Shown: piece after piece, positions 1-38,181 of the stretch
Numbering within the stretch: position 1 is the stretch's first letter
Layout: every line of letters begins with the position of its first letter
Assembly (NCBI GenBank): GCA_007125155.1
Contig: SLDR01000007.1
Coordinates: 1 to 38,181, forward strand
Source of the DNA: Candidatus Campbelliibacteriota bacterium
GTDB lineage: Bacteria; Patescibacteriota; Minisyncoccia; Phycocordibacterales; CSBR16-193
DNA: 38,181 nucleotides
Reading direction: 5' to 3'
Translations under genes and position numbers: made by a program
The notes under the pieces: model-generated
What the model was told of the DNA's origin: nothing
The model's database searches: none
What the model saw: the letters and a program-made list of their open reading frames with translations, nothing else

Positions 1-123
1 CCATCATACCTCGGAAACCCCGGGGTACAGAGTTCCTATCACCGCGGAAGATCAGACTACTTCCGCGACAAGCAACGAGAAGCCGAACGGCTTGCTCGCG
101 ACAGGGGCCGATCGGGATGGTGA
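1..123 (+). CDS. C-terminal fragment of a CDS entering from the left edge (…PSYLGNPGVQSSYHRGRSDYFRDKQREAERLARDRGRSGW*)
   Basis: Frame 1 is open from base 1 to TGA at 121-123 and is followed directly by a terminator hairpin on the same strand. Confidence 0.5.
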   Translation, partial: PSYLGNPGVQSSYHRGRSDYFRDKQREAERLARDRGRSGW

Positions 124-128
124 CCAGA

Positions 129-160
129 CCCCGCACTTTAAAACAGTGCGGGGTTTTTCT
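129..160 (+). terminator. Rho-independent terminator
   Basis: CCCCGCACT-ttaaaac-AGTGCGGGG stem (129-153) followed by TTTTTCTTTT. Confidence 0.85.
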
Positions 161-161
161 T

Positions 162-842
162 TTATCCAAATAGATTCTTTATGTGATCCCTAGATCTTCT
201 TATGTCCTGAAGAGTGCTTGTGGGCATCCACAGTCCGGCTTTCTCGACCCTCACCGGCAGTTTGCGCGACATCAGGTCCACCTGCTGAAGAAGCCTCATT
301 TCCCCGTTGGAAGACTGAACCATCGGAAACTTGAATATCCTCCCGTCAAGAACATAGAGTCCGCAGTCAATATATGTACCGACCATACTTCGGGGCCTCT
401 CCTGAGCCTTTAGCAGAAAACCGCCTCTTTCCTCAACAATACCGAAGCTCTCCGGCGTCTCCAGTCTTTTGACCAGTACCGCCAGATCGTGATTCAAGCA
501 TCTCTCCATATCAGACTTCAAGTACAGGTTATCCCCCATGAGGACCATGAACTTCTCATCGGTCAATATGTGCTTGCAGAATGAAAGCGCATGAGCCGTC
601 CCCATCCTCTCCTTCTGCTCAACGAAACGAACCGCCCTTCCTCCGAAGTTCTTGCCCACTTGATCTTTTATCTTAGACTTCAGGTGACCGACGACCATTA
701 TAACCTCTTTTATCTGCCCGGGTAATTGAGAAAAATTATGTTCCAGAAGTGTTTTACCGCCAACCTTTATCATACAAGCCGGCACCTCTCCCCTGGAGCT
801 TATTTTGAGTCCCTTTCCCGCCGCCAATATTACTGCTTTCAT
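162..842 (-). CDS. Sugar-phosphate nucleotidyltransferase (RmlA/GlmU-like NTP transferase)
   Basis: N-terminal MKAVILAAGKG.. motif, GTAHAL and MGDN motifs. Confidence 0.85.
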   Translation of the reverse strand: MKAVILAAGKGLKISSRGEVPACMIKVGGKTLLEHNFSQLPGQIKEVIMVVGHLKSKIKDQVGKNFGGRAVRFVEQKERMGTAHALSFCKHILTDEKFMVLMGDNLYLKSDMERCLNHDLAVLVKRLETPESFGIVEERGGFLLKAQERPRSMVGTYIDCGLYVLDGRIFKFPMVQSSNGEMRLLQQVDLMSRKLPVRVEKAGLWMPTSTLQDIRRSRDHIKNLFG

Positions 843-855
843 ATTATTTTATTTA

Positions 856-1050
856 TTAACTTCGTCTTCCGGCCAATAACCCTTTGATCCCATGAGTGGG
901 AACATCCGACAAAAAGTTATTTCCGGAAAGACGCTCACTTATCGCCGACTTTACATCCGAATTGTTCGGAGTATCCTTATCCGTCTCCGATACACCCTTC
1001 TCCGAAGATGATCGATTCACAAAAAACATCGTCTTCCAATACTGCGACAA
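856..1050 (-). CDS. Small hypothetical protein (doubtful)
   Basis: 64-aa ORF ending 14 nt before the nucleotidyltransferase start on the same strand; a competing + ORF overlaps it. Confidence 0.2.
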   Translation of the reverse strand: MSQYWKTMFFVNRSSSEKGVSETDKDTPNNSDVKSAISERLSGNNFLSDVPTHGIKGLLAGRRS

Positions 1051-1416
1051 GGTTGGTTTTTCGGATACCTCCCCGTGTATATGATCCCGATCGGATAAAG
1101 ATGGTCGAAGGGATCTCTCTCGCTGTTATCTTTTATCAAATAATACATCCCTAACGTCCTTTCGAGTGTATAAAGACACCCACTCTCCCCCGACACCGGT
1201 CTCTATATCATATCCTTTCGGTCCTCAACCGAGCTCTATAACAACCGCCGGCCGGATAACTCCATCTGCCCCGTCCGACCCTCCTGTCGGCCTCTTTAAA
1301 AAGAAGAAACATTACGTGCCTCTTTAAAAAGTACTCCGGCAACACCGAAAGTTCAATTGAAAACCTCCTTCATCAAAGACCTCATTCTTTCGTATAAAAT
1401 TATAGCATAAAAAAGA

Positions 1417-2661
1417 TCATTCGTACTGCAGTGCCTCAACCGGATCCTTACGGGCCGCCTTTCGAGCGGGATACAGACCGAATATCAACCCGACGGTTGC
1501 CGAAACGCTAACACCCAAAATGGCTGCACCGACGGGAAAAGTGAACTTCCAGTTCATACCAAAATACTCAGATAACGCATAGGAAGCCGAGAAGGAGATC
1601 AAAACACCGATCAAAATACCCAGGACACCTCCCCATAAGGTCAGAATGACCGACTCAAAAAGAAATTGCTTTAAAATATCACGACGAGTCGCTCCCAGTG
1701 CCTTACGAAGGCCGATCTCCCTGGTTCTCTCCGTAACAGAGACAAGCATTATGTTCATGATGCCGATACCGCCGACCAGAAGTGCTATGGAAACGATAAA
1801 TGCCAAGAAAGCTGTTAAAATACCCATTATATTAGAGATCTGATCCCTCAAGCTCTGCTGTGTCATTACCATAAAGTTATCCTCATCACCCTCTCCGATG
1901 TTGCGAGTCTCTCTTAAGGTCGCAATTACGTCAAACCTGACCCTGTCGACATTGGCCTCACTGTCGGCGCGAATGATGAATCTGTCAAAATCCCTGGTTC
2001 CCAATATATAAGTCTGGGCGGCCGAGTATGGGATAATGATCAGATCATCAATGTTGAACATCCCCCTCTGGCCGGTTTGGGGATATACCCCCACGATCTG
2101 AAACCGGATCTCACCGATGGTAATACTGTTCCCGATGGCGTTATGTCGACCGAAAAGCTCTTCTTCTACACGAGAACCCACCACCGCGACCCTGGCCTGA
2201 GAAAGTATATCGGTCTCGGTGAAGTTTCTTCCTTGTTCGGGACGAACATTAAAGGTCTCCCCGAAAAATTCCGCGGATGCACCCAATGTTATGGCACCCC
2301 GGTACGCGCCTTCGTGAGATCTGGCGACGGCCGGTACTATGGCTATCGGCATTATACCTTCAAGATTGGGAACGTTGGCTCGTCTCTCAAGCGCCTCAAG
2401 ATCCCGCTCGGTCAAGAGCACATCGGCGAAAAATAGATCCATCATATCCGTGCCCCCGCCTGCGGTCGGAACCACGACCACGGTACTGGCTCCCATCTGA
2501 TCTATCTCCGAAATTATTAGATCGGTGGCTCCTTGACCCATTGACATTATTGCTATGATGGACGCCACCCCGATCAAAACTCCCAGGATCGTCAAAAAAG
2601 AGCGCATCTTGTTTGACATTATGGATCCCAGTGCCGATATTGTGGTAAATTTCAAATTCAT
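1417..2661 (-). CDS. MacB-like ABC transporter permease (MacB periplasmic core + FtsX domain), copy 2
   Basis: GGIGIMNIMLVSVTERTREIGLRKALGATRRDILKQFLFESV FtsX/MacB signature; C-terminal YPARKAARKDPVEALQYE. Confidence 0.93.
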   Translation of the reverse strand: MNLKFTTISALGSIMSNKMRSFLTILGVLIGVASIIAIMSMGQGATDLIISEIDQMGASTVVVVPTAGGGTDMMDLFFADVLLTERDLEALERRANVPNLEGIMPIAIVPAVARSHEGAYRGAITLGASAEFFGETFNVRPEQGRNFTETDILSQARVAVVGSRVEEELFGRHNAIGNSITIGEIRFQIVGVYPQTGQRGMFNIDDLIIIPYSAAQTYILGTRDFDRFIIRADSEANVDRVRFDVIATLRETRNIGEGDEDNFMVMTQQSLRDQISNIMGILTAFLAFIVSIALLVGGIGIMNIMLVSVTERTREIGLRKALGATRRDILKQFLFESVILTLWGGVLGILIGVLISFSASYALSEYFGMNWKFTFPVGAAILGVSVSATVGLIFGLYPARKAARKDPVEALQYE

Positions 2662-2686
2662 AATAATTCCCTTTTAAGGTCGGTCG

Positions 2687-3928
2687 TTACTTCTCATACT
2701 GTAGCGCCTCTACAGGGTCCTTCCTCGCCGCCTTTCGAGCCGGATATAAACCGAATATCAACCCCACCAATGCCGACATTCCCACTCCCAAAACGGCCGC
2801 CTCGATTGGAAAGATGAACTCCCAATCAAAAGGCTGTGTCCGAGTCAGTGTTTCACTAACAACGAAAGATATCAGAGCTCCGAAGATGATGCCGATCACC
2901 CCTCCGATAACCGTCAAAGTTACGGATTCCCATAAGAACTGTCTCAATATGGCTCTGTTGGTCGCCCCAAGCGCCTTCCTGAGACCGATCTCTTTGGTGC
3001 GCTCCGTAACGGAAACCAGCATTATATTCATGATTCCGATACCGCCGACCAGAAGCGCTATTGACACTACAAATATCAAAAAAGCATTGAGAATGTTCAT
3101 AACATCCCCGACCATCTTTTGCATGCTCTCTTGGGTCATAACCGTGAAATCATCGTCTTCTCCGGGCTGAATGTTTCTCGACTCTCTCAATGTGGCCTTA
3201 ATATCCGCAACCGCTCGGTCAACGTTCTCGGGGCTGTCTATTTTTATATAAAACTCGTCATAATGATAGTTACCCAAAATGTAGGCTTGGGCCGTGGTGT
3301 GAGGGATCAAAATAAAATTATCCATATCAATGGGACCGACGTATCCCCTTGAAGCATAAACACCGAGAACCAAGAAACGCACATTTCCGATCATTATTCT
3401 CTCACCCACCGCCTCATTCATACCGAAAAGCTCCTCCTTTACCCGAGAGCCGATGACAGCCACTCTTTCGTTGTTATTTATGTCAACACTGCTAAAATTA
3501 ACCCCTCTTTCCGGAACCATGTTGAAGGTATCGGTAAAAAATTCCGCATTCCCGCCCATCGTCATGGCGTCCCTGTAAACCTGACCCCCGTAACTGACCG
3601 GATCGGGAACTATGACCCCCGCCATGATATCAGACAGGTTCGGAACATTGGCGGGCCTAAGAAGAGCATCAAGATCGTTTTGAGTCAAAGGTTCCACAAA
3701 GAAAAAATCAACAAAACCGGACTCCATTGTCCCGGGAGCGACAGAGACCGTGTTGGCACCCATGATGTCGATCTCACTCATTATCAAGCCGGTCGCTCCT
3801 TGACCTATCGACATAACGGCAATGATCGCCGTCACTCCGATCATTATTCCCAGCATCGTTAAAAAAGACCGGACCTTGTGGACCGCTATCGTATTAAAAG
3901 ATGAAGATATGAGGAACTTCAGTTTCAT
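2687..3928 (-). CDS. MacB-like ABC transporter permease, copy 1 (tandem paralog)
   Basis: Same FtsX signature (GGIGIMNIMLVSVTERTKEIGLRKALGATNRAILRQFLWES); clearly paralogous to 1417..2661. Confidence 0.93.
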   Translation of the reverse strand: MKLKFLISSSFNTIAVHKVRSFLTMLGIMIGVTAIIAVMSIGQGATGLIMSEIDIMGANTVSVAPGTMESGFVDFFFVEPLTQNDLDALLRPANVPNLSDIMAGVIVPDPVSYGGQVYRDAMTMGGNAEFFTDTFNMVPERGVNFSSVDINNNERVAVIGSRVKEELFGMNEAVGERIMIGNVRFLVLGVYASRGYVGPIDMDNFILIPHTTAQAYILGNYHYDEFYIKIDSPENVDRAVADIKATLRESRNIQPGEDDDFTVMTQESMQKMVGDVMNILNAFLIFVVSIALLVGGIGIMNIMLVSVTERTKEIGLRKALGATNRAILRQFLWESVTLTVIGGVIGIIFGALISFVVSETLTRTQPFDWEFIFPIEAAVLGVGMSALVGLIFGLYPARKAARKDPVEALQYEK

Positions 3929-3964
3929 AAATATCCCGAATTAGAAGAACTCCGGAGAATTCAG

Positions 3965-4660
3965 TCAAGCCAAGGACCTTTTTAACTTTTTGTCACTTTC
4001 CACTTTTCCGTCGTGTATCTTTATCTCTCTTTCTGCAAATCCGGCTGTGTACTCATCATGAGTTATCAGAATTACCGTATGACCCATTTCGTCGTGCAAA
4101 CTTCTCAAAGTTTCCATTATCTCGCCTCCGGAAAAGGAATCAAGATTTCCGGTCGGTTCATCGGCAAATATAATATCAGGATCATTCACCAAAGCACGGG
4201 CTATGGCAACCCTTTGTTTCTCACCGCCTGAGAGCTTAAGTGCCTGGTAATCCATACGATGATTCAGTCCAACGGTTTTTACCGCTTTTCTTATACTTGA
4301 ATCCCATTCCGATTCCGGACGCTTGGAATAAAGAAGTGGGAGGCGAACATTATCATATACTGTCGATCTTCCCATTAGATTAAAGGACTGAAAAACGAAT
4401 CCCATCTCCTTGTTTCTTATCCTGGCTATCTCCTCCTCGCTGTACTCGCGAAATTCCTTTCCCTGAAAACGATAATGCCCGGATGTCGGCATCGAGAGAA
4501 ATCCCAGAATGTGAAGCAATGTAGACTTGCCGGATCCGGAAGGACCTCGGATGGATGTAAACTCCCCTTTATCTATGGTAAAAGATATGTCACGCAAGAC
4601 CTCCGTGACCACATCTCCGCTTCCGAACGATTTATAAAGATTTTCTATCTCTATTAACAT
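3965..4660 (-). CDS. ABC transporter ATP-binding protein, MacB/LolD type
   Basis: Walker [10 protein letters not shown], signature [15 protein letters not shown], Walker [13 protein letters not shown]. Confidence 0.96.
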
Positions 4661-4678
4661 TAAATATCAATACCCCAT

Positions 4679-6286
4679 TCATCTCCCTTCCAGTCGTCTC
4701 AGATCGGATTCATCCGCATAAGTTATTATTCTCTCCCCAGGCTCCAGACCGGAAACTATCTCGACCCATCCGTCACTTCCCCTCAATCCTCTTTCCACAG
4801 GTCTGTAGACCAGGTGCCCTTCTTCTATCATTCTGACATGGGGCACCCCGTCCCTCTGGACCAGAGCCCTTCCGGGAACAGCTACAACATTCTCCCTTTT
4901 GGAGGTCAGAATATCGACATCGGCCGTCATTCCGACCCGGATCCTTTCGTCAGCGTCCTTGATGTCAAGACGTGTTTTAAATGTCGCAACACCTTCACGA
5001 TCGGTCGCAACCGGAGATACGTGAGTTACTTCGGCCTGAAAGTCCTCGCGAGGAAAAGCATCGAAGCGAACCCTGGCGGAATCCCCAACACTCAGATTGG
5101 CCACATCGACCTCGGGAACATTAATACTGAGGTGAGGCACATCCTCGGCGATCAGAGAAAAGATCGGGGCTCCGGGCGATACCGATTCCCCGACGGACAG
5201 ATATCTGTTATGGATATTACCTGTAATGGGAGCTCTAAGGGTGGACTTCTGCAGGTTCATTTCAGCCGCTCTCAAAGCGATCCTCGCCTGTTCGACATTC
5301 GCTTCCTGAGCTTCGATCTGCTCAGACCTGGTGCCGGCCGTTACTGACGAGAACTCCGCCAAAGCCGATTCATAAGCCATCTCCGACTCCCTTACCCTCC
5401 TTTCGGCTTCACGGACGGCTCTTTCCCTGTTCTCTTTTGCGCTTTCATATGCCTGAGTGAGCCTTGAGTATTCAGGAGAATATGGATTAGGTATCTCGAC
5501 TATCCATTCGACACCGTGATGCCGAACGAAGTTCTCGGGAAAAATTATATAAAGTCCGAGGTCTCCCAGTCTCTGAGGCGCCAAAACGGAAACCCTGCCT
5601 ACACCGTCATCTTCCAGGTCGGTTCTGTAACGAAACGAATAACCGCTTTCAGTCTGAGATCTGTAAAGAGTTATCCTGTAATCACCGAACTCCGACCCCT
5701 TAAAGGTCCCGCTTATCAAAGGAGGTTCGTAGCTGAAAAGGGTCGAATGAGCTTCGCTTAAAAGACGAGCTCTAAGATCGGTGGTCAAAAGCATCTCTTT
5801 TGTATTCCTGACCCTTGATTCCTCCGTTTCCTTGACATCGGAAAGAGCATCTTTTGCATTCTCCAAAGACGTCTCCGCCGATCTTACCCTTGTTTCCGCC
5901 GCCGCAAGATCCTCTGAAGTAAGACCTCTTTTCAGCTCATCAAGCCTCGCTTCCGCCGCCCTTAAATTGGCACGCGCTTGACCGACCTCGGTCATCCTAA
6001 GATCGGTGTTAAGACGGGCCAAAGTTTCCCCAACACTCACCGTATCACCCTCTCTGACCAGAACCTCCTCGATCGTACCGGAAACCTCAAATGACAGACT
6101 TATCTCGTCATCAACAGCCACTCTCGCGGTACCGCTTACCTCCTCGACGATATCACGCCTGACAACCTCCTCGAGATCGATATCCAAAGTGTCATCTCCG
6201 GTAACCTGCCACACAACGACCGCCGTTAATAAAAAGATCGGTATCAAAACAACGGGTTTTTTGATATAAGAAATAAACTTACTCAT
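4679..6286 (-). CDS. HlyD/MacA-family efflux periplasmic adaptor
   Basis: N-terminal TM; biotinyl-lipoyl-like halves around a coiled-coil hairpin (VSGTIEEVLVREGDTVSVGETLARL; STLRAPITGNIHNRYLSVGESV); adjacent to MacB-type genes. Confidence 0.92.
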   Translation of the reverse strand: MSKFISYIKKPVVLIPIFLLTAVVVWQVTGDDTLDIDLEEVVRRDIVEEVSGTARVAVDDEISLSFEVSGTIEEVLVREGDTVSVGETLARLNTDLRMTEVGQARANLRAAEARLDELKRGLTSEDLAAAETRVRSAETSLENAKDALSDVKETEESRVRNTKEMLLTTDLRARLLSEAHSTLFSYEPPLISGTFKGSEFGDYRITLYRSQTESGYSFRYRTDLEDDGVGRVSVLAPQRLGDLGLYIIFPENFVRHHGVEWIVEIPNPYSPEYSRLTQAYESAKENRERAVREAERRVRESEMAYESALAEFSSVTAGTRSEQIEAQEANVEQARIALRAAEMNLQKSTLRAPITGNIHNRYLSVGESVSPGAPIFSLIAEDVPHLSINVPEVDVANLSVGDSARVRFDAFPREDFQAEVTHVSPVATDREGVATFKTRLDIKDADERIRVGMTADVDILTSKRENVVAVPGRALVQRDGVPHVRMIEEGHLVYRPVERGLRGSDGWVEIVSGLEPGERIITYADESDLRRLEGR

Positions 6287-6341
6287 ACCACTTAAGTATA
6301 ACGGAACCGATTTAAAAATAAAACAAGATCAGCTGTTAAGA

Positions 6342-7448
6342 TCACCTCCTATCCTCAACCAGCTCCGGTCTCTCGCCGGTCCATATCACTCGAAACCTCT
6401 CACTTCCGATAACCTGCCCGCGGGACGTCTCCACAAGTACTCTCCATCTTCCGGAGGGAGCGTTTTCAATGAAAGAGAAACCTCGATATCCTCCGTCACG
6501 CCCGCCGACGATCGGGAATCCCACTCTGCTTCTGTCGATCCACCTTCCTTGTCCTTCATCATAATACTGCCACCTATGAACAATATCGGTCTCCAAGCGA
6601 GCCGGCGCAAAGACGGACGAGAAGAAGTAAACACGATCCCCTTGTCTGATATTGATACGATCACCGGGTGTCAATCTATCCAGAAGGCCCTTCTCTTCCA
6701 CCTTTACCCTGTAACCCATTGCGTCCCGTTCAATGTAATGCATTACCTCCGCCCCTCTTAGAGTGAGCGGGACCGGTGGGATAATGTTCGTAAAATAAAG
6801 AACATTCATAGATAAGAACATGATCCCTATTATAAGAGCCAGCGCACCACCGCTTCTCCCGACCGCCGGCAGAAAAAAGGACAGAGCGTAAAGGTAAGCT
6901 ATGATGAGCAAAAGACTCAGAAGTCCTCCTATCAAAAATATCCTGGTGCCTATTTCCTCAAGAATAAAAGGGAGAATAAGAACGGAAAGAGAAAAAGCTA
7001 TAAAGAAATAAACCCCTATCTGAACCTTCAACCAGATATAGTAACGCTTCAGTAGATCGTTGGAGAGCATCAACATGACAATGATTATCATAAAAGGCCA
7101 GCTTGCGAAAAAGGAACTTGAGAACCAATAGAATATCAATGAAGCCGAAAGCAAAGCTCCGAAGGTGTACTGAAGCACTAAAGGCGAGAAAAGTCTCAGG
7201 AATCTGAAACCCCTGTACCTGAAATATCCCTCGTTGTATAAGTGTATAAAGGCGATAACGGCACCCGAGACGATGAAGTGCATTGTCAATATCATGAAAG
7301 CCAGCCTGAAATTCACCGAACTGAAAAGGATGACATCGGTTATCACTCCAAAAAGCAACGCGCCCGGAATAAGATATCGCTCATAACGTTCGTATGTTCG
7401 ACGGAGTTTATCGAAATCGATTTTTTTAAAATAAGAAAAGGAAAACAT
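6342..7448 (-). CDS. Multi-TM protein with C-terminal DUF2914-like domain
   Basis: N-terminal hydrophobic segments; C-terminal DRVYFFSSVFAPARLETDIVHRWQYYDEGQGRW…SGRWRVLVETSRGQVIGSERFRV matches the DUF2914 pattern. Confidence 0.8.
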   Translation of the reverse strand: MFSFSYFKKIDFDKLRRTYERYERYLIPGALLFGVITDVILFSSVNFRLAFMILTMHFIVSGAVIAFIHLYNEGYFRYRGFRFLRLFSPLVLQYTFGALLSASLIFYWFSSSFFASWPFMIIIVMLMLSNDLLKRYYIWLKVQIGVYFFIAFSLSVLILPFILEEIGTRIFLIGGLLSLLLIIAYLYALSFFLPAVGRSGGALALIIGIMFLSMNVLYFTNIIPPVPLTLRGAEVMHYIERDAMGYRVKVEEKGLLDRLTPGDRINIRQGDRVYFFSSVFAPARLETDIVHRWQYYDEGQGRWIDRSRVGFPIVGGRDGGYRGFSFIENAPSGRWRVLVETSRGQVIGSERFRVIWTGERPELVEDRR

Positions 7449-7499
7449 AGCAAAAGCTATTAAAACACAAATACTTAAAAACGGGAAATAAATGATCCG

Positions 7500-8087
7500 T
7501 CAAGACGCCGGATCGAAAAGTTCTTCGATCTCCGATCTTGTTCCGGGTTCAAATCGAGCCTTCGTCATCTTCATTGTCAGATCCTTTTCAGAGAACTTCC
7601 CGCGGGTACCCAACTCCAAAAACTCATCAAGCGTCACATTTCTCAAAGATATCTTCTCTCCTCCGTCATGTTCGGGTTCCTCGGATTTTCTCAGACCTTT
7701 GGCCACAAAAGTATAAACTACCCAATCGATCTTGCTTGCGGGATGTTCGGCACTCCATAAAACGAACCTCTCCGCCTCATAACCGGTCTCTTCCATCAAC
7801 TCCCTTTTAACGGCTTCCAAAACATCCTCCCCCTCATTCACTCGACCCCCGGCCCCGCCGATCGAGAGTTCCTTTCCGGGTTGCTCCTCTTCCACCAAAA
7901 CGATCCTCCCGTCGTCAAGTACCGGAAAGACAACCACGGTATCGGGCCTTTTGACCTTCTCGAACACCCTCTCGGTGCCGTCGTACATTCTCTGCTTCCA
8001 CTGATAAACCTCGAAGATGACCCCCTTGAATACAACCTCGGCGTCTTCAGGGATCGGTTGTTTGGATCTTGGTCTGTTTATTTTCAT
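7500..8087 (-). CDS. NUDIX hydrolase (ADP-ribose pyrophosphatase-like)
   Basis: Nudix box GGRVNEGEDVLEAVKRELMEETGYEA. Confidence 0.92.
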   Translation of the reverse strand: MKINRPRSKQPIPEDAEVVFKGVIFEVYQWKQRMYDGTERVFEKVKRPDTVVVFPVLDDGRIVLVEEEQPGKELSIGGAGGRVNEGEDVLEAVKRELMEETGYEAERFVLWSAEHPASKIDWVVYTFVAKGLRKSEEPEHDGGEKISLRNVTLDEFLELGTRGKFSEKDLTMKMTKARFEPGTRSEIEELFDPAS

Positions 8088-8106
8088 ATTCGATCGAATA
8101 TTTGTT

Positions 8107-9051
8107 TTAAGGATTCCTGCCGAGCCCGGTAAGTCGGTCCAGATTGTCTAGCATTCTGATAAAACGCGGAAACCTGGCCATTGGACGGATAAAGCGAATG
8201 AATACCTGTGAACCGACCGGAATGACCAGCGCCCCTCCCGTCAAGAACCGAACAGCGACCGCGAAACCCTGAAGGGTCCTGAACACCAAAAAGAAAGGCA
8301 GTACGGCGATTATCTCGATCCAATATTTCCGGATAAAATTCTTGGTTGTCGATGTTTTAATGAACTTAAAAACCAGATCTACCACCAAAAGTCCGATGAT
8401 GATCCAATCGAAGACCTCGAGATAGGTACCGTAGGGTTCTAGAAATTCGGGGTACAGAAACTGAGAGAGTATCGAGAAAAAAAGCAAAACGAGAAAAAAA
8501 GGTACCATCCTGTCAACCGTTTGCTCAACCGCTTGCAAGAACGTCTTAGGTTCGGGCTCTTTCCTCTCTTTCTCGGTTAGGCCCAGTAATGAAAGAACCT
8601 CTTCAAGAATAAAGACGATGACCGCAAGCGATACAAAGAAAGCAACAAGCGCCATCAAGGTAACGAAGAACTCGATAAAACCATAATCTCCCAAAATGAA
8701 TCCGAAAAGATATGCCACCGAAGGCGGGTGCATCCTGTCAAAAGCCGTAAGAATGATTATCAAAGCGACCACACCCACCGCAACCTGAAGCAGGGTCATT
8801 CCTTCCGGAAGGAACCCGGTCATAACTCCGATCGCAGCCGCAGCCGTGTAACCGAAAACTATGGTTGCCGGCCGACCGGCGCGTGACCGCGACTGAAAGA
8901 CAACGATCGTTGTAGTGGCCGCCAAAGATGCAACTGCGATGCCGTGCCCTACGGCATCTTCAAATATCCCAAAGACCAGGACCATCAAACCGACCGTGGA
9001 AGCGATGAGAACTCCGGAGGTGATTGAGTTTCTTGTTATTTTGATATCCAT
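8107..9051 (-). CDS. Integral membrane protein: N-terminal HPP-like domain fused to a C-terminal voltage-sensor/ion-channel-like TM domain
   Basis: FDRMHPPSVAYLFGFILGD (HPP motif) in a 4-TM-like region; C-terminal FDWIIIGLLVVDLVFKFIKTSTTKNFIRKYWIEIIAVLPFFLVFR resembling S1-S3 of ion transport domains, then Arg/Lys-spaced helices. Confidence 0.65.
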   Translation of the reverse strand: MDIKITRNSITSGVLIASTVGLMVLVFGIFEDAVGHGIAVASLAATTTIVVFQSRSRAGRPATIVFGYTAAAAIGVMTGFLPEGMTLLQVAVGVVALIIILTAFDRMHPPSVAYLFGFILGDYGFIEFFVTLMALVAFFVSLAVIVFILEEVLSLLGLTEKERKEPEPKTFLQAVEQTVDRMVPFFLVLLFFSILSQFLYPEFLEPYGTYLEVFDWIIIGLLVVDLVFKFIKTSTTKNFIRKYWIEIIAVLPFFLVFRTLQGFAVAVRFLTGGALVIPVGSQVFIRFIRPMARFPRFIRMLDNLDRLTGLGRNP

Positions 9052-9102
9052 ACCGGAACTTCGATCGAATTAAAGGTCAGATGAACAGGCCTCCGTAATT
9101 CA

Positions 9103-10035
9103 TTATCTGTCAAAAAGATACAAGCGATATTCATCTATCTCTCTTTGATCCAGATCATAGAAATATTTCCCTCTGTTATGGACCTCGGTCGCCAGTTTAA
9201 CCCCTACGAACCTCCAGTGCCACGGCTCAAAAATATAAGAAGGGTTCCCTTCAGGGTAAGAAATAACGAATCCGTATTTATGAGCATTCTCTTTCAGCCA
9301 TGAATAAAAATCTGTATTCTCAAAACCCCACAAAGCTCCACCCAGGGCTTTCGTGCTCAGATCCACGGCGGTCCCGAGCTGGTGTTCGGAGTACCCCTGG
9401 TCGGCCGAGAAACGATTCGCTCCGTCTCCGTATATGACGGAGTACCTGGTCTTTAGCTCCATCTGTTCTTCAAAAGAACGATAGCCGGAAACGATCCTCG
9501 GATCTATACCGTCATCCTCGGCAGCTTCCAAAAGGTCCAATAAAAAAGGCCACGCTTCTTCATGAAAGTACTCTTCGTCCTTGTCGGGAGGCAAGAACCT
9601 CTCCGGTATTTCGACAAGACCCGAAGGTTGGTAATTCTCATTCAAAAAATAAACTTTGGAGTACTTCTTTAAAAGCTCAGGATCTATCTTTTCCAATCTT
9701 CTTATTGTTTCGACCTCACCGGTGACCCTCTCCAGTCTAAGCATCAAAGAATCAACATATTGCATCTCCTCTTCCAGCTGTTCTCTTAAATTGTGATTGG
9801 CCTCCATAAGATCCCTGTTCTCCCTCTGAAGTTTCGATAACTCAAACCCCAACTCCCACAATTCACTCTCATACTGAACCCTTTCCTCTTCGGCATCTAT
9901 TTTCATTGTATATATATACGATCCGGAGAATGCACCCAACGAAAACAACAGCAATAAAACGAAAAGGAGTGCCCATCTGGTCCTTTTCCGTTTTACCGCA
10001 CCTGAATCGGAAAGATTATCGGAAGGTCTATCCAT
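9103..10035 (-). CDS. D-alanyl-D-alanine carboxypeptidase, VanY/M15B family, membrane anchored with coiled coil
   Basis: YSEHQLGTAVDLS (SxHxxGxAxD) and FEPWHWRFVG motifs; N-terminal TM followed by Glu-rich coiled coil. Confidence 0.92.
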   Translation of the reverse strand: MDRPSDNLSDSGAVKRKRTRWALLFVLLLLFSLGAFSGSYIYTMKIDAEEERVQYESELWELGFELSKLQRENRDLMEANHNLREQLEEEMQYVDSLMLRLERVTGEVETIRRLEKIDPELLKKYSKVYFLNENYQPSGLVEIPERFLPPDKDEEYFHEEAWPFLLDLLEAAEDDGIDPRIVSGYRSFEEQMELKTRYSVIYGDGANRFSADQGYSEHQLGTAVDLSTKALGGALWGFENTDFYSWLKENAHKYGFVISYPEGNPSYIFEPWHWRFVGVKLATEVHNRGKYFYDLDQREIDEYRLYLFDR

Positions 10036-10101
10036 GGTGACCCAATTTTAACATAATTTCCAAGGATCTTTTAACGCCAAAAAGATAAAGGCCGGATGCT
10101 T

Positions 10102-10989
10102 TTATCTCAAATGATACTCACAGATATCTCCCCAGAGTCCTTTTCTTCCTTCTCTGGCCAAAGACTCCAGCTCCATAAAAAGCTCCCTCTTTAAAAAATC
10201 TCCTCTTTCATAAAAGAAAGCGTGACCTTCTTCGATCATCCACGCGTTGACCAACAGGTCATCGGGAAGATATACGTATCGGAGCATTCGATCATGAACA
10301 TCCCTGTCAGGAGAAAGGTCGTCTTTCTCAAGCGACACTCTTTTTCCTTCCAAGAGCTCCCTCAACTGATTAGCCGATTCCGGGCCGTAGCATTCTTCAT
10401 CGGAATAAGGCCCGTCTATCTCCGGCGCATCGATACCGATCAATCTTACAGGCTCGACATACCCTTCCATTTTCACCCAGATCGTATCCCCGTCTATTAC
10501 ATTGATAATTTCCACACCTTGATCATCCCGGAGTGGTTCATCCGCATCATCACCTAAAATGATGATCTGTTCGGGATCTTTGATGATTATCTGCGGACGT
10601 CCTTCATACGTCTCGATCATACCGTAAATGTATACTTCTCTACTACTCCAAGATCCAATATCTTCGAATTTTACCGCATCTTCCGAGAATATCGGGGCAC
10701 TGAAGGGACACTGCCTGAAATCGGGACAAAAATTCAGGAAATAATTATCATTGGCGGATATAAAAACATGATCGATCAAACCTCTGACCCATAATGTTTT
10801 ACCGACATTTTCCGGCGCGTTGGAAAAATGAATGGTGTTCTCTTCCGTTGCTATCGGGATCTCCGGGCGGTCATTAAAATTGACGGTGAATATTCCTCCC
10901 GCGCGATAGATCAGGAAGGCCGATATCAAGATCAATGCCACCGCGATCATGATGATCTTAATAAGCTTTCCTTTCGAAATTTTTTGCAT
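10102..10989 (-). CDS. Staphylococcal nuclease-like protein with an N-terminal TM and OB-fold-like domain
   Basis: INVIDGDTIWVKMEGYVEPVRLIGIDAPEID and SNase C-terminal pattern (DRMLRYVYLPDDLLVNAWMIEEGHAF). Confidence 0.88.
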   Translation of the reverse strand: MQKISKGKLIKIIMIAVALILISAFLIYRAGGIFTVNFNDRPEIPIATEENTIHFSNAPENVGKTLWVRGLIDHVFISANDNYFLNFCPDFRQCPFSAPIFSEDAVKFEDIGSWSSREVYIYGMIETYEGRPQIIIKDPEQIIILGDDADEPLRDDQGVEIINVIDGDTIWVKMEGYVEPVRLIGIDAPEIDGPYSDEECYGPESANQLRELLEGKRVSLEKDDLSPDRDVHDRMLRYVYLPDDLLVNAWMIEEGHAFFYERGDFLKRELFMELESLAREGRKGLWGDICEYHLR

Positions 10990-11023
10990 AGAGGCGGTCG
11001 GAAAACAGAAAAAATGACCCGAT

Positions 11024-11776
11024 CTAACTTCTTGAATGACCTACCGGTCTTGAACTTGGTGTTTCATATTTTGTGGGAGATCTGAAGACCTGCCGATCAC
11101 CGGTGAAAGAAGTTCGAGATGAGTTCTGAAGATACTTGGAAGGTTCGACATCCGCAATTTCCGACCCGGAAGACATAAAACGATAAGCACACACCATCGC
11201 CATCCAAGAAACAGGAACGGTCACCAGAAGCCCAACCAATAAAGCTAACATTCCGGCCAGATTAAACAGGATCAGCAGTATCAAAAGACCGAAAACACTC
11301 CACCATCGGCCTTTCGTGATGTTCCAAGACCTCTGCAACGCCCCTATCGGACCTAATTTTTTATCAACAATGATGATGTCAAAGAAATAAAACTTTACGG
11401 CGACGAACACACCCGGAATTATCAGAAGCAAAAGACCTCCGATCATCGCCAATCCATACAAAACACTCGCTATTATGAAATACGGTAGAAAACCGACCTG
11501 TGAGAACATGACCCCGACCGCGGTCTGTTCATCATAGAATATATCCAGATATATCCTGTATACTCCCAGGGTCAAGGTGGCGCCAAGTAAAAAAGTTACG
11601 AGGTTCCACAACGGTGAAAGCAACGAGTCCTCACCGAACAACAGCGAACCGACAATGTTAAGGGACGTCATTATCACGAACAGCAAAAGCACCGCACCTA
11701 TCATCAGCTTCCAATTTTTTTTGAAAAGACCCCACGAGGTTTTAAAAGAATATGAGATCAGAGATCGGTCATCCAT
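11024..11776 (-). CDS. Multi-TM membrane protein (DUF975/YciC-like)
   Basis: Several hydrophobic segments; N-terminal SYSFKTSWGLFKKNWKLMI and GALQRSWNITKGRWWSVFG repeats typical of this type. Confidence 0.65.
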   Translation of the reverse strand: MDDRSLISYSFKTSWGLFKKNWKLMIGAVLLLFVIMTSLNIVGSLLFGEDSLLSPLWNLVTFLLGATLTLGVYRIYLDIFYDEQTAVGVMFSQVGFLPYFIIASVLYGLAMIGGLLLLIIPGVFVAVKFYFFDIIIVDKKLGPIGALQRSWNITKGRWWSVFGLLILLILFNLAGMLALLVGLLVTVPVSWMAMVCAYRFMSSGSEIADVEPSKYLQNSSRTSFTGDRQVFRSPTKYETPSSRPVGHSRS

Positions 11777-11885
11777 GTATATTTTGATTAAAATTTAAAT
11801 TTATACTTTGCTTAAGTATAAAATGAGCTCAAATATTAAACAAATCAAATGTGGAAAAGATCGCAATCTTTCGTATCTAACCTCA

Positions 11886-11914
11886 TTGACCTTTACATTC
11901 TTGACCTTTAAAAT
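11886..11914 (+). promoter_or_regulatory. Candidate sigma70-type promoter TTGACC-N17-TAAAAT
   Basis: TTGACC at 11886-11891, 17-nt spacer, TAAAAT at 11909-11914; the ATG at 11924 would give a leaderless or near-leaderless mRNA. Confidence 0.6.
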
Positions 11915-11923
11915 AAAGTTATT

Positions 11924-12301
11924 ATGAAAAATTTTGAGAAACCGCTAAATATCGTCGGTTCAAGTGAACCTCAAATACACGGAGAAGGGTCTTCCCTGCT
12001 TTCCGACGACGAAAAAGAGAGGCTTAAAAGTTTAAGAAAAAAACAGATAGATTCGGAGCTCACCCCCGAAGAGAGAGATGATTTCCTGATTCTTCAGAAA
12101 AAAGAAGAAGAAAAAGGTGGAACTATAAACGATGAGGAAAAAAAGGAATTAAGTGAACTTAGGAAGACTCAGATAGAAAGAGAGTTCACCCCGGATGAAC
12201 TGGAAAGATTCCTTTGCTTGCAGAGCAAGGAGGAAGGTGTGGAGCATGGGGTCACAAAACGATACGAGGATCAAGATGAAAGACCCCCTTCCTTCAATTA
12301 G
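11924..12301 (+). CDS. Hypothetical charged helical protein with two ~42-aa internal repeats
   Basis: LSDDEKERLKSLRKKQIDSELTPEERDDFLILQKKEE / INDEEKKELSELRKTQIEREFTPDELERFLCLQSKEE repeats; good upstream promoter. Confidence 0.75.
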   Translation: MKNFEKPLNIVGSSEPQIHGEGSSLLSDDEKERLKSLRKKQIDSELTPEERDDFLILQKKEEEKGGTINDEEKKELSELRKTQIEREFTPDELERFLCLQSKEEGVEHGVTKRYEDQDERPPSFN

Positions 12302-12323
12302 ATAATGCCCTGAATATAGGGTC

Positions 12324-12812
12324 CTATTTCGCTCTTGATCTGTCGCTGGTCAAGATCCTTTCAATATCTCTGCCCGCCATTTCAAGCGAATGATCTTTCA
12401 ATCTCCGCTCGTATTTGCTGTTGCTGACAGCTCTGCCGTCACCCAAAAAGAACCCTATATGTTTATGCTTTTGATCGCCGGAATGCTCTACCCCCCAAAC
12501 GACAACGTCGCCGGGCTTCGGATCTTCCGTATCGAACCACCCGCAATTTTCCATATCCTTCACCGTTGAAGCGACCGTGATATGGACCTCTCTTATGAAT
12601 CCGAAGATGACCAAGACTGAGGATACGAAAAAAGCGCAAGAAAGATCTCCGTTATCGGTTATATCCTCCTTGACTCCGTCGACGTCGGCATAAGCATTTT
12701 TGAACATCTCGCTTCCCGGGGCATTCTCTATTACGGCCATATAGGTGTCAAATGTCCTCGGTACCACATTACTTGCCTTCTCTTCAACGATCGATGATCC
12801 TGTTTTCAACAT
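12324..12812 (-). CDS. NlpC/P60-like (CHAP-type fold) Cys-His protein
   Basis: DLSCAFFVSSVL (Cys), PKPGDVVVWG, HKHIGFFLGDGRAVSNS (His/Asn region). Confidence 0.7.
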   Translation of the reverse strand: MLKTGSSIVEEKASNVVPRTFDTYMAVIENAPGSEMFKNAYADVDGVKEDITDNGDLSCAFFVSSVLVIFGFIREVHITVASTVKDMENCGWFDTEDPKPGDVVVWGVEHSGDQKHKHIGFFLGDGRAVSNSKYERRLKDHSLEMAGRDIERILTSDRSRAK

Positions 12813-12907
12813 AACATCAGCTTACTACACAAAACAAAGATATTCAAAAAATATCGCAATGAAGTGTATCGAGGTCATTCATCTTTCCACACGGTACTTT
12901 TCGCAAC

Positions 12908-13891
12908 TCACAGTATCCTCTTCAACAGATCGGCCAGTTTGTTGGGATCATGTCTCACAACACCGCCCGATATACTCATAAGGTCCTCGATCACCAGATC
13001 CCTGTCGCCGGGCGCCTTTACCGGCGGATCAACAAAGAATGATTTCTGTTTTTCATATTCGGCCAAAATGCCTTTATCGGGCCTTTTGTCATTGAAGATA
13101 ACTTTATCAAAACCCCTTGGAAGAAACTCTTCCACTTTTTCAATAAAATCTAAAGGACCGAAATCCTCGGTCTCTCCGAACTTGGTCATGATGTTCCCAA
13201 CGTAAACAAGCTCCGCTTTGGAAGAAGAAATGGACTCTTTTACCCCTTCCACCAGAAGATTCGGAATAATACTGGTATAAAGATCGCCCGGACCGAAAAT
13301 GATATGGTCGGCCCTCTTTATCGCCTCCAATACTTCGGGGTAGACCTTTATTGAGTCATTGTGGTGCGGGACCAGAAAAGTTCTTTTTATCTTTTCCTTC
13401 TGATCCCCGCGGGGAACATCTATGGCCGCTTCCCCGAAAAGCCATGATCCGTCTGTCAATTCCGCAACCAAAGTGGCCCTGTCCGTGGTGACCGGAAGGA
13501 CCCTTCCCTTTGTCTCCAAAACATCGGAAAGAGCCTCCACTCCTTGGGAAAAATCATTACAATACTGAGAGAGCATAGTTAGGAGCATGTTTCCCACGCT
13601 GTGCTCAGCCAGTTTGTTGTTCTTCTTGAACCTCTTTTGCAAAATACTTCGCCCGGCATCTCTGTGAGGAGAAAGTGCCAAAACACACTTCAGGACATCT
13701 CCCGGCGGAAGAACCCCCAACTCATCCCTCAAACGACCGGTGCTCCCTCCGCTGTCGGCCATTGAAACGATCGCCGTTACGTTGAACTCGGGAATGTCCC
13801 TTAGTCCGGAAAGCAGAACATACTGCCCGCTTCCGCCTCCCACTGTTAAAACTTCTTTGGACATGTCAATTGATTTGTTTAAAACTATCAA
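12908..13891 (-). CDS. yvcK: YvcK/CofD-family gluconeogenesis factor
   Basis: VLTVGGGSGQYVLLSGLRD…VSMADSGGSTGRLRDELGVLPPGDVLKCVLALS. Confidence 0.93.
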   Translation of the reverse strand: MIVLNKSIDMSKEVLTVGGGSGQYVLLSGLRDIPEFNVTAIVSMADSGGSTGRLRDELGVLPPGDVLKCVLALSPHRDAGRSILQKRFKKNNKLAEHSVGNMLLTMLSQYCNDFSQGVEALSDVLETKGRVLPVTTDRATLVAELTDGSWLFGEAAIDVPRGDQKEKIKRTFLVPHHNDSIKVYPEVLEAIKRADHIIFGPGDLYTSIIPNLLVEGVKESISSSKAELVYVGNIMTKFGETEDFGPLDFIEKVEEFLPRGFDKVIFNDKRPDKGILAEYEKQKSFFVDPPVKAPGDRDLVIEDLMSISGGVVRHDPNKLADLLKRIL

Positions 13892-14036
13892 AAAAAAATA
13901 TTTCTGTCATCGGGTCATGATCCTCTCCGACACAGATTTACTTCAATTTCCCGCAGTAACATTTCCGAGGTCCGTTCACTGACATCCGATACACCCGAGT
14001 CGATAATGCCTGATCAAAATAACATCAGGGTCGTAA

Positions 14037-14065
14037 TTGACCGAAGAGTCATAAAAAATTATAAT
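14037..14065 (+). promoter_or_regulatory. Candidate promoter TTGACC-N17-TATAAT for pyrH
   Basis: TTGACC 14037-14042, 17-nt spacer, TATAAT 14060-14065. Confidence 0.7.
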
Positions 14066-14087
14066 GCACCAGGTAACTCAAAAAGAT

Positions 14088-14831
14088 ATGAACATAGATA
14101 ACGGCTCCCTAAAATACCAAAGGATCCTTCTTAAACTCTCCGGCGAGGCGATGATGGGAAATAAAAAATTCGGAATAGACCCCGAATTCATTTTTTATTT
14201 GGCAGATGAGATAAAGGAGCTTCGCAGATCCAAAGTGGACACGGTGATAGTGATCGGCGGAGGTAATATATTTCGAGGAGTAGCCGGAAGTGAACAAGGG
14301 ATCGACAGGGTTACGGCAGATTATATGGGAATGTTGGCAACCATTTTCAACGGCCTTGCTCTCCAGGACGCTTTGAACAAAAAAGGGATGGAAACCCGTC
14401 TTCAGACCGCCTTTGAAATGAAGGCTATCGCCGAACCCCACATCAGAAAAAAGGCACTCAGACACTTGGAAAAAGGGCGTGTGGTAATAACCGCAGGTGG
14501 AACGGGTCTTCCTTACGTAACCACCGATACCGCCGCCGCATTAAGAGCTCTTGAGTTGAAATGCCAAGCGATATTCAAAGCGACCGGAGTGGACGGTGTT
14601 TACCAAAAGGATCCCAAGAACGACCCTGGGGCTAAGAAGTTCGAAACATTGACTCTCGATGAGGCATCCAAGAATGACAACATAAGGATCATGGATAAAT
14701 CGGCGATAGAACTCTGCCGGGAGAACAATATAGAGATCGTCGTATTCAATATATACAAAAAAGGTAACCTTAAAAGATCCGCTCTCGGAGAGAATCCGGG
14801 AACCACCATTAAGATCCCGGGGTCCTCTTAA
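14088..14831 (+). CDS. pyrH: UMP kinase
   Basis: YQRILLKLSGEAMMG…IVIGGGNIFRG…RVTADYMGMLATIFNGLALQDAL…VVITAGGTGLPYVTTDTAAALRA. Start placed at the in-frame ATG 14088 because the 14064 ATG overlaps the -10 box. Confidence 0.95.
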   Translation: MNIDNGSLKYQRILLKLSGEAMMGNKKFGIDPEFIFYLADEIKELRRSKVDTVIVIGGGNIFRGVAGSEQGIDRVTADYMGMLATIFNGLALQDALNKKGMETRLQTAFEMKAIAEPHIRKKALRHLEKGRVVITAGGTGLPYVTTDTAAALRALELKCQAIFKATGVDGVYQKDPKNDPGAKKFETLTLDEASKNDNIRIMDKSAIELCRENNIEIVVFNIYKKGNLKRSALGENPGTTIKIPGSS

Positions 14832-15075
14832 GATAGACAAAGACCCTTCCGAAGTTATTGGGATCTTTTTTGATCCTATGGCACCTTCTCTTTATGTCTT
14901 TTCGGCCCAAGAACCTCAACGTCCTCTTTTTTAGCTGTCCGCTTCCCTTTCCGTGTATTATCTCTATCTCTCTTATCCCTTTATCTTCAGCATCCACCAT
15001 TAAAGACTCCAAAGCGTCATCGATCTTACGGCCTTTGTTGTAAATATCGTGAAGGTCGATCGTAATTCTAGCCAT
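14809..15075 (-). CDS. Smr-domain protein
   Basis: TIDLHDIYNKGRKIDDALESLMVDAEDKGIREIEIIHGKGSGQLKKRTLRFL; start at the internal Met (MARITIDLHD) rather than the 15198 ORF start. Confidence 0.85.
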   Translation of the reverse strand: MARITIDLHDIYNKGRKIDDALESLMVDAEDKGIREIEIIHGKGSGQLKKRTLRFLGRKDIKRRCHRIKKDPNNFGRVFVYLKRTPGS

Positions 15076-15166
15076 ATCTTTAAAGATAACAAGAATCTTC
15101 ATTAAAGAAACCGGAAGTTCAGACCCGGGCCTTTTGTTTACAATATTCAAAATAACTGCTAAAAAT

Positions 15167-15187
15167 AAAAGAACCGTACGTTCTTTT
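15167..15187. repeat. Inverted repeat in a divergent intergenic region
   Basis: AAAAGAAC-CGTAC-GTTCTTTT, perfect 8-bp arms, between the Smr gene (-) and the 15210 gene (+). Confidence 0.6.
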
Positions 15188-15209
15188 ACAAAAAACAAGG
15201 GAGGTTTTT

Positions 15210-15779
15210 ATGGGTAAAGTTATAAAATTCCGGGAAAAAGGCACGGAAGTCCCTTTCTCGGAGGAGGACTTTGAAAGGCTCGATCTTGAAAGATTGCTCG
15301 CCAGATCCAACAGGTTGTCAAAAAAGAGATTCAATGAACTGGAAGATCTCAAGATCTTGATCATGAAAAGCGGTAAAGATGCATCCGCATTCTTTGAAGG
15401 ACTTCTCTCAAAAGAGATAGTTAGGAGAAAGAATATCTCTTCGGTTCAATTTTTGTGTGGAAATTACATTTCACATTTACTCACCTCCTTTCTGGATTCT
15501 TACCCCGAGCTCTGGGTGGCTTTCGATTACGAGTATAAGTATCATGAGACCGGGAACCCGAATTACTTGAGAAAAGGCGGGGATTTCTGTTTTTTGTTAT
15601 GTTCGATCTTTGAAGGTAGGAATTTCTGGAGACTGACCTCTCCCGAGTTCTATAGTGAAAAAGGCAAATCTCTCTATTATCAATCTTATCTGAAAGAGCA
15701 AAAAGAGATCAGCTTTCACATGAGCTCGAATTTTGAAGAGATGGTTAAAATAACCAAATATGCCGTATCAAGGTCATGA
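15210..15779 (+). CDS. Hypothetical protein, 189 aa
   Basis: Long ORF with GGGAGG ribosome-binding site directly upstream and a terminator downstream; no family recognised. Confidence 0.8.
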   Translation: MGKVIKFREKGTEVPFSEEDFERLDLERLLARSNRLSKKRFNELEDLKILIMKSGKDASAFFEGLLSKEIVRRKNISSVQFLCGNYISHLLTSFLDSYPELWVAFDYEYKYHETGNPNYLRKGGDFCFLLCSIFEGRNFWRLTSPEFYSEKGKSLYYQSYLKEQKEISFHMSSNFEEMVKITKYAVSRS

Positions 15780-15806
15780 AATGAATAAGATCATTTTAAA
15801 CAACAG

Positions 15807-15840
15807 GGCCATGTTTCAAACATGGCCTTTGCTTTTTTAT
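15807..15840 (+). terminator. Rho-independent terminator
   Basis: GGCCATGTTT-c-AAACATGGCC then TTTGCTTTTTTAT. Confidence 0.85.
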
Positions 15841-15856
15841 TCGCCTCGGTTTGAGG

Positions 15857-16789
15857 TCATTCGGTCTCTCCGAAATATTCAAGAACAGCCAGGACACCGG
15901 CCAGGTTCTTCTCCCACTCCATATCATCATGGGTTGTGAACTCGATAGTTATTGACGGTATCCCCAATGTCGCAAGCCACCCCTCTGCATCGCCTGTTAT
16001 CTCATAGAAATCGAATGATTCAATAGCGGGATATCCCGAAGCTTCCGCATAAACATTCATAACATCAATGGTTCCCGGAAGAATACCCTCGTTACATTCG
16101 GACCCGAAGACCGCACCCGCCGCACTGTGCCAAAATATAACGGCATCCGGTTCATACTCAGAAACCAGATCCCTTATGGCCCTTGCCTCCGGTTCCGAGA
16201 AAGCTTCTTCCCCTGCGTCTATAACTTCCCCTTGCCAGGTGCTTTCCGACTGCCAGTTACAATCGAAGTTTCTGTTCAGATCAACACCATTAGCGTTAAA
16301 TCTCCCCGGGATCGTTTCCTCAAAAGACGGGATGTCATCGGGGGTGAACCTTCCCGTCTTTCCGGTGACCATTTCAACTCCATCCGGATTCGCCGACGGA
16401 ACCACACTGACACTGACCGATTCCGGGATGATATCCGGATTTTCTTCAAAATGATCTATCAATTCATAAGCAAGTAACACGGAATTCCACTCATATCCGC
16501 CATGTATACCTCCGACGAACACGACATGGGCTCTCTCCTCGTCTCCTTCAACATGGTTGAAGGTCTGAACCTCTATGTCCCTTCCCATTACGGAAGAACC
16601 TATCACCCTTCCGGATGAACCGGTCTCCTTCGGTTCATCTACCGGATCAGCAACTTCAACGACACTATCCACCTCGGGTTCATCCTCGGTACTCCTTTCG
16701 AAATTAACAAGATAGATCACGGAGGAGAATAAAAGAACTCCCCCTATGATACCGAAAACCACCGGTTTGGTTATTTGCAAACTATCCAT
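15857..16789 (-). CDS. M14-family zinc carboxypeptidase-like protein, membrane anchored (catalytic residues retained)
   Basis: VGGIHGGYEWNS, NPDGVEM, NANGVDLNRNFDCNW, VIFWHSAAG, SITIEF (candidate catalytic Glu). Confidence 0.85.
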   Translation of the reverse strand: MDSLQITKPVVFGIIGGVLLFSSVIYLVNFERSTEDEPEVDSVVEVADPVDEPKETGSSGRVIGSSVMGRDIEVQTFNHVEGDEERAHVVFVGGIHGGYEWNSVLLAYELIDHFEENPDIIPESVSVSVVPSANPDGVEMVTGKTGRFTPDDIPSFEETIPGRFNANGVDLNRNFDCNWQSESTWQGEVIDAGEEAFSEPEARAIRDLVSEYEPDAVIFWHSAAGAVFGSECNEGILPGTIDVMNVYAEASGYPAIESFDFYEITGDAEGWLATLGIPSITIEFTTHDDMEWEKNLAGVLAVLEYFGETE

Positions 16790-16801
16790 AATAAAGGAGA
16801 C

Positions 16802-17734
16802 CTATTGATTTCCATACTCTCGGATCACAGCCTCGACTCCGGTTCTATTCTCTGACCAGTCTGTGGAATCATGCGAATTGAGTATGACGCTTATGGCCGG
16901 TACATTTATACTTGCCATCCAATCTGCCGCATCCCCGGTGATCTTATAAGAATCAAAGACCCCTTCAGCTGAATAACCCGATGCATCAGCGTAAATGTTC
17001 ATGAGTCTATCGGTTTCCTCCAAAGCCGGACCGTTGCAACTTGAGGAAAAGACCCCTCCTCCGGCGCTGTAATAAACGACCACTGCCGAAGGGTCGCTAT
17101 TTAGAACATGGTCTTTGAGCGCGTCCGCCTCCGGCTCAGAGAAAGGGTTGCTTCCCGCATCAACCACTTGAGTTCCCCAAACACTTGTCGTCTCCCAGTT
17201 GCAATCAAAGTTTCTGTTCAGATCGACACCGTTGGCGTTGAACCTGCCTTCTGCCGTATTCCCTGAAACATCCGATGGGGTAAACCTTCCCTCAATACCT
17301 ACGACTCGATAAAGTCCGTCCGGGTTGAGGGTCGGTATCACGGTAACCTTTAAATTCTCCGGTATCGACTCCAAGTTCGTCTCGAAGTGATCAACCAGTC
17401 CGTACCCCAACAGAGCCGTGTTCCAAGAGTACCCACCGTGAATTCCTCCCACGAAAAGTATTGTCTCATCCCCTCCGCCAAAATGGTAAGCTGTTATATC
17501 CCTGCCCTGAACCGATCTTCCTATAACTTCCTCATACGACTCCCTAACCCGAGTCTCTTCATCTTCCAAATCAGCCTCATCGGCATCGCCGTCGAGGTCA
17601 TCATCATCCGGTTCCTCCATATCGATCGGTTCATCAGGTTCCTCCTCGGTGACGGTAAAAAGGTCTGTTGCCAGAAAAAGATAAGCCCCGACTCCCAGAA
17701 TCGCAATAAAAACAAAAGCCAAAAAGTATTTCAT
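16802..17734 (-). CDS. M14-family pseudopeptidase paralog, membrane anchored with acidic linker
   Basis: Collinear with 15857..16789 (VGGIHGGYSWNT, NANGVDLNRNFDCNW) but E->S, H->Y (VVVYYSAGG) and E->I (AISVIL) at catalytic positions. Confidence 0.85.
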   Translation of the reverse strand: MKYFLAFVFIAILGVGAYLFLATDLFTVTEEEPDEPIDMEEPDDDDLDGDADEADLEDEETRVRESYEEVIGRSVQGRDITAYHFGGGDETILFVGGIHGGYSWNTALLGYGLVDHFETNLESIPENLKVTVIPTLNPDGLYRVVGIEGRFTPSDVSGNTAEGRFNANGVDLNRNFDCNWETTSVWGTQVVDAGSNPFSEPEADALKDHVLNSDPSAVVVYYSAGGGVFSSSCNGPALEETDRLMNIYADASGYSAEGVFDSYKITGDAADWMASINVPAISVILNSHDSTDWSENRTGVEAVIREYGNQ

Positions 17735-17853
17735 ATTATAGATCTTAATGAATAAAAAGACCGGATCTGTTAACTGATCGGACTTTATTCAAACCATTAT
17801 AACACAACAGCGGGACAGGTTATAAAATGAATTGCGATCCGATCAAAGTACGA

Positions 17854-19662
17854 TCAATTTCCGGACCCCTTTTCTCCGTAGGAAACATCGCTTCGAGACT
17901 CGGCTCCAACATCGGCATCCCTCCCTCCTTTCTCTATAACTATCATCCCTCCACTGCCCCATACCCCTTCGCCGACGGAGATGTCGTGTCCCCGCCTTTC
18001 AAGTTCCTCTATCAGATCCGTCGAAAAACCCTCTTCCATCTGTAGGGTGTTTCGAACCCGGTAAGGATAAATGGTTGCGGGAAAAGCGGTGCTTAAAAAT
18101 CTGGGATGACCGATGGATCCTTGGGCGCTCATCCCAAACTCCACCACATTCAAGAACTGTTGAGTCTGGATCTGCGGTTGGCTGTCGGCACCGGTGTTGC
18201 CACCCAGAATATAAAGATCTCCGTCTTTAAATGCCATATAAGGGTTGGAAGTATGTCTAACCTTATACCCCGGAGTCGCTTGATTCGGGTTTCCCTCCTC
18301 TATTTCAAAAAATCTCATTCTGTGGTTGATATGAATACCGGTGTCGCCGATCACGAAGAACTGCGTTCCCAGACTGGTTGTTACCGCTGCACCGTTTCCT
18401 TCAGAGTCCACAATATGAAAAGTTGTGGTATTTCCTAGATCGGTATCGATATCAACATATCCGTCCCTTATCGGCCAGACCATCGCCTCCTCCATGTTTA
18501 TTCTCTCCCTTTGCATGTCGGCGTGACTCTCCGACATCAACCCCTCAACCGGAACGTTGACCCTCTTCGGGTCACCCATGTGATGATACCGGTCGGTAAA
18601 GGCCAGTTTTATGGCCTCCACTTGCATATGGATGGCATCGGCATCGGTTGAACTCAAACCGGAAAAGTCATATCCCTTAAGTATGTTAAGAGCCAAAAGC
18701 ATGGTCATCCCTTGACTGTTCGGAGGGTTTTGAAAGACCTCTATGTTATCACGATAAAATATCGATACGGGATCAACGATCTCGGCACTGAAATCATTAA
18801 GATCCGAGAGGGTAAGGTAGCCGTTCCCTTTATCCGAGAACTCGATTATCTTCTCTGCAATAGGACCACGATAAAAGTGATCGCGAACCGCTCTGATTGC
18901 TTCGCTCCTTCCCTCAACAAGGGCTTCATCGTATGCTCTGACCAGCTCCTCGAATGTAAGAGCCATGTCTTCTTGATAAACGGTATCACCTTCTTGGAGA
19001 AGCCTGCCTTCCGGCGCGTATATCTTGGCGGTGTCGGGCCGTGCAAGAGTTTCTTCGGCCTGACTGTTCAACCACCCTTCCATGTCGGCACTCATCGGAA
19101 ATCCACCACGAGCGATCCTTATGGCCGGTGCTAGAACCTCTCCCAGATCGAGTCTTCCATACTCATCCATCCATAACATCCAACCATCCCAAGCACCGGG
19201 GACGATAGCTTGATGCATTCCGGGATCTCCCGCCCTTTCACTGTAATCAGGAACGGTCACCTTGCTTCCGGCCGGCCCAACACCGTCAAGACTTGTTACG
19301 GTATTCGTATCGGCCTCATAGTAAAGGGCCCATGTCCCTCCACCTAAAACACTTGAGAACCAGGGTTCAACCACACTTAAGACGGCCGCGACGGCCACCG
19401 CCGCATCGGCCGAAGTGCCACCCTTCTCCAGTATCTCAAAGCCGGCATTTGTCGCGAGCTCATGGGCCGAAACAACCGCCATGATGTGTTCATGCGAAGT
19501 GTCATCGTCTTGAAATAATGAAAGATCGCCTCGGTCAAGGAATGACAGGTCTCCTGCGGTGGAAAATATCAAAATTAAGGCAACTACCGATATTGCCGAC
19601 AAAACTGCTAACAAAAGTTTTGAACGCGCAGGCATTACTTTTATTCTATCAGCAATGTCCAT
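17854..19662 (-). CDS. Gamma-glutamyltransferase-family hydrolase, membrane anchored
   Basis: GTSADAAVAVAAVLSVVEPWFSSVLGGG; catalytic region LGNTTTFHIVDSEGNGAAVTTSLG; GADSQPQ as in YwrD-like members. Confidence 0.88.
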   Translation of the reverse strand: MDIADRIKVMPARSKLLLAVLSAISVVALILIFSTAGDLSFLDRGDLSLFQDDDTSHEHIMAVVSAHELATNAGFEILEKGGTSADAAVAVAAVLSVVEPWFSSVLGGGTWALYYEADTNTVTSLDGVGPAGSKVTVPDYSERAGDPGMHQAIVPGAWDGWMLWMDEYGRLDLGEVLAPAIRIARGGFPMSADMEGWLNSQAEETLARPDTAKIYAPEGRLLQEGDTVYQEDMALTFEELVRAYDEALVEGRSEAIRAVRDHFYRGPIAEKIIEFSDKGNGYLTLSDLNDFSAEIVDPVSIFYRDNIEVFQNPPNSQGMTMLLALNILKGYDFSGLSSTDADAIHMQVEAIKLAFTDRYHHMGDPKRVNVPVEGLMSESHADMQRERINMEEAMVWPIRDGYVDIDTDLGNTTTFHIVDSEGNGAAVTTSLGTQFFVIGDTGIHINHRMRFFEIEEGNPNQATPGYKVRHTSNPYMAFKDGDLYILGGNTGADSQPQIQTQQFLNVVEFGMSAQGSIGHPRFLSTAFPATIYPYRVRNTLQMEEGFSTDLIEELERRGHDISVGEGVWGSGGMIVIEKGGRDADVGAESRSDVSYGEKGSGN

Positions 19663-19701
19663 CTTATAAAACCCCTTCCTATTTTTAAGGAATTGGAATA
19701 T

Positions 19702-19729
19702 AAAAAATCCCCCGATTTTTTTATCGGGG
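19702..19729 (-). terminator. Rho-independent terminator (minus strand)
   Basis: CCCCGAT-tttttt-ATCGGGG stem; on the minus strand followed by GATTTTTTAT. Confidence 0.75.
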
Positions 19730-19752
19730 AATTTAAAAGATTATCAGACGAA

Positions 19753-20415
19753 TCAATCCTTGGAGATCACGACCTCCTCAATGACCATGTCTGCGACAGG
19801 TTTATCTTTCGCACCCGTTTCCGTTGTGGCAATAGCGTCAACGACATCCATTCCCTCAACAACCCTTCCGAATATGGTGTATTCATAAGGAAGCGGAGTA
19901 TCTTTATGCATTATGAAGAACTGGCTTCCGTTGGTATTCGGTCCGCTGTTAGCCATGGCCAATGTTCCGCGAACATAACCCCTTTGAGCTATTTCCGAGC
20001 TCGGGTCAAACTCGTCATCAAATGAGTATCCCGGTCCACCTGTTCCCGTACCGGTGGGATCTCCTCCTTGGATCATGAATCCTTCGATCACACGATGGAA
20101 TATGACACCGTCATAAAATCCGGTCTCGGCAAGTCTTTGAAAATTAAGAACGGTGTTAGGGGCCAGTTCGGGATAGAACTCCAGAACAATATCCCCCTCC
20201 GATGTCTTTAGTGTGGCTTGGGTCATTGTTATTTCATAATTATCTGATAAATCCTCATCTCCATCCGACTCCGTTAAAATTTCTCCGCTCTCTTCAGGGT
20301 CTTCGTCAATGAACAGATCTCCGTGGTCCGTAGATTCCCCCATATTTACATAAAATAAGGCTCCACCAAGAGATACGAAGAAGATGGTTATTAATAAAAC
20401 TGTGCTTTTTTTCAT
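19753..20415 (-). CDS. Cyclophilin-type peptidyl-prolyl cis-trans isomerase, membrane anchored
   Basis: FYDGVIFHRVIEGFMIQGGDPTGTGTGGPGYSFDDEF; NGSQFFIM. Confidence 0.95.
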   Translation of the reverse strand: MKKSTVLLITIFFVSLGGALFYVNMGESTDHGDLFIDEDPEESGEILTESDGDEDLSDNYEITMTQATLKTSEGDIVLEFYPELAPNTVLNFQRLAETGFYDGVIFHRVIEGFMIQGGDPTGTGTGGPGYSFDDEFDPSSEIAQRGYVRGTLAMANSGPNTNGSQFFIMHKDTPLPYEYTIFGRVVEGMDVVDAIATTETGAKDKPVADMVIEEVVISKD

Positions 20416-20577
20416 ACAAAAAACAGTATATCAATAAATGAGAGTACCGCAACACCTGATCTCCGACCCGATCCATCGAACCGCCCTTCATCTTATACTT
20501 AAGAAAGTAACGAGGCTTTAGCATTCTTCACCTGATCACCGATCCCCCCCCCTTTTTTTTCGCTATGGCGTAAATAA

Positions 20578-20605
20578 AAAACAGCCTTTTTTAAAAAAGG
20601 CTGTT
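20578..20605 (-). terminator. Terminator hairpin downstream of the PRTase gene
   Basis: AAACAGCCTTTTTTAAAAAAGGCTGTTT perfect palindrome. Confidence 0.7.
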
Positions 20606-20619
20606 TTGAAAATAAAACC

Positions 20620-21402
20620 TTATTTTTGAGAGTCTGTTAACTTCTGCCAATTCTCGTCGGTTGCCTTCGGCTTGATCGGGATCGACCCGATCTTGCAAAG
20701 CGGACATTCCTCCGGGGTCCATTCACTCATTCGATAATTGATAACAGGAACTATCCTGAACCTTCCAACATTCTCCACCTCTATATCCCGGAGGCCGCCT
20801 CTGTTCAATATGACCATATTGAAAGGCAAGATCTTAACTTCGGGGTAATTGCTCTCGATATCCCTGACAGCCTCTTTGAAACCCGTTCCCCGTGTACAAA
20901 AGTCGTCAATCAAAAGAATGCTTTTTTTCATCTTTGGTCTTTCGGCGAGACGTATCTTTCCTCCCACTTTCTCCATTTTTAAATTTTTCGATCCCAGCGT
21001 CTTGGCTATCTCTTCGGCGAGTAAAGTCGCGCCGTCCGGTATACCGGTTATCTGAGTATCAAGTCTAATCTCTCTGTTCACTCCATCGAAATAGATATAC
21101 ATCCTTATCATATTCGCCACGATCTGCTCGGCAAGTATGGTCCTGATGTTCTCTCTCTCAAGCAAAAGCTTGGAGTAAAAAAAAGTATCGCTGTGAAGTT
21201 TTGATTTCAACACAGCATGCATTCCCGGCTTACCCTCTTTCAGAGCTTCATAATCATAGGACCAAAAGGCATCCAGATTTTTGGCGATATGAAAAAGATC
21301 ATCATGCCCAAGTATCTCCGAAAAATCACACTCATTCCAAAAGACGTTGGGATCAAAGGCCAAAATTTCTTCCTTGCTCATCGCAGTTATCTGTTTCTCC
21401 AT
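20620..21402 (-). CDS. Phosphoribosyltransferase-like protein (orotate PRTase-like) with C-terminal CPLC motif
   Basis: PRPP-loop-like SILLIDDFCTRGTGFKEA; C-terminal ECPLCKIGSIP. Confidence 0.7.
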   Translation of the reverse strand: MEKQITAMSKEEILAFDPNVFWNECDFSEILGHDDLFHIAKNLDAFWSYDYEALKEGKPGMHAVLKSKLHSDTFFYSKLLLERENIRTILAEQIVANMIRMYIYFDGVNREIRLDTQITGIPDGATLLAEEIAKTLGSKNLKMEKVGGKIRLAERPKMKKSILLIDDFCTRGTGFKEAVRDIESNYPEVKILPFNMVILNRGGLRDIEVENVGRFRIVPVINYRMSEWTPEECPLCKIGSIPIKPKATDENWQKLTDSQK

Positions 21403-21661
21403 TTTTTCCTCCTAAGGTTTTGTTTTCCTCTCAATGTACAAAAATGCCACCTCGGCGCAATTCTGCAAAATAATACCCCAAAATTTACAAATAGGCAAGA
21501 TTGAAACTTGAACTCCTCCTCACATTAAAAAGATCTCCGGCGGTTATGGCGATCGCGTTGGCGACCGACCCGGCGCACGCTGATGAATACTCCGGTACAT
21601 AGAAATACAAGACCACTCCAACGAATCAATGCTTCAAGCGGGATCGTCAAAAGAATTATTA

Positions 21662-21677
21662 AAAGCGGATCCGCTTT
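21662..21677. repeat. Perfect 16-bp palindrome AAAGCGGATCCGCTTT
   Basis: Self-complementary sequence downstream of the P-type ATPase gene. Confidence 0.6.
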
Positions 21678-21794
21678 CCATAAAGATCTCAGGAGATTTT
21701 TTTAAAATAACAACACGCCGAATGAATCACCATCAACTCTTTTAATATCCCGGAAGAAGAATTCGCCGGCAAGAAACGTCAAAACAGGCCGGGT

Positions 21795-23939
21795 CTAAAG
21801 TGAAAAACGCTTAAGAAGTACGGCATTAAAAGCGACGATCACGGTCGATGCGGACATAAATATGGCTCCGATGGCCGGGTCTATAGCCGGTATTCCGAAT
21901 GCGACCAGAGCTCCGGCCGCCAAAGGTAATGCGACCACATTATAACCGGTTGCCCAAAATAGATTTTGTATCATTTTGCGATACGTGAGCCGTGACAAAC
22001 GAATGATCCTGGGAATATCAAGCGGATCATTTTTAGCCAATATTATCCCGGCTGACTCAACGGCCACATTAGTCCCTGCACCTATTGCAACACCGACATC
22101 AGCTTGCGTAAGCGCCGGAGCATCATTAACACCATCACCGACCACCGCAACTTTAAGACCGCGACCTTGGAGCTCTTTAACCTTTTCCACCTTTTGCTCC
22201 GGAAGTACCCGAGCGAAATACTCATCAATACCGAGCTCTCCCGCAACCCAACCAGCGGCATCCTCAGAGTCTCCTGTAACCATCATCACTCTTATTCCTT
22301 GATCATAAAGAACCTTCACCGCCTCCTTCGACTCCTCCCGAATGATGTCCGAAAGTGATATGACACCAAGGAACTGCTCATCCCTTAAAACATACACCAC
22401 CGTCTTTCCTTTCGACTCAAATTTTTTAACACTTTCAAGGAGATGCTCCGGAACTGAAGCTTTATGTTCGTTGACCAGTACCTCGCTTCCGACAACCGCA
22501 TTCTTTCCATTAACATAGCCTTTAGCCCCTTTGCCCGGGATCCTTTCAAAGCCATCAACGTTTAAGACGTCGACACCCTTCTTCTTCGCATGATCAACTA
22601 TCGCCTTGGCAATTGGGTGCTCCGAACCGCTGTTGACAGAAGCCGCCACCGAAATAACATCCTGCTCGGAAAGCCCGGAGATCGCCAAAACAGAGTCCAC
22701 TCCGAATTCACCCTTGGTCAAGGTTCCCGTTTTATCAAACAGCACCCAATCGACCTTACGGGCACTCTCTAAAGCGAGACGTTGTTTGATGATGAACCCT
22801 TGCGCCGCCGCCATATTTGTCGAAACCGAAGCCACCAATGGCACAGCAAGCCCCAAGGCGTGAGGGCAGGTTATCACAAGAACGGCCACCAAGCGCGCCA
22901 CCGCGAAAGCAATATCATCACCTACCAATAGCCAGGTGAAAAACGTAACTGAACCTGCACCGACGGCAACAATGGTTAGTATGAGAGCCGCTTTATCGGA
23001 TAAAACCTGCAGGCGCGACTTTGAGCTTTCGGCCTCTGAAACCAACCGCATCACATTTGCAAGGAAAGTATCATCCCCGATCTTCGTCACCTTGATCTTC
23101 AAACCGCCATCCCCGTTTATGGTTCCGGCAATAACTTCGTCGCCCTTCTTCTTGGTCACGGGTTTTGACTCCCCGGTCACTATCGACTCATCAACTTCGG
23201 AAGATCCGTCCTTTACCAATCCGTCCACCGGCATCTTTTCTCCCGGTTTTACCACAGATACCTCCCCTTCCTTGATATCATTCAATGAAACAGCCATCTC
23301 CTTACCTCCCCGAATGACCGTCGCCTCTTTCGGCAAAATGGAAGCAAGCTCTTTAAGTGCACCCCTGGCACCGGTTACCGCGCGCATCTCGATCCAATGC
23401 CCTAACAGCATCACGGCAATAAGAGTGGAAAGTTCCCAAAAAAGAGTTTCGTCCGGAGTAAAAGTTGCATAAACACTCCAAGTATATGCGGAAACGATCG
23501 CGATCGATATAAGTGTCATCATTCCGGGTAACTTCTCACGGATCTCGCGGTATGCGCCACTGATAAAGACCCGGCCTCCGTAAAAAAATACGATCGTACC
23601 CAAAAGTAGCATCAGATACTCCCATCCGAAAAATCTCGGAGCTTCCCAATCAAAGAATATCTCCGGAAGTTCCGAATACACGATCAAAGGAATAGCAAGT
23701 ACCGCAACCACTCGAAATCTTTTTATGAACATTTCCGTGGAATGTCCTTCGTGCTTATCGTGTCCTTTTCCCCCTTCCGTCTCATGTACCGCCTCATCTT
23801 CCGCCTTCACCAAACCCATACCGCACTCCGGACACATTTCGGACCGCTTGCATTTTATCTTCGGATGCATGGGACAGGTATACGAAACTCCTTCCTTTTC
23901 TTCAGAGTAAGAGTGATCCTTGTCTTTGTATTTGGCCAT
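21795..23939 (-). CDS. Heavy-metal P1B-type ATPase, CopB-like, with N-terminal Cys/His metal-binding domain
   Basis: YTCPMHPKIKCKRSEMCPECGMGL; ITCPHALGLAVPL (CPH motif); DKTGTLTKG; VAVVGDGVNDAPAL. Confidence 0.95.
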   Translation of the reverse strand: MAKYKDKDHSYSEEKEGVSYTCPMHPKIKCKRSEMCPECGMGLVKAEDEAVHETEGGKGHDKHEGHSTEMFIKRFRVVAVLAIPLIVYSELPEIFFDWEAPRFFGWEYLMLLLGTIVFFYGGRVFISGAYREIREKLPGMMTLISIAIVSAYTWSVYATFTPDETLFWELSTLIAVMLLGHWIEMRAVTGARGALKELASILPKEATVIRGGKEMAVSLNDIKEGEVSVVKPGEKMPVDGLVKDGSSEVDESIVTGESKPVTKKKGDEVIAGTINGDGGLKIKVTKIGDDTFLANVMRLVSEAESSKSRLQVLSDKAALILTIVAVGAGSVTFFTWLLVGDDIAFAVARLVAVLVITCPHALGLAVPLVASVSTNMAAAQGFIIKQRLALESARKVDWVLFDKTGTLTKGEFGVDSVLAISGLSEQDVISVAASVNSGSEHPIAKAIVDHAKKKGVDVLNVDGFERIPGKGAKGYVNGKNAVVGSEVLVNEHKASVPEHLLESVKKFESKGKTVVYVLRDEQFLGVISLSDIIREESKEAVKVLYDQGIRVMMVTGDSEDAAGWVAGELGIDEYFARVLPEQKVEKVKELQGRGLKVAVVGDGVNDAPALTQADVGVAIGAGTNVAVESAGIILAKNDPLDIPRIIRLSRLTYRKMIQNLFWATGYNVVALPLAAGALVAFGIPAIDPAIGAIFMSASTVIVAFNAVLLKRFSL

Positions 23940-24252
23940 AAATTAATGAACTGCTTACTGTCGAGTTAATTTTAGCACTTTTAAAACGCCCCGATCCGTT
24001 CTTCATGTTCTTTCGGAACAAATTAATAACCACTACGATTAATTACTTTCCGATCCAGTTCATCAAGATCACACACCCATCAAAACACAAGTGGCCGACT
24101 CTCTTTCTTACTCATCTGATCGAGTATCACAGTTTAAACCATTAAAGCCATGAGGTAAAAGCCTCTATCTTTGATACGGATACCCTTCACTCACCAAAGA
24201 CTCCTTAAAAGACGATCGATCTGCGAACCCGAGTGACGGAAGACTTACCGTT

Positions 24253-25857
24253 CTATTCGACCACCACAGTTCCCTCCATACCCGGGTGGAGTGTGCAGAT
24301 GTAATCGAAGGTACCGGATTGGTCAAAGGTATGAATGAAGGTCTCTCCGGCTTCCACGTTGCCGGAATCAAAATTTCCTTCGCTTGTGACGGTATGAATC
24401 TCCGCCCCTTCGTTTATCCATCTGACCTCGGTCCCTTCGGAGACGGTAACAACCTCCGGGTCAAAAGCGTTATCCTCCATCCTTATCGTAACCTCGTCAG
24501 GTTCATCGTCAGGTTCATCAAAATCAACGATCCTATAAATCCGTCCGGTGTTCCCGCTCGGGCCCGAATTTTCCGTGGCCAAAAGATATAATTCTCCGTC
24601 GGCATCCTCGCCGACCCCTTTTATGAACAGACCCAATCGGCCTTCATCATTCCCGTTTGATACGGACAACTCTCTCATACTCCATTCATTATCTTCCAAT
24701 GTTGCCGCAAAAACGCTACCATCACCCCCCTCGAATCCTCGGCTCCAATCGGCGAAAACATAGTCGCCTTCCAGGCCGGTGAGGATCTCTCCGCGATAAA
24801 CATACCCTCCGACTATAGCCACGCCCAAGCCGTCATGTCTGGCATTCCTGTATTCGAATATCGGATCTATGAGATCTTCGCCTCTGGCTCCGATCGTCGG
24901 ACACTCATCCGGAGGATCGGTGGGATCATCCGGATCGAAACAGTGCGTGCCTTCCCTAATATTCCAGCCGTAATTACCTCCGGCCCTGACAATGTTAACC
25001 TCTTCCCACAGATCTTCGCCCACATCGGCAACGAAAAGTTCGTTATCTCCCCCTCTGTCGAAGGAGATGTGATAAGGATTTCTGAAACCATAAGCGAATA
25101 TCTCATCAAGTCCTTCCTCATCATCAACGAACGGGTTGTCCAAAGGAACGGAATAAGATCCTTCTTGATTCACATCTATCCTGAGTATGCTTCCCAAAGG
25201 CGTCGATATGTCCTGGCCATTGCCCATATCCGGATGTCCCAAACCTTCATCGCCCGAACCCCCACCGTCACCTAACGGGATATAAAGTGATCCGTCCGGT
25301 CCGAAAACTATATGTCCGCCATTGTGATTTGACTGAGGCTGATCGAACGTGATCATTATTCTCTCCGAGTTGGGATCGGCTACGTTAGGATTATCCTCAT
25401 CCACGGAGAACTCCGATATCACTGAAGTATGGTCCCACCCTTCAGGGGCACCCTCCCTCAGAGGTGCACTGTAATGAACGAAAAAGCGTCCATTCATATC
25501 GAAATTCGGATGAAAGGCCAGACCTAGGAGTCCTCTTTCATCGTATCCGGGACTCAAATTAACTATTCTCTCTCTTATGTCCAAGAAACTCCCCTCGATC
25601 AAATTCCCTTCATCGTCCACTATTTCGACCAAACCCACCTGATCTACCACAAACATCCTTCCGGTTCCGTCATCGGCCGAAACATAACCCACCGGCGAAA
25701 CAAAACCGTCCGCAACCAACTCTACCGCCACCTGATCGGTGGGGGCGTCCGGATCAGGTGCGTCTCTGAATACATCACTTGTCATTGCGAAAGAGATAAC
25801 GACTATGGCAACGAAAGCCACCGACGCCACGATCAATATTGATGTTTTGTTTTTCAT
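24253..25857 (-). CDS. Glucose/sorbosone dehydrogenase-family protein fused to a C-terminal cupredoxin domain
   Basis: Beta-propeller GSDH motifs (ERGLLGLAFHPNF, NHNGGHIVFGPDGSLYIPLGDGG, EIFAYGFRNPYHISFD); C-terminal cupredoxin with EIHTVTS and YICTLHPGM ligands. Confidence 0.9.
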   Translation of the reverse strand: MKNKTSILIVASVAFVAIVVISFAMTSDVFRDAPDPDAPTDQVAVELVADGFVSPVGYVSADDGTGRMFVVDQVGLVEIVDDEGNLIEGSFLDIRERIVNLSPGYDERGLLGLAFHPNFDMNGRFFVHYSAPLREGAPEGWDHTSVISEFSVDEDNPNVADPNSERIMITFDQPQSNHNGGHIVFGPDGSLYIPLGDGGGSGDEGLGHPDMGNGQDISTPLGSILRIDVNQEGSYSVPLDNPFVDDEEGLDEIFAYGFRNPYHISFDRGGDNELFVADVGEDLWEEVNIVRAGGNYGWNIREGTHCFDPDDPTDPPDECPTIGARGEDLIDPIFEYRNARHDGLGVAIVGGYVYRGEILTGLEGDYVFADWSRGFEGGDGSVFAATLEDNEWSMRELSVSNGNDEGRLGLFIKGVGEDADGELYLLATENSGPSGNTGRIYRIVDFDEPDDEPDEVTIRMEDNAFDPEVVTVSEGTEVRWINEGAEIHTVTSEGNFDSGNVEAGETFIHTFDQSGTFDYICTLHPGMEGTVVVE

Positions 25858-25962
25858 ATTCCAACTAATATTTAATTTTTAAATTTTCTATACGACCTTT
25901 AAAGACCCTTTCTTATCCGGCGAAAGGGTTTAAAAAAAAGAGAGTGGAATGAGTAAGACCGG

Positions 25963-27240
25963 CTATCCTTCGAAGTGAGTCGACAAAACCGCCATTTTCT
26001 TGCCTTTTTTAATAAGAATAATTTTCTCCTTGAAATGGCTCTCTCCTATTAGGAGATTTTTATCGATCCGCTTGCCATTAACGGATACTCCTCCGCCCTC
26101 AACAGCTCTCCTTGCTTGAGCCTTGGACGTCACGAGTCCGGTCTTGACCAGAGCATCGATTACGGGTATTCCCTTTTTCACATCATCAGCTTCGGCAATG
26201 AAATTCGGTACCTCTTTAAGGATCATCTCTCTGTCCTCATCGGAGATCGGGAACACACTCTCGAGATCACCGCCATACAAGATCCGGGAGACCTTTTCGA
26301 CCGACCTCTTTACCTCGCTTCCATGTACGAATTCAGTCACACTTTCGGCCAGTTTCCTCTGTGCCACCCTTTCGTGTGGCGCCTCAGCATGTCTTCTCAT
26401 CAACTCTCCTATCTCATCCAGAAGAAGAAAAGAAAAGACCTTCAAATATTCTTCAACATCTTCGTCACTCACATTTATCCAAAACTGATAGAAAACAAAC
26501 GGCGAGGTCTTTTCCGGATCGAGCCATGTGGCATTTCCTTCCGATTTACCCAATTTTTTACCGGTAGCCTTATCGGTTATGATCGGAGTGGTGATCGCAT
26601 AGACATCCTTTCCTTTTTTTCGTCTGACAAGATCGACTCCGGATATTATGTTAGCCCACTGATCCGAACCGCCGATCTGGAGATCTATTTCGTGACTTTC
26701 ATTAAGATGCATATAATCATAACCCTGTAAAAGAGAATAAGAGAACTCCGTATAAGAGATACTGCTTTCTTCAGTTTCAAGCCTCCTTTTTATGATATCC
26801 CTTTTTATTAATTGATTTACTGAAAAATGCTTGCCGATATCCCGCAAAAAATCTATCAACTTAACTTTACCAAGCCAATCGGCATTATTGAAAACAACAA
26901 GCTTGTCTTTTTTCAACAGACGAGAAAGTTGCTCTTTGATACTTTCGGCGTTTCGATCAACAACCTCGGGATCGGAAAAAGGTCTCTCCCCCGTATCCTT
27001 TGGATCCCCGATAAGTCCGGTCGCTCCGCCAACCAAAAGGAAGGGCTCATGTCCGTTATCAAAAAGGTGCTTCATAAGGATTATCGGGACAAGATTGCCA
27101 ACATGAATGGAGTCGGCGGTAGGATCAACTCCCAGATAAACCTTTCTTTTCTTACCAAGTATCTCTTCGAGAGTACCTCCTCCTTCTTGAGCTATTAAAC
27201 CCCTTTCTTTAAGCTCTTTTGTGAGTTCTTCTCCGTTCAT
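25963..27240 (-). CDS. tyrS: Tyrosyl-tRNA synthetase
   Basis: DPTADSIHVGNLVPI (HIGH-like), KLGKSEGN (KMSKS-like), S4-like C-terminus. Confidence 0.96.
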   Translation of the reverse strand: MNGEELTKELKERGLIAQEGGGTLEEILGKKRKVYLGVDPTADSIHVGNLVPIILMKHLFDNGHEPFLLVGGATGLIGDPKDTGERPFSDPEVVDRNAESIKEQLSRLLKKDKLVVFNNADWLGKVKLIDFLRDIGKHFSVNQLIKRDIIKRRLETEESSISYTEFSYSLLQGYDYMHLNESHEIDLQIGGSDQWANIISGVDLVRRKKGKDVYAITTPIITDKATGKKLGKSEGNATWLDPEKTSPFVFYQFWINVSDEDVEEYLKVFSFLLLDEIGELMRRHAEAPHERVAQRKLAESVTEFVHGSEVKRSVEKVSRILYGGDLESVFPISDEDREMILKEVPNFIAEADDVKKGIPVIDALVKTGLVTSKAQARRAVEGGGVSVNGKRIDKNLLIGESHFKEKIILIKKGKKMAVLSTHFEG

Positions 27241-27359
27241 AAAAACTTTGTTTAATTATCTATTCAATATACCACAAAGACGAAAAGTCCGTATTCCCGA
27301 CTTGAAACGTCAAGACCTGATTATCAAAGAACAAGATCCATTGTCCGGTATACGGCGAA

Positions 27360-27397
27360 TAGGGTCCGGGATCTTTCTCACGTACGACCGGACCCTA
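27360..27397. repeat. Inverted repeat upstream of tyrS
   Basis: TAGGGTCCGG (27360-27369) / CCGGACCCTA (27388-27397), perfect 10-bp arms. Confidence 0.6.
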
Positions 27398-27480
27398 CTA
27401 TTGCCGATCGAACTTACCGATCCCTGAACCGAGAATGGGGACCGGTTCATGCCAATACAACCACCCCGCCACCTTTCGGC

Positions 27481-27627
27481 CTAAAATATGAAGGTTAGGA
27501 TCCAGATGATCAAAAAGACCACAAAGATCGCCCAAGCAATGTTTGCGGCCACTCTTGAGGTCGAGGTTGCACCGAACAATGCCGCGATCACGGATATAAC
27601 GAGAAATATTATTGTCCATTGAAGCAT
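27481..27627 (-). CDS. DUF1328-family small membrane protein, 48 aa
   Basis: Own translation: MLQWTIIFLVISVIAALFGATSTSRVAANIAWAIFVVFLIIWILTFIF*; matches the DUF1328/YtjA-type pattern. Below the ORF track cutoff. Confidence 0.85.
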   Translation of the reverse strand: MLQWTIIFLVISVIAALFGATSTSRVAANIAWAIFVVFLIIWILTFIF

Positions 27628-28019
27628 ATTATTTGGAAGATTAATTATAATGATCAAAATTCGACCCTCATTAAAAACCTCCTTGCGCCGAGGAATCTCT
27701 AAGGACTACAGATCGTCCCTCCCCGGTCCGCGATCCAAACAAGACCCAAACGAAAAACAGGCATGTAAACCGCAGCAACTTAATTTCCATGCGATCAAAG
27801 CATACGGATATTTAACGGTTCGGCACTATTTTTCTTAGAGATCCAAGATGCCCACCCCTCCGTTGCATTTATCAGATAGCCAATAGACCTTTCTTACCTT
27901 TTATTATACCAAACATATCAAAAAAGCAACACCTCCAAAAAGTTCTTTTAAAATTTAAAATTAAATTTATCATTCAAAGCCGTTATCAGATGCCCTCCCG
28001 TTTAGATAAATTAATAAAA

Positions 28020-28042
28020 GATCCGCCTTAAAAAGGCGGATC
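28020..28042. terminator. Terminator hairpin (usable on either strand)
   Basis: GATCCGCCTT-aaa-AAGGCGGATC flanked by AAAAG/CTTTTATT. Confidence 0.75.
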
Positions 28043-28065
28043 TTTTATTGGTCAGTATCGTTTGA

Positions 28066-28380
28066 CTATCGAAACCTATACAGCCTCTGAGTCAAACGCT
28101 CTTTCATACTTTCCGGAGCAAGACAGCCGCGATCTACGGCATCCTCCAATCTCTGCTGTCTGGCTTCCAGCCTGCTTTTCAGATGAGCTTCTCGCATCTC
28201 ATCGCGCCAAACCATGAAATCTGACCTGTCCATCTCCATTGCCTGAGCGCTTTCCGAAGCACCACCACGAAACTGGCTTAGCCCCGCCCAAGGTTTTTCA
28301 TCCACGGCTGCCGAGGCCAATCCGGCAGAGGACAGAAAAATAAGGGCGACAAATGAACTGGCTATTATTGTTTTGATCAT
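28066..28380 (-). CDS. Small secreted hypothetical protein
   Basis: Signal peptide MIKTIIASSFVALIFLSSAGLASA-A followed by charged helical region; terminator downstream. Confidence 0.7.
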   Translation of the reverse strand: MIKTIIASSFVALIFLSSAGLASAAVDEKPWAGLSQFRGGASESAQAMEMDRSDFMVWRDEMREAHLKSRLEARQQRLEDAVDRGCLAPESMKERLTQRLYRFR

Positions 28381-28457
28381 GTTTTTTTATTACTTTTTTA
28401 TCTTATAATATCGACCCGTGCATTAATTAATACTCCCGATCGGCTAAAATATTTCAT

Positions 28458-29174
28458 TTAAGGTCTACGACCGTTTATCTGCCTGAAACGCTCAACTTCT
28501 ATTACCCCATTCAAACGATCTCCAATGACTATGAATCTTTGACCGAGATCAATATCCGACAGCCTACGCCTTCCCTTTTCAATTCCGGAAAGATCAAGGG
28601 TCACGATCTCACCATCATCGAACTCCATTAACCAGCCCTCCGCCTTCTTTTCAACAAGGTGACCTTGATGTACCCTTTCTATTTCCAGGTCGCTGAATCG
28701 CTCATAAAGCCGACTGGCCACCGGCACCTCAACTTCTTGGGTAAGGTCAAGCAGAAAAAGATTAACGTGAGCTCGTTCCACCAACCAGCCCCCGAAGAAG
28801 GCCAAAATGGTGACGAACAATAATGAGTAGATCAAAGGTCTGCGGTATACCACCGTTAAACGCTTGGCCATTATCTCGATCATGATGATCAAACAAATTG
28901 CCACCAGCACTAAATACCAAGGAAAATGTATCAAAACCAATTGCCACCCGGACCATCCTAAAAGAGTGACCGACACCAGATCGTTGGCCTGCAAAACAAA
29001 CAAGATCAAACTTCCAAAATATATCAGAAGAAGTGACAGTAATACGGTGAAAACCGTTAACGAAAACCCTTTAATGAAAAAGTACCTTTTTGTTTTCATT
29101 TTTACTCGACCACTCTTCACTTCATGCATTATCCGACTTCCGAGTAATTGTTTTTTATTATCTTCACATTTCAT
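28458..29174 (-). CDS. Multi-TM protein, candidate anti-sigma factor
   Basis: Overlaps the ECF sigma gene by 11 bp; cytoplasmic N-terminus (IMHEVKSGRVKMKTKRYFF), TM segments, C-terminal soluble beta-rich region. Confidence 0.6.
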   Translation of the reverse strand: MKCEDNKKQLLGSRIMHEVKSGRVKMKTKRYFFIKGFSLTVFTVLLSLLLIYFGSLILFVLQANDLVSVTLLGWSGWQLVLIHFPWYLVLVAICLIIMIEIMAKRLTVVYRRPLIYSLLFVTILAFFGGWLVERAHVNLFLLDLTQEVEVPVASRLYERFSDLEIERVHQGHLVEKKAEGWLMEFDDGEIVTLDLSGIEKGRRRLSDIDLGQRFIVIGDRLNGVIEVERFRQINGRRP

Positions 29175-29718
29175 AATATTTTTTTAACTGTTGACGAGCC
29201 CGCCTTAATCTGATCCCGACCGTAGAGACCGGTATCTGTAAAATATCAGATATTTCCTGATAATCTTTATCTTCATAATAATAAAGAACGATAGGATCCC
29301 GATATTTCGGTTTAAGTTCTTTCAAAAAAGCATCCAACTTGCAACAGAGTTCCTTTCGATCCAATTCGGCTAAAATATCACCTTCATCGGCAACAGCCAT
29401 TATCATATCCATGTCGAACCGCTTATAAGGTTCCCTACACTTAACTCTAATAATATCGACGAACTCGTTGTGTGCTATCCTGTATATCCAGGAAGAAAAC
29501 TTCCTCTTAGGATTAAAGCTTTGAATATTGCTATAGGTATTCAAAAAGACCTTCTGCACGGCATCCTCTATCGGTTCAACTTCCTGAACGAACCGATATC
29601 CGTAACGAATAAGTTTCGATTCGTACCGATTGACCAATACTTCAAACGCTTGGATATCATTCTGCTGAGTCAACACAACCAACTCTTCATCTGTTTTATC
29701 CTCCAATGCCTTTTCCAT
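29164..29718 (-). CDS. ECF RNA polymerase sigma factor
   Basis: Region 2: YGYRFVQEVEPIEDAVQKVFLNTYSNIQSFNPKRKFSSWIYRIAHNEFVD; region 4: YRDPIVLYYYEDKDYQEISDILQIPVSTVGIRLRRARQQLKK. Confidence 0.95.
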   Translation of the reverse strand: MEKALEDKTDEELVVLTQQNDIQAFEVLVNRYESKLIRYGYRFVQEVEPIEDAVQKVFLNTYSNIQSFNPKRKFSSWIYRIAHNEFVDIIRVKCREPYKRFDMDMIMAVADEGDILAELDRKELCCKLDAFLKELKPKYRDPIVLYYYEDKDYQEISDILQIPVSTVGIRLRRARQQLKKYYEM

Positions 29719-29971
29719 ATTATTATCACCAAAAAAGTCTCTTGTACTATAATACTCCTTTTTAAATTATTTATTTCAAAATAGATCCATCTTTAATATC
29801 TTGTCGATCCGGATCACGAATAAATCATCGCTATCCGGCCGATCTATTTATATCGATTTCAAGATCGAAGCCATATCAGTAAAATACCGAATGAAGGATC
29901 GAGACCGAGGTTCTGTCCAACCTCCTTATAAAATAGAAAAAGGGAGCGATAATGGGGAGATCGAAGACACT

Positions 29972-31375
29972 TTATCTTCTGTCGATCTTGACATTGGAAA
30001 CCGCTGCATCGATTCGGATAAATACCGTTTGATCGGCCTCTTCAAAATTGTCCGACTCATAAATATCTTCCTCTATCTGAACGAATCCCGTAAGATTCTT
30101 GTTCGCCAATGCACCTGTGAACTCGACTCTGGCGCCCGCCATTTCCGGTATCGTTATATCGATGGAGCTTGCTCCCGCATTCACAAAGACATCCGTATGA
30201 TCGACCATTTCACCAAAGACCAAGTTGATACCGGATGCACCTGAATCCAACCTTAAACTTTCCATCAGAAAGTCAGACGAGTCTATCTTGATACTTGAAG
30301 CCCCGGATTCTATAGCTAAAGATATCGGAACGTCCTCCAACATTCTAAGATCCAGATACCTCGGGTCCGTCATAAAGTGGTCAAACAATACGCCTTCACG
30401 TCCTTCAGCTCTCAATTCGACCATTTGTGTCTCATTATCCGATCTGCTATCGACGCCCAAAGCGGGTCCCGAAGTCCTGTATGTTCCCGTGATCAAAGAT
30501 CCTTCGGCACCTCCCGAGATGTTTATTCTGGCCGCACTCAGTTTTAATGATATCTCGGATCTCGTAACACCTTCCTCAACCGGAACGTTAAGGTCTCTCT
30601 CTTGGACATTGGCGTTTGGAGTAAATACCACCCAAAGAGCAAAAAAGGTAATAACGAGAGTAATGATCAAAACCACCACTTTATTGAACAGAGAACCCTT
30701 GGAAAGAAACGACAATCCGAGCAAGATGATCAGGATGGGCCAGAACCTCAACAGATCGCTTAGGCTTATTGTTAAATTTTCAGGAAGAAGATCGTAATTC
30801 CCAAGCAGTAAAGCCCCACCCAAAACAACCAGTAATATTCCGAAGAATATCCCGAAAACATCCACGCCTTTGTCCCTTTCTTTTCTTTCATTTTTAACCT
30901 CTTCTTTGACCTCCGACTCGATTTCATCACTAATTTTCTCTATCTCTTCCCCGAGTCCATTTAGCCTCCCGCTTTGACCAAGCACTACCACTCCTAGAAC
31001 TATGATAACCAAAGCCCAGAAGACCCCCCAACTGAAGATCGTCCACGGCACTATCGTGTTCAAAAGTAAAAATATACCGACGGCAATGATGGACCATCCC
31101 AACAAATTTCTCCTCTTTCCGCTTTCAACCATGGTCCCGAATTCCGATGAAAGATCGTTCACTCTCTCATCCAGATCAAACTTCTCTTCGTCCGGCCGTT
31201 TAGGCAGGACTATCGCAAGCACTATGTACACAAAAACTCCCAGACCTCCTCCCAGCGCAAGAGCTACGAACAATATCCTGAAAATTACGGGGTCAATATC
31301 GAAATACCGCCCCAAACCGCCACAGACACCGAAAATGACGCTATCGGTATCCGATCGATATAATTTTTTACTCAT
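29972..31375 (-). CDS. PspC-domain protein with LiaF-like C-terminus
   Basis: N-terminal KKLYRSDTDSVIFGVCGGLGRYFDIDPVIFRILFVALAL (PspC); LiaF-like TM pairs and C-terminal beta-repeat region. Confidence 0.88.
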   Translation of the reverse strand: MSKKLYRSDTDSVIFGVCGGLGRYFDIDPVIFRILFVALALGGGLGVFVYIVLAIVLPKRPDEEKFDLDERVNDLSSEFGTMVESGKRRNLLGWSIIAVGIFLLLNTIVPWTIFSWGVFWALVIIVLGVVVLGQSGRLNGLGEEIEKISDEIESEVKEEVKNERKERDKGVDVFGIFFGILLVVLGGALLLGNYDLLPENLTISLSDLLRFWPILIILLGLSFLSKGSLFNKVVVLIITLVITFFALWVVFTPNANVQERDLNVPVEEGVTRSEISLKLSAARINISGGAEGSLITGTYRTSGPALGVDSRSDNETQMVELRAEGREGVLFDHFMTDPRYLDLRMLEDVPISLAIESGASSIKIDSSDFLMESLRLDSGASGINLVFGEMVDHTDVFVNAGASSIDITIPEMAGARVEFTGALANKNLTGFVQIEEDIYESDNFEEADQTVFIRIDAAVSNVKIDRR

Positions 31376-31467
31376 ATTTTAAATATTAATATTAAAAATA
31401 TTTTTTAAAACAACGATCCATGATCATGCCGGCAATTATCTCTACCCGGCAGGGACTCAATGTCAGT

Positions 31468-31791
31468 TCACCTTTTACCATTAGGATGACCGTAACGTAT
31501 CAGATTTTTCTTCTTCTCCCTTCTCCATTTCTTTATCTCGAACTCTCTGCTTCTGGCATCTTTTAAACTCTCAAAGATCTCGTGGTATTTCAGTTTTACC
31601 GGTCTGCGTATTTTAGTATAGTGAGCACCATATCTTGATCCGTTGTGCTCCTTGAGTCTTTTTTCAATATTGTTGGTACATCCGACATAAAGAGAACCGT
31701 CCGAACACTCAAGAATATATACATAGTGTTTCACTTTAACTTCATTCCTCTTCGTAAACTCATCGGAAGGCGTTGGGCCTTTGTATTTCAT
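31468..31791 (-). CDS. GIY-YIG nuclease-superfamily protein
   Basis: HYVYILECSDGSLYVGCTNNIEKRLKEHNGSRYGAHYTK; start taken at MKYKGPTPSDEF (an ATG at 31824 is also possible). Confidence 0.88.
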   Translation of the reverse strand: MKYKGPTPSDEFTKRNEVKVKHYVYILECSDGSLYVGCTNNIEKRLKEHNGSRYGAHYTKIRRPVKLKYHEIFESLKDARSREFEIKKWRREKKKNLIRYGHPNGKR

Positions 31792-31831
31792 TTTCCTTCG
31801 TCGCAAGCTCCTCAAGATGATCAATTTGCAA

Positions 31832-31846
31832 CCAAGCTTCGCTTGG
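31832..31846. repeat. Hairpin CCAAGC-ttc-GCTTGG upstream of the GIY-YIG gene
   Basis: Perfect 6-bp arms, at the expected 5' end of a transcript from the extended -10 TGATATAAT (minus strand, TATAAT at 31851-31856). Confidence 0.55.
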
Positions 31847-31973
31847 GCAAATTATATCAGCTGGCTGACACGGTCTCGAAATGTCGTATCGAAGCAAACT
31901 AAGGGTATTTTAGCACTCCTTCTACTCTCTAAGCGAGCTGTCTCGGTCACTAGGGCCTTTTTGTGAATGATAC

Positions 31974-32014
31974 AAATGAGACACAAAACACCCGTCTCGG
32001 TCACTGTCTCATTT
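31974..32014. repeat. Inverted repeat overlapping the end of the metalloprotease gene
   Basis: AAATGAGACA (31974-31983) / TGTCTCATTT (32005-32014), perfect 10-bp arms; the 32013 stop codon lies in the right arm. Confidence 0.65.
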
Positions 32015-32657
32015 ACAAACCAAAAGTTTTAAGCTTCAACAGTTCTTGAGATTTCATGTGCATAATGTCAGGCCATGATACATCTCCACGCTTCTCTAAT
32101 TGTCTCTTTATAATCACATAAGCCAACGCATAACCCGACCATAGCGGATACTTATCACTATTTTCAAAAGAGATGTTCTGCCACCATTCCGGACCGTTTT
32201 CCTGTAAATGTTCTTTAATTGTTTTAAAGATCTCCTCAGTCTTTTCTTCTGATACAGCAGTCGACCACAATGGTCTCTTGCCTGTAAGTTGCTCTTCAAA
32301 ATGTTGAGCCAAACCCTCCATAACGAGAAGTTCACCGAGCGTTACCGTCTGCCAATCCTTGCCGTGAATCTGGTGCCATACCACATGGTTATATTCATGC
32401 GCAACAGAAGCTCTCACACCATCTTTCCAGGCACTAGTGTTAGTATTTATTTTTATCGTCATGCTTTCTTCATCTTCAGTACTCCCCGCCGATCCGTTCA
32501 TCTTTTCACTAACAAACTTATCTTCGGTGTACTGAAGAATGATTCGTACATTTTTATTGGTCGGAAGATTTTTTTCACAATCTTGCAACGCTTTCTCCAC
32601 CGTCGGACGTACGGTGTCTAAAAAATCTGTTGTTGGTAAAATGATGTGGTTTGTCAT
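32013..32657 (-). CDS. Putative Zn-dependent protease (DUF2268-like, HExxH)
   Basis: RASVAHEYNHVVWHQ and downstream LLVMEGLAQHFEEQ. Confidence 0.82.
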   Translation of the reverse strand: MTNHIILPTTDFLDTVRPTVEKALQDCEKNLPTNKNVRIILQYTEDKFVSEKMNGSAGSTEDEESMTIKINTNTSAWKDGVRASVAHEYNHVVWHQIHGKDWQTVTLGELLVMEGLAQHFEEQLTGKRPLWSTAVSEEKTEEIFKTIKEHLQENGPEWWQNISFENSDKYPLWSGYALAYVIIKRQLEKRGDVSWPDIMHMKSQELLKLKTFGL

Positions 32658-33226
32658 GTTTTCAAAAATTGTTTTACTTCTTCAAGTGTTCTTATGCCTC
32701 CATTAAGAACTGCTTCATAAATCTGCTGGCTTGAAATATCAAGGACATGGTCATTTCGCTCTTTCTTCAGATTAAGAATAACTAAACGTTCTTCCTCAGA
32801 AAACTTTCTTTTCCCGATATCCAAAAAATCACTTTGTCTTTTCCGAAACTCTTCTTCGCTCATAAACCAAATATCTACTTTCCATTTTTCTCCATCAAGT
32901 CTTTGTTTTAATCCCATATAGTGTCCATTTGGAAACTCATTACCTTTTCGATCATCATCCCAGTCGCCTTTGATGAAATAACTCCTAAATTTACTTTTTA
33001 AATACAGTTCCTTTAAGATTTCTAGGACTTCCTCTGCAGAATACGGATCTTGTCGTATAACCGTAACATCAATATCACCACTGAGCATTACATTACCTGA
33101 ATATGCTCCGGATGTTTGCACATCTCCAAACTTTTTCAGATCTTCTAAAAGACCTGTTTGGCTTAACAGAATATCTGCTTTTTTCTTGAAATCATTGCTT
33201 ATTTCTAATAGGTTTGCTGTTTTCAT
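32654..33226 (-). CDS. Nucleotidyltransferase-fold protein
   Basis: GAYSGNVMLSGDIDVTVI resembles the GSxx…DxD nucleotidyltransferase core; 4-bp overlap with the next gene. Confidence 0.7.
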   Translation of the reverse strand: MKTANLLEISNDFKKKADILLSQTGLLEDLKKFGDVQTSGAYSGNVMLSGDIDVTVIRQDPYSAEEVLEILKELYLKSKFRSYFIKGDWDDDRKGNEFPNGHYMGLKQRLDGEKWKVDIWFMSEEEFRKRQSDFLDIGKRKFSEEERLVILNLKKERNDHVLDISSQQIYEAVLNGGIRTLEEVKQFLKT

Positions 33227-33232
33227 TTAAAC

Positions 33233-33769
33233 TTAGTTATCATTATACTTTTGTCCCTCTTTCCAGCCAGCCAACTTTAGAACTTTATAGACAAATTCTG
33301 TCTTACCACTTATATACTCATCACTTCCTGAGGGGTCTTGTTGTAACAAATCTTTCTTTAGTTTGTCATATTCATCTCTCAAGTCTGGATGATTTCTTAA
33401 ATAATCCCTAAACGATATTTGTCTTGGCCAAAAGCCACCTTGGTTTTTATAAGCAATAGATAGGTGAAAATTATCTTCTCCATATTTTCGGAGAAAGTGT
33501 CTTTCAGTACCAATACCATTTGGATCATAGGAGTAACCAATCTTTTCTAAATCATTAATAAATGACTCCGCGTCATCAATATGTTCAATCAAAACTGCAA
33601 TATCAATGATTGGCTTTGAGGAAAGTCCAGGTATTGAAGTACTGCCAATATGTTCAATTTCAAGAGCTTTGTCTCCAAAGATAGGTTGGAGTTTTTGTTT
33701 CTCTAATTCAAACTTTTCAGGCCATTCTTTTTGATACGGTACTATTTTTGTATGAGAAATGTTATTCAT
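33233..33769 (-). CDS. GrpB/UPF0157-family protein
   Basis: IVPYQKEWPEKFELEKQKLQPIFGDKALEIEHIGSTSIPGLSSKPIIDIAVLI; start at internal Met MNNISHTKI. Confidence 0.92.
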   Translation of the reverse strand: MNNISHTKIVPYQKEWPEKFELEKQKLQPIFGDKALEIEHIGSTSIPGLSSKPIIDIAVLIEHIDDAESFINDLEKIGYSYDPNGIGTERHFLRKYGEDNFHLSIAYKNQGGFWPRQISFRDYLRNHPDLRDEYDKLKKDLLQQDPSGSDEYISGKTEFVYKVLKLAGWKEGQKYNDN

Positions 33770-34259
33770 TTTTATATATATTATGCATATCCAATGCCCG
33801 CTCCATAATACGATCTCCGATTTCTTTCCAGTCAAAGTACTGTTTGTACTCACTCGGATCAATCAGTTTTATTGCTGTAATTTCTCCATCTGGGTCGGAA
33901 ATAAAATCACCAACTGGTTCAACAACACAGAAAGATCGTGTCTGTCTTACAATTCTTTTGTGTTCGTATATATCCTGATAACCAATGAGCTTCTGGTCCA
34001 GTACCTTCATATTCGTTTCCTCAAGTACTTCTCGCACGGTGGCCTCCTCATAGCTTTCTCCTTCCTCAATACCACCGCCCGGTGGCGTCCAGTATCCCTT
34101 TGCTTCGGCATACACCAGAACCATTTTGTCACCATAAAAACAGTATCCGTGGACACCTTGTAGCACTTTCCCGTCGATGTCTTTGAGTGGATCGTCTTCG
34201 CGATAGACGACATCAAAAACTTCTCCGTCCCTATTTGTAAGTGTTGATTTAATTTCCAT
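33762..34259 (-). CDS. NUDIX hydrolase
   Basis: GGGIEEGESYEEATVREVLEETNM. Confidence 0.93.
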   Translation of the reverse strand: MEIKSTLTNRDGEVFDVVYREDDPLKDIDGKVLQGVHGYCFYGDKMVLVYAEAKGYWTPPGGGIEEGESYEEATVREVLEETNMKVLDQKLIGYQDIYEHKRIVRQTRSFCVVEPVGDFISDPDGEITAIKLIDPSEYKQYFDWKEIGDRIMERALDMHNIYKNE

Positions 34260-34265
34260 AAAAAA

Positions 34266-34904
34266 TTAAACCTCAAACACCAGATCAGCCCGCTCCTTTG
34301 GATTATATTTCTCTACGTAATTCAAGTACGCCGTTTTGTAGTACTGGAACCAGTTGTCGGGATGATCGTCAGGTAAATAATCCTCACCAAATCGCTCTTG
34401 TTCTCTGGCGCGGCGCCTTTCGTCAGCTTTCTCAAAATCGGCGTCAAGATAGATCTTTTTGTCGATCATCTGTGACTCTTCGTGCTCGGGATGAAAGAGA
34501 AAAATGCCGTCCAGTACAAGGACTTGTTTTGTGAGATCAAATGTCTGCGGCGAGATAAGGTCGTTCGCATCAAAATCATACAGCTTCATGTTAATTGATT
34601 GTTTCCCTTCCTTAAATGCAGTGATAAGTTCCATCAGATCATCATACCGATACCATTCATACTCAAACACTTCCGACTTATTTTCAGCATCTTCGATCAT
34701 CTTTTGCCGCTCTCTCCAGTGTTTAATAAAGTCATCGAGGTGGACCGGAAGCACATCCGGATCATACTTTGCCACAAAGCTTCCGATGGTCGTCTTGCCT
34801 GACCCGGCGTAACCATCAATGCCCACAACTAACTTAGCATGGTTGTGTTTCCATACTTGCAAATGCTCTACTATTTTCTTAGCGACTTGTTTTGATGTAT
34901 CCAT
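34266..34904 (-). CDS. Uridine kinase-like P-loop NTPase
   Basis: VVGIDGYAGSGKTTIG Walker A; PVHLDDFIKHW. Confidence 0.82.
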   Translation of the reverse strand: MDTSKQVAKKIVEHLQVWKHNHAKLVVGIDGYAGSGKTTIGSFVAKYDPDVLPVHLDDFIKHWRERQKMIEDAENKSEVFEYEWYRYDDLMELITAFKEGKQSINMKLYDFDANDLISPQTFDLTKQVLVLDGIFLFHPEHEESQMIDKKIYLDADFEKADERRRAREQERFGEDYLPDDHPDNWFQYYKTAYLNYVEKYNPKERADLVFEV

Positions 34905-34910
34905 ATTTAT

Positions 34911-34945
34911 AAAAAGGACCCGAGAAGCCTTCGCTTTTCGGGTCC
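34911..34945 (-). terminator. Terminator between the ABC-F and kinase genes
   Basis: GGACCCGAgaagccttcgcttTTCGGGTCC-type stem (34916-34945); minus strand followed by TTTTTAT. Confidence 0.8.
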
Positions 34946-34956
34946 AAGGCTGCTGT

Positions 34957-36633
34957 TCACAGCGCTTTGATGAGTTGCTGAGCTCGATCCTCTGCCTCCT
35001 TCACGTATGTGGTGTAATCTGGAATCCGTGTTAAGGATCTATCAGATAGGAGATAGAAGGTGTCGAGTCCAGCCTTCTCGATAAAGTACCGGTCATGCGA
35101 GACAAGTAACACCGTCCCGCTGTAACCCTGAAGTGTTTCTTCAAGCGCTTCAAGCGCCTGAAGATCGAGATGGTTGGTGGGTTCATCCAAGATGAGCATG
35201 TTCACAGATTGGGCCGAGAACAACGCCAAAAGAAGACGTGCTCTTCCACCCGGACTTAACGTCCCGATGTGATGCTTGGCTTGTCTCTGGTCGAACCCAA
35301 ACTTAGCCAGTTTGGCATAAGACATCTCCTGACTTAAACCCGCTCTTTCCTTGAGAAAGTCTAACAAGGTTTTATCTCTTGGAAGTGTCTCATGTTCCTG
35401 CATCATGTTTCCAAACCTGACTCCAGAGCCGATCTCGACAGATCCAGCGAGAGGTTCTAACTGGCCTGTAATCGTCTTGAGAATCGTTGATTTTCCTGAT
35501 CCGTTTAGACCGAGAATACCAACTCGGTTTTTGAACCGAATCTCAAGAGATAAGGGACCGACAGAGAATCCATCAGGGTATCCGGCCACGACATCGCTCA
35601 TGCGCACGTCGAGCGTTCCCGACACCACCTCGGCCTCAAGGGGTATTTCAAACGGATCGCGTTCGATGGGCTTCTCGACCTTTTCCATTTGATCGATTCG
35701 CTTCTCAATGGCTTTTGCCTTTTTGGCAGAGCCGGATGCGCGATCACGCTTGAACCCCCGAGCAAACTTGTCATTGTCACTGCCAACATAACCGGCTCCT
35801 TTTGAGGCCCTGGCTTTTTGGCTTCTGGCTTGCTCGGTTAGCCGAGAGATTTCTTCCTGTTGGAGACGGTGGGCCTCCTTTTGTTTGGCGATACGCTTCT
35901 CGACCATCTCAAGATAGTCACTGTAAGTGCCACCTGAGATGTTGAGGGTCCTTGTATTACGATCAATCTCAAAAATTTTCTTAACTACTCGGTCAAGAAA
36001 ACGTCTGTCATGAGAAATCGTGATACAAGCAGCTTCGGACTTTCGTAGAAAGTCTTCCAACCAAATGAGAGCCGGCAAATCAAGATTGTTTGTCGGCTCG
36101 TCGAGAAGCAGAAGATCGACTCCCTTGAGCAGGATGCCCGCAAGTACGATCTTACTCTTCTGCCCACTGCTTAGGTTCTGCAAATCATGCTGTAGGCTGA
36201 TGTCTTCAAGACCAAAGCCAGACAGCATAACATGCATACGATGCTCGAAAGCATACCCATTGAGTCGTTCATACTGCTCGTGCAACTCACCATACTCATG
36301 GAAGTTGGACTCATCGTCGAGATTTTCCGACAACTCATTGAGTCTTTGCTCAAGCCTATCTATGCCAACAACTCGTCTCAGGTATTCTCTGATCGGCTCT
36401 TTTTCCACAAGACTTGTATCTTGAGGCAAGTAGCCAATCTGCGCTGAGCTCGAGATGTTAACCTCACCGGAATCGGCCTCCTCTAAACCAGCGATGATTT
36501 TGAGGAGCGTCGTTTTTCCGACCCCGTTGTCGCCAACCAATGCCACCTTCTGTCCTCGTGTGAGAGAGAAGGAGACATCAGCTAACACAGTCATTGAACC
36601 GTAGCTCTTCTGAATGTGCTTTGCTTCTAACAT
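34957..36633 (-). CDS. ABC-F family ATPase
   Basis: Two ABC domains (GDNGVGKTT, LSSGQKSKIVLAG, LLLLDEPTNNLD; GLNGSGKST, LSPGGRARLLLA, MLILDEPTNHLD), no TM; interdomain linker. Confidence 0.96.
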   Translation of the reverse strand: MLEAKHIQKSYGSMTVLADVSFSLTRGQKVALVGDNGVGKTTLLKIIAGLEEADSGEVNISSSAQIGYLPQDTSLVEKEPIREYLRRVVGIDRLEQRLNELSENLDDESNFHEYGELHEQYERLNGYAFEHRMHVMLSGFGLEDISLQHDLQNLSSGQKSKIVLAGILLKGVDLLLLDEPTNNLDLPALIWLEDFLRKSEAACITISHDRRFLDRVVKKIFEIDRNTRTLNISGGTYSDYLEMVEKRIAKQKEAHRLQQEEISRLTEQARSQKARASKGAGYVGSDNDKFARGFKRDRASGSAKKAKAIEKRIDQMEKVEKPIERDPFEIPLEAEVVSGTLDVRMSDVVAGYPDGFSVGPLSLEIRFKNRVGILGLNGSGKSTILKTITGQLEPLAGSVEIGSGVRFGNMMQEHETLPRDKTLLDFLKERAGLSQEMSYAKLAKFGFDQRQAKHHIGTLSPGGRARLLLALFSAQSVNMLILDEPTNHLDLQALEALEETLQGYSGTVLLVSHDRYFIEKAGLDTFYLLSDRSLTRIPDYTTYVKEAEDRAQQLIKAL

Positions 36634-36701
36634 GGTGGTCTCCTTCTTGATTTCAGGGTTACTTTAGCACTATCAACGAACAAGTGCCTGACTGCCACCA
36701 T
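36627..36701 (-). promoter_or_regulatory. Candidate leader ORF / attenuator of the ABC-F gene
   Basis: ORF MVAVRHLFVDSAKVTLKSRRRPPC* ends over the ABC-F start; ATGGTGG (36632-36638) and CCACCAT (36695-36701) are perfect inverted repeats able to pair the ABC-F start region. Confidence 0.35.
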
Positions 36702-36811
36702 AGCATAATATCTATTATCTGACAATAAATTTTGCATTTGTAAACTAAATATGTTTAAAATACTCATGAATGTACCTCAAAAACTAGCCAACATGAAAGG
36801 AGTTGAGCTAT

Positions 36812-37609
36812 ATGGCACCAAAAAACCTTGAGCTTACACGGGACCCTGAAAGCTTCTCTTCGGAGGACCTTTTGGCTCTATTCAGGGGTCAGGTGCTCTG
36901 CGTACGTATTCCGTCATTTTGTCCAGTGGAGGTATGTAGCGTGATGAGTGAACGGATTCAAAATCACCACACGCTTGCGTACTATCCTCACGCTCCGGAA
37001 ATCGGCAGAGTAATGAATGCCTTCTACGAAGGTAATTCAGACCCCACAAAAAGGGAGCAGTATTATCAGGGAGTCAGGCAAGCTACGTTTGAATTTCGAA
37101 ACTTTAGTTGGCCGTACCTTAATCCGATGGATCACCTCCGCCTTCTGCTCGAAGACGCATGGCCGGCAGGTGCTATCCGGGAGAACATTCACGGAAGGCC
37201 GATGGCCTTCGGGTTGGCCCAGCTTTTCAAAAAAGGAGCCTGTGCTTTGCCGCACCAAGACTTTCTTCGAATGGATGAGCCAGAAAATGAACGAGCCCAA
37301 ACATTGATCACGCAGGTGACGGCACTCGTGTACGTACAACCAGCAGAGCCGGGAGGAAATCTTCAGTTGTGGCGTGAACATTATAACCATGATGAGTTCA
37401 TGCTTCGAAAGAACCAAGACACCTACGGTCTCGATTACAACAAGATACCTCCCCCTGCGGTAGAGATCACCCCTCAAACAGGTGACCTGGTGTTGGCAGA
37501 TAGCACCAAAGCACACGCGGTTACCAAGGTAGAAGAAGGACTGCGCATTGCAGTCAACTGCTTTCTCGGTTTCCGTGGAATCCAGGAACCTCTCACATTC
37601 TGGAGCTGA
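36812..37609 (+). CDS. 2-oxoglutarate/Fe(II)-dependent oxygenase-like protein
   Basis: Candidate HxD (LPHQDFLRMD), distal His and Arg (DSTKAHAVTKVEEGLRIAVNC); SD AAAGGAG at 36796-36802 supports ATG 36812 instead of TTG 36803. Confidence 0.7.
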   Translation: MAPKNLELTRDPESFSSEDLLALFRGQVLCVRIPSFCPVEVCSVMSERIQNHHTLAYYPHAPEIGRVMNAFYEGNSDPTKREQYYQGVRQATFEFRNFSWPYLNPMDHLRLLLEDAWPAGAIRENIHGRPMAFGLAQLFKKGACALPHQDFLRMDEPENERAQTLITQVTALVYVQPAEPGGNLQLWREHYNHDEFMLRKNQDTYGLDYNKIPPPAVEITPQTGDLVLADSTKAHAVTKVEEGLRIAVNCFLGFRGIQEPLTFWS

Positions 37610-37617
37610 TGTACCTA

Positions 37618-37652
37618 AGGTGGATATGAATCGATCATATCCACCTTTTTTA
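37618..37652 (+). terminator. Rho-independent terminator
   Basis: AGGTGGATATGA-atcga-TCATATCCACCT followed by TTTTTT. Confidence 0.92.
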
Positions 37653-37710
37653 ATGACCTCCTTACCTGCAAAAAGGCTTCTCAACTGATATCAAGGCGAG
37701 ATCACCGGGA

Positions 37711-37745
37711 ACATAAAAACCACCGGAGTTAAAACCCCGGTGGTT
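37711..37745 (-). terminator. Rho-independent terminator (minus)
   Basis: AACCACCGG…CCGGTGGTT stem; minus strand followed by TTTTTATG. Confidence 0.8.
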
Positions 37746-37747
37746 AC

Positions 37748-38095
37748 TTACAAACAGTCTTCGTAGTATGCCTTCAACGTAACGGAAGCACACTCGCACG
37801 AAAGAACAGGCTCGACTTGCTCTATAAAAGCAAGCAAGACATCCTTTGTTTTCTGGATATTGCCCTTAAATACTTTAAGGACCTCATCCATGGAGCTTGG
37901 ATCAATGGTCAGATCCTCATGAAGACCCACGTCGTAATCGGTAATGGCAGCAATTGCCGCGTAACAGATTCCGAGTTCTCGCGCAAAATAGCATTCCGGA
38001 TATTGAGTCATGTTAACAATATCCCAACCATTTGCAGACAGCCATCGACTTTCTGCTGCTGTTGGAAGGTACCCCTCCTTTAAGACACAAATTCT
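37748..38095 (-). pseudogene. Truncated S-methyl-5'-thioadenosine phosphorylase (C-terminal part only)
   Basis: Frame open from 38095: RICVLKEGYLPTAAESRWLSANGWDIVNMTQYPECYFARELGICYAAIAAITDYDVGL…; TAG stop at 38096-38098 upstream, N-terminal portion absent. Confidence 0.7.
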
Positions 38096-38122
38096 CTAGT
38101 TATTAAGTTAATATAGAGATGT

Positions 38123-38181
38123 ATGACAAAGTCCCACAAGGTCTCCTTAGATGTGAAGGAGCAAATACTAAATCGCATCAA
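38123..38181 (+). CDS. Start of a probable transposase (IS3 OrfA-like), truncated by window end
   Basis: ATG at 38123: MTKSHKVSLDVKEQILNRI… resembles the N-terminal helix of IS3-type OrfA/HTH transposases. Confidence 0.5.
   Translation, partial: MTKSHKVSLDVKEQILNRI

Follow-up and report, generated by a model that had tools for sequence, protein, structure and literature searches.

In this study, we have explored a pair of adjacent M14 peptidase genes, B and A, which, judged by sequence comparison, is a conserved two-gene unit in one order of Paceibacteria (Patescibacteria/CPR). We have little doubt that B, the upstream gene, codes for a conserved M14 pseudopeptidase, while A is predicted to be an active zinc carboxypeptidase with the M14 fold and a membrane anchor.

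The locus and its two genes

The window (the whole stretch of DNA that was analysed, 38,181 nucleotides) holds two open reading frames of 310 codons, both on the minus strand:

16802..17734, minus strand: gene B, putative M14 pseudopeptidase, upstream in the pair (310 aa; PF00246 64.9 bits)
15857..16789, minus strand: gene A, intact M14 metallocarboxypeptidase by prediction, downstream in the pair (310 aa; PF00246 86.6 bits)

The minus-strand frames of both are open, and transcription runs from B (17734..16802) over 12 nt to A (16789..15857). A forward-strand reading of the same coordinates was discarded, its translation being riddled with stops. Both proteins score above the gathering cut-off of the Pfam model Peptidase_M14 (21.6 bits), and they share 52% identity over 246 residues of the M14 domain (E=3e-89), in line with the preliminary description of this DNA, which had reported adjacent 310-aa ORFs with alignable ectodomains. 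That description had also presented the pseudopeptidase as the second copy, which holds for the order of coordinates and fails for the order of transcription, since B is the first gene on the minus strand. A and B are the sole M14 genes detected in this genome (745 kb, 99% complete). The two proteins share one layout, with a membrane anchor at the N-terminus (helix 8-30 in A, 2-25 in B), an acidic disordered linker and an M14 domain (about residues 59-308 in A and 66-308 in B). Their AF2 models (pLDDT 91.2 for A and 89.1 for B) were best matched by Foldseek to carboxypeptidase T (1obr, E=2.7e-16) and carboxypeptidase A (2ctb, E=6.6e-14), respectively, and the model of A also matched MpaA (5hxd, TMt 0.73).

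Using the numbering of bovine CPA, transferred to A and B through PDB alignments, the residues of A correspond as follows: His69 to His96, Glu72 to Glu100, Asn144/Arg145 to Asn172/Arg173, His196 to His221, Tyr248 to Tyr262 and Glu270 to Glu283. The key codons of A, with their predicted roles, are:

16502..16504, minus strand: A His96, first zinc ligand, in the HxxxE form HGGYE (alignment of A copies)
16490..16492, minus strand: A Glu100, second zinc ligand, invariant across A copies
16127..16129, minus strand: A His221, third zinc ligand, invariant across A copies
15983..15985, minus strand: A Glu269, at the place of CPA residue 255 (S1' specificity), Glu in 82 and Asp in 7 A copies
15941..15943, minus strand: A Glu283 (GAG), general base, invariant across A copies

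The candidate zinc and catalytic residues first noticed in this gene were confirmed in both the codons and the alignment. The equivalents of the general base Glu270, of Asn144/Arg145 and of Tyr248 are invariant in the readable A copies, as is the His/Glu/His zinc set, but the first zinc motif (HGGYE, window 16490..16504) has the form HxxxE, with one more residue between His and Glu than in the canonical HxxE of M14. The longer form is common to A and B, and HxxE is the form seen in the divergent outgroup sequences from the class. Because it is invariant across the A copies, this non-standard spacing is probably functional in A. Residue 255 of CPA is the S1' specificity determinant in M14 carboxypeptidases; at this position the B copies have Val (71) or Thr (11) in place of the acidic residue of the A copies, and the residue that aligns with A Glu269 in a carboxypeptidase B is the Asp of GGSDDW. 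Based on this acidic S1' residue, we predict that A removes a basic C-terminal residue, a reading of S1' that is alignment-based and that stands beside the Ala found at the same position in both lone intact copies, which have no B.

The corresponding codons of B are:

17438..17440, minus strand: B His99 (His69 of bovine CPA), retained in all B copies
17426..17428, minus strand: B Ser103 (TCT), replacing zinc ligand Glu72; Glu in 52, Ser in 28, Ala in 6 and Gly in 4 of 90 B copies
17069..17071, minus strand: B Tyr222 (TAC), replacing zinc ligand His196; Tyr in 83 and Phe in 7 of 90 B copies, His in none
16883..16885, minus strand: B Ile284 (ATA), replacing general base Glu270; Leu in 84, Ile in 4 and Val in 1 of the B copies, Glu in none

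All three replacements that had been proposed for B (Glu to Ser by a TCT codon, His to Tyr, Glu to Ile) are present at the codon level, and the first His (His99) and the NRNFDCNW segment are still there, as also claimed. The loss of essential residues concerns every copy that could be read, with Tyr or Phe at the His196 equivalent (90/90) and a hydrophobic residue at the Glu270 equivalent (89/89). The cleft is otherwise kept: Arg145 in 90/90 B copies, Asn144 in 81/90, Tyr248 in 89/89 and Arg164, which may be the equivalent of Arg127, in 90/90. The Glu72 site is needed mainly for the metal, and its equivalent in B has gone through 19 state changes by parsimony. Since it drifts among Glu, Ser, Ala and Gly, a conserved metal site in B is unlikely, and no other residue conserved in B obviously substitutes for the lost ligands. 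We infer that B is without zinc and without catalysis; cleft residues that are kept next to a drifting Glu72 site form the pattern that would be expected if binding were selected and catalysis were not. B could instead still be an enzyme, with Tyr222 or another residue as ligand or base for a different chemistry or metal, as the invariant His99 and the near-fixation of the replacement as Tyr (83/90) might suggest. We consider this very improbable, given that Phe takes the place of Tyr in 7 copies, that the Glu72 site varies and that the Glu270 site is always hydrophobic, which leaves no conserved metal set or general base.

Conservation of the pair across the order

A search with B as query found the family encoded in 95 of the 397 genomes of the order. 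In 86 of these the two genes are adjacent in the order B-A, so the active/inactive pair recurs in related genomes with a fixed arrangement; in six a contig end cuts one of the copies, two have a lone intact copy and one has an independent pair. Apart from the contig ends and the two lone-copy genomes, B stands beside A. The loci were fetched, ORFs called and proteins aligned, which gave 84 adjacent same-strand pairs for comparison. At the His196 site the upstream copies have Tyr in 78 pairs and Phe in 6, and their Glu270 site is occupied by Leu (77), Ile (5) or Val (1). The downstream copies, wherever the site could be read, all retain His (83) and Glu (82). As the same pattern is found in 84 of 84 aligned pairs, it lies far above the level of chance. 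Three more pairs within the order obey the rule of a dead upstream and an intact downstream copy, and the pair is also present in four genomes from other orders of the class. Searches outside the class gave distant M14 proteins only, and there was no plasmid match and no viral match to strict motifs.

In 42 of the 82 pairs, the stop codon of B shares one base with the start codon of A, and an N-terminal hydrophobic span is present in all of the 82 A and 82 B copies tested. The distance matrices of A and B are correlated (r=0.67; the highest value among 500 shuffles was 0.31), which is a sign of joint inheritance and not of contact. Two genomes depart from the usual layout: G335 carries two complete B-A pairs (L100 and L101), about 70% identical to each other, and in G344 (L118, 3015..3912) a frame-shifted B lies next to an intact A, either through an assembly error or through decay or real disruption.

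Origin of the pair and selection on B

In a FastTree phylogeny, 90 A and 90 B copies fall into separate clades (support 0.93 and 0.955), and this separation suggests that the A/B split goes back to one old duplication. In a reduced ML tree B is still a clade (88), and the monophyly of A is weakly supported. We rejected recurrent independent loss within the order, as the B copies form one clade; the exception is the separate duplication in G041, described below. Root-to-tip length is 0.74 for B vs 0.79 for A, and in four comparisons with unsaturated dS the dN/dS values were 0.14, 0.12, 0.11 and 0.07 for B and 0.11, 0.14, 0.115 and 0.085 for A. The pseudopeptidase, at about 0.07-0.14, is therefore under the same purifying selection as its active neighbour, and a gene that has been preserved for as long as A must have a job of its own.

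These data bear on the possibility that B is a decaying duplicate or a recurrent, functionless pseudogene. Its catalytic residues are gone, its Glu72 equivalent drifts and one B is frame-shifted (G344), all of which decay would explain. Decay would not be expected to leave a single clade retained across the order, a dN/dS of about 0.1, a mean column identity higher than that of A (54% vs 50%) and a near-invariant signature specific to B (VWYSAAGGV, GDMVNW and AISVLL, including Tyr222, Gly226-Gly227 and Leu/Ile284), and we regard it as scarcely credible. The preliminary description had argued that selective loss of catalytic residues with the fold kept points to a functional pseudoenzyme; order-wide retention, dN/dS and the kept cleft residues now support this view.

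One genome, G041, has two M14 genes (L139, 1501..2409 and 2442..3320) with 54% mutual identity and about 31-35% identity to the pair of the window. The upstream copy is intact (HTGKE, WHSKAG, VELET) and the downstream copy has Tyr at His196 and Val at Glu270, a gene order reversed compared to B-A. The two copies are sisters with full support, and a constraint joining one to A and the other to B was rejected (AU p=7.2e-5). On these grounds, the same split into an active and a dead copy seems to have evolved on two occasions, in opposite gene orders, the second time in one genome; the sole sampled congener of G041 is without these genes. Each origin, B-A and G041, would have involved a His-to-Tyr and a Glu-to-hydrophobic loss in one copy. 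Two further genomes, G015 and G281, carry one intact copy each and no B, which indicates that a related enzyme can exist alone. These lone copies (L132, 1348..2265, and L136, 780..2048) have His196 and Glu270 intact, Gln replaces Glu72 in L136, and AU tests on their placement relative to A and B gave no decision.

Gene neighbourhood

Two genes near the pair are relevant to its possible substrate:

9103..10035, minus strand: VanY-type (M15) D-Ala-D-Ala carboxypeptidase (PF02557), 5.8 kb from the pair in this genome
17857..19662, minus strand: gamma-glutamyltranspeptidase (PF01019), membrane-anchored, directly upstream of the pair

In 18 of 83 loci a VanY-type gene (PF02557) is no more than six genes away from the pair, in 14 of them directly adjacent, on either side. 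This adjacency is far above chance, with an expectation taken from a rough gene number and kinship ignored. VanY is present in 89 of the 95 family-bearing genomes vs 141 of the 302 genomes without the family (odds ratio 17, ignoring phylogeny and genome size). VanY is thus a probable functional associate and not a core part of the unit. No larger conserved operon was found: apart from VanY, no neighbour cluster occurs in more than 12 of the 83 loci. Two other genes of the window were observed in passing. One, for a prolyl isomerase of the cyclophilin type (19756..20415, minus strand), is two genes upstream of the pair, and its product has a membrane or signal segment at the N-terminus. The other (24253..25857, minus strand) looks by eye like a beta-propeller of the sugar-dehydrogenase type joined to a cupredoxin-like domain at the C-terminus, an uncommon find in a CPR genome of 745 kb.

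Proposed function

Our model, to which we give an even chance as a whole, takes A to be a carboxypeptidase of the peptidoglycan type, anchored in the membrane, and B to be a partner of A that does not catalyse but binds the substrate or serves as a scaffold. The losses in B and their order-wide fixation, the cleft residues, purifying selection, gene order, stop/start overlap and co-inheritance are what is read from sequence; from there we infer the pairing and the substrate. The locus would encode a two-protein extracytoplasmic carboxypeptidase unit, presumably exported, with B and A probably on one mRNA, B before A, and anchored in the same membrane. VanY would first take the terminal D-Ala from stem peptides, and A would then remove meso-diaminopimelate (mDAP) or Lys from the stem-peptide end, the DL-carboxypeptidase step. 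The acidic S1' residue, the MpaA-like sequence, the association with VanY and the envelope location point to mDAP or Lys as the substrate of A, and the proximity of VanY and its co-occurrence with the pair suggest the successive trimming, for which Helicobacter, with its M14 enzyme Csd4, offers a parallel. B, the dead paralogue, would grip the C-terminal carboxylate of the peptide through its kept residues, although its ligand could be other than a stem peptide.

A different use of the same proteins would be nutrient scavenging, in which A trims basic residues of exogenous peptides and B captures peptides on the cell surface, with no role in the cell wall. Such a unit would suit Paceibacteria as reduced, host-dependent and presumably auxotrophic cells, cultivated relatives express proteins similar to signal-peptide peptidases (PMC10936435), an acidic S1' fits Lys/Arg C-termini as well as mDAP, and the gamma-glutamyltranspeptidase directly upstream in the window could also free amino acids. 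However, this last gene is a neighbour of the pair in this genome alone, and the other loci examined are without it. The neighbour that does recur is VanY, a carboxypeptidase of peptidoglycan, and among NCBIfam models A and B come closest to that of the murein amidase MpaA, though both are well under its cut-off. Scavenging seems to us an unlikely role.

Within the peptidoglycan model, B would most likely form a heterodimer with A, in which it would bind the stem peptide and position or activate its partner. We put a heterodimer, with B binding substrate or activating A, at about even odds, and favour it by analogy with Csd1/Csd2, the best analogue, and with MPP, the textbook example. B might rather be an independent binding protein with an adhesin- or lectin-like M14 cleft (for host or self peptidoglycan, for example), merely co-transcribed with A and making no contact with it. 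Vertebrate M14 pseudopeptidases do bind collagens and other proteins and not an active M14 partner (PMC11266112), and carboxylate-binding residues are retained in B. This is nevertheless doubtful in our opinion, as the near-perfect co-occurrence with A, the fixed order and the stop/start overlap across the order favour a joint function, as does the second, independent active/pseudo pair in G041.

Comparison with known systems

The nearest NCBIfam model for both proteins is that of MpaA, the M14 murein tripeptide amidase (PDB 5hxd, 4axv). The likeness lies in the fold, as seen in the Foldseek match of A, and in the GVDLNRNF segment, with a peptidoglycan peptide as the proposed common substrate; the scores of A and B against this model (NF007897; 47.5 and 27.6) are below the equivalog cut-off of 157. 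Unlike MpaA, A and B are membrane-anchored, have the HxxxE motif and form an active/dead pair. A also resembles the M14 DL-carboxypeptidases Csd4 and Pgp1 of Helicobacter and Campylobacter, whose M14 domain trims mDAP. In Csd4, Asn93/Arg94 hold the carboxylate (PMC4220969), and A shares with this enzyme the Asn-Arg pair and a non-canonical metal motif. There are clear differences: Csd4 has QxxE and three domains (PMC4220969), A has HxxxE and a single M14 domain after the anchor, and the partner of Csd4, Csd5, is not described in that study as an inactive M14 copy, unlike B.

The closest functional analogue of A/B is found in another peptidase family and fold, the M23 peptidoglycan-peptidase paralogues Csd1 and Csd2 of Helicobacter, where zinc-bound Csd1 forms a heterodimer with metal-free Csd2, which has incomplete ligands (PMC5053510); for A and B, such a complex would be by analogy. 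In MPP alpha/beta (M16), an inactive subunit without zinc ligands aids the active one (PMC11266112), in an unrelated fold, a eukaryotic organelle and on a different substrate. The joint encoding of active and inactive paralogues that would be looked for in a system of the MPP and Csd1/Csd2 kind is seen for A and B in 86 genomes. The proposed role of B is also comparable to that of EnvC, NlpD and ActS, peptidase-like proteins with a degenerate LytM domain that turn on a hydrolase of the cell wall, with the difference that these activate amidases of another family and B would act on its own active paralogue. Among M14 pseudopeptidases, AEBP1, CPXM1/2, CPD domain III and Ecm14 have the same fold, and several are, like B, without the His196 and Glu270 equivalents (PMC11266112). 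All are eukaryotic, all five listed are altered at Arg145, which is kept in B, and, unlike B, eukaryotic M14 pseudopeptidases are not described beside a dedicated active twin gene.

Significance

A 2024 review of metallopeptidase pseudoenzymes gives M14 cases from vertebrates and yeast only (PMC11266112). Our literature search, mostly without subscription papers, found no description of a bacterial M14 pseudoenzyme or of an active/pseudo M14 pair, and no paper combining Patescibacteria, M14 and carboxypeptidase. The pairing of active and inactive peptidases is known; a bacterial, order-wide M14 version of it, apparently evolved twice, appears to be new. The broadest reading of our data falls somewhat short of an even chance: active/pseudo M14 heterodimers would be a common envelope enzyme of the order, evolved at least two times (B-A and G041), with the dead subunit as a needed stem-peptide-binding module, and these would be the first M14 pseudopeptidases reported from bacteria.

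In conclusion, the M14 pseudopeptidases reviewed so far are eukaryotic and mostly binding proteins, while the one presented here would be bacterial and kept order-wide beside its active twin. Automatic annotation by Pfam would label both genes as zinc carboxypeptidases, which is misleading for B. About 90 natural pairs are available for studying how an inactive peptidase may serve an active one. Their hosts are episymbiont-type CPR cells, mostly uncultured, whose wall biology is almost unexplored, and the pair, together with the linked VanY, offers an expressible handle on it.
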